DNA of 64,000 nt from Bacteroidota bacterium (GCA_947501265.1 CANMVY010000004.1:1-64000); one strand, 5' to 3'. Shown: positions 1-64,000, counted from the stretch's first letter. Notes: a model not told the origin generated them from the sequence alone. A program made the numbers and translations.

Positions 1-67
1 CAACTTACCCGTTTTTAAACGTTTATAAACGTTTCAACTCTTTTAAAAAGGACAAACCAATAATCAT

Positions 68-91
68 AAAAAAAGCGCCAAAAGGCGCTTC
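68..91 (-). terminator. Rho-independent terminator, copy 1
   Basis: The stem GCGCC/GGCGC with an AAAA loop is followed, reading the minus strand, by a run of T. It is a near-identical copy of the terminator of the intact tRNA-Ala and sits just after the 3' end of the tRNA-like remnant at 97-155. Confidence 0.7.
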
Positions 92-96
92 TGTAG

Positions 97-155
97 TGGA
101 GAAGTCCGGAGTCGAACCGATGACCTTCCCGAAGCATTTCGGGACGATCTAGCCA
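97..155 (-). pseudogene. tRNA-Ala-like 3' remnant A
   Basis: It retains a T arm with TTCGACT loop and the 3' acceptor strand ending TTCTCCA, matching the intact tRNA-Ala. The anticodon arm is TCCCGAA-ATGC-TTCGGGA, and the sequence stops inside the D arm. It cannot fold into a full tRNA, so I treat it as a pseudogene. Confidence 0.7.
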
Positions 156-167
156 ACCAATAATCAT

Positions 168-191
168 AAAAAAAGCGCCCAAAGGCGCTTC
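168..191 (-). terminator. Rho-independent terminator, copy 2
   Basis: GCGCC/GGCGC hairpin with a T run on the minus strand, after the tRNA-like remnant at 197-258. It differs from the other two copies only in the loop. Confidence 0.7.
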
Positions 192-196
192 TGTAG

Positions 197-258
197 TGGA
201 GAATATCGGAGTCGAACCGATGACCTTCCCGATGCATTTCGGGACGATCTAGCCAGCT
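197..258 (-). pseudogene. tRNA-Ala-like 3' remnant B
   Basis: Second 3' remnant, spaced 100 bases from remnant A. T arm and 3' acceptor match the intact gene. The anticodon arm is again palindrome-like (TCCCGA, 6-base loop, TCGGGA). The D arm is cut short and there is no 5' acceptor strand. Confidence 0.7.
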
Positions 259-266
259 ATAATCAT

Positions 267-290
267 AAAAAAAGCGCCCAAGGGCGCTTC
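267..290 (-). terminator. Terminator of tRNA-Ala
   Basis: GCGCCC/GGGCGC hairpin followed on the minus strand by seven T residues, starting 5 bases after the 3' end of the intact tRNA-Ala. Confidence 0.85.
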
Positions 291-295
291 TGAAG

Positions 296-369
296 TGGAG
301 AATATCGGAGTCGAACCGATGACCTCTTGCATGCCATGCAAACGCTCTAGCCAGCTGAGCTAATCCCCC
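296..369 (-). tRNA. tRNA-Ala (anticodon GGC)
   Basis: The 74 bases fold as a complete cloverleaf. The acceptor GGGGGAT pairs with ATTCTCC (two G-U pairs), the discriminator is A, and CCA is not encoded. The D arm is GCTC/GAGC, the anticodon stem TTTGC/GCAAG with loop ATGGCAT gives anticodon GGC, and the T stem ATCGG/CCGAT closes on TTCGACT. A terminator follows at 267-290. A promoter-like sequence at 626-656 could drive it through the three upstream degenerate copies. Confidence 0.93.
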
Positions 370-370
370 A

Positions 371-443
371 TTATTTTCTCAACTCGAACTATCGACCTTC
401 CCGAATTCCTTCGGGACGCTCTAGCAAGCTGAGCTAATTCCCC
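371..443 (-). pseudogene. tRNA-Ala-like 5' remnant D
   Basis: The 5' acceptor GGGGAAT and D arm are kept, the anticodon arm is TCCCGAA-GGAA-TTCGGGA, the T arm no longer pairs and the 3' acceptor strand is lost. First of three tandem units with a 74-75 base period. Confidence 0.7.
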
Positions 444-444
444 A

Positions 445-517
445 TTTATTTCTCAACTCGATCTATCGACCTTCCCGAATTCCTTCGGGACGCTCTAGCA
501 AGCTGAGCTAATCCCCC
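445..517 (-). pseudogene. tRNA-Ala-like 5' remnant E
   Basis: Tandem copy of the neighbouring unit, nearly identical, with the same GGAA-loop palindrome in the anticodon-arm position and the same decayed T arm. Confidence 0.7.
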
Positions 518-518
518 A

Positions 519-592
519 ATTTATTTCTCAACTCGAACTATCGACCTTCCCGAATTCCTTCGGGACCCTCTAGCCAGCTGAGCTAATCCCCC
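519..592 (-). pseudogene. tRNA-Ala-like 5' remnant F
   Basis: Third tandem unit, the first to be transcribed from the putative promoter upstream. Its D arm is identical to that of the intact tRNA, but its anticodon and T arms are altered as in the other two. Confidence 0.7.
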
Positions 593-625
593 ATTGACAG
601 AAATAAAATTTCCACTTAGAGATTG

Positions 626-656
626 CAAAGATGCAAAAATTTCAATCTTTGCGCAA
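626..656 (-). promoter_or_regulatory. Putative promoter of tRNA-Ala cluster
   Basis: Minus strand: TTG (656-654), a 20-base spacer, then CATCTTTG (633-626). This differs by one base from the Bacteroidota -33/-7 consensus TTG-N~20-TAnnTTTG. The same bases can form an 8-bp hairpin (GCAAAGAT/ATCTTTGC), which could instead be a weak terminator for the upstream PhnA-like gene. Confidence 0.45.
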
Positions 657-669
657 CCTCTTTATGAAA

Positions 670-1221
670 TTAATTCTTCTTGACGAATTTGGTTAAGATA
701 ACGATGGTTTGTTCATTAATCTTGCCTTCAATGTGTTCTGGGTTATCGTGAACCAATCTAATTTTTTTAACGACCGTTCCTTTCGGAGCAGAAAAACTTG
801 TTCCTTTCACATCCAAGGCCTGGGTTAAAACCACCGTATCTCCATTTTCTAAGGTATTTCCAAAGGCATCAAAGTGAATCATTTGATTCGATTGATTTGA
901 AGTGGCCCAAGAAACAATATCTTCATCAATTTCGACTGAATCCAATAAATTTTGAGCCCAGCTCTCCTTGTCTTTTAATTGATTTGCAATGCGATAGCTG
1001 AGCGCTTGAACCGCTGGATCCGGATTCCAGATACTTCCTTCAACGCAGCGCCAATGGTCCAATTGTTCCAATTTCTCAACATCGGCAAAACAAACGTCGC
1101 ACAAAGCAACCTGATTTTGAGGATCGTCTTTCTTCGGTGAAACGGTGTAAGCGAATCGTGCTGGAATGGTAGAACAGCACTCGCATGTGCCGCCGGATCG
1201 TTTATCTAAAGAAATATGCAT
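670..1221 (-). CDS. PhnA-like zinc-ribbon protein
   Basis: 183 aa. The N-terminus has a zinc ribbon (CECC near residue 13 and CDVC near residue 42). The C-terminal part (HFDAFGNTL...GDTVVLTQALDVKGTS) is the PhnA/YjdM domain, a small SH3-like fold. Despite the name, PhnA proteins of this family have no established role in phosphonate use, and the function is unknown. I chose the ATG at 1221: the TTG two codons upstream is the last three bases of a promoter -7 box (TATTTTTG, 1232-1225), so the mRNA is probably leaderless. No partner gene is evident; the tRNA field lies downstream. Confidence 0.85.
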   Translation of the reverse strand: MHISLDKRSGGTCECCSTIPARFAYTVSPKKDDPQNQVALCDVCFADVEKLEQLDHWRCVEGSIWNPDPAVQALSYRIANQLKDKESWAQNLLDSVEIDEDIVSWATSNQSNQMIHFDAFGNTLENGDTVVLTQALDVKGTSFSAPKGTVVKKIRLVHDNPEHIEGKINEQTIVILTKFVKKN

Positions 1222-1224
1222 CTG

Positions 1225-1232
1225 CAAAAATA
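1225..1232 (-). promoter_or_regulatory. -7 box abutting the PhnA-like start
   Basis: TATTTTTG matches TAnnTTTG and ends 3 bases before the ATG at 1221. No TTG at the proper distance was found upstream. Confidence 0.4.
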
Positions 1233-1263
1233 TTCAACAAACTGAATGCGTTTAAGGTATTTC

Positions 1264-1290
1264 CAAAAAAAATGCCCGACAAGCGGGCAT
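1264..1290 (-). terminator. Terminator of tRNA-Arg
   Basis: Perfect 7-bp stem ATGCCCG/CGGGCAT with loop ACAAG (palindromic on both strands), followed on the minus strand by a run of seven T. It begins 5 bases after the 3' end of tRNA-Arg. Confidence 0.85.
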
Positions 1291-1294
1291 CAAG

Positions 1295-1368
<74 letters not shown>

Positions 1369-1477
1369 GATGGGGTGCAAAAATAAAACATTTCATCCAC
1401 TTTCCACTCCCTTAATCCACTAAAACCAAACAAAACCAAACAACTCCTTCAAATTCCTATTTATTTTGTAACCCAAT

Positions 1478-3577
1478 ATGCCCTATTCGCTCGAACAATC
1501 CATGATGTATGTTAAAGGAGTTGGCCCTCAAAAGGCTGAACTCCTCGGACAAGAATTAAACATACACACCGTTGGAGATTTTATTCAGCACATCCCATTC
1601 CGCTATGTAGATCGATCTAAAATCATCAAAATCAATGAAATAAACCCCGACGAATCTTACGTTCAGGTGGCTGGCAAGCTCATTCGATTGGAAAAGATCG
1701 GGCAAGGGCCACGAGCACGATTGATGGGAAAGATTCAAGACGACACAGGAGTGCTCGAGTTGGTGTGGTTTCAAGGCGTTCGATGGCTATCATCAGCATT
1801 AAAAGTAGGTCAAATCTATGTTGCCTACGGAAAACCAACGCTCTATCGGCAAGATGTTAACATGGGTCACCCAGAAATGGAAACTTGGGAATCTTTTCAA
1901 GAAAGCAAGGTTTCAGGTATCCAGCCCGTTTATTCGGTTACCGAAAAAATGCGGGCAAAAAAACTCGACACCAAAGCGCTAGCGAAAATATCAACCGAAA
2001 TTTTTTCCGTTGGGGTTTTCATTCCCGAAAATTTACCCTCGGCCCTACTTCACGAATTTTCCCTGCTCTCACGCTGCAAAAGTTACCAAGAATTGCACTT
2101 CCCCACCGGTAGAGATTCATTTTTTCAAGGGAAAAACAGGTTAAAATTCGAGGAGTTATTCTATGTGCAATTGGAACTATTGCTCAATAACCAATTGAGA
2201 AAGAAAACCTTTGCTGGAAACATCTTTGATTCGGTTGGTACCCTATTCAACTCCTTCTACCAACATCACCTTCCCTTTGAATTAACCAACGCTCAGAAAA
2301 GAGTGGTGAAGGAGATTCGGAACGACATGAAAACGGGAAAGCAAATGAATCGATTGGTTCAGGGAGATGTAGGATCAGGAAAAACCATCGTAGCCCTGCT
2401 GTCGATGCTAATTGCGGCCGATAATGGATTCCAATCTTGCATGATGGCCCCGACCGAGATTCTAGCTACCCAACACTACCGGGGCTTGAGCGAACTTCTT
2501 CAAAACTTTCCCATTGGAATCGCTTTACTCACCGGATCCACCAAAAAATCGGAACGAACCCGAATTCATGAAGGAATCTTAAGTGGCGAAATCCATATTC
2601 TGGTGGGGACTCACGCCTTGATTGAAGATCCGGTTAAGTTTAAAAGTCTCGGACTTGCCGTTATCGATGAACAACACCGGTTTGGGGTGGAACAACGAAG
2701 CAAACTTTGGAAAAAAGCACCCGTTCCACCGCATATTTTGGTGATGACGGCCACGCCGATTCCAAGAACCCTGGCCATGACGCTCTACGGCGATCTCGAT
2801 ATTTCCATCATTGATGAATTGCCGGTAGGTAGAAAACCCATTCAAACCATCCATTTTACCGACAAACAACGCATTCGAGTGTTGGAGTTTATGCGGGAAC
2901 AAATTCATCTTGGACGGCAAGTTTATGTGGTTTACCCCATGATTGAAGAATCGGAAAACATGGATTTAAAATTCCTGATGGATGGGTACGAAGCCATGCT
3001 AAGGGCATTTCCAAGGCCGAAATACCAGGTAGCCATGGTGCATGGAAAAATGAAACCGGCCGATAAAGCCTTCGAAATGGATCAGTTCGTTAAGGGGAAT
3101 TGCCACATCATGGTGGCGACAACGGTGATTGAGGTTGGAGTAAACGTTCCGAATGCTTCGGTGATGGTGATTGAAAATGCCGAGCGATTCGGCCTTTCGC
3201 AGCTGCATCAATTGCGTGGACGAGTGGGCCGTGGTGCTGAACAGAGTTTTTGCATTTTAATGCCCGGAGACAAACTCAGCACCGATGGAAGAACCCGAAT
3301 TAAAACCATGGTCGACACCACCGATGGATTTAAAATTGCTGAAGTTGATCTTCAGTTGCGGGGACCGGGCGAAATGAGTGGCGTCCGCCAAAGTGGAATA
3401 TTAGATCTCAAATTTGCCAATCTGGCCACCGACGGGGAAATCATGACGCAATCGAGGTTGGCTGCAACGAAATTGATTGATGCAAATTCGCTGCAACCCA
3501 ACGCCGATTATACCTTTGTTTTGGAGGAACTGAAAAAAAGAAACAAAGGAAAACGAGATTTTAGCGCTGTTTCTTAA
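1478..3577 (+). CDS. recG: ATP-dependent DNA helicase RecG
   Basis: 699 aa, normal family length. RecG is a superfamily 2 double-stranded DNA translocase that remodels stalled forks and Holliday junctions. An N-terminal OB-fold wedge domain is followed by the helicase core: Walker A GDVGSGKT near residue 297, DEQH box near 395 (IDEQHRFG), the TATPIPRTLAMT motif III region, and the QLRGRVGRG motif VI region near 580. The product acts in the cytoplasm. Its stop codon shares the palindrome TTAA (3574-3577) with the stop of the convergent GHMP kinase gene, leaving no space for a terminator. Confidence 0.97.
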   Translation: MPYSLEQSMMYVKGVGPQKAELLGQELNIHTVGDFIQHIPFRYVDRSKIIKINEINPDESYVQVAGKLIRLEKIGQGPRARLMGKIQDDTGVLELVWFQGVRWLSSALKVGQIYVAYGKPTLYRQDVNMGHPEMETWESFQESKVSGIQPVYSVTEKMRAKKLDTKALAKISTEIFSVGVFIPENLPSALLHEFSLLSRCKSYQELHFPTGRDSFFQGKNRLKFEELFYVQLELLLNNQLRKKTFAGNIFDSVGTLFNSFYQHHLPFELTNAQKRVVKEIRNDMKTGKQMNRLVQGDVGSGKTIVALLSMLIAADNGFQSCMMAPTEILATQHYRGLSELLQNFPIGIALLTGSTKKSERTRIHEGILSGEIHILVGTHALIEDPVKFKSLGLAVIDEQHRFGVEQRSKLWKKAPVPPHILVMTATPIPRTLAMTLYGDLDISIIDELPVGRKPIQTIHFTDKQRIRVLEFMREQIHLGRQVYVVYPMIEESENMDLKFLMDGYEAMLRAFPRPKYQVAMVHGKMKPADKAFEMDQFVKGNCHIMVATTVIEVGVNVPNASVMVIENAERFGLSQLHQLRGRVGRGAEQSFCILMPGDKLSTDGRTRIKTMVDTTDGFKIAEVDLQLRGPGEMSGVRQSGILDLKFANLATDGEIMTQSRLAATKLIDANSLQPNADYTFVLEELKKRNKGKRDFSAVS

Positions 3578-4524
3578 TGGCTTGAAACCATTAGGGGGTG
3601 CAAAGGCAAAACCAATAGCTTTTTCTCTTTCATGAAATAATCAAGCACACTTTGAGGTGCCCCTGTTACCAATACAAAGTCTCCGCCCCATGCCCCTAAA
3701 CTTTTTACGGTTCCAAACCGATAATCGGGAAATAACCTGTTCTGAATGGTCTCTTCCCCTATTAAAATTCGAATGATGCTTTCGTGTTCTTGCAAATAGG
3801 ACTCAAATTCAAAAAGATTTTCAGCCTTGCTCAAATGGATGGAACAACTATTGGCCTTATCAACGAATCCTTCCCATTTAACGTTTAATTTTTTGGATTG
3901 GTATTGAGCTATCCCCGCTCGAGAATCTTGTTTCTGACCTAAATACACCAGAAACAATTGATTTAGAAAAGATGGATTCCATTGGATATTCTCGAATTGG
4001 GGAACTCCGTCTTTCAAATTGAAATAATAGGGAGAAGTTGAAAAAGAAGCGAAAACATCGTAACCACTTCCTCCAAAAACATGCTTGTTCAATTCCCAAG
4101 CATCCAATTCCAACCACTTTGCAAGCAACGCAATCCAAGTGGAACTGCTTCCCCACCCCCATTCACGAGGAAACTCCAAGTGAAAAACCGCTTGAATTCC
4201 GGTTAACTTTAGTTTTAAATCTACCCCTTTTTGTTGAGCAAATTCAAAAACCATCATCCAACGATCCAACATTTCTTTTGTTCCGATGGGCATTTCTACG
4301 CCCAACGTTTCAGGGTGAAACCGGGCTTCAAACCACGGATTCCCCTCTACATCCAACGATAAAATGTACGCATCTGTTGAAGTGGCTTTTCCAATTTGAA
4401 GGGATTGTCCCTTTTTTAAAGGAATTGCAAAACCCTTGGCGCCATCCAAAATGGCATATTCTCCTGAAAGAAGAATTTTTCCATGGGCGTGCGCCGAAAA
4501 AATAATTTCCGAATTACTTTCCAT
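3574..4524 (-). CDS. GYDIA-type GHMP kinase
   Basis: 316 aa. GHMP-superfamily small-molecule kinase. Visible signatures are the N-terminal AHGKILLSGEYAIL segment, the phosphate-binding loop PREWGWGSSS (residues 119-128), and SGYDVFAS near 153-160, which corresponds to the GYDIA motif of a Bacteroidota family. Its start overlaps the end of the HMG-CoA reductase gene by 11 bases, so I infer a role in the mevalonate pathway (mevalonate, phosphomevalonate or diphosphomevalonate step). The exact substrate cannot be read from the sequence. The gene shares its stop palindrome with recG. Confidence 0.85.
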   Translation of the reverse strand: MESNSEIIFSAHAHGKILLSGEYAILDGAKGFAIPLKKGQSLQIGKATSTDAYILSLDVEGNPWFEARFHPETLGVEMPIGTKEMLDRWMMVFEFAQQKGVDLKLKLTGIQAVFHLEFPREWGWGSSSTWIALLAKWLELDAWELNKHVFGGSGYDVFASFSTSPYYFNLKDGVPQFENIQWNPSFLNQLFLVYLGQKQDSRAGIAQYQSKKLNVKWEGFVDKANSCSIHLSKAENLFEFESYLQEHESIIRILIGEETIQNRLFPDYRFGTVKSLGAWGGDFVLVTGAPQSVLDYFMKEKKLLVLPLHPLMVSSH

Positions 4525-5860
4525 GCAATTCTGCTTGGGTTACTCCTCGCAGAGAACAGAAGTACTGAACAACCTCGGCATGAACAACCACTTTATCTTC
4601 AAAATAAGATTTCACATGTTCGCGCTCTTCTTCGGTAGCACCCAGTTGGTTGAGGATATTCAACAGGTGCATTTTCATGTGTCCTTTTTGAATTCCCGTT
4701 GTTACCAATGCTCTCAATGCTCCAAAATTTTGCGCTAATCCGCTTGAGGCAATGATCATCATCAATTCAGAAGCGCTTGGTTTTCCTAGTAATTCCAACG
4801 AGAATTTCACCATCGGATGCAAACTCGTAAGGCCTCCAACCACTCCCAAAGCCATTGGAATTTCGATGTAGAAACAGAACTCGCCATTCTCCACGGTGCA
4901 TTGAGTGAGAGATTTGTATCGACCTGTTCTTGCGGCATAGGAATGAGCGCAAGCCTCAACGGCACGAAAATCGTTGCCAGTAGCAATCACCACAGCATCA
5001 ATGCCGTTCATGATTCCTTTGTTATGCGTTGCCGCACGATAAGGCTCTGCATTGGCAATATTAATGGCACGTTGAAATTTCCTGGCAAATTCATCGCCTG
5101 AAACGTTTCCATCTTTCAAATCTTCCACCTTGCATTTCACTTCAGCACGAACCAAACATTCGGGTGTAAAATTGGAAAGGATGCACATCACTACATCCAA
5201 TTCTTGATCTGACGGTTGAGAGAATCCTTCAAATTGATGAACTTCTTCTTTTAACACAGCAGCAAAGGCTTCCAAACAGGAATTGATAAAGTTGGCGCCC
5301 ATGGAATCTACGGTATCGAAACGAGCTTCCAGCTGATAATAGTTGGGTTCATCTTCGGTTTTGTCAACCAAACGAGTGCTGAGAATTCCACCGCCTCGAG
5401 CGCGCATGTTGGCGGTAATGTGATCGGTGGCATCCAAAAAACGTTGTTGCAAACCATCAACAAATGCTTCCAACTTTCGAAAATCTTCACCGTTCCAAAT
5501 GAAATGCACGTGACCAACCTTAATGGTAGAAATCACCCGTGCAGAGAATCCGCCGCGGGAAAGCCAAAAAGTAGCTGCTTTGGAAGCGGCGGCCACTACA
5601 GAACTTTCTTCAATGGCCATGGGAATGGCTACCATCTTCCCATTGATACGGAAATTAGGAGCAATTCCAAAAGGCAAATAGTAATTCGTTAGCGTATTTT
5701 CGATGAACTCATCGTGCAATTGCTGAACATCAGAATTCTCGTGCCAATAACTTTTCAAAAACTCGACCTTCTCAGAATTTCCTTGAAAATAAGTGTCGAT
5801 TAACCAATTGATTTTTTCTTCTTTGCTAAATTTTGAAAATCCTTGAATAGGTTGGGTCAT
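4514..5860 (-). CDS. Hydroxymethylglutaryl-CoA reductase, class II
   Basis: 448 aa. Interconverts HMG-CoA and mevalonate with a nicotinamide cofactor. Class II (bacterial) signatures are ENTLTNYYLPFGIAPN at residues 54-69 (catalytic Glu region), NKGIMNGIDAVVIATGND (catalytic Lys and Asp), and a C-terminal GHMKMH carrying the catalytic His. Many class II enzymes were described as degradative, but next to a GHMP kinase in Flavobacteriales a biosynthetic role, feeding isopentenyl diphosphate for quinones and polyprenyl carriers, is more likely. It is co-transcribed with the kinase; 56 bases separate it from the gene upstream. Confidence 0.95.
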   Translation of the reverse strand: MTQPIQGFSKFSKEEKINWLIDTYFQGNSEKVEFLKSYWHENSDVQQLHDEFIENTLTNYYLPFGIAPNFRINGKMVAIPMAIEESSVVAAASKAATFWLSRGGFSARVISTIKVGHVHFIWNGEDFRKLEAFVDGLQQRFLDATDHITANMRARGGGILSTRLVDKTEDEPNYYQLEARFDTVDSMGANFINSCLEAFAAVLKEEVHQFEGFSQPSDQELDVVMCILSNFTPECLVRAEVKCKVEDLKDGNVSGDEFARKFQRAINIANAEPYRAATHNKGIMNGIDAVVIATGNDFRAVEACAHSYAARTGRYKSLTQCTVENGEFCFYIEIPMALGVVGGLTSLHPMVKFSLELLGKPSASELMMIIASSGLAQNFGALRALVTTGIQKGHMKMHLLNILNQLGATEEEREHVKSYFEDKVVVHAEVVQYFCSLRGVTQAELHGK

Positions 5861-5916
5861 GCGTTTTATTTAGTAACAAAAAGTTAAACAAAATTGTTTT
5901 TTAATGATGAACAAGC

Positions 5917-7332
5917 TTAATGAGAAGCCGATTCTTGTTGGTACAACTTGCGTTTTTTAATGATGTCTACAACGGCTTCTGGAATGTAATTTTCCCAACC
6001 AGGAAGACCTAATTGAATCATTTTCTCCACTTGCCAACTTCTCATTTGAGACAGCTTGTGATCTTCGACCTGTAAATCCTTTACTTTTCCATGATCCACC
6101 AAGAAATTCAACAAACCGCGCACAGATGATTCCGGACGGAAGTTTTCTAAGGTGTGCACCTCGCCGCTATCGTTTGAGGTTGGGTACAAATACAACTTGA
6201 TATTCCCCCCGAAGCCACGTCCGAAAGCTTCTAAAATACCTCCTTTCATTCCTTCATACCAATGCTCTTCGAAAATGGATGCAAACCGTTCTACGCCGAG
6301 CACCATGCCAATTTTCTTACCCCGATTGAACTTATCCAAATATTCGGCGATGGTAAAGTAGCGCATGAAATTGGAAATAATGACCTTATTTCCAGTTGTG
6401 GAAAGCATATCTACCCGTTCTAAGAAATCCTGATCATTCAATTCTCCGTGCTTCTCGAGTTCCCTCAGAGTAAGTTCGAACAGCACGGAAATATTTTTAT
6501 GTTCAACATCCTCTTCTTTTTTGAATGCTTCCAATCCTTTATCCAGCATATCAAGGTTGATTTTCATCAACGGACGGAAACGGCCTCGAAGAACGAAACT
6601 GTGTTTTTTATACAGGTATTCCGAAGGCTGAATAACATTACCCGATGGGTCGAAAATGGTTGCTTCGGTGTATCCAAACTTCACCAATTTTAGCGCTAGA
6701 ATCCGATTGTCAAAGTGCTTAAAGGCCGGACCATGGCACGAAATCATATCAATTTCTACGCGTTCCCGGCCTAATCCTTCCATCAAAGAATGAAGAAATT
6801 CTCCTTGATTATCCCTCAAGTAAAAGGCAGCATAAATTAAATTCACTCCAAAAAAACCGGTTGCAGTTTGTTGCAATTGCGGACTGTTATCGTGCAGATT
6901 GATGTGAACCACCACTTCACTGGGTTCTGCTCCTTTTTCGTGTTGAAATCGGAGGCCCATCCACCCTTGTCCTTGGTTGGTTCGTTTATAATTCAAGGCC
7001 TCCATGGTATTGGCAAAGGCGAAAAATTGGGTTTCGTCTTTTCGGTGCTCCAACATTTTTTCCAAGTGCGGATATTCCCGATCGAGCATTTGAAGAAGTC
7101 GATCCCGACAAACATAACGCTCGCACTTTCCGTAAATGCTGTCCGAAATTTTCATATCGTACGCACTTTGGCTGTAGGAAACGGTTCCACTTGCTCCTCC
7201 CGCTTTGAAAAACAATGAAACGACCTCTTGTCCGGCTCCAATTTCATTGAAGGAACCGTAAATATGGTTGTTCAGGTTGATGGTTAACGCCTTTTCTAAA
7301 GGGTCGTACATCTGAATCATTTCGCTTTTCAT
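5917..7332 (-). CDS. Conserved protein of unknown function
   Basis: 471 aa, soluble-looking, with no signal peptide or membrane segment. I recognise the pattern of a conserved family (GSFNEIGAGQEVVSLFF, AGGASGTVSYSQSAYD, FRPLMKINLDML, GGILEAFGRGFG), but I know no experimentally supported function. From memory, homologues carry inconsistent transferred names, including outer-membrane receptor labels. Nothing here supports those, because there is no plug, barrel or export signal. It starts 1 base after queE ends, so it is in the lepA-folD-queE operon, which suggests a cytoplasmic metabolic role without specifying it. Confidence 0.85.
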   Translation of the reverse strand: MKSEMIQMYDPLEKALTINLNNHIYGSFNEIGAGQEVVSLFFKAGGASGTVSYSQSAYDMKISDSIYGKCERYVCRDRLLQMLDREYPHLEKMLEHRKDETQFFAFANTMEALNYKRTNQGQGWMGLRFQHEKGAEPSEVVVHINLHDNSPQLQQTATGFFGVNLIYAAFYLRDNQGEFLHSLMEGLGRERVEIDMISCHGPAFKHFDNRILALKLVKFGYTEATIFDPSGNVIQPSEYLYKKHSFVLRGRFRPLMKINLDMLDKGLEAFKKEEDVEHKNISVLFELTLRELEKHGELNDQDFLERVDMLSTTGNKVIISNFMRYFTIAEYLDKFNRGKKIGMVLGVERFASIFEEHWYEGMKGGILEAFGRGFGGNIKLYLYPTSNDSGEVHTLENFRPESSVRGLLNFLVDHGKVKDLQVEDHKLSQMRSWQVEKMIQLGLPGWENYIPEAVVDIIKKRKLYQQESASH

Positions 7333-7333
7333 C

Positions 7334-7933
7334 TTAGGGAATATTGAGGTATTTGTGGGTTTGAAGAGACAATCTCCAAGAGGGATTGGCCTCGATAAAC
7401 GAGCGAATCAAGGGATTCATTTTTTCCGACTTTTCCCATTCGGGTTGAAGGAATAAATGACATGCTTGAGGAACAAGAGGAACAAAATTTTGGGTCCATT
7501 CTATATCGCTTTTGTGATTAACGATGATTTTCAATTCATCGGCTTTGGCCAATTCCGAATCCAATGGTTTTTTGAATTTTTTAGGAGATATGCAAATCCA
7601 ATCGAAATCTCCTTGTATGGGGTAACAACCCGACGTTTCAATCCACACGGAAACGCCCATGGCATGAAGCGCTGTGGTAATGGGGGTACAATCTACCATG
7701 GCCGGTTCTCCACCGGTAATCACCACGTTTTTTGCACCAGCCTCTTTTACCCAGGAAGTCATTTGTTGAACTGAAACTTGAGGATGTTTGGATGCATCCC
7801 AACTTTCCTTTACGTCGCACCAAACACAACCCACATCACATCCCCCAATTCTCAGAAAATAGGCCGCTTTTCCTGAATTAAAGCCTTCTCCTTGAAGCGT
7901 GTAAAAATGCTCCATCAATGGAAAGGTTTTCAT
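7334..7933 (-). CDS. queE: 7-carboxy-7-deazaguanine synthase (radical SAM)
   Basis: 199 aa from the ATG at 7933; a longer reading from a TTG at 7960 would overlap folD and is not needed. QueE rearranges 6-carboxytetrahydropterin to 7-carboxy-7-deazaguanine in queuosine synthesis. Seen: FYTLQGEGFNSGKAAYFLRI followed by GGCDVGCVWCD, a C-x3-C-x2-C cluster-binding motif near residue 30, and TGGEPAM (SAM-contacting GGE). No other queuosine genes are in the window. The context is an operon between folD and the unknown gene. Confidence 0.92.
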   Translation of the reverse strand: MKTFPLMEHFYTLQGEGFNSGKAAYFLRIGGCDVGCVWCDVKESWDASKHPQVSVQQMTSWVKEAGAKNVVITGGEPAMVDCTPITTALHAMGVSVWIETSGCYPIQGDFDWICISPKKFKKPLDSELAKADELKIIVNHKSDIEWTQNFVPLVPQACHLFLQPEWEKSEKMNPLIRSFIEANPSWRLSLQTHKYLNIP

Positions 7934-7940
7934 GAATTCT

Positions 7941-8819
7941 TTATTTTCCAAAAAGTTCAACGGCTTTTAAGGTATTCAACATCAACATGGTGATGGTCAT
8001 TGGACCAACTCCACCGGGAACTGGAGTGATGGCCGAACACTTGGGAGCTACCTCATCGTACTTTACATCTCCTTTCAAACGAAAACCAGATTTGGTATCG
8101 GAAGCAGGAACCCGAGTAATCCCAACATCAATAATGACAGCTCCATCCTTTACCATGTCGGCTGTTAGAAACTCGGGTTTCCCCAAAGCAGCAACAATGA
8201 TGTCGGCCTGAAGGCACAACTCTTTGAGATTGGTTGTTTTGCTATGAGTTAGGGTTACAGTACAATTTCCCGGCTCGGAATTGCGTGCCATGAGGATACT
8301 CATGGGACTTCCTACGATATGGCTTCTTCCGATCACCACGCAATGTTTTCCAGATGTTGGGATGTGGTATCGTTTTAATAATTCGATAACTCCCGCCGGT
8401 GTTGCGGGAAGGAACGTAGGAAGATTCAGCGCCATTCGACCTACGGAAGTGGGATGAAATCCATCCACATCTTTTTTAGCATCGATGGCTAAAGTAACCG
8501 TTAGTTCATCGATGTGTTTGGGTAAAGGCATTTGTACGATTAACCCATCGATATCGGGATCGTTGTTTACTTTTTCAATTTCATTCACCAATTCTTCTTG
8601 AGAAATGGTTTCGGGAAAACGTTTTAGGGTAGAAAGAAATCCCACTTCCTCGCAAGCCTTAACTTTCCCAGCCACATAGGTTTCACTCGCACCGCTGTTG
8701 CCGATGAGGAAGGCGCACAAATGGGGCGTCTTTTTTCCAGCCATGTGCAGCGCCTTAACTGCTTCAGCAATTTCCAATCGAATTTGAGCAGAAGTGGCCT
8801 TCCCGTCGAGAACGATCAT
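7941..8819 (-). CDS. folD: Methylenetetrahydrofolate dehydrogenase/cyclohydrolase
   Basis: 292 aa, usual length. FolD is a bifunctional NADP-dependent enzyme that interconverts 5,10-methylene-, methenyl- and 10-formyl-tetrahydrofolate. Signatures: the catalytic [13 protein letters not shown] segment, [28 protein letters not shown] in the cofactor fold, and the C-terminal [10 protein letters not shown]. It begins 2 bases after lepA ends, so the two are almost certainly one transcript. Confidence 0.97.
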
Positions 8820-8821
8820 GA

Positions 8822-10609
8822 TTAATCCAATTTAAGAACCGCCAAAAACGCACTCTGAGGAACTTCTACGGATCCAATTTGGCGCATCCGTTTCTTTCCT
8901 TTTTTCTGCTTTTCCAACAATTTACGCTTACGGGAAATATCACCCCCGTAACATTTGGCCGTTACGTCTTTTCGCAATGCTTTGATGGTTTCACGAGCGA
9001 TGATTTTCGCACCGATGGCCGCTTGAATAGCAATGTCGAATTGCTGACGTGGCAACAATTCCCTTAACTTTTCGCACATTCTGCGTCCGAGATCGTACGC
9101 TTTGTCGGTGTGGATTAAAGCCGAAAGCGCATCCACTTGCTCTCCATTGAGCTTAATATCCATTTTCACCAACTTCGATTCGCGGAAACCGATTTGGTAG
9201 TAATCGAAAGAAGCGTATCCGCGAGAAACCGATTTCAATTTATCGTAAAAATCAAATACAATCTCGCCCAAGGGCATTTCAAAATTTAATTCAATTCGAG
9301 TTTCTGTGAGGTAAACCTGATTTTTCAAAATACCTCTTTTGCTCATGCAAAGCGATAAAATGGAACCAATGTATTCGGAAGCCGTGATGATTTGGGCATG
9401 AATGTAGGGTTCCTCAATGAAATCAATCAACGTAGGATCTGGCAAATCGGAAGGATTTCGCATTTCAAACGTTTCCTCCTTTTTCATGTGACAGATGTAA
9501 GAAACGTTGGGAACGGTGGTAATCACCGTCATGTCGAATTCGCGCTCCAATCGTTCCTGAATGATTTCCATGTGCAGAAGTCCCAAAAATCCGCATCGGA
9601 ATCCGAAGCCAAGGGCGGCTGAACTTTCGGGTTCAAATACCAAGGAGGCATCGTTCAACTGAAGCTTTTCCATGGATTCCCGAAGTTCTTCATAATCCTC
9701 GGTATCAACCGGATAAATCCCGGCGAAAACCATGGGCTTCACTTCTGTAAATCCAGCAATCGCTTCCTGGCAGGGATTTGCAACGTGGGTAATGGTATCG
9801 CCCACCTTCACTTCTTTGGATTCTTTGATGCCTGAAATGATGTAACCAACGTCTCCGGCATAAACCGTATCCCTTGGAGCCATATCTAATTTCAATACAC
9901 CAACTTCATCAGCGAAATATTGTTTGTTGGTATTCACAAATTTAACGGGATCTCCTTTGGAAATTTTTCCGTTCATTACTCGGAAATAAGCGATAATACC
10001 TCGGAAATTGTTGTAAACAGAATCAAAAATAAGTGCCTGAAGCGGGGCATCCACATCTCCTTTGGGAGCAGGAATGCGTTCTACAACAGCTTCCAAAACC
10101 TTATCCACTCCTACACCTGTTTTTCCAGATGCGGGTAAAATGGAATCGCGATCAACACCGAGTAAATCTACAATTTGGTCTTTTACTAATTCGGGCTCAG
10201 CACCTGGAAGATCGATCTTATTGAGAACAGGAATAATTTCTAAACCTTGTTCCAAGGCCAAATAAAGATTGGAAATGGTTTGAGCTTGAATGCCTTGGGA
10301 AGCATCCACAATCAAAAGGGCTCCTTCGCAAGCTGCAATAGAACGAGAAACTTCATAGGAAAAATCGACGTGTCCGGGAGTATCGATCAAGTTCAAAACA
10401 TAGGGCTCGCCTTTGTAGGAATAGTTCATTTGGATGGCGTGCGACTTGATGGTAATTCCACGTTCGCGCTCCAAATCCATATTATCCAAGGTTTGATCCA
10501 CCAATTCTCGGGAGGAAATGGTGTTGGTCATTTGCAATAAACGATCGGCCAAGGTCGATTTTCCATGGTCGATGTGAGCGATAATACAAAAATTTCGGAT
10601 ATTTTTCAT
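8822..10609 (-). CDS. lepA: Elongation factor 4 (LepA)
   Basis: 595 aa. Ribosome-associated GTPase that affects initiation, elongation and ribosome biogenesis under stress. G1 AHIDHGKST near residue 11, DTPGHVDF (G3), NKIDLP (G4), EF-G-like domains II, III and V, and the LepA-specific C-terminal domain ([19 protein letters not shown]) are present. First gene of a six-gene minus-strand operon. A TACCTTTG box ends 6 bases before the ATG, so translation is likely leaderless or nearly so. Confidence 0.98.
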
Positions 10610-10615
10610 GCCTTA

Positions 10616-10623
10616 CAAAGGTA
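10616..10623 (-). promoter_or_regulatory. -7 box of the lepA operon
   Basis: TACCTTTG (minus strand) matches TAnnTTTG exactly and ends 6 bases before the lepA ATG. No good TTG is present 20 bases upstream. Confidence 0.45.
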
Positions 10624-10653
10624 CAAATTTTGATGGAGTTTGAGGTAAAAACA

Positions 10654-10682
10654 TTGGAATTTCTGCATTGTTTGTATCTTTC
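10654..10682 (+). promoter_or_regulatory. Promoter of the MbnP-MbnH unit
   Basis: TTG at 10654-10656, an 18-base spacer, then TATCTTTC at 10675-10682 (one mismatch to TAnnTTTG). This places the transcription start after 10685 and so excludes the TTG codon at 10668 as the start of the MbnP-like gene. Confidence 0.55.
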
Positions 10683-10691
10683 AGGATGGGA

Positions 10692-11312
10692 ATGAAAAAG
10701 CTAATCTGGGGAGGTTTGATCGCATTTTTGATGGGTTCATTTGCAAAAGCACAATCGTGTAAGTTCTCGGTTCAATTTGCCGGAAAACCCTATTCCATGA
10801 ATACCCTTCTTTATTCGCCAACCGACACCGCTATTGTGATGCAACTGAAGTGTTATGTGCGGTACGTGCATCCGAAAAAACAAGTTTGGAAACATCAATT
10901 AATGGATTTTTACTTAGCCGAAAAACCAATCGAATTGAAACTGCCTAGGGGAGCGGATTCAATTCAACTGTTTTTTGGAGTGGATTCTGCGCTTCAAGAA
11001 AAAGGGGTGGGAACGGATGATTTGGATCCGAAAAACAACATGTATTGGGGATGGTTCCCCGGTTACATTGGCGTAAAAGTGGAAGGAATAAGCGAAACCT
11101 TTGGCGGATTTGAATACCATTTGGGAGGATTTCGTAGATACAACGCTAATCAATCTTTTATTTGGGTAAAACCTGGGAAAAATTATTCCATCGATGTAGG
11201 AGAGTTTATTTCAAAAATTCCAAAAGAAAAAGAAGGCAAAATCATGTCTCCAGGGCCTGAAATCCCCAAATTTACTCAGTATTTTGTTGAATGTATTCAT
11301 GAGCAGAGGTAA
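10692..11312 (+). CDS. MbnP-like periplasmic copper-binding protein
   Basis: 206 aa from the ATG at 10692 (10686 also possible). A signal peptide, MKKLIWGGLIAFLMGSFAKA, precedes the mature protein, so it is exported. The family signature NNMYWGWFPGYIGVKVEG and the following GFEYHLGG segment are present. In the characterised methanotroph pair, the diheme enzyme MbnH oxidises a tryptophan of MbnP to kynurenine, which forms part of a copper site. The Trp-rich YWGW stretch is the obvious region to examine here. The gene overlaps the MbnH-like gene by 14 bases. No methanobactin biosynthesis genes are in the window, so the role is probably copper handling unrelated to methanobactin. Confidence 0.85.
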   Translation: MKKLIWGGLIAFLMGSFAKAQSCKFSVQFAGKPYSMNTLLYSPTDTAIVMQLKCYVRYVHPKKQVWKHQLMDFYLAEKPIELKLPRGADSIQLFFGVDSALQEKGVGTDDLDPKNNMYWGWFPGYIGVKVEGISETFGGFEYHLGGFRRYNANQSFIWVKPGKNYSIDVGEFISKIPKEKEGKIMSPGPEIPKFTQYFVECIHEQR

Positions 11313-12306
11313 GATATTTTGGGGATGGATTGTGCTCTTTCTACTGAGCGGTATATCGTCGGAAAAGTTGTTTTTTATTCCCGATGGTTGGCCTGTTCCC
11401 GTTTATGATTTCCAACAAAATCCACCAACACAGGCCAAATTCGAGTTGGGAAGACGGTTGTTTTACGACCCTATTCTTTCGGCAGATAGTTCAACTTCTT
11501 GCAGCTCTTGCCACTCGAATTACAACGCTTTTACCCACACCGATCATGCCTTAAGTCATGGAATACACGACCGCATAGGAAAACGAAATTCAATGGCACT
11601 CTTTAATCTGGCCTGGAAAGATGCTTTCTTTTGGGACGGAGCTGTTCACCAATTGGATGTTCAAGCACTTGCACCTCTGACCGATTCCAACGAGTTAGGG
11701 AGCAATGTTAACGAGGTGCTGCAAAGGTTAAAAACGACGGCTCCCTACCCCACTCTTTTCAAAAAGGCCTTCGGCCGAGAGGAAATCAATACCAAAAACT
11801 TTTTAAAGGCGCTTGCTATTTTTGAACTAAGCCTCATCTCCAATCAATCCAAGTACGACTCTGTGCAACGGAAAGAGGCTCAGTTCACTGCTCAAGAAAA
11901 AAATGGGTACACCCTTTTCCTTCAATATTGCCAGCGATGCCACGAAGAACCACTTTTCAGAAAAAACGGATTTGAAAAAAATGGCTTACCGATGAACCCC
12001 AAATTAAAAGATACCGGCCGATTCAGCTTGACGAAACAACCAGGAGATTCCTTAAAATTTACCATTCCTAGCTTGCGAAATATCAGTTATTCTTACCCGT
12101 ACTTTCACGATGGCCGTACCAACCGATTGATGGATGTACTTCAACACTATAATGCTACTCCTTCCATCGTTCAAAATCCAATGACAAAAAACGAATTAGT
12201 TGATTTACAATCGTTTTTGCTAACTTTGAATGATTTGTCATTTGTCTTTAATAAGCAATTGGGATATCCATACGAATACAACCATTCCAAAAAAAAGAGT
12301 CAATAA
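11299..12306 (+). CDS. MbnH-like diheme cytochrome c peroxidase homologue
   Basis: 335 aa from the ATG at 11299. Diheme protein of the CcpA/MauG superfamily: heme motifs CSSCH at residues 68-72 and CQRCH at 211-215, plus FFWDGA near 111 and YFHDGR toward the C-terminus. An N-terminal hydrophobic segment (IFWGWIVLFLLSGI) directs export. Fusion or overlap with MbnP-like genes is typical of MbnH rather than of true cytochrome c peroxidases, and the expected reaction is oxidation of tryptophan in the MbnP partner. It is the second gene of the unit; the YHYH gene starts 14 bases downstream. Confidence 0.88.
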   Translation: MSRGKIFWGWIVLFLLSGISSEKLFFIPDGWPVPVYDFQQNPPTQAKFELGRRLFYDPILSADSSTSCSSCHSNYNAFTHTDHALSHGIHDRIGKRNSMALFNLAWKDAFFWDGAVHQLDVQALAPLTDSNELGSNVNEVLQRLKTTAPYPTLFKKAFGREEINTKNFLKALAIFELSLISNQSKYDSVQRKEAQFTAQEKNGYTLFLQYCQRCHEEPLFRKNGFEKNGLPMNPKLKDTGRFSLTKQPGDSLKFTIPSLRNISYSYPYFHDGRTNRLMDVLQHYNATPSIVQNPMTKNELVDLQSFLLTLNDLSFVFNKQLGYPYEYNHSKKKSQ

Positions 12307-12319
12307 CAAAATTAAAAAC

Positions 12320-13654
12320 ATGAAACCCTTTTTCTTTCTTTTCATCCTTGTTTCTTTTTCAAGCTTTTCTCAAACGAATCCCATCATTACCCAATGGATC
12401 CGAAATGCCAATGGAATTAAAGGGCGGCATTATGTTCGTGGAAATTCAACTCCAATTCAAGACCAAGATTCGGCCAATGTGAAACGTGTTTATTATTCCA
12501 ACAATTGGGTTTATGTCTTTGCTAACGGAGTTCCAGGATATGTCACCGGACCGTTTTTGGATGGGAATCCGAGTATTACCACCTCCCAAAATGCTATTTT
12601 CAAACTTCCGTTAACGCCCCAACAAAACTCGGGAACACCAACGGCCACAACCGGTGGGAACATTGGGCTTTTCATCAACGGAGTGGCCTTGTTCGATTAC
12701 CGAGATGGCGTGGCTTGGAATCCAACCACCCAATCGCTTTGCGGCGGACCTGGAAATCCTCCTTGTCCGGGCGGCCCCGGTGCAAGCATGGCATGGAATC
12801 GGGATGCCATTGTAGCAGAACGCGGAGGGTTTGATTGTTCAAAAGGACATCCGGCCATGGGGAATTACCACCACCATCAAAATCCGAGTGCGTTCAAGTT
12901 GGATCGTAACGTTATTTCCACCGTTTGTAATTTGTACGATGCCGATGGATTATACGTGATCGATAGCACCCGCCATTCTCCTCTCATCGGATTTGCGTAC
13001 GACGGATTTCCTATTTACGGTGCTTACGCTTATAGCAATACCAACGGTACCGGTGGAATAACCCGAATCAAATCGGGCTTTCAATTGAAAAACATGACGA
13101 GCCGAACGAATGGACCCGCCATCAATTCGACGTATCCATTGGGTTATTTTCGGGAAGACTACGAATTTATTGCGCGCCCAGGTCAACCCGACTATTTGGA
13201 CGAGCACAATGGGCGCTTTTGCGTTACTCCCGAGTATCCAAACGGAACTTACGCTTACTTCTGTACCGTAGATGCCAACTGGAATTCGGCTTATCCGTAT
13301 GCCGTTGGTCCTACCTTTTATGGTGTTCGGAACGCTCAAAAGGTTACGAGCATTACCGAACCTGTTACTACGTACAACGGAAATCCAAATGCTGTTGCCA
13401 ATCCCAATCAACTCGATTTCTATGCCTACGGAACACCCGATTTGGGCTTCATTGCTGTTCAAATCAACGACATCAACAAAGTTGATTTGTCAGTAAAAAT
13501 GTTAAGCATAGACGGAAAATTGATCAAATCTGAAATCATCCCAGCTGGAAGTACCATCAACTACATAGATACACGAAATTTATATCCAGGAATTTATTTG
13601 GTTGAATTGTCTTTCCAAGGATTCACATTCACTCAAAAGGTCGCGTATTTTTGA
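12320..13654 (+). CDS. Secreted YHYH-domain protein with T9SS tail
   Basis: 444 aa from the ATG at 12320, which begins a clear signal peptide (MKPFFFLFILVSFSSFSQ). The middle contains the His-rich signature GNYHHHQNPS at residues 181-190, with nearby Cys residues (SLCGG, FDCSKGHP), typical of the YHYH domain, whose function is unknown. The last ~75 residues form a type A T9SS sorting domain (VKMLSIDGKLIKSE ... LYPGIYLVELS), so the protein is predicted to be secreted or surface-anchored. The His cluster and the MbnP/MbnH neighbours suggest metal binding, which is an inference. Confidence 0.85.
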   Translation: MKPFFFLFILVSFSSFSQTNPIITQWIRNANGIKGRHYVRGNSTPIQDQDSANVKRVYYSNNWVYVFANGVPGYVTGPFLDGNPSITTSQNAIFKLPLTPQQNSGTPTATTGGNIGLFINGVALFDYRDGVAWNPTTQSLCGGPGNPPCPGGPGASMAWNRDAIVAERGGFDCSKGHPAMGNYHHHQNPSAFKLDRNVISTVCNLYDADGLYVIDSTRHSPLIGFAYDGFPIYGAYAYSNTNGTGGITRIKSGFQLKNMTSRTNGPAINSTYPLGYFREDYEFIARPGQPDYLDEHNGRFCVTPEYPNGTYAYFCTVDANWNSAYPYAVGPTFYGVRNAQKVTSITEPVTTYNGNPNAVANPNQLDFYAYGTPDLGFIAVQINDINKVDLSVKMLSIDGKLIKSEIIPAGSTINYIDTRNLYPGIYLVELSFQGFTFTQKVAYF

Positions 13655-13656
13655 GC

Positions 13657-14340
13657 ATGATCAACGAGGAAGAATATGTCATTGAATGGGATATTAAAAC
13701 TTGGAAAAAAGCTTTTACCTATTGGGAAAAAAATATTCCATGGGATAAAATAAGTCATGCATTAGAAATTGGTTCTAGAAATGGAGGACCGAGCTGGTGG
13801 ATCGCGAACAAGGGGATCATTATTGAGTGTACCGATCGCGTTGATGTTCAAAAAAATGCTCGAAAAGCGCATCAAAAAAGAGGTGGAAATAAAAATATTT
13901 CTTACTTCGATCTGGATGTACTTGAATTGGAAGAAATTGAAAAATACGACCTTGTTATTTGCAAATCAGTCTTGGGCGGTGTTGGTCATCATGGAAAAAC
14001 AGAAAGAATAGAAGATGCGATCAACAGGATTTATAAATCCCTAAAACCGGGTGGAGTTTTTTTGTTTGCCGAAAACCTGGTATCGTCTCCCATTCATGTT
14101 CTTCTCCGAAGAAAAATGACCAAATGGGGGAATTCCTGGAATTATCTTACCGAAGAACAAATTCATCAAATGACGTCCCCATTCGAATCTACAGAAATCC
14201 ATACGACAGGGTTTCTCGCCACATTCGGAAGAAATGAAAAGCAACGCAGTACTTTAGGCAGCATCGATCAAATTCTACTTCCATTCATTCCTAAAAAATG
14301 GCATTATTTGGGATACGGAATAGCAACTAAAAAAACATGA
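13657..14340 (+). CDS. Class I SAM-dependent methyltransferase
   Basis: 227 aa; start at ATG 13657, 2 bases after the previous stop (the TTG at 13651 overlaps that gene). Motif I is ALEIGSRNGG near residue 35, followed by an acidic residue after IIIECTD and a C-terminal part with LKPGGVFLFAENL. No transmembrane segment, so it is cytoplasmic. The substrate is not evident. It is the only non-exported product in this unit, and it overlaps the next gene by four bases (ATGA). Confidence 0.8.
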   Translation: MINEEEYVIEWDIKTWKKAFTYWEKNIPWDKISHALEIGSRNGGPSWWIANKGIIIECTDRVDVQKNARKAHQKRGGNKNISYFDLDVLELEEIEKYDLVICKSVLGGVGHHGKTERIEDAINRIYKSLKPGGVFLFAENLVSSPIHVLLRRKMTKWGNSWNYLTEEQIHQMTSPFESTEIHTTGFLATFGRNEKQRSTLGSIDQILLPFIPKKWHYLGYGIATKKT

Positions 14341-14809
14341 ACAAAAAATATTCGTGGTTTATTCTTGGCTTATTTCAAGGAACCATCCTCCAAGCACAAA
14401 TTCAAGTTACTGGAGCCATACAAAATCCTTCAAAAATCCAAATAGATCAATTCAAAACGATAAAATTTGGAAGAATTCCTGTTCAAAATCATCTAGGAAT
14501 AAAAAACAACTCATAACCAAAGCAAAAGGAATTCCATTATTAACCGCTCTTTCAGAGATTGAATTAATGGACTCCAATCCTACTAAGCATTTTAGCCGAT
14601 ACATCTATACGATTCGGGCAAAAGACGGATATGCTGTAACATTTTCATGGAATGAGTTGCACAATACTCCTGTCGGCAAAAAAGTTTTCCTACTTACTGA
14701 AACAGAAAGTCACCCGAATAACGGCATCATTCTCATTTCCAAATCCGATCGTTATACGGGACGGAGATTTGTTAAAGATGTATCTGAAATTCAAATTGAG
14801 AGAAAATAA
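14337..14809 (+). pseudogene. Exported SUOX-fold protein, frameshifted
   Basis: The frame starting at 14337 encodes a signal peptide (MNKKYSWFILGLFQGTILQA) and about 38 more residues, then stops at 14516. The -1 frame from about 14508 continues with KKQLITKAKGIPLLTAL ... RYIYTIRAKDGYAVTFSWNE ... GRRFVKDVSEIQI. Together they match the shape of small proteins with a sulfite-oxidase-like molybdopterin-binding fold (ADGY...FS.AEL, then R-V..V..I.V). The shift falls on A AAA AAC (14501-14507), which is read in frame as ATA AAA AAC. A one-base loss in the A run, an assembly error, or programmed -1 frameshifting are all possible. The molybdenum-ligating Cys is not seen, as in other stand-alone members. 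Confidence 0.6.
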
Positions 14810-14840
14810 GAAAGGCGACCAAATGGTCGCCTTTCTTTTT
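14810..14840. terminator. Bidirectional terminator
   Basis: An 11-bp perfect stem GAAAGGCGACC/GGTCGCCTTTC with loop AAAT, followed by T residues on the plus strand and preceded by A-rich sequence. It separates the convergent MbnP-MbnH unit and alternative complex III operon. Confidence 0.9.
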
Positions 14841-14854
14841 AGTGCTAAAAGTGA

Positions 14855-16132
14855 TTAGGTATTGTGAAGTACCGATTCTTTCAAATAAGGTGATCCCGTA
14901 GGAATCAAATTGATTTTTGATAAGCTCTTGGTTACTACCATCAACCAAAGACCAGCAAAGAATGCAAAAATTCCAACTTCAAGGATAAACTTCCAAGAAT
15001 AAATACCGGCTTCGGCTTGCCCTACGGTTCCTGGCATGATGCACAAGTACAAATCCAAAAAGTGAGCAGCCAAAATGATGGTAGCAACAGGTATGATCAT
15101 TGATTCCGTTCTTTTAGCGTCACGAGTCATGAACATTAACAGAGGAAACAAAAAGTGCAAGATGAGATTCAACCAGAATAAAAACTTGAACCCAGCCCAA
15201 CGCTCGAAGTAATACACTGCTTCTTCAGGAATATTAGCGTAGTAGTACAACAAGAATTGAGACAACCAAGTGTAAGTCCAGAAGATAGAGAATGCAAACA
15301 TCAATTTACCCAAATCGTGGTAGTGAGAAGTATTCACAAATTGAATGTAACCAGCGCGCTTCAAAAGGATGGAAAACAACATGATGGTCGAAATCGCAGC
15401 CACCCACATTCCAGCAAATTGGTTTACCCAATAGATGGTAGAAAACCAGTGTGGATCAAGTGACATCATGAAATCCCAAGATGACATGGCCCAAGTTACA
15501 CCGAAAAACGTAGTAAAAATACCTGCCATGGTTTTATTGCGCTTATGACGGAAGAAGCCGCCTTCTGCATCTTCAGCTAGTGAATGCATGCGAATCGTAC
15601 GAGTCATAAGGAACCAACCAGCAAAGAAGGCCAAAAATCGGCCAATCATGAATGGCAAATTCAAATAAGCTGATTTTTCAGCGATAATAGCATCGTAATT
15701 CGCTGAAGTAGGATCGGTAACACCTTCGTGAGCCCAGTGATAAATTTCAGCTGCACCAACAAAGATAAGAATGAACCCAGCTGCAGCGTAAGGTAGATAG
15801 GTACTGAATGCTTCTGGAATACGACGAATCCCTATCGACCAACCAGCGTTGGTTAGGTAAGCCAAAGCCATAAAAACAGAACCACCTAAAGTTAAACCTA
15901 GGAAATACCAGTTTGACAAAAGGATATCGGCCCAAAAGCGGGTTTTGTCAAAATTAACGGCATGGTGTCCACCATGACCCGCTTCTTCGTGACTACCGCC
16001 TGTGTAAGCAAGAATCAAAGAAATAATGATTGAAAGAATACCTACACCCAAAAGTACGTTGATGGTACGCTTTAGGCGAGATGATACCTGAAACATTTCA
16101 GCTGCAGGTTTATGATATGCATGTGCTCCCAT
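14855..16132 (-). CDS. actF: Alternative complex III subunit ActF
   Basis: 425 aa, about ten membrane helices. ActF is one of the two integral-membrane subunits of the quinol:cytochrome c oxidoreductase known as alternative complex III, and is paralogous to ActC/NrfD. Characteristic segments: NWYFLGLTLGGSVFMALAYL, FVGAAEIYHWAHEG, VTWAMSSWDFMMSLDPHW and FWTYTWLSQFLLYYYANIPEE. Last gene of the act operon, followed by the bidirectional terminator. In many Bacteroidota the cytochrome oxidase genes come next; here they are more than 30 kb away. Confidence 0.93.
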   Translation of the reverse strand: MGAHAYHKPAAEMFQVSSRLKRTINVLLGVGILSIIISLILAYTGGSHEEAGHGGHHAVNFDKTRFWADILLSNWYFLGLTLGGSVFMALAYLTNAGWSIGIRRIPEAFSTYLPYAAAGFILIFVGAAEIYHWAHEGVTDPTSANYDAIIAEKSAYLNLPFMIGRFLAFFAGWFLMTRTIRMHSLAEDAEGGFFRHKRNKTMAGIFTTFFGVTWAMSSWDFMMSLDPHWFSTIYWVNQFAGMWVAAISTIMLFSILLKRAGYIQFVNTSHYHDLGKLMFAFSIFWTYTWLSQFLLYYYANIPEEAVYYFERWAGFKFLFWLNLILHFLFPLLMFMTRDAKRTESMIIPVATIILAAHFLDLYLCIMPGTVGQAEAGIYSWKFILEVGIFAFFAGLWLMVVTKSLSKINLIPTGSPYLKESVLHNT

Positions 16133-16161
16133 TGATGATAATCTTTAAATGGTATTCCGAA

Positions 16162-16752
16162 TTAATTAGTTGGTGGTGTGTAACCGCGCAACGTATTCAC
16201 GTAAGTAACAATTTTCCAACGATCCTTCGGCAAGATTTGAGAACCGTGGGCCCACATCCGACCTTTACCCATGGTAATCACGTGGTAAATGTGGCCTTCT
16301 GTTTTATCAGCTACCGATTTCAAGTTAGCTACGCCACCGTATTTCTTTGCCACTGGTCCTTGTCCGTCGCCGGCTTCACCATGACAGTGTTGGCAATACT
16401 TGGTGTAAAGATCTTTCCCTTGCGACATTACCGATGTATCGGACATGCTCAAAGGATTTTTCAAAATCTTGGAGGCATACTCCAATGAATCTTTCGCAAA
16501 AGGATAATTCAACGACATCTCAATGGAAAGATCTTCTCCATTTTGCTGACGAGACACGGTTCCTGCAACAGGAAGACGCATGTTTAGGCCATCGGCATTG
16601 TAAGAATTGGGATCAATTTGAGAATAAGGGTCGTAAGGAATGGAGTGATACATTTGAGGTGCGTATTCAACACCTGGATCTTGAGGATCTTTTTGTACGC
16701 AAGCTGTCACTGAGAACGTGATAACAGCGAATAAGAAAATCTTTTTCATCAT
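16162..16752 (-). CDS. actE: Alternative complex III cytochrome c subunit ActE
   Basis: 196 aa lipoprotein: signal peptide ending at a lipobox (VTAC, Cys near residue 18). One heme c motif CQHCH near residue 125 and a distal MGKGRMWAHG region that can provide the Met ligand. It is predicted to be a periplasmic electron carrier delivering to the terminal oxidase. Overlaps the preceding actD by four bases. Confidence 0.93.
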   Translation of the reverse strand: MMKKIFLFAVITFSVTACVQKDPQDPGVEYAPQMYHSIPYDPYSQIDPNSYNADGLNMRLPVAGTVSRQQNGEDLSIEMSLNYPFAKDSLEYASKILKNPLSMSDTSVMSQGKDLYTKYCQHCHGEAGDGQGPVAKKYGGVANLKSVADKTEGHIYHVITMGKGRMWAHGSQILPKDRWKIVTYVNTLRGYTPPTN

Positions 16753-17270
16753 AACAATACCTCCTCTTCTTTCACTTCCAATGCGCCATTGGAAGACATG
16801 ATGGATTGAACATCGGAACCTTCAGCATCTTCAGATTTAATCGCAACAACGAATAAATCTTCCGTTACGCGTGGGTGAGGTTGCTTTTCAACAGCTCCAG
16901 GGAAGAATTCATTTACCCACATGAACGTGAATACCATCCCTAAGGCCGTAATCAATACAGTTCCTTCGAAAGTAACGGGAACAAAATCGGGCCAAGCCAA
17001 GTAGGGCTTACCGCCAATGTTAATTCTCCATTTATCCAAACCCAACATAAAGGTTTGCATGAACAAAGCAAGTGAGAAACCAATGCAGCCGAAAATGAAT
17101 GCTGCTACTGAAAGACGTGTTCTTTTGTATCCTAAAAGATCGTCGATACCGTGAATGGGAAACGGAGAATAAACCTCGTAAATTTTGGTGCCTGTTGCAT
17201 TGATTTTCTCAATGGCATGCATCAGAGTTTCCTCATCATCAAAATATCCCAGGACAAATTTTTGCGACAT
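16749..17270 (-). CDS. actD: Alternative complex III subunit ActD (DUF3341)
   Basis: 173 aa. Two membrane helices (AAFIFGCIGFSLALFMQTF and VLITALGMVFTFMWVNEFF) flanked by cytoplasmic parts, matching the DUF3341 family. Conserved YSPFPIHGID near residue 35. Structural subunit with no cofactor. Located between actC and actE. Confidence 0.93.
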   Translation of the reverse strand: MSQKFVLGYFDDEETLMHAIEKINATGTKIYEVYSPFPIHGIDDLLGYKRTRLSVAAFIFGCIGFSLALFMQTFMLGLDKWRINIGGKPYLAWPDFVPVTFEGTVLITALGMVFTFMWVNEFFPGAVEKQPHPRVTEDLFVVAIKSEDAEGSDVQSIMSSNGALEVKEEEVLL

Positions 17271-17281
17271 GGAATTTATTT

Positions 17282-18706
17282 TTAAGCGTGATGTGATTCG
17301 TGTGAATGTTGAGCAGATTCTTCTGCCTTTTCTTTTTCCATAGTAATCTTCATGTACTTTTCAGCAGAAGTCTTCATGATGGATTTTACCTCTGCAACCG
17401 CAATCACAGGCACGTATTTCGCAAACAAGAAGAACAAGGTGAAGAAAAGTCCCATAGAGCCCATGTACATGGAAATCTCAACCCAAGTTGGAGAATACAT
17501 AGCCCAAGAAGATGGCAAATAATCGCGGTGAAGCGAAGTAACGATAATTACGAAACGCTCGAACCACATACCGATATTTACGAAAATAGAAATGATGAAT
17601 ACTGCAGTGATGTTACGACGCAACTTCTGAGACCAGAACAACTGAGGAGTAATAACGTTACACGTCATCATCGCCCAGTACGACCACCAGTATTCACCGA
17701 ACATACGGTTAACGAAGGCGTATCGTTCGTATTCAACTGCAGAATACCACGCAATGAAAAACTCGGTGATGTACGCAGAACCTACAATCGAACCCGTTAC
17801 CATGATGATCTTACACATCACGTCAATGTGGTTCAATGTGATGTAATTTTCCAAATTCATGGCTTTACGAGCCACAATCAACAAGGTTAATACCATCGCG
17901 AATCCAGAGAATACCGCTCCTGCCACGAAGTAAGGAGGGAAAATGGTGGTGTGCCACCCTGGAATTACGGAGGTAGCAAAGTCCATGGATACAATCGTGT
18001 GTACTGAAAGTACCAAGGGAGTTGCTAAACCTGCCAAAATCAACGAAATAACTTCGAAACGACTCCATGCTTTCGCCGAACCATTCCATCCGAAGGATAA
18101 AATACCGTAGATCTTTTTCTTCATTCCTTCAGCACGGTCACGAACCGAAGCCAAATCAGGAAGCAAACCAACGTACCAGAAAACAACGGAAACGGTTAAA
18201 TAAGTAGAAATCGCAAAAACGTCCCACAACAAGGGTGAGTTGAAGTTGGCCCACAAGTTACCGTAAGTGTTTGGAAGTGGAAGAGCCCAATAAATAACCC
18301 ACGGACGACCAGCGTGCAATAACGGGTAAACCCCAGCACAAACAACCGCAAAAATGGTCATCGCTTCTGCCGAACGGTTAACGGCTGTTCTCCATTTTTG
18401 GCGGAACAACAACAAAACCGCTGAAATCAACGTACCGGCGTGACCAATACCTACCCACCAAACGAAGTTGGTAATATCCCAACCCCAATCAACGGTTTTA
18501 TTCAAACCCCAGCTCCCAACTCCATTCCAGAGTAAGTAACCGATGGCCCAAACATAAAGAGCTAAAAAAGCCAATGAAATTGCAAAACCCATGTACCACC
18601 ACTGGGTAGGTTTCGCCTCAACCGGAATAATGATATCATCGGAGATCTTTTTATAAGTGGTGTCATCTCCGGTGATGAGCGGTCTTCTATAGGGGGACTC
18701 GTACAT
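17282..18706 (-). CDS. actC: Alternative complex III subunit ActC (NrfD-like)
   Basis: 474 aa, about ten membrane helices, NrfD/PsrC family. This subunit is expected to carry a quinol-binding site, working with the iron-sulfur subunit ActB. Conserved segments: [37 protein letters not shown] and [20 protein letters not shown]-terminal tail is His-rich (HSHESHH). Starts 11 bases after actB ends. Confidence 0.95.
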
Positions 18707-18717
18707 ACCTTTATCTT

Positions 18718-21700
18718 TTATGCTTGGTTTTTATCATTGTTACGAACCTTCACCAAATACTGAACACTTGGTAGAACCTGAATTTCTTCGATCAAACCGT
18801 AAGCACGGTCGCTGTTCACCAACTTGTAAATTTCGGAAGTTTCATCGTTTACATCACCAAATACGATGGCATTGGAAGGACAAGCTTTTTGACAAGCTGT
18901 TTTCACTTCTCCATCTTTGATGTTTCTGCTTTCTTTCTTTGCCTGCAACTTGCTAGCTTGAATGCTCTGAACGCAGAAGGTACATTTTTCCATAACTCCA
19001 CGTGCACGTACAGTTACGTCTGGATTCAATACCATGCGTCCTAATTCTGTTTGTGAAGGATTCACATCCGAGAACAACGGATTATCGTAGTAGCTGAACC
19101 AGTTGAAGCGACGTACTTTGTATGGGCAGTTGTTTGCGCAATAACGTGTTCCAACACAACGGTTGTAAACCATTTGGTTCAATCCCTCGTCGCTGTGCAC
19201 GGTAGCCAAAACTGGGCAAACTGTTTCGCAAGGAGCGTTATCGCACTGCTGACACATCACAGGTTGGTAAACCACAGAAACGTCAGAGAAATCAGCTACA
19301 TCGTTTTTGAACTCACGGAAAACGTTTCCGTCGTTATTGTATTGCTCACCGCCGTATTCGGTTTCTTCGGTGATTGCACGTCCGTCTTTTGCACGGAAAG
19401 TGAAGTAACGGTCGATACGCATCCAATGCATTTCGCGACGATTAATCACTTCTTGGCGACCCACAACGGGAACGTTATTTTCTGATTGACATGCTACAAC
19501 GCAAGAACCGCAACCAATACAAGCGTTCAAATCGATTCCCATCATCCAATGATGAGAAGGATATTTGCGCTTGTTCCACAAGGTTATTGTTTCATCGTAA
19601 GCATTTACTTTTACGTGCTCGCCCTTTTCGTTTTTCATCAAAAGATGCGGACGCAAATTGTATTCTTCGTGCTTACCCGCTTTTTTAGCAGATAAATAAG
19701 TAGCAAGAGAAGTTTCCTTTACAATGGAACGACCTTCAATGGTGTGGTGCGTTTGGGTTTGAGCCAATTTACGGTGCTCTCCAGTTGCAGCTACTTTCAC
19801 ATTAGAAACGTAATAAGAACGATTTCCATTTACGGTAGAAACAAATGGGAAGGCATTTTGCCCAACATTCAAACCAGCTTTTCCAACTTTAGTTCGTCCG
19901 TAACCCAATGCTAGTGCCACAACGTTTGGCATCATACCGGGCAACATCAAAATAGGAACAGTTACTTTGTAGCCATTGGCCTCAACCGTAACCATGTCTC
20001 CTTCTGACAAATTGTTTTGCTTGGCGTACATTGGATTTACAGCGAGGTAATTGTCCCAGCAAGCTTTGGTGATTGGATCTGGCATTTCTTGCAACCAAGG
20101 ATTATTGGCTTGAAGGCCATCACCCAATCCCATTTTTTGATAAATCACCATTTCCAATCCGCCAGCGTTTCCTTTGATGTTACTGGCATTAAAGGAAGCC
20201 ATGGAAGCGTTATCGGAAGATGCTCCAGTTAATACAAGAACTCCTTGGTTCAATGAATTACGCCAAAAGCTGTCGGTGGTAGAATATTTAGATTGTTTGG
20301 AGAACATTTGTGCGCTCCAGAAATCTTTCAAATATTGGTAGTGAGAAGCAGAACTTCCGTTCCAAGCCAATAAACACTCCTCTAAAGAACGGGTATTGAA
20401 CAACTTAGAAATGGATGGTTGCTGCAAAGAATAAGAACCTTCACGAACCTCGGCATCACCCCAAGACTCTAGGAAGTGATTTGCAGCTGAGATGTGAGAA
20501 CAAACGCTTGAAGTTTCATCGTGTCCAGAAACCAATGAAATAGAAGCTTTGGCACCTTGAATTTGCTTTGCAAGTGCAGAACCATTGGCCATGGTGTAAA
20601 CCGGATTAACACCAGCAAAAACAACCACCGAATTGGCATTGATGCCATTCATTGCGTTCATGGCAGCAGTATCGTTTCCTTGACGAATGTTCAAAGAATT
20701 TACACCGTCGATGGTTGAACCGTAGTTACCCAACATCTTGTTGATGTTGTTCACCATGATTTGAACGTCTTTGTTGTTGGATCCACAAACAACCAAAGAA
20801 GCACCTTTGGCAGAAACCAATTTCTTGGCTGATGCAGCAACAAGATTGCCTGCAACTTCCATTCCTTTGATTCCAGCTTCGGAATTTCCGGTTTGCTTCG
20901 CTACTTCATTGTACAATTGAGCTACCACCAAACCTTCGTTCGAAGGAAGGTAAGTAGAACGAAAATCGGCGTTAGAACCGGTTAATGACAACGCGGGTTC
21001 GAAATGGTAATGAACCGACATGTTGCCTTCTTCATTCACTTTACGGCGAGAAGAATAACCAGCGATATTCATCAATCCACCTCCCCAGTTTCCTAAGAAA
21101 TCGGCATTGATAGAAACGATAACATTGGCTTTAGCAAAATCGTAATAAGGAACAACCGCTTTTCCAAGAGTAGCTTGGTTAGCTTCCAACATTCCTGAAT
21201 AAGATACAGAATCGAAAACCACGTGCTTCGCACCAAATTGACCAACGAATGATTGAATCAATGCTTTGGTAGATGGAGAAACGATGGAAGGAGTTACCAA
21301 AGTAGCTCCGCCATTGGACTTAGCATCATTCAATAAAGTGATAACCTCTTTATCGAAATCTGCCCAAGAAACTTCTTTTCCGCCAATCATTGGATTCTTG
21401 GTTCCTTCGCGATGGGTATCGTACAAGCCTAAAACGGCAGCAGATACACGTGCCGAAACCCCATTTCCAGTTAATGGAGATAGGTTATTCGCTTCAATTT
21501 TGATGGGACGCCCTTCACGGGTTTTTACCAAAACGTCAGCAAAATCATTGCCGTCAAAATACGTTGAAGCGTAGTAATTGGCAATGGAGGGCGACATTTC
21601 AGCAGGATGGTTCAAGAAAGGGATTGCTTTCTTGATGGGTGTAGTGTTACACGCCGCCAAGGAAGCAGCACCTACGCTGAAACCAAAAATTTTCAAAAAG

Positions 21701-21855
21701 TCGCGTCGGTTCGTGGAAGAAACCGATGCGTTCTCAGCAATGATTTCATCTACCGGAATCTCTTGACCAAATTCGGAAGAGATTTCCTGTTGGAATGCAG
21801 GAGTATTGTTGAGTTCGTCAACACTTTTCCAATATTTCCTCTCGGAGTTATTCAT
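18718..21855 (-). CDS. actB: Alternative complex III iron-sulfur subunit ActB
   Basis: 1045 aa. The N-terminus carries a twin-arginine motif RRDFLKIF (residues 50-57) and a Cys after AA (residue 69) suitable for lipid attachment. The first two thirds resemble a molybdopterin oxidoreductase that lacks cofactor function in this complex. The last third holds ferredoxin-like Cys clusters: [37 protein letters not shown], and CTFC with CQKACP. This matches the known three 4Fe-4S plus one 3Fe-4S arrangement. Periplasmic, transfers electrons from quinol toward the cytochromes. Confidence 0.96.
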
Positions 21856-21877
21856 GGATTATTCGGTTATGCGTTGA

Positions 21878-22810
21878 TTAATAGTGACATTTTGAGCACT
21901 CCATTCCTCCCAATTGAGAGATGGTCATGCCTTCGCCGGATGCAACGGCTTGCTTGAACTTTTCAGATTTTCCGTGAACGGACTTGTAATAGCCATTATC
22001 CATGTTAACCTTCGTTTTGGTGTGGCAATCGATACACCAACCCATGGTTAATGGAGACTGTTGCTTTACCACTTCCATGGTCTCAATAGGACCGTGACAA
22101 GTTTGGCAAGCAATACCTCCCACTTTGTAGTGTTGGGAGTGGTTGAAATATGCGAAATCTTGAAGATTGTGAATACGAACCCACTGAATAGGCTTCTGCT
22201 TGTAACCAGGAATGTAAGCCTGAGTTGCAGGATCCCAACCTACTGCATCGTAAATCTTTTGAATTTGCTCGCTCTCGGGCTTAACTACGTTATGACAGTT
22301 CATACAAATATTTGCGGAAGGAATCGTAGCCGATTTTCCACGCTCCACACCTGTGTGGCAATATGAACATTGAATTTTGTACTCTCCAGCATGTAGTTTG
22401 TGGGAGTAAGCAATGGGTTGCTTAGGACCGTATCCTTGTTGCATACCCACTTTGGATGCTAAATCAACAGCTCCAGCAGTCATCAAAATGAAAAAACCTA
22501 CCAAACCGAAAACAACGTACAAACCTGGGTGAACTCGTTTGAAAAGATTGACATCTTTCAATTGCTCTCCTTCTACTTTTCCGGCAGCAATGTCGGACTG
22601 TAGTTTACCGTTGGCCAAACGATTGATCACTCCTAAAAGTGACAATACTAAAATTGACAATAGGATGATAATTCCTAAAAGAGATTCGCGACCGATGGGC
22701 GCATTCTCTGTTTCTTGTGCCCACACGGGAGCCGACATTCCCACTCCTAAAAGTGTGAATGCCACGTACTTAAGACGACTTCTAAACATTGTTTTCGCAG
22801 TGAAATACAT
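21878..22810 (-). CDS. actA: Alternative complex III pentaheme cytochrome ActA
   Basis: 310 aa from the ATG at 22810; 22789 (MFRSRLK...) is an alternative, and a TTG at 22849 lies inside the -7 box. A signal-like segment ends APVWAQ, then two further hydrophobic helices. Five CxxCH motifs (CSYCH, CMNCH, CQTCH, CIDCH, CSKCH) give the expected pentaheme count. First gene of the actABCDEF operon. Electrons received here pass to ActE or directly to the oxidase. Confidence 0.94.
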   Translation of the reverse strand: MYFTAKTMFRSRLKYVAFTLLGVGMSAPVWAQETENAPIGRESLLGIIILLSILVLSLLGVINRLANGKLQSDIAAGKVEGEQLKDVNLFKRVHPGLYVVFGLVGFFILMTAGAVDLASKVGMQQGYGPKQPIAYSHKLHAGEYKIQCSYCHTGVERGKSATIPSANICMNCHNVVKPESEQIQKIYDAVGWDPATQAYIPGYKQKPIQWVRIHNLQDFAYFNHSQHYKVGGIACQTCHGPIETMEVVKQQSPLTMGWCIDCHTKTKVNMDNGYYKSVHGKSEKFKQAVASGEGMTISQLGGMECSKCHY

Positions 22811-22846
22811 GGAGTTTTGTTTGAATTGGTTATTCCAATTTGTGCG

Positions 22847-22854
22847 CAAATTTA
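22847..22854 (-). promoter_or_regulatory. -7 box of the act operon
   Basis: TAAATTTG on the minus strand matches TAnnTTTG. A TTG at 22871-22869 is only 14 bases upstream, short for the usual spacer. The predicted transcription start lies about 30 bases before the ATG at 22810. Confidence 0.4.
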
Positions 22855-22936
22855 ATTCAAAATCGATTCAAAACACGGTGCAGCGTGAATATTTCAGCCT
22901 GTTTTAGGTAATTTAGATTTATTCTAAATAGGATTT

Positions 22937-24271
22937 TTAGTAGGCATTCTCTTCTCCGCGAAGCGCGTTGTATACCGTAAGCAGAACTACCTTCAAATCA
23001 AGCAAAAAAGTCCAATGCTCTAAATAGAAAACATCCACTTTAATACGGTTTTTCATCATGCGCGGATCCGTTGTTTCTCCACGGTAACCTTTTACTTGTG
23101 ACAATCCTGTAACTCCAGGCTTAATCCAATGACGAACCATGTACTGATCAATCATTTGACGGTACTGCTCGGTGTGAGCAATCATGTGTGGCCGCGGACC
23201 AACCACCGACATATCGCCCCACCAAACGTTGAAAAACTGAGGCAACTCATCCAAACTGGTTTTCCTTAAAAAAGCACCAAAACGGGTAATTCGAAGATCA
23301 CCTTTGGTAGCCTGAACTTGGTCATGATCACGATTCACGGCCATGCTTCTTAACTTGTAGCAGTAAAAATCGTGGTTATTCATTCCACTTCTTTTCTGCT
23401 TGAAAAAAACCGGACCCTTTGATTCCAATTTGATGATGATGCCCAAAATGGGTAAAAGCCACCACAAAACAAAAAGGATCACAATCGATGAAAATACAAC
23501 ATCAAAAATCCTCTTAATCCAACGATTCAAAGGCATATCCAAAGGAGAAACCCGTAAATAAAATACGGGAACGTGACCCAAAAAATCGGTTTTCAACTGG
23601 GCATATTCAAACCCCTTGTACTCGGGAATGAGTCGCAAACGAATTAAATGAAAGTCGCAGTACTGAATCAATGCTTTCAACTGAGATTTCCTCAACGCTC
23701 CCAATGCTGCAAAAACTTCCTGAATTCCGTGTTTCTCGCAATATTCCTCAAAGTGAGCTAAATCGGTTAAGGCTTTGGGGTGTCGGTCATCGATGTACCC
23801 CAAAAGCGAATACCCCAAATCCGATCGTTGCTGCATCAAATCTCCCAGATCTTTGGTTTCGGGTGTATATCCCACAATCAGTGTTTTCTGAAATCCTCTC
23901 CCCTCTCGGTGGCTGTTTTTCCGATCCCAAACAAAATAAAATCGCCAAACAAACATCATGATTCCCCAAACCGAGTAACCGTACAACAAAAAAAGACGCG
24001 AATAATAGGTTTTAACCCACCCGTTTAAGGCAGCCACCAACAGAAAATGGAAAATAAAGACCTGGAACAGATTGGAAAAGGTAACATCGTAATCGGTTTG
24101 CTTCCCAGGATCGTACGTTTTTAAGAAAGATGCAGCAATTAACCAGAAGAGATTGATCAATAAAAAGAAAACAGAAAATTCCGGGGCAAAAACAAAATCG
24201 AAACCATTAAATTTCAACCAGAAACCAAGAAAAAAAGAGGCATTGAGAACTAAAAAGTCCCCCCAGCGCAT
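22937..24271 (-). CDS. Polyprenyl-phosphate sugar-1-phosphate transferase
   Basis: 444 aa from the ATG at 24271; a TTG at 24298, overlapping the previous stop, would add nine residues. The N-terminal part has about four helices, the middle a CoA-binding-like domain (LIVGYTPETKDLGDL), and the C-terminal bacterial sugar transferase domain has KRIFDVVFSS, GPVFFKQKRSG, KLRSMAVN, LDELPQFFNVWWGDMSVVGP, and GLSQVKGYRGET. Loads the first hexose-1-phosphate onto undecaprenyl phosphate for O-antigen or exopolysaccharide. Closest in layout to WcaJ-type enzymes; the sugar is not predictable. Confidence 0.9.
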   Translation of the reverse strand: MRWGDFLVLNASFFLGFWLKFNGFDFVFAPEFSVFFLLINLFWLIAASFLKTYDPGKQTDYDVTFSNLFQVFIFHFLLVAALNGWVKTYYSRLFLLYGYSVWGIMMFVWRFYFVWDRKNSHREGRGFQKTLIVGYTPETKDLGDLMQQRSDLGYSLLGYIDDRHPKALTDLAHFEEYCEKHGIQEVFAALGALRKSQLKALIQYCDFHLIRLRLIPEYKGFEYAQLKTDFLGHVPVFYLRVSPLDMPLNRWIKRIFDVVFSSIVILFVLWWLLPILGIIIKLESKGPVFFKQKRSGMNNHDFYCYKLRSMAVNRDHDQVQATKGDLRITRFGAFLRKTSLDELPQFFNVWWGDMSVVGPRPHMIAHTEQYRQMIDQYMVRHWIKPGVTGLSQVKGYRGETTDPRMMKNRIKVDVFYLEHWTFLLDLKVVLLTVYNALRGEENAY

Positions 24272-24294
24272 TCGATTTTTGGCATGAATTCGAT

Positions 24295-26244
24295 TCAACG
24301 AACAATAATTTTTTGAGTTTTTCCGAACTGATCAACGGCCAAATAAAAACCTTGGGGAAGATCAATGAGTTGTTTTTCACCAGCTAACAGCCGAAGCTGA
24401 CGGAGCTTTTTTCCCTGCAAATCGAAAACTCCAATTTCCATGTTCGCATTAGCAGGGTTATCCAGCCAAAAAGATCCTTGACTTGGATTAGGTAAAACCA
24501 TCCAGGGGGTAGAAATCAACCCTTGGGTGGAGGCAGGAACCAATGTTGGATCATTAAAGACCGAGTTGGGACCTGTAATGATCCAGTTTTCGGGATCGAT
24601 GGTTACCCGCAATACCGATTGTGGAATAGTGAACGATTGAATAGCAGAGGTATTCCCTCTCAATCGAAACGTGAACGATTGCCCAGCAACATCAACCTTG
24701 ATCGGTAAATCATTCGAGAAACTTGGAGTAACACTGGGCATAGATGCTGTTTGTCCCAATTGGAAATGAACTTTTCCGGTTCCAGGTTGGTAATTCCATT
24801 TCAATTGATAGGTTGGAAATCCTTCTCCGTAAATCCATTCCTGAAAAAATGCTTGAAGATTTTTCCCGGATGCTCTTTCCATTTCCAATCGAAATGAATC
24901 GGTAATGGTGGAATAATTCCGATAGCGATTCAAATAATTTCGAGTTCCGGCAAAAAAGGCGGAATCTCCAATCTCAAAGCGAAGCTGATGCAACACTGAA
25001 CCGCCTTTTTTGTAGGAGAGTCGACCATCGAAAATACGCCACTCTCCACCTCCAACGGGAACATAAACGCTCCCATCAGGGGCATTCGTTACTTGGTTGT
25101 GTGCATTACTCATCCATGCAAATGCGCCTGCTGAATCAAAAGTAGCCCGGTACAAATATTCGCAGTAACTCGCCCATCCTTCATTCAACCAGATATCGCT
25201 CCAGGTGCCGCAAGTTACCAAATCGCCAAACCACTGGTGCGCCAATTCATGCGAAGTTAAATCCGTTCCAAATCCACCCATGGTACTCATGGTTTGATGC
25301 TCCATTCCGCCACCCAACTCGGCTTGAACATGCCCGTACTTTTCTTTCCAAAAAGGATACAAAGTGAATAAATTTGAAAATTGCTCCACCATCCTGGGCG
25401 TGCGATCTAAACCGGTTCGAACTACACTTAAATTCGACTGGCCCGCCGAATTATTGGCATCGTAAACGTAATGTTGAATGAGAATGCTATCGCCATTCAA
25501 AGCCAAGGGTTTGGCGAAGTTTCGGTAATCCAAATAATTGGCACAACCGAAATGAATGAGATAGAAAACGGTTTTCTCCCGGGTCTTCCAGCGGTATCGG
25601 GCTAAATTACCGGGTAGCGTATCAACCCCTTGCAACAAACCATTCGATCCAACCCGAGCAGGCAACGCACACGTTGCGAAAAAATCAATGGAATCAATTT
25701 TATCGTACAAATCTTGCTTGCAAGGCCACCATTGAATGGCTCCAAACGGTTCGCTCAACGTCCATGTTACCGGAGTATTGTAAGTCGTGTTCGTGCGATT
25801 GGTCACAGCCGAAAAGAATCCACTTCCTTGTTGAGCACCGCGATAATAAATCACCGATTGAATGGGGGTTCCAACGGGAAGGGTTGATGGAAGAGGGAAA
25901 TACACCTCCGTGCCTGTACGAACAGGAGTTATTCGAACCCCATTCACCCAAGCCGAATCAATGGTTACGAGCGGTTCCAACTCCACCCAAAAAGAATCCA
26001 TGCTCGCCGTCGTAATTGCATCGCAAGTTACCTTTCCCGAAATTTGAACGGAAGTATTGCTTACTTGAAGATCAAAACCGTAGTGGTGCACATCGTATCC
26101 ATCGCCTAAAGGCAACGTCCACCCCTGCACTCCCTCGGTTTGACGGAACGTTACATGTTTGGAGCAACCACCGGGTTGATTCCATTGGGAATACCCATCC
26201 AAACCACCCAAAAGCAGAAGAACAGCTAGCGCAAAATTTCTCAT
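24295..26244 (-). CDS. Secreted M1 family metallopeptidase with T9SS tail
   Basis: 649 aa from the ATG at 26244 with signal peptide MRNFALAVLLLLGGLDGYSQ. The zinc site is HELAHQWFG followed 18 residues later by NEGWA, as in M1 aminopeptidases. The exopeptidase loop reads GGMEHQT instead of GAMEN. The last ~75 residues (PNPSQGSFWL ... IGVFDLQGKKLRQL ... LPQGFYLAV) are a type A T9SS sorting domain, so it acts outside the cell. A TATTTTTG box at 26267-26260 may give it its own promoter within the truA-ABC-peptidase-glycosyltransferase gene order. The next gene overlaps it by at most four bases. Confidence 0.93.
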   Translation of the reverse strand: MRNFALAVLLLLGGLDGYSQWNQPGGCSKHVTFRQTEGVQGWTLPLGDGYDVHHYGFDLQVSNTSVQISGKVTCDAITTASMDSFWVELEPLVTIDSAWVNGVRITPVRTGTEVYFPLPSTLPVGTPIQSVIYYRGAQQGSGFFSAVTNRTNTTYNTPVTWTLSEPFGAIQWWPCKQDLYDKIDSIDFFATCALPARVGSNGLLQGVDTLPGNLARYRWKTREKTVFYLIHFGCANYLDYRNFAKPLALNGDSILIQHYVYDANNSAGQSNLSVVRTGLDRTPRMVEQFSNLFTLYPFWKEKYGHVQAELGGGMEHQTMSTMGGFGTDLTSHELAHQWFGDLVTCGTWSDIWLNEGWASYCEYLYRATFDSAGAFAWMSNAHNQVTNAPDGSVYVPVGGGEWRIFDGRLSYKKGGSVLHQLRFEIGDSAFFAGTRNYLNRYRNYSTITDSFRLEMERASGKNLQAFFQEWIYGEGFPTYQLKWNYQPGTGKVHFQLGQTASMPSVTPSFSNDLPIKVDVAGQSFTFRLRGNTSAIQSFTIPQSVLRVTIDPENWIITGPNSVFNDPTLVPASTQGLISTPWMVLPNPSQGSFWLDNPANANMEIGVFDLQGKKLRQLRLLAGEKQLIDLPQGFYLAVDQFGKTQKIIVR

Positions 26245-26273
26245 GGAAAAGATTTTCGACAAAAATAAACGAA

Positions 26274-28022
26274 TTACGCGTTGATTTCAGAAAATTGGTA
26301 CTGCTTCTTGTAAAGTTTACTGTATCTGCCGTTAGCAGCCAATAAATCGTCATGGGTTCCCTGCTCCACAATCTTCCCTTTTTCCATGACCAAAATTTGA
26401 TCAGCATCTTGAATGGTACTCAATCGGTGGGCAATCACCAACGATGTTCTTCCGGCTGTGATGGCCTTGGTGGCCTTTTGCAAAATCTCTTCCGTAAGAC
26501 TATCGATATTGGCTGTGGCTTCATCCAGAATAAGAATTTGAGGATTATACACCATGGCCCTGAGAAAAGCGATGAGCTGTCGCTGTCCGGCACTAAGAGC
26601 CGAACCCCGTTCTTTAACCTGGTATTCGTATCCACCTGGCAATCGTTGAATGAATTGATTAATTCCCGTTTTCTGGGCTACTTCGGCCACCAGTTCCATG
26701 GGAATCTCAGGATTTTTCAAAGTAATGTTTTCCAGAACGCTTCCCGAAAACAAAAAGACATCTTGCAAAATGACGCCTAAATTCTTTTGATAGGCCTCCA
26801 ATTGGTAGTCTTGAATTTTAATTCCATCTACCAAAACCTCCCCGGATAAAATGGGATAAGCCCGTGAAATTACATTGATGAGGGATGTTTTTCCAGATCC
26901 TGTTGAACCAACCACCGCCCACGTTTGTCCGGCAGGGAGGGAAAAGGAAATTCCTTGAAGCACTTTTTGGTCGGGCAAATACTCGAATTCTAAATTTTTT
27001 ACGTCAATCTGGCCTTTTAATTCTCCACAAACCAAGTTGCCTTCATCTTGCAATTGTTCTTGGTTATCGAGCAGTGCAAAAACGCGTTCCGAGGCCACCA
27101 AACCCATTTGTAAATTATTGAATCGATCGGCCAGCATGCGTACCGGGCGAAAGAAAATATTGATGTACATGATGAAGGCAATGATTTCGCCCGGAGTAGC
27201 AAAACCAGCCAGCGCTTCTTTTCCTCCGTACCAAATCAATAACCCCAAGGCAGCCGATGAAATCACTTCCACGACCGGAAAAAATACCGAGTAGTAAAAG
27301 ACATTGTCCATGTTGGCCTTGTTCAATCGGGTATTAATATCTACGAACGTTTGGTGTTCTTTTTTCTCCCTACTGAACAATTGGATGATCAACATTCCAA
27401 CGATTCTCTCCTGCAAAAAAGCATTGAGTTCGGTGGTTGCTTTGCGTACATCTCCAAACGATTTTTTCACCGCCTCTTTGAAGATGTAGGTGGCCAACAT
27501 CATCAATGGAAAGGTGGTTAACGTAACCAAAGTAAGTTTCCAATTCTCAAGAAACATCACCAAGAGCACTGCAACCACCACCAAAATATCGGAAATGATG
27601 TTCAACAACCCTTCCGAAAAAATTTGGGCAATGGTTTCGATATCGTTGATGGTTCGTGTGGTTAACGTTCCGATTGGGGTTTGGTCGAAAAACCTAAGTT
27701 TGAGTTTGGTGATGTGGTGATAGACCTGTTTCCGAAGCGCCAACACGGCTTTTTGACCTAAAAAATTGGCTGAAATGGTATATACATACCGAACGAGTGC
27801 TTCCGCCACCAACAGTCCAAGCATGGCCAAAGTAAGGTCCCACAAAGCCGATTGATCTTTGTTTTTGATGAATCCATCTACAGCCTTTTGTGAAAGCATC
27901 GGACGAACAATGGATAGGTAGGAAAGAAGGAGCGCACTAAAAACGGTTCCCACCATGAGCCACTTGTAAGGGGCAATTAACTGAATAACTCGAGTAAGGT
28001 GGCTGTTTTTAGTCAATTTCAT
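26274..28022 (-). CDS. ABC exporter (fused permease-ATPase)
   Basis: 582 aa. An N-terminal six-helix exporter domain (residues 1-310) is fused to a nucleotide-binding domain: Walker A GSTGSGKTS near 373, signature LSAGQRQ, Walker B ILILDEATANID, and switch His in VIAHRLST. MsbA/MdlB-like half-transporter that would dimerise; substrate (lipid, drug or peptide) unknown. It overlaps the 3' end of truA by 14 bases. Confidence 0.93.
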   Translation of the reverse strand: MKLTKNSHLTRVIQLIAPYKWLMVGTVFSALLLSYLSIVRPMLSQKAVDGFIKNKDQSALWDLTLAMLGLLVAEALVRYVYTISANFLGQKAVLALRKQVYHHITKLKLRFFDQTPIGTLTTRTINDIETIAQIFSEGLLNIISDILVVVAVLLVMFLENWKLTLVTLTTFPLMMLATYIFKEAVKKSFGDVRKATTELNAFLQERIVGMLIIQLFSREKKEHQTFVDINTRLNKANMDNVFYYSVFFPVVEVISSAALGLLIWYGGKEALAGFATPGEIIAFIMYINIFFRPVRMLADRFNNLQMGLVASERVFALLDNQEQLQDEGNLVCGELKGQIDVKNLEFEYLPDQKVLQGISFSLPAGQTWAVVGSTGSGKTSLINVISRAYPILSGEVLVDGIKIQDYQLEAYQKNLGVILQDVFLFSGSVLENITLKNPEIPMELVAEVAQKTGINQFIQRLPGGYEYQVKERGSALSAGQRQLIAFLRAMVYNPQILILDEATANIDSLTEEILQKATKAITAGRTSLVIAHRLSTIQDADQILVMEKGKIVEQGTHDDLLAANGRYSKLYKKQYQFSEINA

Positions 28023-28776
28023 GCGAAAAAATTTGAGGATTAACCCAAGATGGGTAAGTAACTTGGGTTAGAAACAACCCGTGAGCAGGGGCGGAAGCGC
28101 CAGCTTGAGTTCGATCGTGTGCAAAGATAATTTGTTGGAATTGTTCTGGCGAAATTTTCTCTCTTCCCAATTCCACCAATGTTCCCACCATGGCCCTCAC
28201 CATGTTCCGCAGAAATCGGTTCGCCGAAAAATGAAAAACGAGTTTCTGCGATAAAACCTCAATTCGAGCTTCGGTTAAACAACAACGATAATTATTCACC
28301 ACTACGTTTGATTTGCAGAAACTAGAAAAATCCTGATCCCCCACGAGCATGTCCAAACCCAACTGAATTTTTTCAAGGTTCAACGGATAAGGAATAAACC
28401 AAGCGAGATCGTTTTGAAACGGATTTCGGTGGGTACTAATGTGGTATTCGTAAGAACGCGAAAGAGCCGAAAATCGGGTATGGGCATCTGCATGTACCTC
28501 GAAAATTCGTTGAACCGAAATATCGATGGGCAAATTTCCTTGGAGGGCTTTGAAAAATTCGGTTGGAAGCTCAACCGGGGTATCGAAATGCGCAAAAAAT
28601 TGAGTGGCGTGCACCCCGGTATCGGTGCGTCCTTGTCCCATGCTTTGAACGGGATGCTTCAAAAGTTTAGCAAGGGCTTCATCTAAAACTTCTTGAACGG
28701 TTAAAGCATTCGGTTGAATTTGCCAACCGTGGTAATTTTTCCCAAAATAACTCAACTCAATGAAAAAACGCTTCAC
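28009..28776 (-). CDS. truA: tRNA pseudouridine synthase A
   Basis: 255 aa from a GTG at 28776; the family starts here (KRFFIELSYFGKNYHGWQ), and upstream codons in the same frame are not coding. TruA converts U38-40 of tRNAs to pseudouridine. The catalytic Asp lies in GRTDTGVHA near residue 55, and FLRNMVRAMVG is the conserved C-terminal motif. A TACCTTTG box ends 4 bases before the GTG, predicting a leaderless mRNA that starts with GTG. Confidence 0.95.
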   Translation of the reverse strand: MKRFFIELSYFGKNYHGWQIQPNALTVQEVLDEALAKLLKHPVQSMGQGRTDTGVHATQFFAHFDTPVELPTEFFKALQGNLPIDISVQRIFEVHADAHTRFSALSRSYEYHISTHRNPFQNDLAWFIPYPLNLEKIQLGLDMLVGDQDFSSFCKSNVVVNNYRCCLTEARIEVLSQKLVFHFSANRFLRNMVRAMVGTLVELGREKISPEQFQQIIFAHDRTQAGASAPAHGLFLTQVTYPSWVNPQIFSHEID

Positions 28777-28780
28777 AAAG

Positions 28781-28813
28781 CAAAGGTAAAACCGAATGTA
28801 CCCTGTATTTTTG
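28781..28813. promoter_or_regulatory. Divergent -7 boxes, truA / DUF4293
   Basis: Minus strand: TACCTTTG at 28788-28781 for truA. Plus strand: TATTTTTG at 28806-28813 for the DUF4293 gene. The minus-strand TTG (28816-28814) lies 25 bases from its box and overlaps the end of the opposite promoter, so the two could interfere. Confidence 0.45.
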
Positions 28814-28833
28814 CAAAACAAAAAAATAACGCC

Positions 28834-29334
28834 ATGTGGCAACGCCTTCAAACCATCTATTTTTCCAGCTCCCTTTTGGCTCTTATTTTGGCCACCTTTA
28901 CCCCTCTTTTCTACCGGGAATACGGCTCTAACCAGGAATTCGTTGAACTTTTTGCAACCCATTTTCACTACGTTAGAATCGTCGATGGGATGACCAACAC
29001 CATCGATCAAAATACTCCGCTCGTAGCCATGCTACTTTGTTTTTCCATCTTGGGTGCAGCAGCGGTGATTTATTTTTTCAAAAACAGAAAAATTCAAATC
29101 AAAATCTCGGGTTGGGTAATGATCATCCAATTGCTGTTGTTGGCATCTATTGCTGGATATTGGATGCTTTCCATGCAAAGCGATGCTGAACATACCCGCA
29201 TCGCACGAATGACCATCAATCAACCTAATATGGGAACCTTTTTCATTGTTGTTTCCCTGATAACCCTGTTCCTCGGCCGAAAAAATGTACAGAAAGATGA
29301 AGCCTTGGTTCGCAGCATCGACCGAATTCGATAA
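28834..29334 (+). CDS. DUF4293 membrane protein
   Basis: 166 aa from the ATG at 28834, where the family's MWQRLQTIYF start appears. Four hydrophobic helices (residues ~8-25, ~65-85, ~95-115, ~135-150) and a polar C-terminus (RSIDRIR). DUF4293 is a Bacteroidota-restricted inner-membrane family of unknown function. Followed 23 bases later by trxB. Confidence 0.85.
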   Translation: MWQRLQTIYFSSSLLALILATFTPLFYREYGSNQEFVELFATHFHYVRIVDGMTNTIDQNTPLVAMLLCFSILGAAAVIYFFKNRKIQIKISGWVMIIQLLLLASIAGYWMLSMQSDAEHTRIARMTINQPNMGTFFIVVSLITLFLGRKNVQKDEALVRSIDRIR

Positions 29335-29357
29335 TTTAACGCTTAACTTTACCACAC

Positions 29358-30296
29358 ATGAGTACTATTGAACACACTTCCGTTATCATCATTGGTTCGG
29401 GTCCTGCCGGATACACTGCTGCCATTTACGCAGCTCGCGCAGGCCTTAACCCCGTTTTATATCAAGGTATGCAACCCGGTGGTCAGTTGACCATCACCAC
29501 CGAAGTGGATAATTTCCCCGGTTACCCCGACGGTGCCATGGGTCCTGAAATGATGGTAGATTTTGAAAATCAAGCCAAACGCATGGGCGCTGATATCCGA
29601 TTTGGATGGGTTTCTAAAGTAGATTTAGAGGCAACACCAAAACGCATTTGGATCAATGAAGAAACCGAAATGACCGCTGATGCGGTAATCATTTCAACCG
29701 GTGCTTCGGCCAAATGGTTGGGATTGGATAGCGAACAACGTTTAAACGGATTTGGCGTTTCTGCTTGTGCCGTTTGCGATGGATTTTTCTTTCGCGGGCA
29801 AGAAGTTGCCATTGTGGGTGCCGGAGATACCGCTGCTGAAGAAGCAACCTATTTGGCTAAACTCTGCAAAAAGGTAACGATGATTGTGCGCAAAGAAAAA
29901 ATGCGCGCTTCCGTAGCCATGCAGCAACGGGTATTCAATACCCCAAATATTGAAGTGTTGTGGAATACAGAAACCGATGAAATTTTGGGAGAAAAAACCG
30001 TAGAAGCCGTTCGCGTTAAAAACTCGGTTACGGGTGAATTAACAACCATCCCTATTCAAGGATTTTTCGTTGCCATCGGCCACGAACCGAATACCGATTT
30101 ATTCAAAGGGCAATTGGAGCTGGATGAAAGTCGTTATTTGAAGATTCTACCTGGCACAACCAAAACCAACCTTCCTGGTGTTTTTGCTGCGGGAGATGTG
30201 GCTGATAAAACTTACCGACAGGCAATTACGGCGGCAGGTACGGGTTGCATGGCCGCTTTGGATGCCGAACGATATTTAGCTTCAATCGGACATTGA
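29358..30296 (+). CDS. trxB: Thioredoxin-disulfide reductase
   Basis: 312 aa. NADPH-dependent flavoenzyme that reduces thioredoxin. FAD site IIGSGPAGYTAAIYAARAG near residue 10, redox-active CAVC in SACAVCDGFFF near 136, NADPH site VGAGDTAAEEA near 152, and C-terminal GVFAAGDVADKTYRQ. Its stop overlaps the rlmB start (TGATG). Confidence 0.97.
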   Translation: MSTIEHTSVIIIGSGPAGYTAAIYAARAGLNPVLYQGMQPGGQLTITTEVDNFPGYPDGAMGPEMMVDFENQAKRMGADIRFGWVSKVDLEATPKRIWINEETEMTADAVIISTGASAKWLGLDSEQRLNGFGVSACAVCDGFFFRGQEVAIVGAGDTAAEEATYLAKLCKKVTMIVRKEKMRASVAMQQRVFNTPNIEVLWNTETDEILGEKTVEAVRVKNSVTGELTTIPIQGFFVAIGHEPNTDLFKGQLELDESRYLKILPGTTKTNLPGVFAAGDVADKTYRQAITAAGTGCMAALDAERYLASIGH

Positions 30297-31066
30297 TGCA
30301 GTTTTCAAATCAACCCCAGTTTTCATCCGGAGGAAATGATAATCCGGATTTGGTTTACGGAATTCACGCTGTAGAAACCCTGTTGCAATCGAAAAATCCG
30401 GTGAATAAACTGATGGTTTCGAGGGACGAAAAGTCCAATGCGATTCAATCCATTGTTCAGTATTGCCGAAAGGTTGATATTCCGGTTCAGTACGTTCCAA
30501 AAGAAAAATTAAATCGATTAACTCGGGGAAACCACCAGGGCATTATTGCCTTGGCCTCTCCCATATCGTACCGAAAAATTGAGGATTTGATTCCAGTTTT
30601 GAAGGCACAAGGAAAAGGAATTCGCTTGATTGCGTTGGACGGTGTTACAGATGTACGCAATTTAGGTGCGGTTGGAAGAACGGTTTATTGTGCTGGTTTA
30701 AGTGGATTAATTATTCCCGAAACCGGAAGCGGTAGCATTACGAGTGATGCTGTGAAAACCTCGGCCGGGGCCTTTTTGGAAATGCCCGTTTGTAGGGAGA
30801 AGAATTTGCGAAATACCCTTCTTTATTTGCAGGAACAAGACATTCGCATTGTTTGTATTACCGAACATGCCGAGAAAAAGATATCTGAAGTAGACTTAAC
30901 TGGAAATGTTTGTTTGGTATTCGGTTCTGAGGAAGAAGGCATTTCAACCATCGTTCGAAAAATAGCCGATCAAGAAGCGAAACTTCCCATGGCTGACAAT
31001 GTCGTTGGTTCTTACAATGTCGGAATCGCAGTTGGAATGACTATTTTCTCAATGATGAATGCATGA
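30296..31066 (+). CDS. rlmB: 23S rRNA 2'-O-methyltransferase, RlmB-like (SPOUT)
   Basis: 256 aa. TrmH/RlmB subfamily of knotted SPOUT methyltransferases; the expected target is G2251 of 23S rRNA. Seen: substrate-binding N-terminal domain starting VYGIHAVETLL, LDGVTDVRNLGAVGRT (motif 1), VFGSEEEGIS (motif 2), and MADNVVGSYNVGIAVGM (motif 3; usual form ...SLNVSVA..). Start at the ATG that overlaps the trxB stop. Confidence 0.92.
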   Translation: MQFSNQPQFSSGGNDNPDLVYGIHAVETLLQSKNPVNKLMVSRDEKSNAIQSIVQYCRKVDIPVQYVPKEKLNRLTRGNHQGIIALASPISYRKIEDLIPVLKAQGKGIRLIALDGVTDVRNLGAVGRTVYCAGLSGLIIPETGSGSITSDAVKTSAGAFLEMPVCREKNLRNTLLYLQEQDIRIVCITEHAEKKISEVDLTGNVCLVFGSEEEGISTIVRKIADQEAKLPMADNVVGSYNVGIAVGMTIFSMMNA

Positions 31067-32556
31067 TTAAAATTCTTGAAAAGGATCATTTATTCCTCAT
31101 CTTTTTTCTCCTTTTTGGAGCAATAGGATTGGTTGGGAACCCCATTTTTACTGGGGTGATGGGTTATCTCATCCTAATCATCGGAATGATTGATGTTTTC
31201 AGGAATAACAATAAAAATGGGGAGGCTCATTTGTATATGGCCTTGATTGGCATTTTTGAGTTGTATTTGCGAATGTCGAAATCGGTTGCTCCTCACGAAA
31301 TTTCCAAATATTCCATCATTATTTTCTCCACTTTTGGATTGTTTTTTTCCCGCAAAAGAAGACTCCCCAACGCCCTATCCTTTTTGTTTATCCTCTTGTT
31401 TTTACCCTCATTGGTTTCGGTGGATACCACTGCAGATTTTTGGTTTGAAACCGTAATGACCACTGTACTCGGACCTATAGGCTTAGGTGTTTTATTAGCG
31501 TACTTTTATCAATATCAATTGAATTCAATTGACATTCAGAATCTCTGTAGGGTACTCATTTTACCTATTTCCAGTATTTTGGTGTACATCCAAACCAATA
31601 CCATTTCATTCGATGAACTTGCTGAGGTAAATTTCACTGCGAGTAATTCTTCCTTATCAGGAAATTTTGGGCCCAACCAGGTTTCCATCATGATGGGAAT
31701 AGGCTCAGGAATTCTTCTATACTCCATCTTTTTTGGAATAAAAATCTTTAAATACCGAATACTCGACTATACGGTTTTGGGTCTTTGTATTTTCCGGGGG
31801 TTGCTCACCTTTTCCAGGGGAGGAGTTACCGTGCCCTTCATCGCTTTTGCGCTCATCATTTTATTGAGTTTCATTCGGGTAAGAAATCTCCAATCCTTCA
31901 AAAAAGGAATTTATTTGGTTTTTGGAGCAGTGCTCTTCTATCTGGTTTTCTTACTTGCCAATTCTCTAACGGGATCGGCCTTAGAAAAGAGGTATTCTGG
32001 TGAGACCGGATTAACAGAGAAAACCGGTGAACGAGATGTTTTGTCGGGAAGGGATCAAATTCTTTTCATTGATTTACAAATCTTTGCCGATAACTTTCTT
32101 ATCGGCGTTGGTCCGGGAATGGCAAAACCACTTCGATACTACTACGGTTTCTCCAACTCCGTATCGGCTCACATTGAGTTATCCAGGATTTTTGCGGAAC
32201 ATGGTCTATTAGGCGTCTTTGCTATCATCATTTACATTGTCATCATTTACTCTAAAAGAAAAAGGTGGCGAACCTATCCCAATGAAACCTTTTTCTTACT
32301 TTTCCTATGGTGGATCGGGTTCCTCAACTCCAATCACAATTCTTTCCGATTGGGAATAACGGTTTTTTTCCTTGGAATTATTGTGGCGAGAATAAACCAA
32401 AATCCTAAATACTTCACCACTTTATCGAAAAAATATTTTCAGAAGGATTGGGAAGAATGGATGAATTTGAATCAAAACACCAAGGACGCGGCACCCAACA
32501 AGGCTGAATCGGATCCTTCCAAGAGACTGGAAACAAGTTCTACCTTCCCCCGATAA
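31063..32556 (+). CDS. O-antigen ligase/polymerase family membrane protein
   Basis: 497 aa, about eleven membrane helices, with a periplasmic loop before FLIGVGPGMAKP that matches the PF04932 (WaaL/Wzy-type) layout, including GLLTFSRGG and HIELSRIFAEHGLLG. It likely joins or polymerises polysaccharide on a lipid carrier; ligase and polymerase cannot be told apart from sequence. ATGA overlap with rlmB. Its 3' end overlaps the convergent ROK gene by 85 bases, and that hydrophilic tail (NLNQNTKDAAPNKAES) is probably dispensable. Confidence 0.82.
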   Translation: MIKILEKDHLFLIFFLLFGAIGLVGNPIFTGVMGYLILIIGMIDVFRNNNKNGEAHLYMALIGIFELYLRMSKSVAPHEISKYSIIIFSTFGLFFSRKRRLPNALSFLFILLFLPSLVSVDTTADFWFETVMTTVLGPIGLGVLLAYFYQYQLNSIDIQNLCRVLILPISSILVYIQTNTISFDELAEVNFTASNSSLSGNFGPNQVSIMMGIGSGILLYSIFFGIKIFKYRILDYTVLGLCIFRGLLTFSRGGVTVPFIAFALIILLSFIRVRNLQSFKKGIYLVFGAVLFYLVFLLANSLTGSALEKRYSGETGLTEKTGERDVLSGRDQILFIDLQIFADNFLIGVGPGMAKPLRYYYGFSNSVSAHIELSRIFAEHGLLGVFAIIIYIVIIYSKRKRWRTYPNETFFLLFLWWIGFLNSNHNSFRLGITVFFLGIIVARINQNPKYFTTLSKKYFQKDWEEWMNLNQNTKDAAPNKAESDPSKRLETSSTFPR

Positions 32557-33374
32557 ATTTCCAATACGTTTTTCTCAAAGGATGATCGTATTGCTTCGAG
32601 CGTACTTTCCCCCGATTGAGCCCAACCACCAAACAAAACGATCATGCTGGGGGAATGAATCGTAACAAAATTGGCTAAACTCATCCCTAAAATTTCGATG
32701 GAATTAACCATCACCTCCGTTGCAACGGGATCTCCGTTTTTCCAACGGTCAACAACATCCTTTGCCGATATGGTTTCCTGCGAATTGGATTTCTCCAAAT
32801 ACTGTTTGATGAGCGCAGTGGAAGATGCATAGGCCTCCAAACATCCGTTTCTACCGCAACCGCAAGGCCGGCCGTTCGGCACAACCATAAAATGACCCAA
32901 TTCGCCGGCCATCCCGTCCGATCCCAACACCAATTTCCCATCCACAAACAACCCCGATCCTACGCCGGTTCCCAGCGTCATCATCAAAAAATTCGGATGA
33001 TTTCCGGCTTTCCCAAACACGTATTCTCCGCATGCGGCGGCATTGGCATCGTTGGAAACAACCGTGGGAACTCCGAACTTATTCTCAAAAATTTGTTTCA
33101 AGGGAACGATTCCTTTCCAGGGTAAATTCGGCGCAAACTCGATTGATCCTGTGTAATAATTCCCATTGGGCGCTCCAATACCAATTCCTATCAGTTCAAA
33201 CTTATTTTGAATCTTTTGCCCGATTCGATCGGCCATTTCTTCGGCGGTGGAAAACTGATGAATGGGTTCCGAATCCTTCCACAGAATCTTCTTCTCCTCT
33301 TTTCCAATGAGTCCAAATGCAACATTGGTTCCACCAATATCAATCCCTAAAATAACCTGTTTCTGCTTTTCCAT
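32472..33374 (-). CDS. ROK family sugar kinase
   Basis: 300 aa from the ATG at 33374 (an upstream TTG is not needed). ATP-binding DIGGTNVAFGLIG at the N-terminus, catalytic Asp in VVSNDANAAACGE, and a ROK zinc site GRPCGCGRNGCLEAYAS near residue 165. Likely phosphorylates glucose, N-acetylglucosamine or a related hexose. No DNA-binding domain, so it is a kinase rather than a NagC-like regulator. Its last 28 codons overlap the O-antigen ligase-like gene on the other strand. Confidence 0.9.
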   Translation of the reverse strand: MEKQKQVILGIDIGGTNVAFGLIGKEEKKILWKDSEPIHQFSTAEEMADRIGQKIQNKFELIGIGIGAPNGNYYTGSIEFAPNLPWKGIVPLKQIFENKFGVPTVVSNDANAAACGEYVFGKAGNHPNFLMMTLGTGVGSGLFVDGKLVLGSDGMAGELGHFMVVPNGRPCGCGRNGCLEAYASSTALIKQYLEKSNSQETISAKDVVDRWKNGDPVATEVMVNSIEILGMSLANFVTIHSPSMIVLFGGWAQSGESTLEAIRSSFEKNVLEIYRGKVELVSSLLEGSDSALLGAASLVF

Positions 33375-33412
33375 TGGTCGACTTTTGATTTCCAATTTCC
33401 ATCAACGGGCTG

Positions 33413-33420
33413 TAATTTAG
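33413..33420 (+). promoter_or_regulatory. Possible -7 box abutting cysS
   Basis: TAATTTAG (one mismatch to TAnnTTTG) ends 4 bases before the cysS ATG at 33425. Confidence 0.3.
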
Positions 33421-33424
33421 CTGC

Positions 33425-34888
33425 ATGAAAACTGGCCTTCAAATTTACAACACGCTTTCCGGAAAAATGGAAGAATTCCAACCCCTTCAATCCCCTCAAG
33501 TTGGAATGTACGTTTGTGGCCCTACCGTTTACAATGAAGTTCACATTGGAAACGTTCGAACCTTCATCAACTTCGATCTTATTTACCGTTATTTGATGTT
33601 TTTAGGCTATAAAGTACGATACGTAAGAAACATCACCGATGTAGGCCATTTACTTGGCGATGCCGCCGATGGCGAAGACCGCATTTCCAAACAATCCCGA
33701 CTCGAAGCCATCGAACCCATGGAGTTGGTGCAGAAATACACCAATAATTTTCACGACGTTCTCCAAAAGTTCAACCTCCTTCCCCCTTCCATCGAACCCA
33801 CCGCTACCGCACATATTCTCGAACAAATTGAATGGACTCAGGCGTTAATCGACGCTGGATATGCCTACGTTTCCAACGGATCTGTGTATTTCGACGTGAT
33901 GAAATACCTCGAAAAATTTCCCTATGGCGAACTTTCAGGAAGAAAAATTGAAGACCTAAAAGACGTTACCCGCTCTCTCGATGGAGTAAGCGATAAAACC
34001 AATCAACAAGATTTTGCCCTTTGGAAAAAAGCTGAGCCCGAGCACCTCATGCAATGGAATTCACCCTGGGGAAAAGGTTTTCCAGGCTGGCACCTCGAGT
34101 GTTCCGTGATGTCCTCCAAATACCTGGGCGAACAGTTCGACATTCACGGCGGCGGGATGGATTTAAAATTCCCGCACCACGAATGTGAAATTGCGCAGAG
34201 CAAAGGACTGCATCACAAAGATCCCGTAAAGTATTGGATGCATGCCAACATGCTTACCTTGAACGGACGAAAAATGTCGAAGTCCGACGGTAATTTCTTC
34301 ACTCCCCTTCAACTGATCGAAGGGACTTCTCCCCTGTTCTCCAAACCCTACGCTGCCGAAGTTCTTCGTTTCTTTGTGCTTCAAGCACATTATCGTTCCA
34401 CCTTGGATATTACCGATGCCGCATTAAACGCCGCCGAAGCTGGCTTCAAGCGATTGATGGAAGGGGTAAAATCCATTTCGACCATCACCACCTCAGCAGA
34501 AACCAATTTCAATATTTCTGAATTGTTGAATGCCTGCTTCGAAGCCATGAATGATGATTTCCATGCACCTAAATTGGTGGCGCAATTGTTTGAAATCATC
34601 AACCACGTTCATAAAATTCATCGGGGAGATCTAACCATATCTTCTGAAGATCTAAGTCGTCTTCAAAAAGAGGTGAACCATTGGATTTCGGATGTTCTTG
34701 GTTTGTTCGAATCATCCCAACAAAACACAACATTGATCGATGGATTGATGGACATGATTCTTCAACAAAGAAAATTGGCGAAAGAAAATAAGGATTGGAC
34801 TACTTCCGACCAAATTCGCATTGCATTAGAGAAACTCGGTATAGCGGTGAAAGACACCAAGGAGGGAACTACGTATTCGATTTCTTAA
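33425..34888 (+). CDS. cysS: Cysteinyl-tRNA synthetase
   Basis: 487 aa. Class I synthetase that charges tRNA-Cys. Zinc and active-site residues in [17 protein letters not shown] (HIGN is the usual HIGH variant), [29 protein letters not shown], and KMSKSDGNF near residue 285. The C-terminal helical anticodon domain is present. Its last 20 bases overlap the convergent acyltransferase gene. Confidence 0.97.
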
Positions 34889-36056
34889 ATCTGGATTTGA
34901 TCGCCAAGGCCCATCGTTCTGGCCAATCTTTGTACATGAACGGTTTTTCGAAATAAATGAAAAACACCGACGATACAACGGCCAAAATGGGAAGTGCGAT
35001 CAACAAAAATGGCAGGTAAACGCCCCAAAATGTTGGAGAATCTCCACCCAAAACCGGCGACAGTCGCTGTCCGATTAAAAACAAAATGGGGTAATGAATG
35101 AGGTAGATGGTGTAACACATTCCTCCAAAGATGACAATCCAAGGTAAGGTGAAGAACCAGGATAAAATTCTTCCTCGAAAGACAGCGAAAAACAGGGGCA
35201 AAACCCATACAAAATTGAAACTTTGAATGATTTTTCGGAAGCCTTCGTCCAAAAATCCATCAAATTTTCCAAATAAAAGAAGAAAACTAAGTATTCCGAT
35301 TCCATCAAATAAAAAGGATTTCTTTCCACGAATAACATTGAATTGGGTTTGATAAAAATCGGCAAACAAGATACCCACGCTAAAGAATCCCCAGTAACTC
35401 AACAATGATTTTTTCAGATGGAACGCTGCTAAATCCATATTTCGGCTAACCAACGTTAACAAAACCGTGAAAGCGAGCAAGGCACCCCAACGCAAGGAAG
35501 GTTTTGAAATGCGAAACACCAAGGCGAACAAAGGCAGCAAAAGATAAAATTGTACTTCCGTTTCCAAGCTCCAAGTCACCGGATTGATGGGACTCCAGTA
35601 CCCATAAAAGAACATGTGGGAATAGGAAATACTGGCAAGAAGGTGTTTAAAGTAATCCCAATTTAGTTGATTCGATTGAATTCCCGTAACAAAGAACAGT
35701 CCAATCATGACCAAAATAAAAGGAGGTTCCAAGCGCGTTAATCGGCGGAGATAAAAGTTTTTTAACGAAGGAAAAGGTTGTTTGTCTCTTCCCGCCTTCG
35801 AAAAAGGCATAGCCAAAATAAACCCGCTGATGGAAAAGAAAATTTTCACACCCAAATCACCGTGATAAATGATGTAAAACAAGGGATTTTGAAGCAGCTC
35901 TTTTTTGTCAAAAACTCCTGAAAATTCCTTGAAGAGCGTGGTTTTGGCATGAAGGAGAATCACCAAAAAAATAGCTAAGAATCGTAAACCATCTATTTCT
36001 GGAATGAAATGTTGATTTGAAACCCTTGACAATTTCTGTCGCAATCCTTGTATCAT
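34869..36056 (-). CDS. Acyltransferase 3 family membrane protein
   Basis: 395 aa from the ATG at 36056; longer readings run into the opposite lpxK gene. The first helix region has PEIDGLRFLAIFLVILLHA, typical of the OafA/YrhL group, followed by about nine more helices, RRLTRLEPPFIL, and WSLETEVQFYLLLPL. Transfers acyl groups, often acetyl, to cell-surface sugars. Divergent from lpxK. A TAAATTTG box ends 3 bases before the ATG. Confidence 0.9.
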   Translation of the reverse strand: MIQGLRQKLSRVSNQHFIPEIDGLRFLAIFLVILLHAKTTLFKEFSGVFDKKELLQNPLFYIIYHGDLGVKIFFSISGFILAMPFSKAGRDKQPFPSLKNFYLRRLTRLEPPFILVMIGLFFVTGIQSNQLNWDYFKHLLASISYSHMFFYGYWSPINPVTWSLETEVQFYLLLPLFALVFRISKPSLRWGALLAFTVLLTLVSRNMDLAAFHLKKSLLSYWGFFSVGILFADFYQTQFNVIRGKKSFLFDGIGILSFLLLFGKFDGFLDEGFRKIIQSFNFVWVLPLFFAVFRGRILSWFFTLPWIVIFGGMCYTIYLIHYPILFLIGQRLSPVLGGDSPTFWGVYLPFLLIALPILAVVSSVFFIYFEKPFMYKDWPERWALAIKSRFKKSNT

Positions 36057-36059
36057 GAA

Positions 36060-36067
36060 CAAATTTA
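36060..36067 (-). promoter_or_regulatory. -7 box abutting the acyltransferase start
   Basis: TAAATTTG on the minus strand ends 3 bases before the ATG at 36056, predicting a leaderless transcript. Confidence 0.45.
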
Positions 36068-36085
36068 AGAAACCAATTGGCCAAT

Positions 36086-36117
36086 TTGCTAAAAAAGTTT
36101 CATTTGAATTACCTTTA
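36086..36117 (+). promoter_or_regulatory. Promoter of lpxK
   Basis: TTG at 36086-36088, a 21-base spacer, then TACCTTTA at 36110-36117 (one mismatch). The box ends 4 bases before the ATG at 36122, so the transcript is likely leaderless. Confidence 0.55.
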
Positions 36118-36121
36118 TGAT

Positions 36122-37102
36122 ATGATTTTAAACTTGGTCCTTTCCCTTCGCCATTTCGCTTTCGACCGAAAAATCTTTCATTCCTCCCCCTGGCGAACCG
36201 GAAAAACCATCGTGGTGGGCAACCTGGAATTTGGCGGAAGTGGGAAAACGCCCCATACCCTTTTTCTTCTCCAACACCTCGCAACCCATCAACCCATCTT
36301 TCTTTCCCGCGGTTACGGTCGAAAAAGCAGCGGATTCCAACTCATTACCTCCAATTCCACCACGGCCGAAATTGGAGATGAGCCGAAAATCATCGCCCAC
36401 CAATTCGGGGAATCCTTTCGCGGTGGCGTTTGCGAAAACCGACACCTCGGACTTGAAAAACTGCATGAAAAGTATCCCGATTCGAAGGTTGCCGTGCTCG
36501 ATGATGCCTTTCAACACCGCAAACTACAACCGAACTATTCTACGTTGCTCACCCCATTTTCCAAGCCATTTTGGGAGAACAAGGTCTTTCCCAAAGGCAG
36601 TTTGCGCGATCTCCCCAAACGAGCACAACAGGCCTCCATCATCGTTATCACCGGTACTCCCCAAAACGTTGACCCCGAGAAAATTCTTCAAAATGCTCCG
36701 GCAGAATTGAAGGAGAAGATCATTTTTTCTTCCTATGCCTTGCATGAGCCCGTGCTTGTTCACGGCCATGGGAGCTACCGAAAAGAAGGGAAAACGTTGG
36801 CCGTGTCGGGAATTGCCCGCAACCAAGTTTTTGGCGAACAAGAGCAACCCACCCTCCACTTGCGCTTTCGCGATCACCACCGGTACACTTCCCGTGATCT
36901 GGAAGAAATGCAACGCATCGTTTCCGAAAATCAACTCGAACAAATCATCACCACCGAAAAAGATGCGGTTAAGCTCCTGGAAATCCTTCCCGAATTCCCC
37001 CTTTCCGTTCCCGTTTTTTACCGACCCCTGGAAGTGGTGTTTCCCAATCCTTCCCATCAACAGCGCTGGCTTTCCGAAATCGAATCCGCGTTGAAATCCT
37101 AA
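36122..37102 (+). CDS. lpxK: Tetraacyldisaccharide 4'-kinase
   Basis: 326 aa from the ATG at 36122. Phosphorylates the 4' position of the lipid A precursor at the inner membrane. Membrane-associated N-terminus (MILNLVLSLRHF), VGNLEFGGSGKTP carrying the P-loop near residue 42, LSRGYGR, VAVLDDAFQHRKL, and C-terminal TTEKDAVKL. The start within the promoter region at 36077 was rejected because the promoter lies there. Confidence 0.95.
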   Translation: MILNLVLSLRHFAFDRKIFHSSPWRTGKTIVVGNLEFGGSGKTPHTLFLLQHLATHQPIFLSRGYGRKSSGFQLITSNSTTAEIGDEPKIIAHQFGESFRGGVCENRHLGLEKLHEKYPDSKVAVLDDAFQHRKLQPNYSTLLTPFSKPFWENKVFPKGSLRDLPKRAQQASIIVITGTPQNVDPEKILQNAPAELKEKIIFSSYALHEPVLVHGHGSYRKEGKTLAVSGIARNQVFGEQEQPTLHLRFRDHHRYTSRDLEEMQRIVSENQLEQIITTEKDAVKLLEILPEFPLSVPVFYRPLEVVFPNPSHQQRWLSEIESALKS

Positions 37103-37136
37103 GGATTTTCCCCCTTCCGCTTTCGCACTTTTTCCT

Positions 37137-37144
37137 TATTTTTG
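37137..37144 (+). promoter_or_regulatory. -7 box abutting nhaD
   Basis: TATTTTTG matches the consensus and ends 3 bases before the ATG at 37148. The TTG at 37142-37144 is part of this box and is not the start codon. Confidence 0.45.
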
Positions 37145-37147
37145 TTC

Positions 37148-38416
37148 ATGCAAATTTGGCTACTCCTCGTTTTTTTCGTTGGATATTTTTTCATTGCTAC
37201 CGAACATCGCTGGGGCGTAGATAAAGCTGCTGTAGCCCTGATTTTAGGCATGGTTTCGTGGATGATCATCGCAGCCTTTGGAGGCGATTTCCACTCCAGT
37301 TTAGAACATTCCATCATTGAAATCGCCGAAATCCTCTTCTTCCTCCTCGGCGCCATGACCATCGTTGGCATCATCGATGCGCACGACGGATTCTCCATCA
37401 TTACCGATAAAATATCGACCAAAAAAGCGGGAAACCTCCTATTCATCATCACGTCCATTGCGTTTTTCCTTTCGGCCCTGCTCGACAACCTCACCACCAC
37501 CATTGTGATGATTGTATTGATTCGCAAATTAATTGCCGACGAAAAACTTCGTTTCATCTTTGCTGGGATGGTGGTAGTGGCCGCCAATGCAGGAGGCGCT
37601 TGGTCGCCCATCGGCGACGTAACCACCACCATGTTGTGGATTGGCGGTCAATTACCCGACGTTTTGCCCTTCATTACATCGATTTTCATTCCTGCGGTTT
37701 TGAGCGTGATCATTCCCTTGTTTTGGTTTTTGCGAAAGCTCAAAGGGCAAACCATTGCCGCTATTTCCACCAAAAATGAAGATTCCATCCAAGACAAAAA
37801 AGGCCAACGGTTGGTGTTGTTCATTGGAATCATTGGTTTGTTGTTGGTTCCCATCATCAAAGAAATCTTCCATTTACCTCCCTTTGTGGGCATGCTGATG
37901 GGGTTGGGAGGAATTTGGATCATAATTGAAATGATCAACCGAAAAAAAACGGAAGATGTTCGAAAAGCATTGCGGGCTCAACACGTACTCACCCAAATTG
38001 ACTCCCCCAGCATTCTGTTTTTCTTGGGCATTCTGATGGCTGTTTCGGCCTTGAGTTATGCCGGAGTTTTGCAATCTTTTGCCGAACAACTTAGCCTTTG
38101 GTTCAACGGCTCCTCGGTGGCCATTACCGCCACCATTGGCATTCTTTCGGCCATTGTAGATAACGTTCCTTTGGTCGCAGCCGCCCAAGGCATGTACCCC
38201 ATTTCCACCGGCGAATTTGGTCCGAATGGATTCTTTTGGGAGATGCTGGCCTTCACTTCCGGCACCGGCGGAAGCATTCTCATCATCGGTTCGGCCGCCG
38301 GAGTGGCCGCCATGGGGATGGAAAAAATTTCTTTTCAACGGTATTTAAAACATTTTTCACTTCCCGTACTGCTGGGCTACACAGCCGGCGTACTAACATT
38401 TTGGATCTTTTCATGA
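37148..38416 (+). CDS. nhaD: Sodium:proton antiporter NhaD
   Basis: 422 aa from the ATG at 37148, about twelve helices, IT superfamily. Typical NhaD segments: HRWGVDKAAVALILGM, LSALLDNLTTTIVM and AGGAWSPIGDVTTTMLWIGGQ. Exports Na+ in exchange for H+, in keeping with a saline or respiratory lifestyle. First of several genes joined by ATGA overlaps (rfbC next). Confidence 0.92.
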   Translation: MQIWLLLVFFVGYFFIATEHRWGVDKAAVALILGMVSWMIIAAFGGDFHSSLEHSIIEIAEILFFLLGAMTIVGIIDAHDGFSIITDKISTKKAGNLLFIITSIAFFLSALLDNLTTTIVMIVLIRKLIADEKLRFIFAGMVVVAANAGGAWSPIGDVTTTMLWIGGQLPDVLPFITSIFIPAVLSVIIPLFWFLRKLKGQTIAAISTKNEDSIQDKKGQRLVLFIGIIGLLLVPIIKEIFHLPPFVGMLMGLGGIWIIIEMINRKKTEDVRKALRAQHVLTQIDSPSILFFLGILMAVSALSYAGVLQSFAEQLSLWFNGSSVAITATIGILSAIVDNVPLVAAAQGMYPISTGEFGPNGFFWEMLAFTSGTGGSILIIGSAAGVAAMGMEKISFQRYLKHFSLPVLLGYTAGVLTFWIFS

Positions 38417-38970
38417 ACATCATCCCCACCTCCATTCCCGATTTGGTTTTGATTGAACCGCGCGTTTTCGACGACCGCCGTGGTTACTTTTTAGAAACGT
38501 TTTCCCAAGAAAACTACGCCAAATGCGGCATCAACCTTCCTTTCGTGCAAGACAACGAGTCGTGCTCGGAATTGGGCGCCATTCGCGGACTCCATTTCCA
38601 AGCGCCGCCCTTCGAGCAAGGAAAGTTGGTGCGCGTGATCAAAGGGGCGGTGTTGGATGTGGCCGTTGACATTCGTGTGGGATCACCCACCTACGGGCAG
38701 CACGTTGCCGTAGAATTGAACGACCGAAATAAACGCATTTTCTGGGTTCCACCCGGGTTTGCGCACGGATTTCAAACCTTGGAACAAGATACCGTTTTCG
38801 TTTACAAATGCACCGGATACTACAACAAAGCCTCCGAGGGCGGTTTGATGTGGAACGACCAAGACCTGCAAGTTCAATGGTTGCCCGTAGATGAACCGAT
38901 CATTTCCGACAAAGATCAAATTCTTTCGTCCTTCAAAGATTTTCAATCGCCTTTCGTTTACAACAAATGA
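38413..38970 (+). CDS. rfbC: dTDP-4-dehydrorhamnose 3,5-epimerase
   Basis: 185 aa from the ATG at 38413, which overlaps the nhaD stop. RfbC/RmlC cupin enzyme of dTDP-L-rhamnose synthesis. Seen: EPRVFDDRRGYFLETFS, GLHFQ (catalytic His), VRVIKGAVLDVAVDIR, WVPPGFAHGFQTLE. The other rml genes are not in this window. Overlaps crcB by four bases. Confidence 0.95.
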   Translation: MNIIPTSIPDLVLIEPRVFDDRRGYFLETFSQENYAKCGINLPFVQDNESCSELGAIRGLHFQAPPFEQGKLVRVIKGAVLDVAVDIRVGSPTYGQHVAVELNDRNKRIFWVPPGFAHGFQTLEQDTVFVYKCTGYYNKASEGGLMWNDQDLQVQWLPVDEPIISDKDQILSSFKDFQSPFVYNK

Positions 38971-39332
38971 ACTGGATAAGCGTAGCGTTGGGCGGGGCTT
39001 TGGGCTCCTTGGTTCGTTGGAAGATGAGCCACTGGATTTCGGCATCGGAGTCGTTTCCGTGGCCTACCTGGATTTCCAACGTCCTCGCTTCGTTTTTGTT
39101 GGGAATTTTCTTCCATCACGCTCAGAAAAACGGCCAATCGACCTTCTTTTTACTGATGGGAACGGGGTTTTGTGGTGGATTCAGTACCTTCAGCACCTTT
39201 TCCTTGGAAGTTTTACGCATGATTGAATCCCAACCCCTGTGGAATTCCATGATTTATGTCATGGTTAGCATCATTTCAACCGTACTTTTCGTAAAATTCG
39301 GCTTATTAATCGCACAACAATTCTCGATATGA
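38967..39332 (+). CDS. crcB: Fluoride channel CrcB/FluC
   Basis: 121 aa, four helices. Small dual-topology fluoride exporter. GGALGSLVRW at the N-terminus and the GFCGGFSTFSTFSLE motif near residue 72, with the fluoride-lining Phe and Ser/Thr residues and the sodium-site GxxGGxTTFST-type pattern. No fluoride riboswitch is possible upstream because the start overlaps rfbC, so it is probably expressed constitutively with its neighbours. Confidence 0.94.
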   Translation: MNWISVALGGALGSLVRWKMSHWISASESFPWPTWISNVLASFLLGIFFHHAQKNGQSTFFLLMGTGFCGGFSTFSTFSLEVLRMIESQPLWNSMIYVMVSIISTVLFVKFGLLIAQQFSI

Positions 39333-40261
39333 ATCCTGAACTTCAACAACGCCTTGAAAAATTAGAGGCAAAATATGCAGCAACCGGTCAAGATTGGATT
39401 TCCTACTTAGACGGTTTGATTTATTCCGATTACCTTTCTTATTGGGATTACATTCATTTAGATGTATTGTTGAACCTTCAACAGCCCAAAACCAAGATTC
39501 CCGACGAGAACATCTTCATCATTTACCACCAAATTACCGAGTTGTATTTCAAATTGGTGCGATTGGAGTTGCAGCAAATCATTGATATGGGAACGGCGCC
39601 CAGTGCCGAGTGGTTCGACATTCGCATTCGTCGCTGCGTGCGGTATTTTGAAGCCCTCACCAAGTCGTTTGCAATCATGAGCGATGGGATGGATAAAAAC
39701 CAATTCCTACAGTTCCGCATGGCACTTCTGCCCGCTTCCGGATTCCAAAGTGCGCAGTACCGCAAAATTGAAATGGACACCACTTCATTCCAAAATTTGG
39801 TAGATAAAAACGAACGCCACCGTTTCTCTTCCGAAAGTACCATCTCCGAAATGTATCCTTTCATCTATTGGAAATTTGGAGCTACCGATCGAGAAACCGG
39901 GAAGAAAACGTACACCCTCATTCAATTTGAAGAAAAATATTCGGAAGAATTGATGCGTTTGGCTGAAAAGCGGGTGAATAACAACGTTTGGTCTGTTTTT
40001 GAATCGTTGAAACCGGAAGAAAAAACCGAATCCATCAAAAAATCCATGCGCCTATTCGACCTTCAAGTTAATGCCTTGTGGCCGATGGCGCACTTCGGCA
40101 CAGCCGTTCGCTACCTAAAGGCCGAGCCCGAAGAAATTGCCGCAACCGGTGGAACCAACTGGATGGAATACCTTCCTCCTCAGTTGCAAAAACGCATCTT
40201 CTTCCCTACCCTTTGGGAGGAAGCCGAAAAAGAAAATTGGGGAAAAACTACCCAAGCCTAA
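39329..40261 (+). CDS. Tryptophan 2,3-dioxygenase family protein
   Basis: 310 aa. Heme enzyme that opens the tryptophan indole ring to N-formylkynurenine. The YLSYWDYIHLDVLL and IIYHQITELYFKLVRLEL segments (active-site Tyr, His and Arg region), FRMALLPASGFQSAQYRKIE, and the heme-ligand His region near WPMAHFGTAVRYL are present. No kynureninase or formamidase genes are adjacent. Translationally coupled to crcB (ATGA). Confidence 0.92.
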   Translation: MNPELQQRLEKLEAKYAATGQDWISYLDGLIYSDYLSYWDYIHLDVLLNLQQPKTKIPDENIFIIYHQITELYFKLVRLELQQIIDMGTAPSAEWFDIRIRRCVRYFEALTKSFAIMSDGMDKNQFLQFRMALLPASGFQSAQYRKIEMDTTSFQNLVDKNERHRFSSESTISEMYPFIYWKFGATDRETGKKTYTLIQFEEKYSEELMRLAEKRVNNNVWSVFESLKPEEKTESIKKSMRLFDLQVNALWPMAHFGTAVRYLKAEPEEIAATGGTNWMEYLPPQLQKRIFFPTLWEEAEKENWGKTTQA

Positions 40262-40267
40262 CCCAAC

Positions 40268-41161
40268 ATGAAGCAAGACGACCCCGGGAAATTATTGCGG
40301 TTATTCCGACTGGCCAACCTGTTGGGCAGCCGAAAACACGGGTACCTCTTGCAAGAAATATTGGAACACACCGGCGTTTCCCGCCGAACCTTCTACCGCG
40401 ATATTCAAATTCTGGAAAAATGTGGGTTTGAAGTCGAAAAAACTGGTTCCGGACGATGGTACATCGAACGGGGGCAGGATCTTTCCGATCGTTTGACCTT
40501 TAGCGTAGACGAAGCCCGATTGCTTCGAGAAACCTTGGTGGGATTGCCCAAAGAAACCTCAAAACTACTTCGGCAAAAAATTGAAGCCCTGAGCGAAACG
40601 GGATCATCCCTTCAATTGGGGTATCAGAGCAAACTCTCCCAAACGTACTCGGAATTGCAAGAAGCCATTTCGAAAAAGAAACAAGTTCAATTGTTGGATT
40701 ACCACTCTTTTCGATCGGGAACGGTGAGCAACCGGACCGTAGAGCCCTTCAGCTTTCAATCTACGAATGGCATATTGAATGCCTACGAATTGAGCAGCAA
40801 ACAGGTCAAGCAATTCAAAATCGACCGCATTGGATCGATTAAACCATTGGACCAAACATGGCAATTTGAACGTTTTCATGCGGGCGTTTCCGACGATCCC
40901 TTTGGAGGAATTTTGGGGGAATCGCCCTGGAACGTTTCGTTGATTTTGGATGAAATTGCTGCGGGAATTTGGAAGGAAGAGCGAGGCTCGTTTTGGTTTT
41001 TGCGGCTGGAGGAGTTGGAAGGCAAACGGTACCGTCTTTCCGAGAAATTTTCGCATCCCTTCGGCATTGGCCGATTCACCTTAGGCCTTTGGGATCACAT
41101 CGAAGTCGAAGGATCGCCCGATTTTTCAGCGTACCTTCATACCATCATTCATAAAAAATAA
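40268..41161 (+). CDS. HTH/WYL-domain transcriptional regulator
   Basis: 297 aa. N-terminal winged helix with RRTFYRDIQILEKCG as the recognition region (residues ~35-55), then a WYL domain of the YafY type containing NAYELSSKQVKQFKIDRI. Such regulators sense small molecules or nucleic acids. It follows the tryptophan dioxygenase by 6 bases and may regulate this gene run, which is an inference. Confidence 0.85.
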   Translation: MKQDDPGKLLRLFRLANLLGSRKHGYLLQEILEHTGVSRRTFYRDIQILEKCGFEVEKTGSGRWYIERGQDLSDRLTFSVDEARLLRETLVGLPKETSKLLRQKIEALSETGSSLQLGYQSKLSQTYSELQEAISKKKQVQLLDYHSFRSGTVSNRTVEPFSFQSTNGILNAYELSSKQVKQFKIDRIGSIKPLDQTWQFERFHAGVSDDPFGGILGESPWNVSLILDEIAAGIWKEERGSFWFLRLEELEGKRYRLSEKFSHPFGIGRFTLGLWDHIEVEGSPDFSAYLHTIIHKK

Positions 41162-41164
41162 CTC

Positions 41165-41965
41165 ATGGAAGCCAACTACCTGGATAGTCCCCAATTTTTC
41201 TTGATTGCCGGCCCTTGCGTGGTCGAATCGGAAGCCATCTGCCTAGAAATTGGAGAAACGATGAAGGAGATTTGCGCTGATTTGGGGATTCCCTACATCT
41301 TCAAAGCCAGTTACCGCAAAGCGAACCGCACCAGTTTGAATTCGTACCAAGGACGGGGCGATCGGGAAGGTTTGGAATTGATTGCGAAAGTGGGAAAAAC
41401 GTTGGGCGTACCTACCCTAACCGATGTGCATGCGGCGGAAGAATGCAGCATGGCCGCCGAGTACGTGGATGTATTACAAATTCCCGCCTTTCTTTGTCGG
41501 CAAACGGATTTGTTGTTGGCGGCGGGGAAAACGGGCAAGTGGGTGAATATTAAGAAAGCGCAATTTTTGAATGGCGATGCCATGAAGTTTGCCGCTGAAA
41601 AGGTAAAAAGCACGGGCAACGACCGCATTTGGCTCACCGAGCGCGGCAACATGTTCGGCTACGGCGACATGGTGGTCGATTTTCGGAACATCACCGAAAT
41701 GAAGGCCCACGGTTTCCCGGTGGTGATGGACATTACGCATTCGGTTCAGCAACCGAATAACGGGAGCGGCGTTACGGGCGGCAAACCCGAGATGATTGGC
41801 ACGATTGCGAGGGCTGCAGCGGCGGTGGGCGTTCAGGGTTTCTTTTTGGAAACCCATCCGAATCCGGCAGCCGCGTTGAGCGACGGCGCCAACATGCTTC
41901 CACTGTCGGAAGTTCGCGGTTTATTGGAACAGCTGTTGGCGATTCATGGGGTGTCTTCTCGATAA
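41165..41965 (+). CDS. kdsA: 3-deoxy-8-phosphooctulonate synthase
   Basis: 266 aa. Condenses arabinose-5-phosphate and phosphoenolpyruvate to Kdo-8-phosphate for lipopolysaccharide. Seen: FLIAGPCVVES, KASYRKANRTS, GRGDREGLELI, DVLQIPAFLCRQTDLL, KKAQFLNGDAMKF, and FLETHPNPAAALSDGANMLP. Its 3' end (41916-41958) is duplicated at 42481-42523 on the other side of the accessory island, so the original gene tail may have been replaced or duplicated. Confidence 0.96.
   Translation: MEANYLDSPQFFLIAGPCVVESEAICLEIGETMKEICADLGIPYIFKASYRKANRTSLNSYQGRGDREGLELIAKVGKTLGVPTLTDVHAAEECSMAAEYVDVLQIPAFLCRQTDLLLAAGKTGKWVNIKKAQFLNGDAMKFAAEKVKSTGNDRIWLTERGNMFGYGDMVVDFRNITEMKAHGFPVVMDITHSVQQPNNGSGVTGGKPEMIGTIARAAAAVGVQGFFLETHPNPAAALSDGANMLPLSEVRGLLEQLLAIHGVSSR
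41916..41958 (+). repeat. kdsA-tail direct repeat, copy 1
   Basis: 43 bases inside the kdsA 3' end. Matches 42481-42523 at 41 of 43 positions. Confidence 0.9.
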
Positions 41966-41991
41966 TATTCTCCCTTCGGTCGAATCATGGT

Positions 41992-42011
41992 CCCTGAGTC
42001 CAATCGAAGGG
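41992..42011. repeat. CCCT-GAG...TCGA-AGGG palindrome
   Basis: Palindrome of CCCT/AGGG with an internal GAG/TCGA core, related to the elements at 42550-42573 and 42661-42683. A partial second copy (GGTCCCTGAGG) follows directly and abuts the truncated PIN gene. Confidence 0.65.
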
Positions 42012-42034
42012 TGGTCCCTGAGGAACAGGAACAA

Positions 42035-42285
42035 AAAAAGAGGAAGCCATTAAACTTGCAGATACTTACATTGAAGAAAAAGTAGTTGGCAAGACGAGTT
42101 TGGAAGACTGCCGTCATATTGCTATGGCAACCATCCACAAAGTGGACGTTTTAGCAAGTTGGAACTTTAAACATATCGTTAACCTTAATAGAATTAAGGG
42201 CTACAATTCAGTGAATTTACGACTTGGATATTCAATGATTGAAATAAGAAGTCCCAAAGACTTGGTAAATTATGGAAACGACTAA
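42035..42285 (+). pseudogene. PIN-domain (VapC-like) toxin, 5'-truncated
   Basis: The open frame gives the C-terminal ~80 residues of a PIN-domain ribonuclease toxin family: KLADTYIEEKVVGKTSLEDC, RHIAMATIHKVDVLASWNFK, and GYNSVNLRLGYSMIEIRSPK. The N-terminal half, with the first acidic active-site residue, is missing. It is replaced by palindromic repeat sequence ending at 42022, and an in-frame stop (42019-42021) precedes the fragment. Probably non-functional. Confidence 0.75.
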
Positions 42286-42436
42286 AAAAGAAAAACAGTT
42301 TGACGCTGTAAAAATGATGCGTGACATCAGAGACAAAATCAGTTCTGAAACACAGAATATGACTTTTGAAGAGTTAAAAGCGTATATCAAACAAAAACTT
42401 GAGGAAAATAATACAAAACTCGTTGGACAGCAATAA
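42272..42436 (+). CDS. Small protein, probable antitoxin partner
   Basis: 54 aa, highly charged and helical: METTKKEKQFDAVKMMRDIR ... MTFEELKAYIKQKLEEN. It overlaps the end of the PIN fragment by 14 bases, which is the toxin-then-antitoxin order seen in this PIN family. It appears intact although the toxin is broken. Too short to assign by family. Confidence 0.55.
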   Translation: METTKKEKQFDAVKMMRDIRDKISSETQNMTFEELKAYIKQKLEENNTKLVGQQ

Positions 42437-42480
42437 TGACGAAATAAGGTACCACTTCTAACTGCAACTACAAGAAATTG

Positions 42481-42523
42481 GCGGTTTAGTGGATCAGCTG
42501 TTGGCGATTCATGGGGTGTCTTC
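42481..42523 (+). repeat. kdsA-tail direct repeat, copy 2
   Basis: Matches 41916-41958 at 41 of 43 bases. Lies just after the small ORF and runs into the first palindromic unit. Confidence 0.9.
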
Positions 42524-42790
42524 GAGGCCCTCAGACACCGGAATAACCGCTCCCTGAGGTAACTCGAAGGGAGAAAGGCCAAAAGAGACGGGCGAAGGGA
42601 TAAAGGTGTCTTCGAGAGCCTCAGACACCGGAACGAGGACCGCAGACACCGGAATAACCGCTCCCTGAGGTTCTCGAAGGGAGAAAGGCGAAAAGAGACG
42701 GGCGAAGGGATAAAGGTGTCTTCGAGAGCCTCAGACACCGGAATGAGGACCGCAGACACCGTAATAACCGCTCCCTGAGTCCCCACAAAA
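42515..42790. repeat. Tandem palindromic repeat array
   Basis: Three units starting at 42515, 42605 and 42715 (periods 90 and 110). Each begins with a hairpin GGTGTCT...AGACACC (42515-42539, 42605-42629, 42715-42739). Units 1 and 2 also contain a hairpin CTCCCT...AGGGAG (42550-42573, 42661-42683), and the third ends in a half element. Units 2 and 3 have an extra ~20 bases repeating CAGACACCG. Not CRISPR: no constant repeat with unique spacers. Confidence 0.85.
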
Positions 42791-42833
42791 GTCAAAAAAT
42801 AAATCCACTTTCGCAAATTCCCCAATGATGTGA

Positions 42834-42841
42834 TATATTCG
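42834..42841 (+). promoter_or_regulatory. Possible -7 box abutting the redoxin gene
   Basis: TATATTCG (one mismatch to TAnnTTTG) ends 3 bases before the ATG at 42845. Confidence 0.3.
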
Positions 42842-42844
42842 GGC

Positions 42845-43594
42845 ATGAAAACCTGGAAATTCTTGGCATGGGCGTTTGCCCTCACCTCCACCATGAACAC
42901 CTTCGCGCAAACGGCAACCGATTTTACCGCCAACGACTGCGCAGGAACCTCCCACAACCTGTTTGCCGAACTCAATGCCGGCAAAGTGGTCGTTCTTACT
43001 TGGGTGATGCCGTGCGCAAGCTGCGTTGGACCAGCTCAAACCGCTTCCAACACCGTACGCAACCTGAATAACCCCCAAGTGGTGTTCTACATGGCCGACG
43101 ATTATGCCAACTCCTCCTGCGCTACCCTGGGCAGTTGGGCGCAATCCAACTCCATCCAGCCTACAGCAACGTTTTCTAGCGCCCAAATCCGAATGACCGA
43201 TTACGGCTCCACCGGAATGCCTAAAACGGTTGTGCTCGGAGGAGCCGCTCACCGGGTCTTCCTCAATACCAATAACTCCTTAAATGCAACCGCTTTATCG
43301 TCGGCCATCAATGCCGCACTCGGAAGCAGCAGCGCTCAAGATTTGGTTGAACGTCCTTTCTACGCTTACCCCAATCCTGCAAAAAATACCTTAAATCTGG
43401 TGATGATCGACCCCGCCCTTCAGCAAGAAAAAATAACCATGACCAACATATCCGGACAAATCGTGAAAACCTGGGCAAAAATCCCTTCCGTATCTACGGC
43501 TATTCCAACGTTGGATATTTCTGAATTACCAAGCGGATTGTACATTTTGAACGTGGGAAAAAGCGCTCAAACGATCAGCATCGCTCGCGATTAA
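42845..43594 (+). CDS. Secreted thioredoxin-fold protein with T9SS tail
   Basis: 249 aa from the ATG at 42845. A signal peptide (MKTWKFLAWAFALTSTMNTFA) is followed by a thioredoxin-like domain (VVVLTWVMPCASCVGP, redox motif CASC near residue 58; STGMPKTVVL with the cis-Pro). A type A T9SS sorting domain follows (FYAYPNPAKNTLNLVM ... ITMTNISGQIVKTW ... LPSGLYILNV). Predicted extracellular disulfide or redox protein. Shares its stop palindrome TTAA (43591-43594) with uvrA. Confidence 0.85.
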   Translation: MKTWKFLAWAFALTSTMNTFAQTATDFTANDCAGTSHNLFAELNAGKVVVLTWVMPCASCVGPAQTASNTVRNLNNPQVVFYMADDYANSSCATLGSWAQSNSIQPTATFSSAQIRMTDYGSTGMPKTVVLGGAAHRVFLNTNNSLNATALSSAINAALGSSSAQDLVERPFYAYPNPAKNTLNLVMIDPALQQEKITMTNISGQIVKTWAKIPSVSTAIPTLDISELPSGLYILNVGKSAQTISIARD

Positions 43595-46431
43595 TGCTTT
43601 TCCTGCTCCCATTCCATCGCTAAAAAGCGTGCGGTATGGTTCTCGTCTTTTAGTGCCAACATTTCCATGGGTGTTCCCTGGAAACTCACCTTTCCACCGC
43701 GCTTTCCAGCTTCTGGACCAACATCAATCAGGTAATCGGCACTCTTGATCAAATCCATGTGGTGTTCAATGATCAACACCGTATTTCCTTTCTCTACCAA
43801 TTTCTGCAATACGCCCAAAAGGATGTCAACATCTTTAAAATGAAGTCCCGTAGTGGGTTCATCTAAAATATAGAATGTTTTTCCGGTGTCTTTTTTGCTT
43901 AACTCGGTAGCCAACTTCACGCGTTGGGCTTCGCCCCCCGACAAGGTGGTGCTGGGTTGGCCCAAAGTGATGTAACCCAAACCCACATCGTTCAACGCTT
44001 GCAATTTTCTAGAAATCAGCGGGAACGCTTCGAAAAACGGAATGGCATCTTCAATGCTTAAATTCAAAACATCGTTGATGGATTTTCCCTTGTACCTCAC
44101 TTCCAAGGTTTCTCGGTTGTAACGACGACCCTGACAGGCCTCGCACTTCACCTGAACATCGGGAAGGAAGTTCATTTCAATGACCCTCACCCCTGCCCCT
44201 TTGCAGGTTTCACACCGGCCGCCACTAACATTGAAGCTGAAACGACCCGGTTTGTACCCGCGAATTTTCGCTTCGGGAAGCGTTGCATAGAAATTGCGAA
44301 TGGCTGCAAAAACCTCCACATACGTAGCTGGATTCGATCGAGGCGTACGGCCAATGGGCGATTGATCGATTTCTATCACTTTATCCAAATGCTCCAACCC
44401 CTCCATACGCTCGAAAGGCAATGGCTTTTTCTTGGATTCCCTGAAATGATTTTTCAAGGCCAAGTAAAGGGTTTCTTTGATTAAGGTAGATTTCCCAGAC
44501 CCCGAAACCCCAGTTACCAATACCAAGGTTCCCAAAGGAATTTGGACAGAAACATCTTTCAAATTATTGCCTTTTGCCCCAAATAAGGAAAGAAAATGTC
44601 CGTTTCCGATTCGCGGAGAACGATTAAATTCAATGCCTTTGCGGCCTACCAAATAATCGGCCGTAATGGTTTTCTGCTTTAAAAATTCTTTTGGAGTTCC
44701 TTTCCCAATAATTTCGCCTCCATGAATGCCAGCACCGGGACCAATGTCTACCACGTAATCGGCTTCCAAAATCATGTCTTTGTCGTGTTCCACCACCAAG
44801 ACCGAATTCCCTAAATCGCGAAGATTTTTCAAGGATTGGATCAACTGCAAATTATCTCGCTGATGCAAACCAATGGAAGGTTCATCGAGAATGTACAAAA
44901 CACCCACCAACTGCGAACCAATTTGGGTAGCCAATCGAATGCGTTGGCTTTCACCTCCAGAAAGGGTGGCAGAACCTCGATTCAGGTTGAGGTAACCTAA
45001 ACCAATATCTTGTAAAAATCCCAAACGGACTTTAATTTCTTTCAGAATTTCGTGGGCAACCAACGCGTCTTTGCCCTCGAAAGCAGGAATATTCTCGAGC
45101 CATTCGGCCAAATCATCCAACTCCGATTGAGCAAATTCGGAAATGTTCTTTCCACCTATTTTATAATGAAGGGCCTCTTTTTTCAGTCGGCCGCCCTTGC
45201 AGGATGGACAAGCCACCGTAGAAACAAACTCTTCTGCCCAAGAACGCATGTTTTCATTGTCGTGCTGATCCAATGATCGGCGAACCATGGCCACAACTCC
45301 CTCAAATTCAATCAGATCTGTTTCTTTGAAATAATGAATGCTGGGGATTTCCAAAGGCTCCTGATCGCCATACAAAACAAGGTGAACATGCTCGGGTTTC
45401 CAATCGGAAATGGGAGCAGATAAATTGAATTTATGACGTTTCGATAATGCTTTGAGGACTTTAAAAATCCAAATATCGCGGTATTCACCCAACGGAACGA
45501 TGGCTCCGGTTAAAATGGTCTTTTGTGGATCTGGGATCAGGGCAGCAACATCAACTTCGGATACGGTTCCCATGCCTTCGCATTCCGGACATGCTCCGTA
45601 AGGAGAATTGAAGGAAAACGTATTGGGTTGGGGTTCGTCGTAAGCGAGTCCGTTTTCCGCATCCATCATGAATTTGGAAAACCATTGCAAAGTGTCGGTC
45701 TCTAAATCGAGAACTTGAAAGATGCCTTTTCCCATTTTCAACGCAAGTTGAACGCTTTTGATCACCCGTTGATCAATAGGAAGGTCCAAAACGATTCGAT
45801 CTACCACCAATTCAATGTCGTGAATTTTGTATCGATCTACCCGCAAGTTGGGAACCAATTCGGTCATCACCCCATCGATGCGCATGCGGGTATATCCTTG
45901 TTTTCGGTATTGTTCGAAAAGTTCGCGGTAATGTCCTTTTCTTCCTCGAACAATGGGCGATAAAATGGCGAGTTTTTTACCCTCGAACCGAGTGCCCATT
46001 TCATCCAATATTTGCTGCTCGGTGTATTTCCGCATCGGCAAACCACTGATGTAGGAATAGGCTGTACCCACTTTAGCAAAGAGCAAACGAAGGAAATCGT
46101 AAATTTCGGTAACGGTTCCTACGGTAGACCGAGGATTTCGGTTCACGGTTTTTTGTTCGATGGAAATCACGGGCATCAGCCCATCAATGCGATCCACATC
46201 GGGGCGTTCCATTTGACCAATGAATTGGCGGGCATACACGGAAAACGATTCCATGTAACGACGCTGTCCTTCGGCAAAAATGGTATCGAAAGCAAGGGAA
46301 GATTTTCCAGAGCCGGATAGTCCGGTAAAAACAACCAACGCATTGCGCGGGATTCGAACCGAAATGTTTTTAAGATTGTTTTCCCGCGCCCCTTCTACCT
46401 CCAAGTATAACGGTTCCTTGCCTTTCTTCAT
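43591..46431 (-). CDS. uvrA: Excinuclease ABC subunit A
   Basis: 946 aa. Damage-recognition ATPase of nucleotide excision repair. Two ABC modules: Walker [10 protein letters not shown] near residue 37 and GVSGSGKST near 650, signatures LSGGESQRI and LSGGEAQRV. Zinc modules: [24 protein letters not shown] and CEACQGRR. Single gene; a TAATTTTG box at 46446-46439 ends 7 bases before the ATG. Confidence 0.98.
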
Positions 46432-46438
46432 AGGGCCA

Positions 46439-46446
46439 CAAAATTA
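46439..46446 (-). promoter_or_regulatory. -7 box near the uvrA start
   Basis: TAATTTTG on the minus strand, 7 bases before the ATG at 46431. No LexA-type operator was recognised. Confidence 0.4.
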
Positions 46447-46466
46447 AGGAAACTCAGGGGAAGAAA

Positions 46467-46715
46467 TTAAAAATTATCGGGATTATTCAAGTTTAATTCA
46501 GCTTTGCGTTTTTCATTTCGATAATTGTAATAAAAAACACCACCGCCAACGATACCAATCAAAAAGGGGGTTAAAAGCAGGTAAACGATGGCTTTATTCA
46601 AACTTTTTCCTTCTCCGTTTTGGCTATTCTCCACGGTAGTTTTACACATGGGGCATTGAGCCGAAACCTGGGAAACAGAAAGAGATAAAAAAAGTAAGAA
46701 AATCAGTTTTCTCAT
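46467..46715 (-). CDS. Small exported CPMC membrane protein
   Basis: 82 aa. Signal peptide ending VSA, then an exposed CPMCKTTVENSQNGEG segment and one transmembrane helix (IVYLLLTPFLIGIVGGGVF) with a charged cytoplasmic tail. It overlaps the DUF420 gene by four bases at the end of the cytochrome oxidase operon. I recall similar small proteins in the same position in other Bacteroidota, but no function. The CxxC near the membrane outside face suggests copper or thiol handling during oxidase assembly, which is an inference. Confidence 0.75.
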   Translation of the reverse strand: MRKLIFLLFLSLSVSQVSAQCPMCKTTVENSQNGEGKSLNKAIVYLLLTPFLIGIVGGGVFYYNYRNEKRKAELNLNNPDNF

Positions 46716-47254
46716 GAGTAATAAGGAGAAATCATGAAATACACAATCACACCCGTTACGCTAACGTACAACCACAAGGGCCAAGTGAATTTAGCTAACT
46801 TCTTGTGTTTGGAAAACTCTCCAGTTAATCCGCGATAGGCGGTGAAAAGAATTAGGGGAAGGATGGTTCCAGCCAACACAATGTGCGTTGAAAGAATGAT
46901 GTAATAAAAGACTTTGATTCCGCCTACTCCACCAAAAGATGTATCACTAGCAAACAAATGGTGAGCGATGTAGGAAACGAGAAAAAGAAGACTGAAGAGT
47001 AAAGCGCCCATCATGGACGATTTGTGGGCTTGGTATTTCTTTTGTTTTACGAAAATAAGCGCAACAACCAAAAGAATTGAAACGGCTGAATTGAGCATTC
47101 CATTGATGTGGGCGAAAAGATGCGGATCGAAACCGAGCTCAACATCGAGGGTAACACGACTTAATGCGACTACTGCGGCGAAAACAACAAGGGAAACGGA
47201 ACCAATAACCCACCAAGCTTTGCGGTCGTTGATTTGTAAAGTAGGTTCAATCAT
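46712..47254 (-). CDS. DUF420 membrane protein (CtaM-like)
   Basis: 180 aa, five helices with conserved His residues (HLFAHINGMLN, IAHHLF, LSTHIVLAG). DUF420 proteins include CtaM, needed for maturation of heme A-containing oxidases in Firmicutes. Position in the oxidase operon supports an assembly role. Confidence 0.87.
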   Translation of the reverse strand: MIEPTLQINDRKAWWVIGSVSLVVFAAVVALSRVTLDVELGFDPHLFAHINGMLNSAVSILLVVALIFVKQKKYQAHKSSMMGALLFSLLFLVSYIAHHLFASDTSFGGVGGIKVFYYIILSTHIVLAGTILPLILFTAYRGLTGEFSKHKKLAKFTWPLWLYVSVTGVIVYFMISPYYS

Positions 47255-47273
47255 AATGAATAAACGAGGGGAA

Positions 47274-47924
47274 TTACTTTTTGTTTTTGGCGACCTCTTC
47301 TAAATTCTTTTCTTTGGTCAAAACGGTCAGGGCACCCATCAAATCATCAATCTCGCGTTTCTTGGTCAAATTAAAATAACTTCGAATGCGCTGCTGATAA
47401 TCCATCAAAATGATTTGCCATTCCTTGGTATCCAAAAGATAATTGGAGATGAGGTATTGTTGTTTTAGGAATGAAGAAATGGAATCTTGGGGTATTCCAA
47501 CAAAAAATACCCGATTCGGATCAAACTCATAGCGTTTTACCACAGAATCCAATTCTGATTTAGAAACGGATTCAGCAGGGTAGAAATTAACGAATTTAAG
47601 GGAGGGGGAACCTTCCAAAGCCTCTTGCAACCGTTTCCATTGGGTATAAGCGAAACCACATGGTTCACCGCATGAAGGTTGAAGAAACGAAGCCATCCAA
47701 ATTCGATTTTGAATGGAATCTGGGGAATACTTCTGGTTGTAGGAATCAAAAAAAGTGGAAACCTGGTGATAGATGGTATCAACCTGATTTCCACTGGTTA
47801 TTACAGGAGTTTTTTCTCCGTAGAAAGGTAATTTCTGGTAATTATTTTTCCCGATGTTGAGGAAAATTAAAACAATAATCGCAGGGACAAAGAGGATTCC
47901 TCCAATTAAAGCAATTTTCTTCAC
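47274..47924 (-). CDS. SCO-family protein, divergent
   Basis: 216 aa; starts at a GTG (47924), as KKIALIGG begins a typical membrane anchor. The thioredoxin-like fold keeps the SCO copper-binding Cys pair as SCGEPCG (C-x3-C) near residue 85, but the distal copper-ligand His (usually DHS/DHT before the C-terminal strand) is absent: the corresponding segment reads LLDTKEWQIILMD. SCO proteins deliver copper to the CuA site of oxidase subunit II. Whether this copy still binds copper is doubtful. Confidence 0.75.
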   Translation of the reverse strand: MKKIALIGGILFVPAIIVLIFLNIGKNNYQKLPFYGEKTPVITSGNQVDTIYHQVSTFFDSYNQKYSPDSIQNRIWMASFLQPSCGEPCGFAYTQWKRLQEALEGSPSLKFVNFYPAESVSKSELDSVVKRYEFDPNRVFFVGIPQDSISSFLKQQYLISNYLLDTKEWQIILMDYQQRIRSYFNLTKKREIDDLMGALTVLTKEKNLEEVAKNKK

Positions 47925-47926
47925 AA

Positions 47927-48295
47927 TTAATGATGTTCGGGTGCGTGATTTTCTACCTGTTCAATTTTTTGGTTGGAGGTAACGTTCTCCTCACGAATTC
48001 CATTCCAGTAACCGCCTTCGTACAACACCAACACGATGCAGTAAATCACGAAAACTGGAGGTAGCGCGATAGAATAAATCAAATTGATTTTTTCGAACTT
48101 CAAGTGCATGAAATAAGCAATGATATAAAATGCCTTGAAAAGGGTAAGAACAACGTAGGTAAGGTTAACCGCTAATTTATAGTCGGTACGGATACCTTCA
48201 AGCGCGGGAGTTAGTGCAATTAAAAACTCCAACACAGTAATTGCTAACAAAATGAAAAATACTTTCCAAATTTGTTTTGTATCAAATCCTGCCAT
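47927..48295 (-). CDS. Cytochrome c oxidase subunit IV (CtaF type)
   Basis: 122 aa, three helices, the small prokaryotic subunit IV family (VLEFLIALTPAL, KAFYIIAYFMHLKFE). Structural subunit. Lies between subunit III and the SCO-like gene in the oxidase operon. Confidence 0.88.
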   Translation of the reverse strand: MAGFDTKQIWKVFFILLAITVLEFLIALTPALEGIRTDYKLAVNLTYVVLTLFKAFYIIAYFMHLKFEKINLIYSIALPPVFVIYCIVLVLYEGGYWNGIREENVTSNQKIEQVENHAPEHH

Positions 48296-48307
48296 GATGA
48301 TGAATGT

Positions 48308-49054
48308 TTAAACGAGGTAAAAGAAAGTGAATACGAATACCCAAACCAAATCAACAAAGTGCCAATAAAGTCCTACTTTTTCAATCATTTCGTAGTGACC
48401 ACGGCGTTGGTACGTACCTACCATTGCATTGATGGTGATCACGATGTTGATGACAACTCCAGAGAAAACGTGAAAACCGTGGAAACCGGTAATCGTAAAG
48501 AATAGTGAAGTGAATTCGTAGTTATGAGGAATTTCATTAACTGCCTTCAAAGTAGCTTCGTGGTGAGACATTCCTTGGGAAACGAATTTTTCAATGTAAG
48601 GAACCAACTCAGGAGCAAATGGGTTTTTGGTGATTGATGCCCCTTCAGAAAACAAGTGTGTCCATTCCCAAGCTTGGCAACCCAAAAACATAGCACCACC
48701 GATTACGGTCCAAATCATCCATTTCACTACTTCTGATTTAGAATTGCGGTGACCGGCTTCTACAGCAAGTACCATGGTAACAGAACTCATGATGAGAATG
48801 AACGTCATGATACCTACGAACACCAAAGGAGCACCGGACTCGATGCCAGGAGCAGATTGGAAAACGACATCGGGATCGGCCCAATTCAAAGCAGAAAAGC
48901 GCAATGCGCCATAACCCAACAATAGGGCGGTGAAAGTGAATGCGTCGGATAATAAGAAAAACCACATCATAAGCTTGCCGTAGCTCGCTCCGAATGGCTC
49001 ATTACCGCCATCCCAAATTTTTCCCTCGTTTGCAGCAACAGAATGTGTTGACAT
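48308..49054 (-). CDS. ctaE: Cytochrome c oxidase subunit III
   Basis: 248 aa, about seven helices: the WFFLLSDAFTFTALLLGYGALR start region, QAWEWTHLFSEG, FTITGFHGFHVFSGVVIN and the C-terminal YWHFVDLVWVFVFTFFYL. A second, shorter subunit III-like gene sits just upstream. Tightly packed in the oxidase operon. Confidence 0.93.
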   Translation of the reverse strand: MSTHSVAANEGKIWDGGNEPFGASYGKLMMWFFLLSDAFTFTALLLGYGALRFSALNWADPDVVFQSAPGIESGAPLVFVGIMTFILIMSSVTMVLAVEAGHRNSKSEVVKWMIWTVIGGAMFLGCQAWEWTHLFSEGASITKNPFAPELVPYIEKFVSQGMSHHEATLKAVNEIPHNYEFTSLFFTITGFHGFHVFSGVVINIVITINAMVGTYQRRGHYEMIEKVGLYWHFVDLVWVFVFTFFYLV

Positions 49055-49067
49055 AAATGTGTTTTAT

Positions 49068-49643
49068 TTAGGAGTTACTTGATTGTCCAAAATACCATAG
49101 AAAGGCGTACAAATATAGCCAAAGAAAAGATAAAAAGTGCCAAAAAATTGAAGTTACTTTTATACTAAGCGTACTTTGACTGTGTAATCGAAACTGGTAT
49201 GCCCGTACCAAGGTGATAATCAAGAAAATAAGACCTAAGATGATGTGAAGGGCGTGCATAAAACTAATCACATAAACGAAACTAACCGCCACATTGGTTA
49301 GCAAATACAATCCATTTTCCACCAATTCTTTGTAGGCCAAAAACTGGGTTAGCAAGAAAACCAAAGCGAGAACCATGGTAGATATTAAGAAAATTTTGGC
49401 CTTCCCAACCTCATTATCTTTCACGAAGCGAAAGGCCAAATAAAGAGTTAGCGAGGATAGTAAGACCACGATGGTGCTCACCAAAAAATAACTGGGCAAC
49501 GAAAAAACAATCCACTTTCGAGCAGAATCGCCCTGAGAGACAATGTATCCGGATGTTAACCCAGCGAAAATCATGGTGGAAGAAACCACCGATAACCAGG
49601 TAAACAAAACTTTGCTATTCAATACTTTCTTTTCACCTTCCAT
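49068..49643 (-). CDS. Second subunit III-like protein
   Basis: 191 aa, five helices, heme-copper oxidase subunit III family (FAGLTSGYIVSQ, VISFMHALHIILGLIFLI, SIFWHFLSFLWLYLYAFLW). Shorter than the neighbouring subunit III and lacking its first two helices. Tandem subunit III genes are common in Bacteroidota oxidase operons, and how the two share the role is unclear. Confidence 0.87.
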   Translation of the reverse strand: MEGEKKVLNSKVLFTWLSVVSSTMIFAGLTSGYIVSQGDSARKWIVFSLPSYFLVSTIVVLLSSLTLYLAFRFVKDNEVGKAKIFLISTMVLALVFLLTQFLAYKELVENGLYLLTNVAVSFVYVISFMHALHIILGLIFLIITLVRAYQFRLHSQSTLSIKVTSIFWHFLSFLWLYLYAFLWYFGQSSNS

Positions 49644-49647
49644 GATT

Positions 49648-50547
49648 TCAAATTTGATCTAAAACACAAGCTATTTGAACGACTGGCAAATACAAAAACG
49701 AACCGAACATTAATTTCTTCGCATTCTTTGCAGATCCATCTCGAACCAATTGAATACTTAACCAGGTCATGTACATGCCCATCAACAGCAAAATAACCGT
49801 AGAAATCCAACCTAAATATCCCTCAAAAAAAGGAATACCAGCCAGAGGAATAAGAATAAACGTATAAATAGAAATTTGAATGGCCGCGCTACGATTAGGA
49901 ACAGAAGCATGCGGAAGCATTTTGAAACCAGCTCGAGTATAATCGTCGTGCAACAACCAAGCTATCGACCAAAAATGCGGAAACTGCCAAACAAACTGCA
50001 AGGAGAATAAAATCAATCCGAGGGTCCAATCAATGGATGCAGTATCTGCTCCAAACGATGCTACGTAACCAATCAAAACCGGTAAAGCGCCTGGAAAAGC
50101 TCCAATAAATACACTAATTGGACTGATGCGCTTCATTGGAGTGTAGAAAAAACCATAGCTAATCAATGAGGCAAAACCCAACAACGCTGCGATGGTGTTC
50201 AATTGCGCTAATAAAAACAAACCAACTATTCCCGTGACCAAACAAATGATGACAGCTTCAGTGATCGACATTCGACCGGTTGCAACGGGACGGTTGTTGG
50301 TACGAACCATCAGCCGGTCGTACTCACGTTCAATAATTTGATTGATCCCATTGGATGAGACCACAACTAAAAAACCACCCAATAACAATGGGAAATAGGG
50401 TGCGAAACCCTCGCTTTCTGGGCCCATCAAAAATCCCATCGCCGAACTGAAAACTACCAATAACGAAAGGCGAAGCTTTGAAAATTGGATGTAATCTGAA
50501 AAACGTGAAGATTTAACCAATGAAGAAGTTGAGGTTGAGGTTGACAT
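49648..50547 (-). CDS. ctaB: Protoheme IX farnesyltransferase (heme O synthase)
   Basis: 299 aa, about eight helices, UbiA superfamily. Adds a farnesyl group to heme B. The prenyl-diphosphate site is NQIIEREYDRLMVRTNNRP, with Glu in place of the first Asp of the usual motif, as I recall from other Bacteroidota. A second motif DDYTRAGFKMLP is near residue 205. Next to ctaA, the following enzyme. Confidence 0.95.
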   Translation of the reverse strand: MSTSTSTSSLVKSSRFSDYIQFSKLRLSLLVVFSSAMGFLMGPESEGFAPYFPLLLGGFLVVVSSNGINQIIEREYDRLMVRTNNRPVATGRMSITEAVIICLVTGIVGLFLLAQLNTIAALLGFASLISYGFFYTPMKRISPISVFIGAFPGALPVLIGYVASFGADTASIDWTLGLILFSLQFVWQFPHFWSIAWLLHDDYTRAGFKMLPHASVPNRSAAIQISIYTFILIPLAGIPFFEGYLGWISTVILLLMGMYMTWLSIQLVRDGSAKNAKKLMFGSFLYLPVVQIACVLDQI

Positions 50548-50551
50548 GGAT

Positions 50552-51580
50552 TTATCGACGCAAAATTACGCCTCGAATGAGAACATTGGTAACAGAAACA
50601 AAGAAAAGAGACGCAAATAATACATGGAACATTTGAGCCCATGCCGCCAATCCTCCATAAACCATCCCAACACCCGTAAGGCCTTGCAAAACAACTGAAG
50701 TAGGAATGCAAAACAACCAAAATAAAAACACACCATCAATGGTTAACTGCTTTCCTAATCGAACCAAATAGACTGAAAAAAATAACAGAAAAATGGTGGA
50801 AGTTCGATGAACAAAAAAGGGAGTTCCCACCCGCTCAAAAAGTTCCGAAGAAGGTAGGGCCGTTTGCAAAAGCTCTTTCAGTTCAATCCGAACTTCGGTT
50901 CCCAGAGAAATTTGAAAACAAGCCGCAAGAAACAACACCACAAAAAACAAAAACGATTTCCGATCACGAAGAAAAGTAGCGCCTGATTTTTGAGTAAGAA
51001 GTGGCATCGCTACCAAAACCGCAATGGCGAAGGCCAAAAAGAAATGTGCATTGAGCATGGAGGCGTTTAAGTTGGTACTCACCACCAATGATCCTAAAAA
51101 GGCTTGAAATCCGGTAATGACCACAGCCAGGAAACTCCACAATACAAACAAAGGCTTTTCTTTTCTAAATGCCTTCAAGGCAAAAAGGAACTGAATAAAA
51201 ATAAGAAGACCTGTTATTGCTCCAACGAGACGATTGATGTATTCGGTCCAAGTTTGCCAAACATTGAACGTTTGTTCTTGGGCAATAACCGGATGAGTCA
51301 CAATTTCCTGAGCATATTGATCATTCCCAAGGGCACGAAAAATTTTAGCGACACGTTTGTTCTTATCGATTCTTTTTTTAGTAAAATCTTCCTTGTAGTT
51401 CGCCGGCAATTCGCAAGAACACGTAGGAGGAATCCACAAACCAAAGCACTTCGGCCAATCGGGACAACCCATTCCTGAACCTGTTGTGCGGACAATTCCA
51501 CCCACGAAAATGAGGAAAAAAACAACGGCAAGCACCAATTGCGAATATTTAATATACCGCAACTCGAGCTTGCCGTTCAT
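50552..51580 (-). CDS. ctaA: Heme A synthase (COX15/CtaA)
   Basis: 342 aa, eight helices. Oxidises heme O to heme A. GGIVRTTGSGMGCPDWPKCFG-like start region with paired Cys, a second Cys pair (PTCSCELP), and heme-binding His residues in NAHFFLAFAIAV and VHRTSTIFLLF. It follows ctaD by 18 bases and precedes ctaB, so heme A supply is made with the oxidase. Confidence 0.94.
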   Translation of the reverse strand: MNGKLELRYIKYSQLVLAVVFFLIFVGGIVRTTGSGMGCPDWPKCFGLWIPPTCSCELPANYKEDFTKKRIDKNKRVAKIFRALGNDQYAQEIVTHPVIAQEQTFNVWQTWTEYINRLVGAITGLLIFIQFLFALKAFRKEKPLFVLWSFLAVVITGFQAFLGSLVVSTNLNASMLNAHFFLAFAIAVLVAMPLLTQKSGATFLRDRKSFLFFVVLFLAACFQISLGTEVRIELKELLQTALPSSELFERVGTPFFVHRTSTIFLLFFSVYLVRLGKQLTIDGVFLFWLFCIPTSVVLQGLTGVGMVYGGLAAWAQMFHVLFASLFFVSVTNVLIRGVILRR

Positions 51581-51598
51581 GATAGTAACGTTAAAGGT

Positions 51599-53521
51599 TT
51601 ATCCCTTGCGGAATCCTAATTTTGAAAAGAGGGAAGAAAACGCCAAAGTAGATGCTTCTTCTTTCTTTTCTTGATTGGCTGCTTCAGCTGCCAAAGTTTG
51701 TTCGCGATTCACGGAACGAGCAGCTTCTGGAAGCTCATCGTCCGATACGTTCTGAGGAATGAAATCATCCACTGCTCCAGGAACAGAATAATCGTACGGC
51801 CAACGATAAACGTGAGGAATATCTCCAGGCCAGTTTCCGTGTAAACGAACGTCCATGGGTGCAGTCCACTCCAAGGTATTTGCTTTCCAAGGGTTTTGAC
51901 CCGACTTCTCTCCGCGGAAAATGCTATTGAAGAAGTTGTACAAGAAAACAAACTGAGCTACAGAACCCAAAATCGCAGAAATAGAAATGAATTTGTTCAA
52001 ATCCAACCATGGCTTCATGTATTCAAACTCGGTGAAGGAGTAGTAACGACGAGGTACGCCATCCATACCGATGAAGTGCATCGGGAAGAACACCATGTAA
52101 GCCGAAGCCAACGTTAACCAGAAGTGTAAGTACCCCAAACGAGCATTCATAACACGTCCGAACATACGTGGGAACCAATGGTAAACCCCAGCCAACATAC
52201 CAAAGATGGATGCGGCACCCATTACCAAGTGGAAGTGAGCAACTACGAAATAAGTATCGTGAAGATTAATGTCCAACGCTGCGTTACCCAACCAAATACC
52301 GGTCAAACCACCGGAAATGAACATGGATACCAACCCAATTGCGAACAACATGGCAGGAGTCATGTGAATAGATCCTTTCCAAAGCGTTGCCAAGTAGTTG
52401 AAGGTTTTTACTGCAGAAGGTACCGCAATCACCAAGGTAAGAATCATGAAGACGTTACCTAAGAACGGATTCATACCCGTCATGAACATGTGGTGACCCC
52501 AAACGATGAACGAAAGTACCGAAATACCCAACAATGAACCAATCATGGCGCGATATCCGAAAATAGGTTTGCGTGAATTGGTAGCAATAACTTCAGAAGT
52601 TAATCCCAAAGCAGGCATCAAAATGATGTAAACCTCAGGGTGACCCAAGAACCAGAACAAGTGTTGATAAAGGATGGCAGATCCACCGGTTTGAGCCAAT
52701 GGTGCACCAGCAATGTAAATCTCATTCAGGTAGAAAGAAGTGTGGAACAAACGATCGAACGTAAGCAACACAGCAGCAGAAAGCAAAACTGGGAAAGAAA
52801 GAACCCCCAAAATAGCAGTACAAAGGAACGCCCAAATGGTCAATGGCATGCGGGTCATTTTCATACCCACGGTACGCATGTTCAAAATGGTAGCAATGTA
52901 ATTCAAAGAACCCATCAAAGAAGATGCGATGAAAATGGTCATAGAAAGCAACCAAAGTGTCATTCCAAGTCCTGATCCGGACATCGCTTGTGGTAGAGCA
53001 GAAAGTGGCGGATAAACGGTCCAACCTCCAGATGCCGGTCCTGTTTCAACGAAAACAGAAGCTAACATAAGAACGGTTGAAACGAAAAACAACCAGTAGG
53101 ATAGCATATTGATGAAAGGTGATGCCATGTCGCGAGCACCTAACTGCAAGGGGATGAGCAAGTTCGAGAACGTACCGCTCAAACCTGCCGTTAAAACGAA
53201 GAATACCATGATGGTTCCGTGAATGGTCACCAAACCCATGTAAAATTCTGGGCTCAATTTTCCACCTTTACCCCATTTACCGAGTAAAGTTTCCATCCAA
53301 GGATACGTCCCTTCTGGCCAACCTAATTGAATTCGGAAAATTACCGACATCAACATTCCGATGAACGCCATAAGAATCCCTGTAATCAGGAATTGTTTGG
53401 CGATCATCTTGTGATCCATTGAAAATACGTACTTACTCAAAAAGGTCTCGTGGTGATGACCGTGATCGTCGTGACCGTGTCCAGCCTGATGATCGTGATG
53501 TGCAGTTGCAGCGTGTGCCAT
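51599..53521 (-). CDS. ctaD: Cytochrome c oxidase subunit I
   Basis: 640 aa, twelve helices, A-type heme-copper oxidase catalytic subunit. His-rich N-terminus; CuB ligands in WFLGHPEVYII and WGHHMFMTGM; heme a3/a ligands in YFVVAHFHLVMG; proton-path region with NYLATLWKGS. Reduces O2 to water with proton pumping. Encoded 21 bases after subunit II. Confidence 0.97.
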   Translation of the reverse strand: MAHAATAHHDHQAGHGHDDHGHHHETFLSKYVFSMDHKMIAKQFLITGILMAFIGMLMSVIFRIQLGWPEGTYPWMETLLGKWGKGGKLSPEFYMGLVTIHGTIMVFFVLTAGLSGTFSNLLIPLQLGARDMASPFINMLSYWLFFVSTVLMLASVFVETGPASGGWTVYPPLSALPQAMSGSGLGMTLWLLSMTIFIASSLMGSLNYIATILNMRTVGMKMTRMPLTIWAFLCTAILGVLSFPVLLSAAVLLTFDRLFHTSFYLNEIYIAGAPLAQTGGSAILYQHLFWFLGHPEVYIILMPALGLTSEVIATNSRKPIFGYRAMIGSLLGISVLSFIVWGHHMFMTGMNPFLGNVFMILTLVIAVPSAVKTFNYLATLWKGSIHMTPAMLFAIGLVSMFISGGLTGIWLGNAALDINLHDTYFVVAHFHLVMGAASIFGMLAGVYHWFPRMFGRVMNARLGYLHFWLTLASAYMVFFPMHFIGMDGVPRRYYSFTEFEYMKPWLDLNKFISISAILGSVAQFVFLYNFFNSIFRGEKSGQNPWKANTLEWTAPMDVRLHGNWPGDIPHVYRWPYDYSVPGAVDDFIPQNVSDDELPEAARSVNREQTLAAEAANQEKKEEASTLAFSSLFSKLGFRKG

Positions 53522-53542
53522 ATCTCCGTTTTTTGTTCTTTA

Positions 53543-55111
53543 TTACTTTAACAACTGTGCCATTCCACTGTTTGCAGCAGAATCAACTTTATTTTGAATT
53601 TTTGTAAAATAAGCTTTGGTCTTCTCTTTGTACCAACGATCATACTCTTCAGGCTCAACCACTTTCACACGGCGTTTCATGTTGTAGTGGGATGCTCCGC
53701 AAATTTTGTTACAAAGAAGAATGTAATCGAACTTTGGATCTCCTGTTTTCATTCGCATTTCATCCGTGGTGATGGTTGGAGTAAACATGAATTGCGTAGG
53801 CATACCCGGAACCGCGTTCATTTGAACCCGGAAGTGAGGCATGTAAGCCGAGTGAATAACATCTTGAGCACGAATCTTCATCAAAACTGGGCGGCCTTTC
53901 GGCAACCACATTTCGTCTGCCATGCGATCGTCCATGGCTGATTTATCTTTGGTATCCAGACCCATAAAGTTGGTACCCTTTTCATAGCCATCTACTTCAA
54001 ATTCCTTGTTGATCAACATGTAATTTGCTTTTCCTAAGGAATTATCTTCTCCGGCATAACGGATATTCCAACCAAATTGATAAGCATAAACTTCTACATT
54101 TAAAGCCTTCTTTTCTTGATCTTCATCGGTGAACATTACTTGAGTCCAAACTTTTGCACCGTACAACACCAACGCAGTTAATACAATGGCAGGAATCAAC
54201 GTCCAGAAGAATTCCAAACGATGGTTATCTGCGTAGTGCAGAGCTTTTTTACCTTCTTGTTGGCGGTATTTGTAAGAGAAGTAAAACAACATTACCTGGG
54301 TTACAACAAAAACAAAGAAAGTAAGTGCAAAAGTGATCATCAACATACGATCTACCAATACACCATGCTCGGATGCGGCCTCAGGCAACAAATGGCGAGT
54401 ATAATTGGCAAATTGAACGTAAATCCAGAAGAACCCAACAATCAAGAAAACCAAAAAGAGAATACCATTGATTTTATTCCAATCGAAAAGGCGCTCTCCT
54501 TTGGAACGGAATAGCGTTGAAATGACACGCAATGAAGATAAAATTACAGCTACAATCAATACAATCACCAAGCCGAACAAGACATAATAAGAGGTACCAA
54601 GCTCTTCTTCAGCAACTCCTGTACCACCCGCTGCTCCAGCATCAGCTGTTGCCACTTTAGGTGCAGGTTCTGGTGCCGATTCAATGTATGCAAGAATATT
54701 GTTGATATCGTCGTTCGACAATTCTCCAAAAGCCGTCATTTGAGTGGGTTTGTATTTATTCCAAATCTCGTTGGCATACTTATCACCCGTAGCAATCAAA
54801 GCTTGTGAATTCTTGATCCATTTGTAAAACCACTCCTGATTTGGAGCACGATTAATTACCCCATGCAAGGATGGACCAGTACCTTTCCCTTCACTATCGT
54901 AGAGGTAGTGGCAGGACGAACATTTGATGCTAAAGATACTCTCTCCTTTTTTGGCGTCGTACTTCGCATACTCGCCTCCGGCTGCAGCTGCATTTCCAGG
55001 TGTTTTTTGGGTTGAATCAGCCGTCTGACCAAATGCAGAAGCGACGAAAAACATGCAAGCAGAAAAGCCTACTGCAAAGATTCTCAAAGATTTAATGCTA
55101 AAAATTTTCAT
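53543..55111 (-). CDS. Cytochrome c oxidase subunit II with N-terminal cytochrome c
   Basis: 522 aa from the ATG at 55111. After a signal peptide, residues ~45-150 form a mono-heme cytochrome c domain (KCSSCH, Cys 64/67, His 68; axial Met likely in PTQMTAFGEL). Four hydrophobic helices follow, and then the CuA domain: VIHSAYMPHF and CNKICGASHYNM (Cys 467/471, His 475, Met 478). In caa3 oxidases the cytochrome c is normally C-terminal; here it is N-terminal. The fused heme could accept electrons directly from alternative complex III. First gene of the oxidase operon. Confidence 0.93.
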   Translation of the reverse strand: MKIFSIKSLRIFAVGFSACMFFVASAFGQTADSTQKTPGNAAAAGGEYAKYDAKKGESIFSIKCSSCHYLYDSEGKGTGPSLHGVINRAPNQEWFYKWIKNSQALIATGDKYANEIWNKYKPTQMTAFGELSNDDINNILAYIESAPEPAPKVATADAGAAGGTGVAEEELGTSYYVLFGLVIVLIVAVILSSLRVISTLFRSKGERLFDWNKINGILFLVFLIVGFFWIYVQFANYTRHLLPEAASEHGVLVDRMLMITFALTFFVFVVTQVMLFYFSYKYRQQEGKKALHYADNHRLEFFWTLIPAIVLTALVLYGAKVWTQVMFTDEDQEKKALNVEVYAYQFGWNIRYAGEDNSLGKANYMLINKEFEVDGYEKGTNFMGLDTKDKSAMDDRMADEMWLPKGRPVLMKIRAQDVIHSAYMPHFRVQMNAVPGMPTQFMFTPTITTDEMRMKTGDPKFDYILLCNKICGASHYNMKRRVKVVEPEEYDRWYKEKTKAYFTKIQNKVDSAANSGMAQLLK

Positions 55112-55141
55112 TGGTTGCAATGGTTGTTGTACAAATCAGCG

Positions 55142-55175
55142 CAAAAATAAAGGAATTCCACGTTGTTTTTGACAA
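55142..55175 (-). promoter_or_regulatory. Promoter of the cytochrome oxidase operon
   Basis: Minus strand TTG (55175-55173), 23-base spacer, TATTTTTG (55149-55142), about 30 bases before the subunit II ATG. Confidence 0.5.
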
Positions 55176-55264
55176 ATTTTTGATATTTACCGAAATATTT
55201 TTCAACGAGGATTTTCCCTCATTTCACCACCTCCCCTACCCTCAATTTTTACTTCAATAAAAGG

Positions 55265-56823
<1,559 letters not shown>

Positions 56824-56825
56824 TC

Positions 56826-57065
56826 ATGACTTGCGATATCCTAACCCCAGATAAAAACGTTTTTTCCGGAGAAGTAACTTCGGTTAGCGTTCCTGGTTCC
56901 GAAGGTCGTTTCCAAGTTTTGAACAACCACGCACCCATCATTTCTTCCCTTGCAAAAGGAGAAATTAAGGTAGAAGGGAAAGATGGAAAACATGCTTTCC
57001 TCGTTAAAGGTGGTGTTGTTGAAGTCATTCAAAATAAAATAACCATTCTAACCGAATTAGCTTAA
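56826..57065 (+). CDS. atpC: ATP synthase subunit epsilon, short form
   Basis: 79 aa. Only the N-terminal beta-sandwich (DILTPDKNVFSGEVTSVSVP, GRFQVLNNHAPIISSL, KGGVVEVIQNKITILTE) is present. The C-terminal two-helix domain, which inhibits ATP hydrolysis in E. coli-type enzymes, is missing. Short epsilon subunits are usual in Bacteroidota. Two bases after atpD, followed by a terminator. Confidence 0.95.
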   Translation: MTCDILTPDKNVFSGEVTSVSVPGSEGRFQVLNNHAPIISSLAKGEIKVEGKDGKHAFLVKGGVVEVIQNKITILTELA

Positions 57066-57066
57066 C

Positions 57067-57096
57067 AAAAAAATCCCGATTCAATCGGGATTTTTT
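57067..57096. terminator. Terminator after atpC
   Basis: Stem ATCCCGAT/ATCGGGAT with flanking A and T runs. Effective on the plus strand. Confidence 0.9.
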
Positions 57097-57107
57097 ATTT
57101 TTACCAC

Positions 57108-57491
57108 ATGAGTCATTCCATCACTTTGGCGAGCAACGCTCATTTAGCCCTGATCAAAACCCATCGGTTTCGATCCTTGCCTGAATACCAAAAGGAATTG
57201 CTGAGTCATGAATTAAAAAGAAGGAAACTCAATTCCCTTGAAATTGCTGCATTGGCAAGCGAAACGGAAGCATTTGCTCTGTTCGAAAGCCATGTTCAAG
57301 TATGCGACCGCTGTCAACAAAAGAAATTGAATCGAAACCAAGCGCAAAAACTTGGTATCATTGATTTTTTTAGGGATGAATTTCATTGCATCTACTGCAA
57401 TTTCCACTTTCAATCGACCAAAAAGTGGAAGAAATCCCTTATTCAAATTTTTTCATTCTTCTTGAAACCATTTTTTAAACCGAAGAGTTAG
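57108..57491 (+). CDS. Zinc-ribbon-like protein of unknown function
   Basis: 127 aa, basic. N-terminal helical part (YQKELLSHELKRRKLNSLEI), then two Cys pairs, VCDRCQQKK and HCIYCNFHF, spaced as a possible zinc ribbon, and a hydrophobic-basic tail (IQIFSFFLKPFFKPK) that might touch membrane. I do not recognise the family. TATTTTTA at 57096-57103 ends 4 bases before the ATG. The persulfide dioxygenase gene starts 6 bases downstream, so the two may be co-transcribed. Confidence 0.7.
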   Translation: MSHSITLASNAHLALIKTHRFRSLPEYQKELLSHELKRRKLNSLEIAALASETEAFALFESHVQVCDRCQQKKLNRNQAQKLGIIDFFRDEFHCIYCNFHFQSTKKWKKSLIQIFSFFLKPFFKPKS

Positions 57492-57497
57492 TCCAAC

Positions 57498-58913
57498 ATG
57501 ATTATCGAACAAATTTATACGGGTTGTTTGGCGCAAGGCGCTTATTATATTGAATCCAATGGCGAAGCCGCCATCATCGATCCACTTCGCGAAATCAAGC
57601 CTTATTTAAATCGTGCGGAGCGAAGCGGAGCAAGCATTAAAGCCATTTTTGAAACCCATTTCCATGCCGATTTTGTTTCTGGCCATTTGGATTTGAGTAA
57701 AGCCACGGGAGCACCCATCGTTTTTGGGCCCAATGCCAACCCTGAGTTCCCCCATCATGCCGGCACCGATGGTGAAACCTTCAAAATTGGAAATCTAACC
57801 ATTGAACTTCTTCATACCCCCGGACATACCTTAGAAAGCACCACGTACTTGCTTCGGGATGAAAAAAATGCACCTTATTGCATTTTTTCTGGAGATACCT
57901 TGTTCATTGGAGATGTTGGCCGCCCCGACCTCGCAGCGAAAAGTCATCTTTCTAAAGAAGATTTAGCCGGGCTCTTGTACGATTCGCTCCGGAATAAAAT
58001 CATGCCGCTCCCGAATGAAGTGATTGTTTATCCAGCTCATGGAGCTGGTTCCGCTTGCGGAAAAAACATGAGCAAAGAAACCTTCGACACCATTGGTCAT
58101 CAAAAGGAAGTGAATTATGCCCTTCGGGCGAACATGACCAAAACGGAGTTTATTGCTGAGGTAACCGACGGACTTGCTCCTCCTCCGGCATACTTCCCCA
58201 TGAACGTGATGATGAATAAAACAGGATACGATGGTATCGATGAAGTGATTGCTCGTGGAATGTTGCCGCTTATTCCCTCTGAATTTGAATTATTGGTTAA
58301 CGAATCCAACGCATTGGTTTTGGATACCCGATCGGCCGATGAATTCGCTCAAGCACACATTCCCAATTCCATCTTCATCGGAATCGATGGGAGTTTTGCA
58401 CCTTGGGTAGGCACGTTGATTACCGATATCAAACAAAAAATTGTAATTGTTGCCCCGGAAGAAAGAGAAGAAGAAGTTGTAACCCGTTTGGCTCGAGTAG
58501 GTTATGACTATGCACTTGGTTATTTAAAAGGCGGAATTGATGCCTGGGAAAAAGATGGAAGAGCTGTTGAAACCGTTCAGCGCCTCCAGCCCGAACAGTT
58601 GAAAAAAGAAACGACCCAAGATGCAGAGTCCATTGTTCTTGATGTACGTAAACCCGGAGAACACCAAGCCGAACACCTGCTCAACGTTCAACATTTAGCA
58701 TTGGATACCATCAACGAAAACATGGCTGAGCTGAATCGTGAACAACGGTATTTGATTCATTGTGCTGGTGGTTACCGATCCATGATTTTTGCCTCCATCC
58801 TCAAGTCAAGAGGCTTTGAAAACATTGCCGATGTAATCGGTGGTTTTGGAAAAATAAAATCTTCAGGGTTGTTTGAAACCACCAACTTTGTTTGCCCCTC
58901 TTCCAAAGCTTAA
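57498..58913 (+). CDS. Persulfide dioxygenase-like MBL hydrolase with two rhodanese domains
   Basis: 471 aa. Metallo-beta-lactamase domain of the ETHE1/persulfide dioxygenase group (residues 1-240): HFHADFVSGH, HTPGHTLEST and FSGDTLFIGDVGRPD with the mono-iron ligands. Two rhodanese domains follow. The first (~residues 262-360) has no active-site Cys (IVIVAPEERE), whereas the second (~375-470) has HCAGGYRS. Likely oxidises glutathione or low-molecular-weight persulfides in sulfide detoxification. A separate rhodanese gene follows. Confidence 0.9.
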   Translation: MIIEQIYTGCLAQGAYYIESNGEAAIIDPLREIKPYLNRAERSGASIKAIFETHFHADFVSGHLDLSKATGAPIVFGPNANPEFPHHAGTDGETFKIGNLTIELLHTPGHTLESTTYLLRDEKNAPYCIFSGDTLFIGDVGRPDLAAKSHLSKEDLAGLLYDSLRNKIMPLPNEVIVYPAHGAGSACGKNMSKETFDTIGHQKEVNYALRANMTKTEFIAEVTDGLAPPPAYFPMNVMMNKTGYDGIDEVIARGMLPLIPSEFELLVNESNALVLDTRSADEFAQAHIPNSIFIGIDGSFAPWVGTLITDIKQKIVIVAPEEREEEVVTRLARVGYDYALGYLKGGIDAWEKDGRAVETVQRLQPEQLKKETTQDAESIVLDVRKPGEHQAEHLLNVQHLALDTINENMAELNREQRYLIHCAGGYRSMIFASILKSRGFENIADVIGGFGKIKSSGLFETTNFVCPSSKA

Positions 58914-58923
58914 TTCTTTTTGG

Positions 58924-58931
58924 TATTTTTG
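58924..58931 (+). promoter_or_regulatory. -7 box abutting the rhodanese gene
   Basis: TATTTTTG ends 4 bases before the ATG at 58936, suggesting independent, leaderless transcription of the rhodanese gene. Confidence 0.45.
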
Positions 58932-58935
58932 GATC

Positions 58936-59238
58936 ATGGAACCATTTTTCAATTTGTCGAAACAAGATTTTTTTTCAAAAATAGAAACTCTCAATGCCAT
59001 CCTTTTGGATGTTAGAAATGCGGATGAATTTCAGGACGGTCATCTTGAAAATGCCATCCTTATTCCGTTTGAAAATCCTGATTTCATTTCGTTGATGAGT
59101 GATTTTGATACTTCTGCGAATTATTTGGTGTATTGCCGTTCGGGAAATCGTGGAGTGAAAGCTTGCTTAATGATGCGTTCAATGGGCTTTATTGGGGAAA
59201 TCTTCCATTTGGACAAAGGCTACGAAGGATTAAAATAA
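58936..59238 (+). CDS. Single-domain rhodanese
   Basis: 100 aa from the ATG at 58936. One rhodanese domain, ILLDVRNADEFQDGHLENA and the active loop YCRSGNRG with the persulfide-forming Cys. Cytoplasmic. It likely works with the persulfide dioxygenase upstream in sulfur transfer. Confidence 0.9.
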   Translation: MEPFFNLSKQDFFSKIETLNAILLDVRNADEFQDGHLENAILIPFENPDFISLMSDFDTSANYLVYCRSGNRGVKACLMMRSMGFIGEIFHLDKGYEGLK

Positions 59239-59261
59239 TCAAGTTTTTTTTAGCCATTTCC

Positions 59262-59292
59262 TTGCGAAAGTGAATTAGAAAAATTACCTTTG
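59262..59292 (+). promoter_or_regulatory. Promoter of rpmH
   Basis: TTG at 59262-59264, 20-base spacer, TACCTTTG at 59285-59292: full consensus match. Leader about 20 bases. Confidence 0.7.
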
Positions 59293-59317
59293 CATTCCAT
59301 TCGAAATTAGTTCGGTT

Positions 59318-59476
59318 ATGAAAAGAACTTTCCAACCCTCTCAGCGTAAAAGAAGAAACAAACATGGTTTCCGTAAACGCATGTCTGACGCGGCAGGCCG
59401 CGGTGTTATCGCAAAGCGTCGTGCTAAAGGCCGTCACAAATTAACTGTGTCCGACGAAAACCGTCATAAGCGTTAA
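59318..59476 (+). CDS. rpmH: 50S ribosomal protein L34
   Basis: 52 aa, very basic: [20 protein letters not shown], then [15 protein letters not shown]-like segment (here [16 protein letters not shown]). The ORF was found by reading directly from the ATG at 59318. Followed by a terminator hairpin and rnpA, the widely conserved rpmH-rnpA order. Confidence 0.97.
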
Positions 59477-59493
59477 TTCAGCAGAAGATTGAC

Positions 59494-59525
59494 AGAAAAA
59501 GGGGGACCAACGTTCCCCTTTTTCT
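59494..59525 (+). terminator. Terminator after rpmH
   Basis: Stem AGAAAAAGGGGGA / TTCCCCTTTTTCT (one bulged G) with a short loop. The T tract lies within the stem's 3' arm. It may lower rnpA expression relative to rpmH. Confidence 0.75.
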
Positions 59526-59540
59526 GTTACCTTTAAAATC

Positions 59541-59942
59541 ATGATGAGGCACTTTTATCCGAAATCAACCCGCCTCCATTCGCAAAAAAAGATCGATGGG
59601 CTTTACGCAGAAATTGGGAAACAATTCATTGTTTTCCCTTTGCGATTTGTAGCTAAAAAAACGGTAGATCCCCATTCAAAAAGTCGGGTACTCTTTTTAC
59701 CGGTTGCTCCTAAAAAAAGATTTACAAAAGCCGTACAAAGAAACCAAATTAAACGTCATTTGCGAGAATCCTTTCGCTTAAATTTACACCGCATAAATCT
59801 TCCATCCCCTTGGGTCTGGCATTTGGCAGTGAGTTACGTTGGTCCATCTCCATCAGATTGGAAACAAACTGAACAAGCCATGATCAAAGGACTTGAAAAA
59901 TTGAATCTTGCTTCGAATGAAATCCATCCTCAAGAAATTTAA
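59541..59942 (+). CDS. rnpA: Ribonuclease P protein component
   Basis: 133 aa. Basic protein that binds the RNase P RNA and the 5' leader of pre-tRNA. The signature KRFTKAVQRNQIKRHLRES (RNR motif) is near residue 72. TACCTTTA at 59528-59535 lies 5 bases before the ATG; a second ATG follows immediately (59544). Its 3' end overlaps the S41 protease gene by 26 bases. Confidence 0.95.
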   Translation: MMRHFYPKSTRLHSQKKIDGLYAEIGKQFIVFPLRFVAKKTVDPHSKSRVLFLPVAPKKRFTKAVQRNQIKRHLRESFRLNLHRINLPSPWVWHLAVSYVGPSPSDWKQTEQAMIKGLEKLNLASNEIHPQEI

Positions 59943-61563
59943 GAAACAGCTTTCCGTTTCTGCATTAGCCATTTTCGTTGGCGTAGCCTCCTTCTCTTTT
60001 GTTGACAATTACTTCGAAGTCAGCAAGAATCTAGAGATTTTTACCGCAGCTTATCGGGAAGTGGATCGCTCGTATGTTGATCCCATTGAACCGGGAAAAA
60101 TGATTCGAACAGCCATCGAAGCCATGTTTAAATCACTCGACCCCTACACCAACTTTTACTCTGAATCCGAAATTGAGGATTTTCGTTTTATGACTACCGG
60201 AAAATACGGAGGAATCGGAGCAGTTATTGGAAACATCGATGGTAAAACTGTTGTTATTGACCCCTATGAGGGATTTCCGGCGAACAAGGCAGGACTTTTA
60301 CCCGGCGATGAAATTCTTGAAATTGACGGCACCAAAGTTGCCGGGAAAGACAACGATGGCATCTCCAAATTATTGAAAGGGTCGCCCAAGACAAAAGTTA
60401 CCCTCAACATTTTAAAATTTGGCAGTTCCACCCCAGAAAAAATCACCATCGAGCGGGAAGAAATTACCTTGAGTCCTGTAACCTACCACGGAATGATCAA
60501 TTCGGAAGTAGGATACATTCAATTTGAATCGTTCACCGAGGGCTCTGCTGAAAAAATAAAAAAGGCCTTCTCCGATTTAAAAACAAAAGGAATGAAGAAG
60601 CTCATTCTTGATTTGCGCAACAACGGAGGTGGCTCTTTGGATGAGGCCGTGAACATCGTAGGAATGTTTGTACCCAAAAATTCTTTGGTTGTTGATACCC
60701 GTGGAAAAAGGGCAGAATATTCTCAGAAATACTTCACCCGAAGCCAACCCATCGATACCGAAATACCCTTGGTGGTTTTGGTGAATGAAAACTCTGCTTC
60801 CGCCTCGGAAATCGTTTCGGGTTGTATTCAAGATTACGACCGAGGCGTGGTCATTGGGGCTAGAACCTTCGGGAAAGGTTTGGTTCAAAGCGTTCGTCCG
60901 TTGGTGTACAATACCCAAATGAAAGTGACCACAGCCAAGTATTATACCCCTTCCGGCCGTTGTGTTCAAGAAATCGATTACTCCAACGGAGAACACAAAA
61001 AAACCATTTCCGCCAAAAGAGAAACCTTTAAAACTTCTAAAGGAAGAACGGTATTTGGCGGTGGAGGTGTTACCCCAGATGTTCCCGTGATTTCCGATTC
61101 CCTGCATGAAATTTCGGCAACCTTGTTGGAGAAAAATCTGATTTTCTTGTATGCCGCCCAGTTCCGCAGAAAAGAAAAATCTCCTGCATCTCCCAAAGAA
61201 ATTCACCTTAGCGATCAGCAATACCAACAATTCGTTCAGTTTGTAGAATCGAAAAACATCGATTTTCAAACTGAAACAGAGAAAAAATTCAATGCGCTCA
61301 TCGCTTCCGCCAAAGATGACGATTACTATGATCGTATCTCTACTTCCATGGAAGAACTCAAAAAGACCATTTCAAACGAGAAAAAAAGAGATTTAATCCA
61401 CTTCAAAAAAGAAATCAAAGACCTTTTAGAATCTGAAATTGCATTTCATTATTTCTACCAACGTGGACGAGTTGAGCAAAGCTGGAGCAACGATGTGGTT
61501 CTCCAGAAAGGGGTAAATACCCTCTTACAAATGGAAGAATATCAAAAAATTATCCGACCATGA
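59917..61563 (+). CDS. S41 family C-terminal processing protease
   Basis: 548 aa from the ATG at 59917. An N-terminal signal anchor (LSVSALAIFVGVASFSFV), a PDZ domain (GIGAVIGNIDGK ... NKAGLLPGDEILEIDG), and the S41 core with catalytic Ser in NENSASASEIVSG and Lys in FGKGLVQ. Periplasmic carboxyl-terminal processing protease (CtpA/Prc group). The C-terminal ~140 residues are helical and charged. Overlaps the next gene by four bases. Confidence 0.94.
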   Translation: MKSILKKFKKQLSVSALAIFVGVASFSFVDNYFEVSKNLEIFTAAYREVDRSYVDPIEPGKMIRTAIEAMFKSLDPYTNFYSESEIEDFRFMTTGKYGGIGAVIGNIDGKTVVIDPYEGFPANKAGLLPGDEILEIDGTKVAGKDNDGISKLLKGSPKTKVTLNILKFGSSTPEKITIEREEITLSPVTYHGMINSEVGYIQFESFTEGSAEKIKKAFSDLKTKGMKKLILDLRNNGGGSLDEAVNIVGMFVPKNSLVVDTRGKRAEYSQKYFTRSQPIDTEIPLVVLVNENSASASEIVSGCIQDYDRGVVIGARTFGKGLVQSVRPLVYNTQMKVTTAKYYTPSGRCVQEIDYSNGEHKKTISAKRETFKTSKGRTVFGGGGVTPDVPVISDSLHEISATLLEKNLIFLYAAQFRRKEKSPASPKEIHLSDQQYQQFVQFVESKNIDFQTETEKKFNALIASAKDDDYYDRISTSMEELKKTISNEKKRDLIHFKKEIKDLLESEIAFHYFYQRGRVEQSWSNDVVLQKGVNTLLQMEEYQKIIRP

Positions 61564-63215
61564 AATCAATAATCGCTTTCTCTTTTTTCCTTTTTACCAT
61601 TGTTTCCTTTGGTCAAACAGCTCCAGCCATTGACAAAGGCTTGGAAAAGAAAATCAAGAAACACATCGTTTACCTGGCCTCAAAAAAATTAGAAGGTCGT
61701 GGAACGGGAACCAAAGGAAATGAATTGGCTGCTCAATACCTTGAAAAGGAATTCAAAAAGATTGGTTTATCGGTAGATCGTCAACCGTTCGAAGTAACCA
61801 CTTCCGTTACCTCCATTCCTCAAAAAGTCGAAATCAACGGTGTAACATTGAAGCATGGAATCGAATATTATCCCATCGAGCCATCGGGAATGGGAACCGT
61901 TTCTGCCGCAACGATCTGGTTGAATTACGGTATTCAGGCGGCAGAACATCAACATAATGATTTCGGAGATTCCACCAAGATTGAGGGCAAAATAGCCGTC
62001 ATGCGCTTAGGCTCGCCCGGTGGTTGCAGCCCACACGGCAAATGGGGAAATTACCTCGACCCATCTGCCAAAGTAGCCCTGGCCAAAAAATACGGTGCGA
62101 TTGGGGTAATCTTCCTCAAAGATTCCTGCGATGAACCTACCTCACGATTTGAAACCAAATTGGTGAGCAACGAAATTCCTGTGCTATACCTCTCTGAAAC
62201 AGGTCGTAAAAAATGTGCACCCAATCTCGATTGGAGCCAAGGAAAAGCAAGCATTTCGGTGGTATTGAAGAGGAATACAGTCCCAACCCAAAATGTAGTG
62301 GCCTATTTGAACAACGATGCTCCATTTACCATTGTTCTCGGTGCACATTACGATCATTTGGGTCATGGAGAAATGGGTGGTTCCTTGTATCGCGGACCCA
62401 AGGCCGTGCACTACGGAGCCGACGATAATGCATCGGGGACAGCGGCATTGATTGAATTGGCCAGAATTTTAAAGAACAAATCCGACTTCAAGAATTTCAA
62501 TGTGGTTTTTGCGGCATTTTCAGGAGAAGAATTGGGATTATTGGGATCAAAAAAATACGTAGAAACCCCCATTTTTGCCGATTTGAAACAAGTTTCCTAC
62601 ATGATCAACATGGATATGATTGGGCGGCTTCAGGAAAATCAATTAACCATCAGTGGGTTTGGAACATCACCTCAATGGATGCAGTGGGTTGATACTGCCT
62701 TTGGAGGAATGAAATGCAAATTGGAATATTCGGGTATTGGTCCCAGCGATCACACTTCGTTCTATTTGAGAGACATCCCCGTTTTGGCGTTTTTCACCAA
62801 CGCTCATGCCGATTACCACAAACCCAGCGATATAGCCGAGAAAATTAACTATGCGGGAGAAGTTACGATTATTCAAAACATCCTCAATACCATTGAAAAG
62901 AGTCATGGAAAGGCTTCATTTACTAAAACAAAAGATCAATCCAACCGTACTGGCGCCCGTTTTTCGGTTTCTTTGGGAATAATTCCAGATTATGCCCATG
63001 AGGGTCCGGGTGTAAAAGTAGATGGAGTTAGCGATGGGAAAGCGGGACAAAAAGCGGGAATTAAAACGGGAGACATTGTTCTTTCTTTGGGAAAGCAACC
63101 GATTCCCGATATCCAGGTATACATGAAAATTCTATCCGGATTTAAAAAGGGAGATGCTACCGAATTGGAGGTACTTAGAGGGAAAGAAACCGTTCGATTA
63201 CAGGTTCAATTCTAA
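61560..63215 (+). CDS. M28 family peptidase with PA and PDZ domains
   Basis: 551 aa. Signal peptide (MKSIIAFSFFLFTIVSFGQ), a protease-associated insert (residues ~115-230), then the M28 zinc core: GAHYDHLG, GADDNASGTAAL, SGEELGLLGS, and MDMIGR, followed by a C-terminal PDZ domain (GPGVKVDGVSDGKAGQKAG). Exported aminopeptidase; the mature protein lacks a T9SS tail, so it is probably periplasmic. TAATG overlap with tsaB. Confidence 0.93.
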   Translation: MKSIIAFSFFLFTIVSFGQTAPAIDKGLEKKIKKHIVYLASKKLEGRGTGTKGNELAAQYLEKEFKKIGLSVDRQPFEVTTSVTSIPQKVEINGVTLKHGIEYYPIEPSGMGTVSAATIWLNYGIQAAEHQHNDFGDSTKIEGKIAVMRLGSPGGCSPHGKWGNYLDPSAKVALAKKYGAIGVIFLKDSCDEPTSRFETKLVSNEIPVLYLSETGRKKCAPNLDWSQGKASISVVLKRNTVPTQNVVAYLNNDAPFTIVLGAHYDHLGHGEMGGSLYRGPKAVHYGADDNASGTAALIELARILKNKSDFKNFNVVFAAFSGEELGLLGSKKYVETPIFADLKQVSYMINMDMIGRLQENQLTISGFGTSPQWMQWVDTAFGGMKCKLEYSGIGPSDHTSFYLRDIPVLAFFTNAHADYHKPSDIAEKINYAGEVTIIQNILNTIEKSHGKASFTKTKDQSNRTGARFSVSLGIIPDYAHEGPGVKVDGVSDGKAGQKAGIKTGDIVLSLGKQPIPDIQVYMKILSGFKKGDATELEVLRGKETVRLQVQF

Positions 63216-63868
63216 TGTTTTTTTTACTGATAGAAACGAGTCATTCGAAAGGAAGCATCAGCTTGTTTGAGGATTCGGTTTGTTTGGAAGAAACGTTTTT
63301 GGAAGGTGATTTCAAGCATGCCGAACTGTTAGCCGTTGGAGTTCAAGGTTTGCTGAATCGGCATGAACTGGATGCAGAAAAGATTTCAGCCGTAGGCATT
63401 TCAGATGGCCCAGGGTCGTACACCGGTTTGAGAATTGGCGCTTCCTGGGCTAAAGGATTCTGCCTCCCCACCTCTACCCCACTCATTGCCTGCTCCGAAA
63501 CCAAAGCCCTGATGGCTGCAACGCAAAACCATCAAAACGTTTTGTGCATCATCGATGCTCGAAGAATGGAAGTCTTTGGAGAATGGATGGATGAAAATGG
63601 AAACTCAAATGGCACCCAAGCTTGGATATTGGACGAAACGTTGGTTACCGAGTGGCAAAAGAAAAATCCTAATCTTGCCGGTGACGGAGTTGACAAATTA
63701 ATGGAAAACTTCCCATTCCCATGGAAAGATTCTCTAATTAGGTATGCTGATTCAAGGCATTTATTTCATGAATTTATTCAGAAATGGGAATCGAAACAGT
63801 TTGAAAATATTTTCAGTTACGAGCCCAATTACGTAAAACCCGTTTTTTTGGCTCCCAGCAAAAAATAA
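63215..63868 (+). CDS. tsaB: tRNA threonylcarbamoyladenosine protein TsaB
   Basis: 217 aa. Partner of TsaD in making t6A37 of ANN-decoding tRNAs. ASKHA-fold signatures IETSHSKGSISL at the N-terminus and GISDGPGSYTGLRIG near residue 62. End of the recognisable coding sequence. The last 132 bases of the window (63869-64000) contain nothing I can assign. Confidence 0.93.
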   Translation: MFFLLIETSHSKGSISLFEDSVCLEETFLEGDFKHAELLAVGVQGLLNRHELDAEKISAVGISDGPGSYTGLRIGASWAKGFCLPTSTPLIACSETKALMAATQNHQNVLCIIDARRMEVFGEWMDENGNSNGTQAWILDETLVTEWQKKNPNLAGDGVDKLMENFPFPWKDSLIRYADSRHLFHEFIQKWESKQFENIFSYEPNYVKPVFLAPSKK

Positions 63869-64000
63869 AAGAGGTCCACAACTGAAAAACTGCAAGAAAC
63901 AACTTAGCCAATATTCCCGGTATTAATTGGTTTTGTAAACCTAAAGGATTGACTCAGGGAACGCCGGGAAATAAAGTTAAGTGGTCGAGCAGTTTCAATC

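Follow-up and report, generated by a model that had tools for sequence, protein, structure and literature searches.

MbnP and MbnH are known as the partners of a tryptophan oxidation, in which, as Manesis et al. reportedly described in 2021, the first WxW Trp of MbnP becomes kynurenine, with His and Met as copper ligands. MbnP and MbnH occur far beyond the methanobactin producers and have been termed "mysterious partners" (PMC3621798), and MbnPH-like genes have been found in copper operons (PMC9426467). The YHYH domain, which is found in bacteria, phages and diatoms, is described as enigmatic (PMC7824862, PMC11992049). For phage YHYH homologues, three His and one Asp were proposed to form a metal site, with zinc favoured as the metal and a hydrolase function predicted (PMC7824862). 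Here we analysed a 64,000-nucleotide stretch of DNA from a Bacteroidota bacterium (the window), in which genes for these three families lie side by side. We give about an even chance to the reading that the window holds a member of a widespread, co-inherited copper cassette, mbnP-mbnH-yhyh, in which MbnP would serve an exported YHYH metalloprotein.

Results

Organization of the locus

The trio belongs to a compact run of genes on the plus strand, flanked by lepA (divergent) and by alternative complex III-like genes (convergent) (Table 1). The initial annotation of this run was made from the sequence alone, and most of its layout was borne out. The 14-base overlap between mbnP and the mbnH-like gene is exact (11299-11312), the methyltransferase gene was confirmed, and the closing terminator corresponds to a hairpin that is conserved in both sister species. 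Since the hairpin sits between convergent genes, it may serve both. The promoter that was said to open the run was weakly supported: a possible -7 element of the Bacteroidota type matches at seven of eight positions and is kept in the sister species G002, but it is unalignable in the other, G001, and position 10675 is a candidate promoter site. The SUOX fold proposed for the last gene found no support in Pfam or PDB; the intact sister copies of this small secreted gene matched no Pfam family, and one of them, searched against PDB, gave no match. Compared with two sister species, where the gene is open, the window copy has a one-base deletion and is thus a pseudogene or an assembly error. The methyltransferase gene was found by phmmer only in the G001 and G002 loci, i.e. 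in the window's genus, and the small secreted gene likewise adjoins the trio only in that genus.

Table 1. Features of the mbnP-mbnH-yhyh run, in coordinates of the window
Feature	Position	Strand	Evidence and remarks
Possible -7 promoter element TATCTTTC	10675-10682	+	7/8 vs TAnnTTTG; overlaps mbnP start region
mbnP	10686-11312	+	PF20243 61.5 bits; signal-peptide protein, YHYH-linked MbnP clade
mbnH-like diheme protein gene	11299-12306	+	PF03150; profile best PDB match 6e1c
yhyh, T9SS C-terminal tail	12320-13654	+	PF14240 197 bits, TIGR04183, conservation
SAM-dependent methyltransferase gene	13657-14340	+	Methyltransf_12; accessory, not core
Small secreted protein gene, frameshifted ~14495	14338-14809	+	Open in two sister species; accessory, not core
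Terminator hairpin	14808-14837	.	13-pair stem, -22.2 kcal/mol, z -7.3

Two observations were made on the flanks. The alternative complex III-like genes (14855-22849, minus strand) encode membrane, cytochrome and iron-sulphur subunits, and the part of them closest to the trio has the same position in both sister species. At the locus in G001 (L050, 1-630), the DNA 5' of mbnP could not be aligned with the window and no lepA was seen, while the downstream genes were retained, which points to a rearrangement near the mbnP start.

MbnP and the MbnH-like diheme protein

The assignment of the first gene as MbnP-like held, its PF20243 score lying above the curated cut-off of 27. The window protein carries M119, W121-x-W123, H145 and M187, that is, a WxW motif together with Met and His. 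It gave no match to TIGR04052 (MbnP_like_WxW), which matched 29 of 30 aligned YHYH-linked MbnPs with E values up to 0.01. Among the linked MbnPs, Met-x-Trp-x-Trp and the His of HxGG were each present in 73 of 73; the C-terminal Met-x-Pro was found in 68 of these, and the C-terminal Met was therefore rejected as a universal mark of the group. In a tree of 106 MbnP sequences, one branch (SH-aLRT 100, length 1.03) split 31 ordinary sequences from all YHYH-linked ones; the three "other" rows on the linked side were the YHYH loci L115 and L125 and the contig edge L010, which comes from a genome with a split cassette. The MbnP of the window's genus is very divergent, with a branch length of 2.45 in this tree. 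The MbnH tree gave a picture resembling that of MbnP, with weaker support.

A lipobox, scored by a relaxed rule, was present in 7 of 73 linked MbnPs versus 29 of 30 unlinked ones. The unlinked set was picked among relatives by highest PF20243 score and is a non-random sample. The corresponding figures for MbnH were 9 of 73 linked and 23 of 23 unlinked. The seven positive MbnPs include those of the window's genus, whose AQSC motif is doubtful as a lipobox. The linked pair is thus predicted to be mostly soluble and periplasmic, which would suit a mobile carrier. The AlphaFold model of MbnP scored 81, with low values in the WxW loop, and had no significant fold match in PDB; neither a single-sequence nor a profile search found a PDB chain for MbnP. 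Further MbnP genes are present in the same genome (G000:C1:133954-134505, G000:C7:25879-26466 and G000:C3:260935-261435), none of them with YHYH. The C1 and C3 copies, which are the two that were read, are lipoprotein-like, and no CCP_MauG gene was listed near the C3 copy.

The second gene had been called a diheme MbnH-like protein, and this name is retained. The protein scored 172.7 bits against PF03150 and has CxxCH at 68 and 211, as a two-haem member of the MauG/CCP fold family does. TIGR04039 (the MbnH family) was its best NCBIfam model at 191 bits, but this is under the equivalog cut-off of 363, so the protein was filed as MbnH-like and not as a certified member of TIGR04039. A profile of the linked MbnH proteins, searched against PDB, had its best match in 6e1c (3e-59), ahead of cytochrome c peroxidases and MauG; 6e1c is entered as "Di-heme enzyme", and we take it to be Methylosinus MbnH. 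Y284, at the position of the second-haem axial ligand, aligns with the Tyr of 6e1c, where 1iqc, 3o5c and 2c1u have Met. This MbnH-type Tyr ligand and the match to 6e1c suggest a Trp-oxidising instead of a peroxidase role. The window proteins have the residues on which the known oxidation of an MbnP Trp by MbnH depends. MbnB (PF05114) had no match anywhere in the window's genome, in agreement with the earlier statement that methanobactin genes are missing, and the locus is not classed as a methanobactin operon.

Linkage of yhyh to mbnP and mbnH

YHYH had been put forward as a candidate third component of the MbnP/MbnH system, with co-occurrence in other genomes as a check. Three surveys were carried out. 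In the first, 60 relatives were mapped for MbnP, MbnH and YHYH, and 12 of the 17 strong YHYH genes (E < 1e-40) lay beside MbnP and/or MbnH, for which the rough chance was 5e-23; in one of the 12 (G032), which lies where a contig ends, MbnH is the only partner visible. The second covered the 80 closest YHYH homologues in GTDB contigs and is biased to close relatives. MbnP followed by MbnH was found directly upstream on the same strand in 63 of these. Of the rest, 4 had MbnH where the contig ends, 2 offered too short a sequence, and 11 fell outside these classes. Two of the 11 are linked in a different arrangement, namely L125, with the order MCO-MbnP-MbnH-YHYH/SprB-YHYH, and L115, where the MbnP/MbnH pair is divergent to YHYH. 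In total, 65 of 80 were linked, and 9 of 80 were without MbnP or MbnH in the contig sequence available. The third survey was a phylum-wide draw of 248 genomes, 27 of which had YHYH (19 strong). Linkage was seen in 8 of the 19 strong-YHYH genomes, and many YHYH genes were unlinked. The first and third surveys, which share two of the linked genomes, are less biased than the second, and in both the links were far above chance. The recurrence of the linkage in all three surveys upholds YHYH as a candidate third component.

The order YHYH-MbnP-MbnH was found in G083 and G167. Links to MbnP/MbnH also occur among YHYH proteins that do not belong to the main linked clade, namely L059 and L060, which were placed in the tree, and L181 and L182. 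More than one origin of the association is therefore probable, the number of origins being uncertain given the long branches. L060 (G033:C57, 8767-13563) encodes, in order, YHYH, a T9SS-tailed arylsulfotransferase-family protein, MbnP and MbnH; its MbnP is outside the main linked clade. In L125 (4447-7833), the gene between MbnH and a second YHYH gene encodes a fusion of a YHYH domain with SprB repeats and a T9SS tail. Among the unlinked YHYH genes examined, no common neighbour was found except multicopper oxidases.

Metal sensor and multicopper oxidase genes in relatives

Clustering of neighbouring genes indicated that three genes precede the trio in relatives, in this order: one for an ECF sigma factor (PF04542/PF08281), one for a small membrane protein, likely the cognate anti-sigma, and one for a Metal_resist protein (PF13801) that is membrane-anchored and of CnrX/ZraP type. 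The ECF sigma factor and the Metal_resist sensor were both present in 31 of the 56 linked loci with enough sequence. Of the 80 loci, 12 had a multicopper oxidase gene, which in some lay between MbnH and YHYH; the product was T9SS-tailed in both cases examined. This context suggests copper as the theme shared by the cassette loci, and induction by metal. Where the sensor is present, copper management or the loading of a surface copper protein probably fits better than chalkophore-based uptake. Counting against the copper reading, the window's genus has no ECF and Metal_resist sensor beside the operon, no multicopper oxidase (PF07732) was found in the window's genome, and the MbnP is very divergent. 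The unlinked YHYH genes, both those among the 80 close homologues and those of the phylum draw, weigh against it as well. Two further loci were noted. At L189 (G246:C21, 6922-11634), a gene for a 721-aa YHYH protein is directly followed by one for an 840-aa multicopper oxidase, with no MbnP/MbnH; at G003:C6:105978-107198, a Metal_resist-type match and a CCP_MauG match lie side by side in what may be a related metal-sensing unit, and none of the genes listed around them is an MbnP.

The YHYH protein and its possible roles

The third protein had been described as a His-rich YHYH protein secreted by the T9SS. Membership of the family was confirmed with PF14240, the Y-H-x-H core being Y183, H184, H185 and H186. 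Secretion was confirmed as well: the tail is a T9SS type-A sorting domain (TIGR04183, 29.9 bits versus a cut-off of 23), and the T9SS core component SprA is present in the window's genome. The protein is not His-rich, with 7 His in 444 residues, three of which form an invariant cluster, and the idea of a bulk metal sponge was rejected on this count. H177, H184, H186, D228, D280, D294, Y233, Y311 and W159 were kept in all compared homologues, linked or unlinked, and look like an active or cofactor site rather than a sponge. The AlphaFold model of YHYH was of low confidence (pLDDT 53.5), and a PDB profile search returned T9SS tails and one weak chance match but no YHYH-domain structure. Carrying metal outside the cell, the role first proposed for YHYH, is one possibility; given the few His residues and the family-wide signature resembling a metal site, the protein is no less likely to be a metalloenzyme or a copper client.

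An enzyme of this kind could also turn the argument around. YHYH would then be a T9SS-exported enzyme and MbnP/MbnH its maturation pair, either because MbnP loads copper into YHYH or because MbnH also oxidises a YHYH residue, and the cassette would exist for making an enzyme and not for copper management. The model is MauG, which matures methylamine dehydrogenase. A precedent is methanethiol oxidase, a copper enzyme whose operon includes SCO1/SenC and MauG (PMC5739008). In keeping with such a role, YHYH is better conserved than either of its partners, with a median identity to the window protein of 62%, as against 48% for MbnH and 25% for MbnP, its signature is active-site-like, and W133 is invariant within the linked clade and variable elsewhere. 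However, most MbnP/MbnH pairs have no YHYH and so have a life of their own, and the metal-sensor control and multicopper oxidases indicate metal handling. We consider this explanation unlikely; it shares most of its predictions with the copper cassette.

We regard as more improbable still that YHYH is a surface zinc-dependent hydrolase whose proximity to MbnP/MbnH reflects shared induction by metal or envelope stress, with no common pathway. Copper is a putative metal for YHYH, and the published prediction from phage homologues, of a zinc site and a hydrolase role (PMC7824862), agrees with a hydrolase, as does the frequency of YHYH without MbnP/MbnH in the phylum draw. Against it, the linkage is adjacent, has a fixed order, extends across phyla, involves a matching MbnP/MbnH subfamily and probably arose more than once. 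Finally, it is very improbable that the trio in this genome is in decay and has lost the function it has in relatives: the long MbnP branch, the frameshift in the last gene of the run and the missing sensor and multicopper oxidase would fit decay, but the key residues are all retained, YHYH is 87-93% identical across the genus, MbnH is 87% identical to its nearest relative, and the broken gene is outside the conserved core.

Discussion

The analysis shows a conserved, co-inherited trio, one clade of linked MbnPs, conserved catalytic and ligand-type residues, export signals and, in relatives, a frequent location behind the ECF sigma factor and metal sensor and next to multicopper oxidases. For the copper cassette, the comparisons suggest the following scheme. 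In the periplasm, MbnH would oxidise W121, the first Trp of WxW in soluble MbnP, to kynurenine, and the kynurenine, H145 and a Met (M119 or M187) would form a copper site. MbnP would handle periplasmic copper and then serve YHYH, a putative metalloprotein with a single site of three His and one Asp, which would reach the cell surface through the type IX system. At sensor-bearing loci, the cassette would probably be switched on by periplasmic metal. Kynurenine formation, copper binding by MbnP and transfer to YHYH are the steps that we infer from conserved residues and gene order.

The repeated tight linkage provides a concrete partner for both MbnP/MbnH and YHYH and leads to a copper hypothesis that can be tested directly. 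In relatives, the ECF and sensor genes offer a natural switch for testing metal induction. The recurrence of the trio in Bacteroidota suggests an overlooked form of copper handling at the cell surface. Going further, and held more tentatively than the cassette itself, YHYH could represent a novel class of copper proteins or enzymes that are exported to the surface and obtain their metal from a kynurenine-type copper chaperone, so that MbnP, MbnH and YHYH form one pathway, often under metal-sensing ECF control, in Bacteroidota and Ignavibacteriota. If true, this one-pathway reading would give the YHYH domain its first function. MbnP/MbnH outside methanobactin operons were already known. A literature search, the neighbourhood analysis of Manesis 2021 aside, found no account of an MbnP-MbnH-YHYH cluster or of ECF/CnrX-type control of MbnP/MbnH, and both the partnership and the control may be undescribed.

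Several known systems share parts of this arrangement. The CnrYXH system of Cupriavidus has the ECF sigma factor, small membrane protein and Metal_resist (PF13801) components that are found in order at the relatives' loci; there, however, they precede MbnP-MbnH-YHYH instead of an efflux pump, and the window's genus does not have them. The methanethiol oxidase operon mtoX-SCO1-mauG likewise encodes an exported copper protein together with a copper chaperone and an enzyme resembling MauG (PMC5739008), but its client and chaperone belong to other families. CorA-CorB and MopE-SACCP of methanotrophs are alike in having a surface copper protein, a Trp-derived kynurenine and a co-transcribed relative of diheme peroxidases (PMC3912023); they differ in their two-His site and in having no YHYH, and the published description sets them apart from MbnP, to which their sequence is not markedly similar (PMC3621798). 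The lipoprotein MbnP/MbnH pairs of Bacteroidota, including the other copies in this genome, are of the same families and gene order, but they have lipoboxes and no YHYH, whereas the linked pairs are mostly soluble and form their own clade. The methanobactin-operon pair of the Methylosinus trichosporium OB3b type (TIGR04039/TIGR04052) shares the adjacent genes, the WxW motif with Met and His, and a diheme enzyme with the Tyr ligand aligned to 6e1c. Compared with methanobactin operons, the loci described here have a conserved third gene, yhyh, belong to a separate clade and, in relatives, are under different control.
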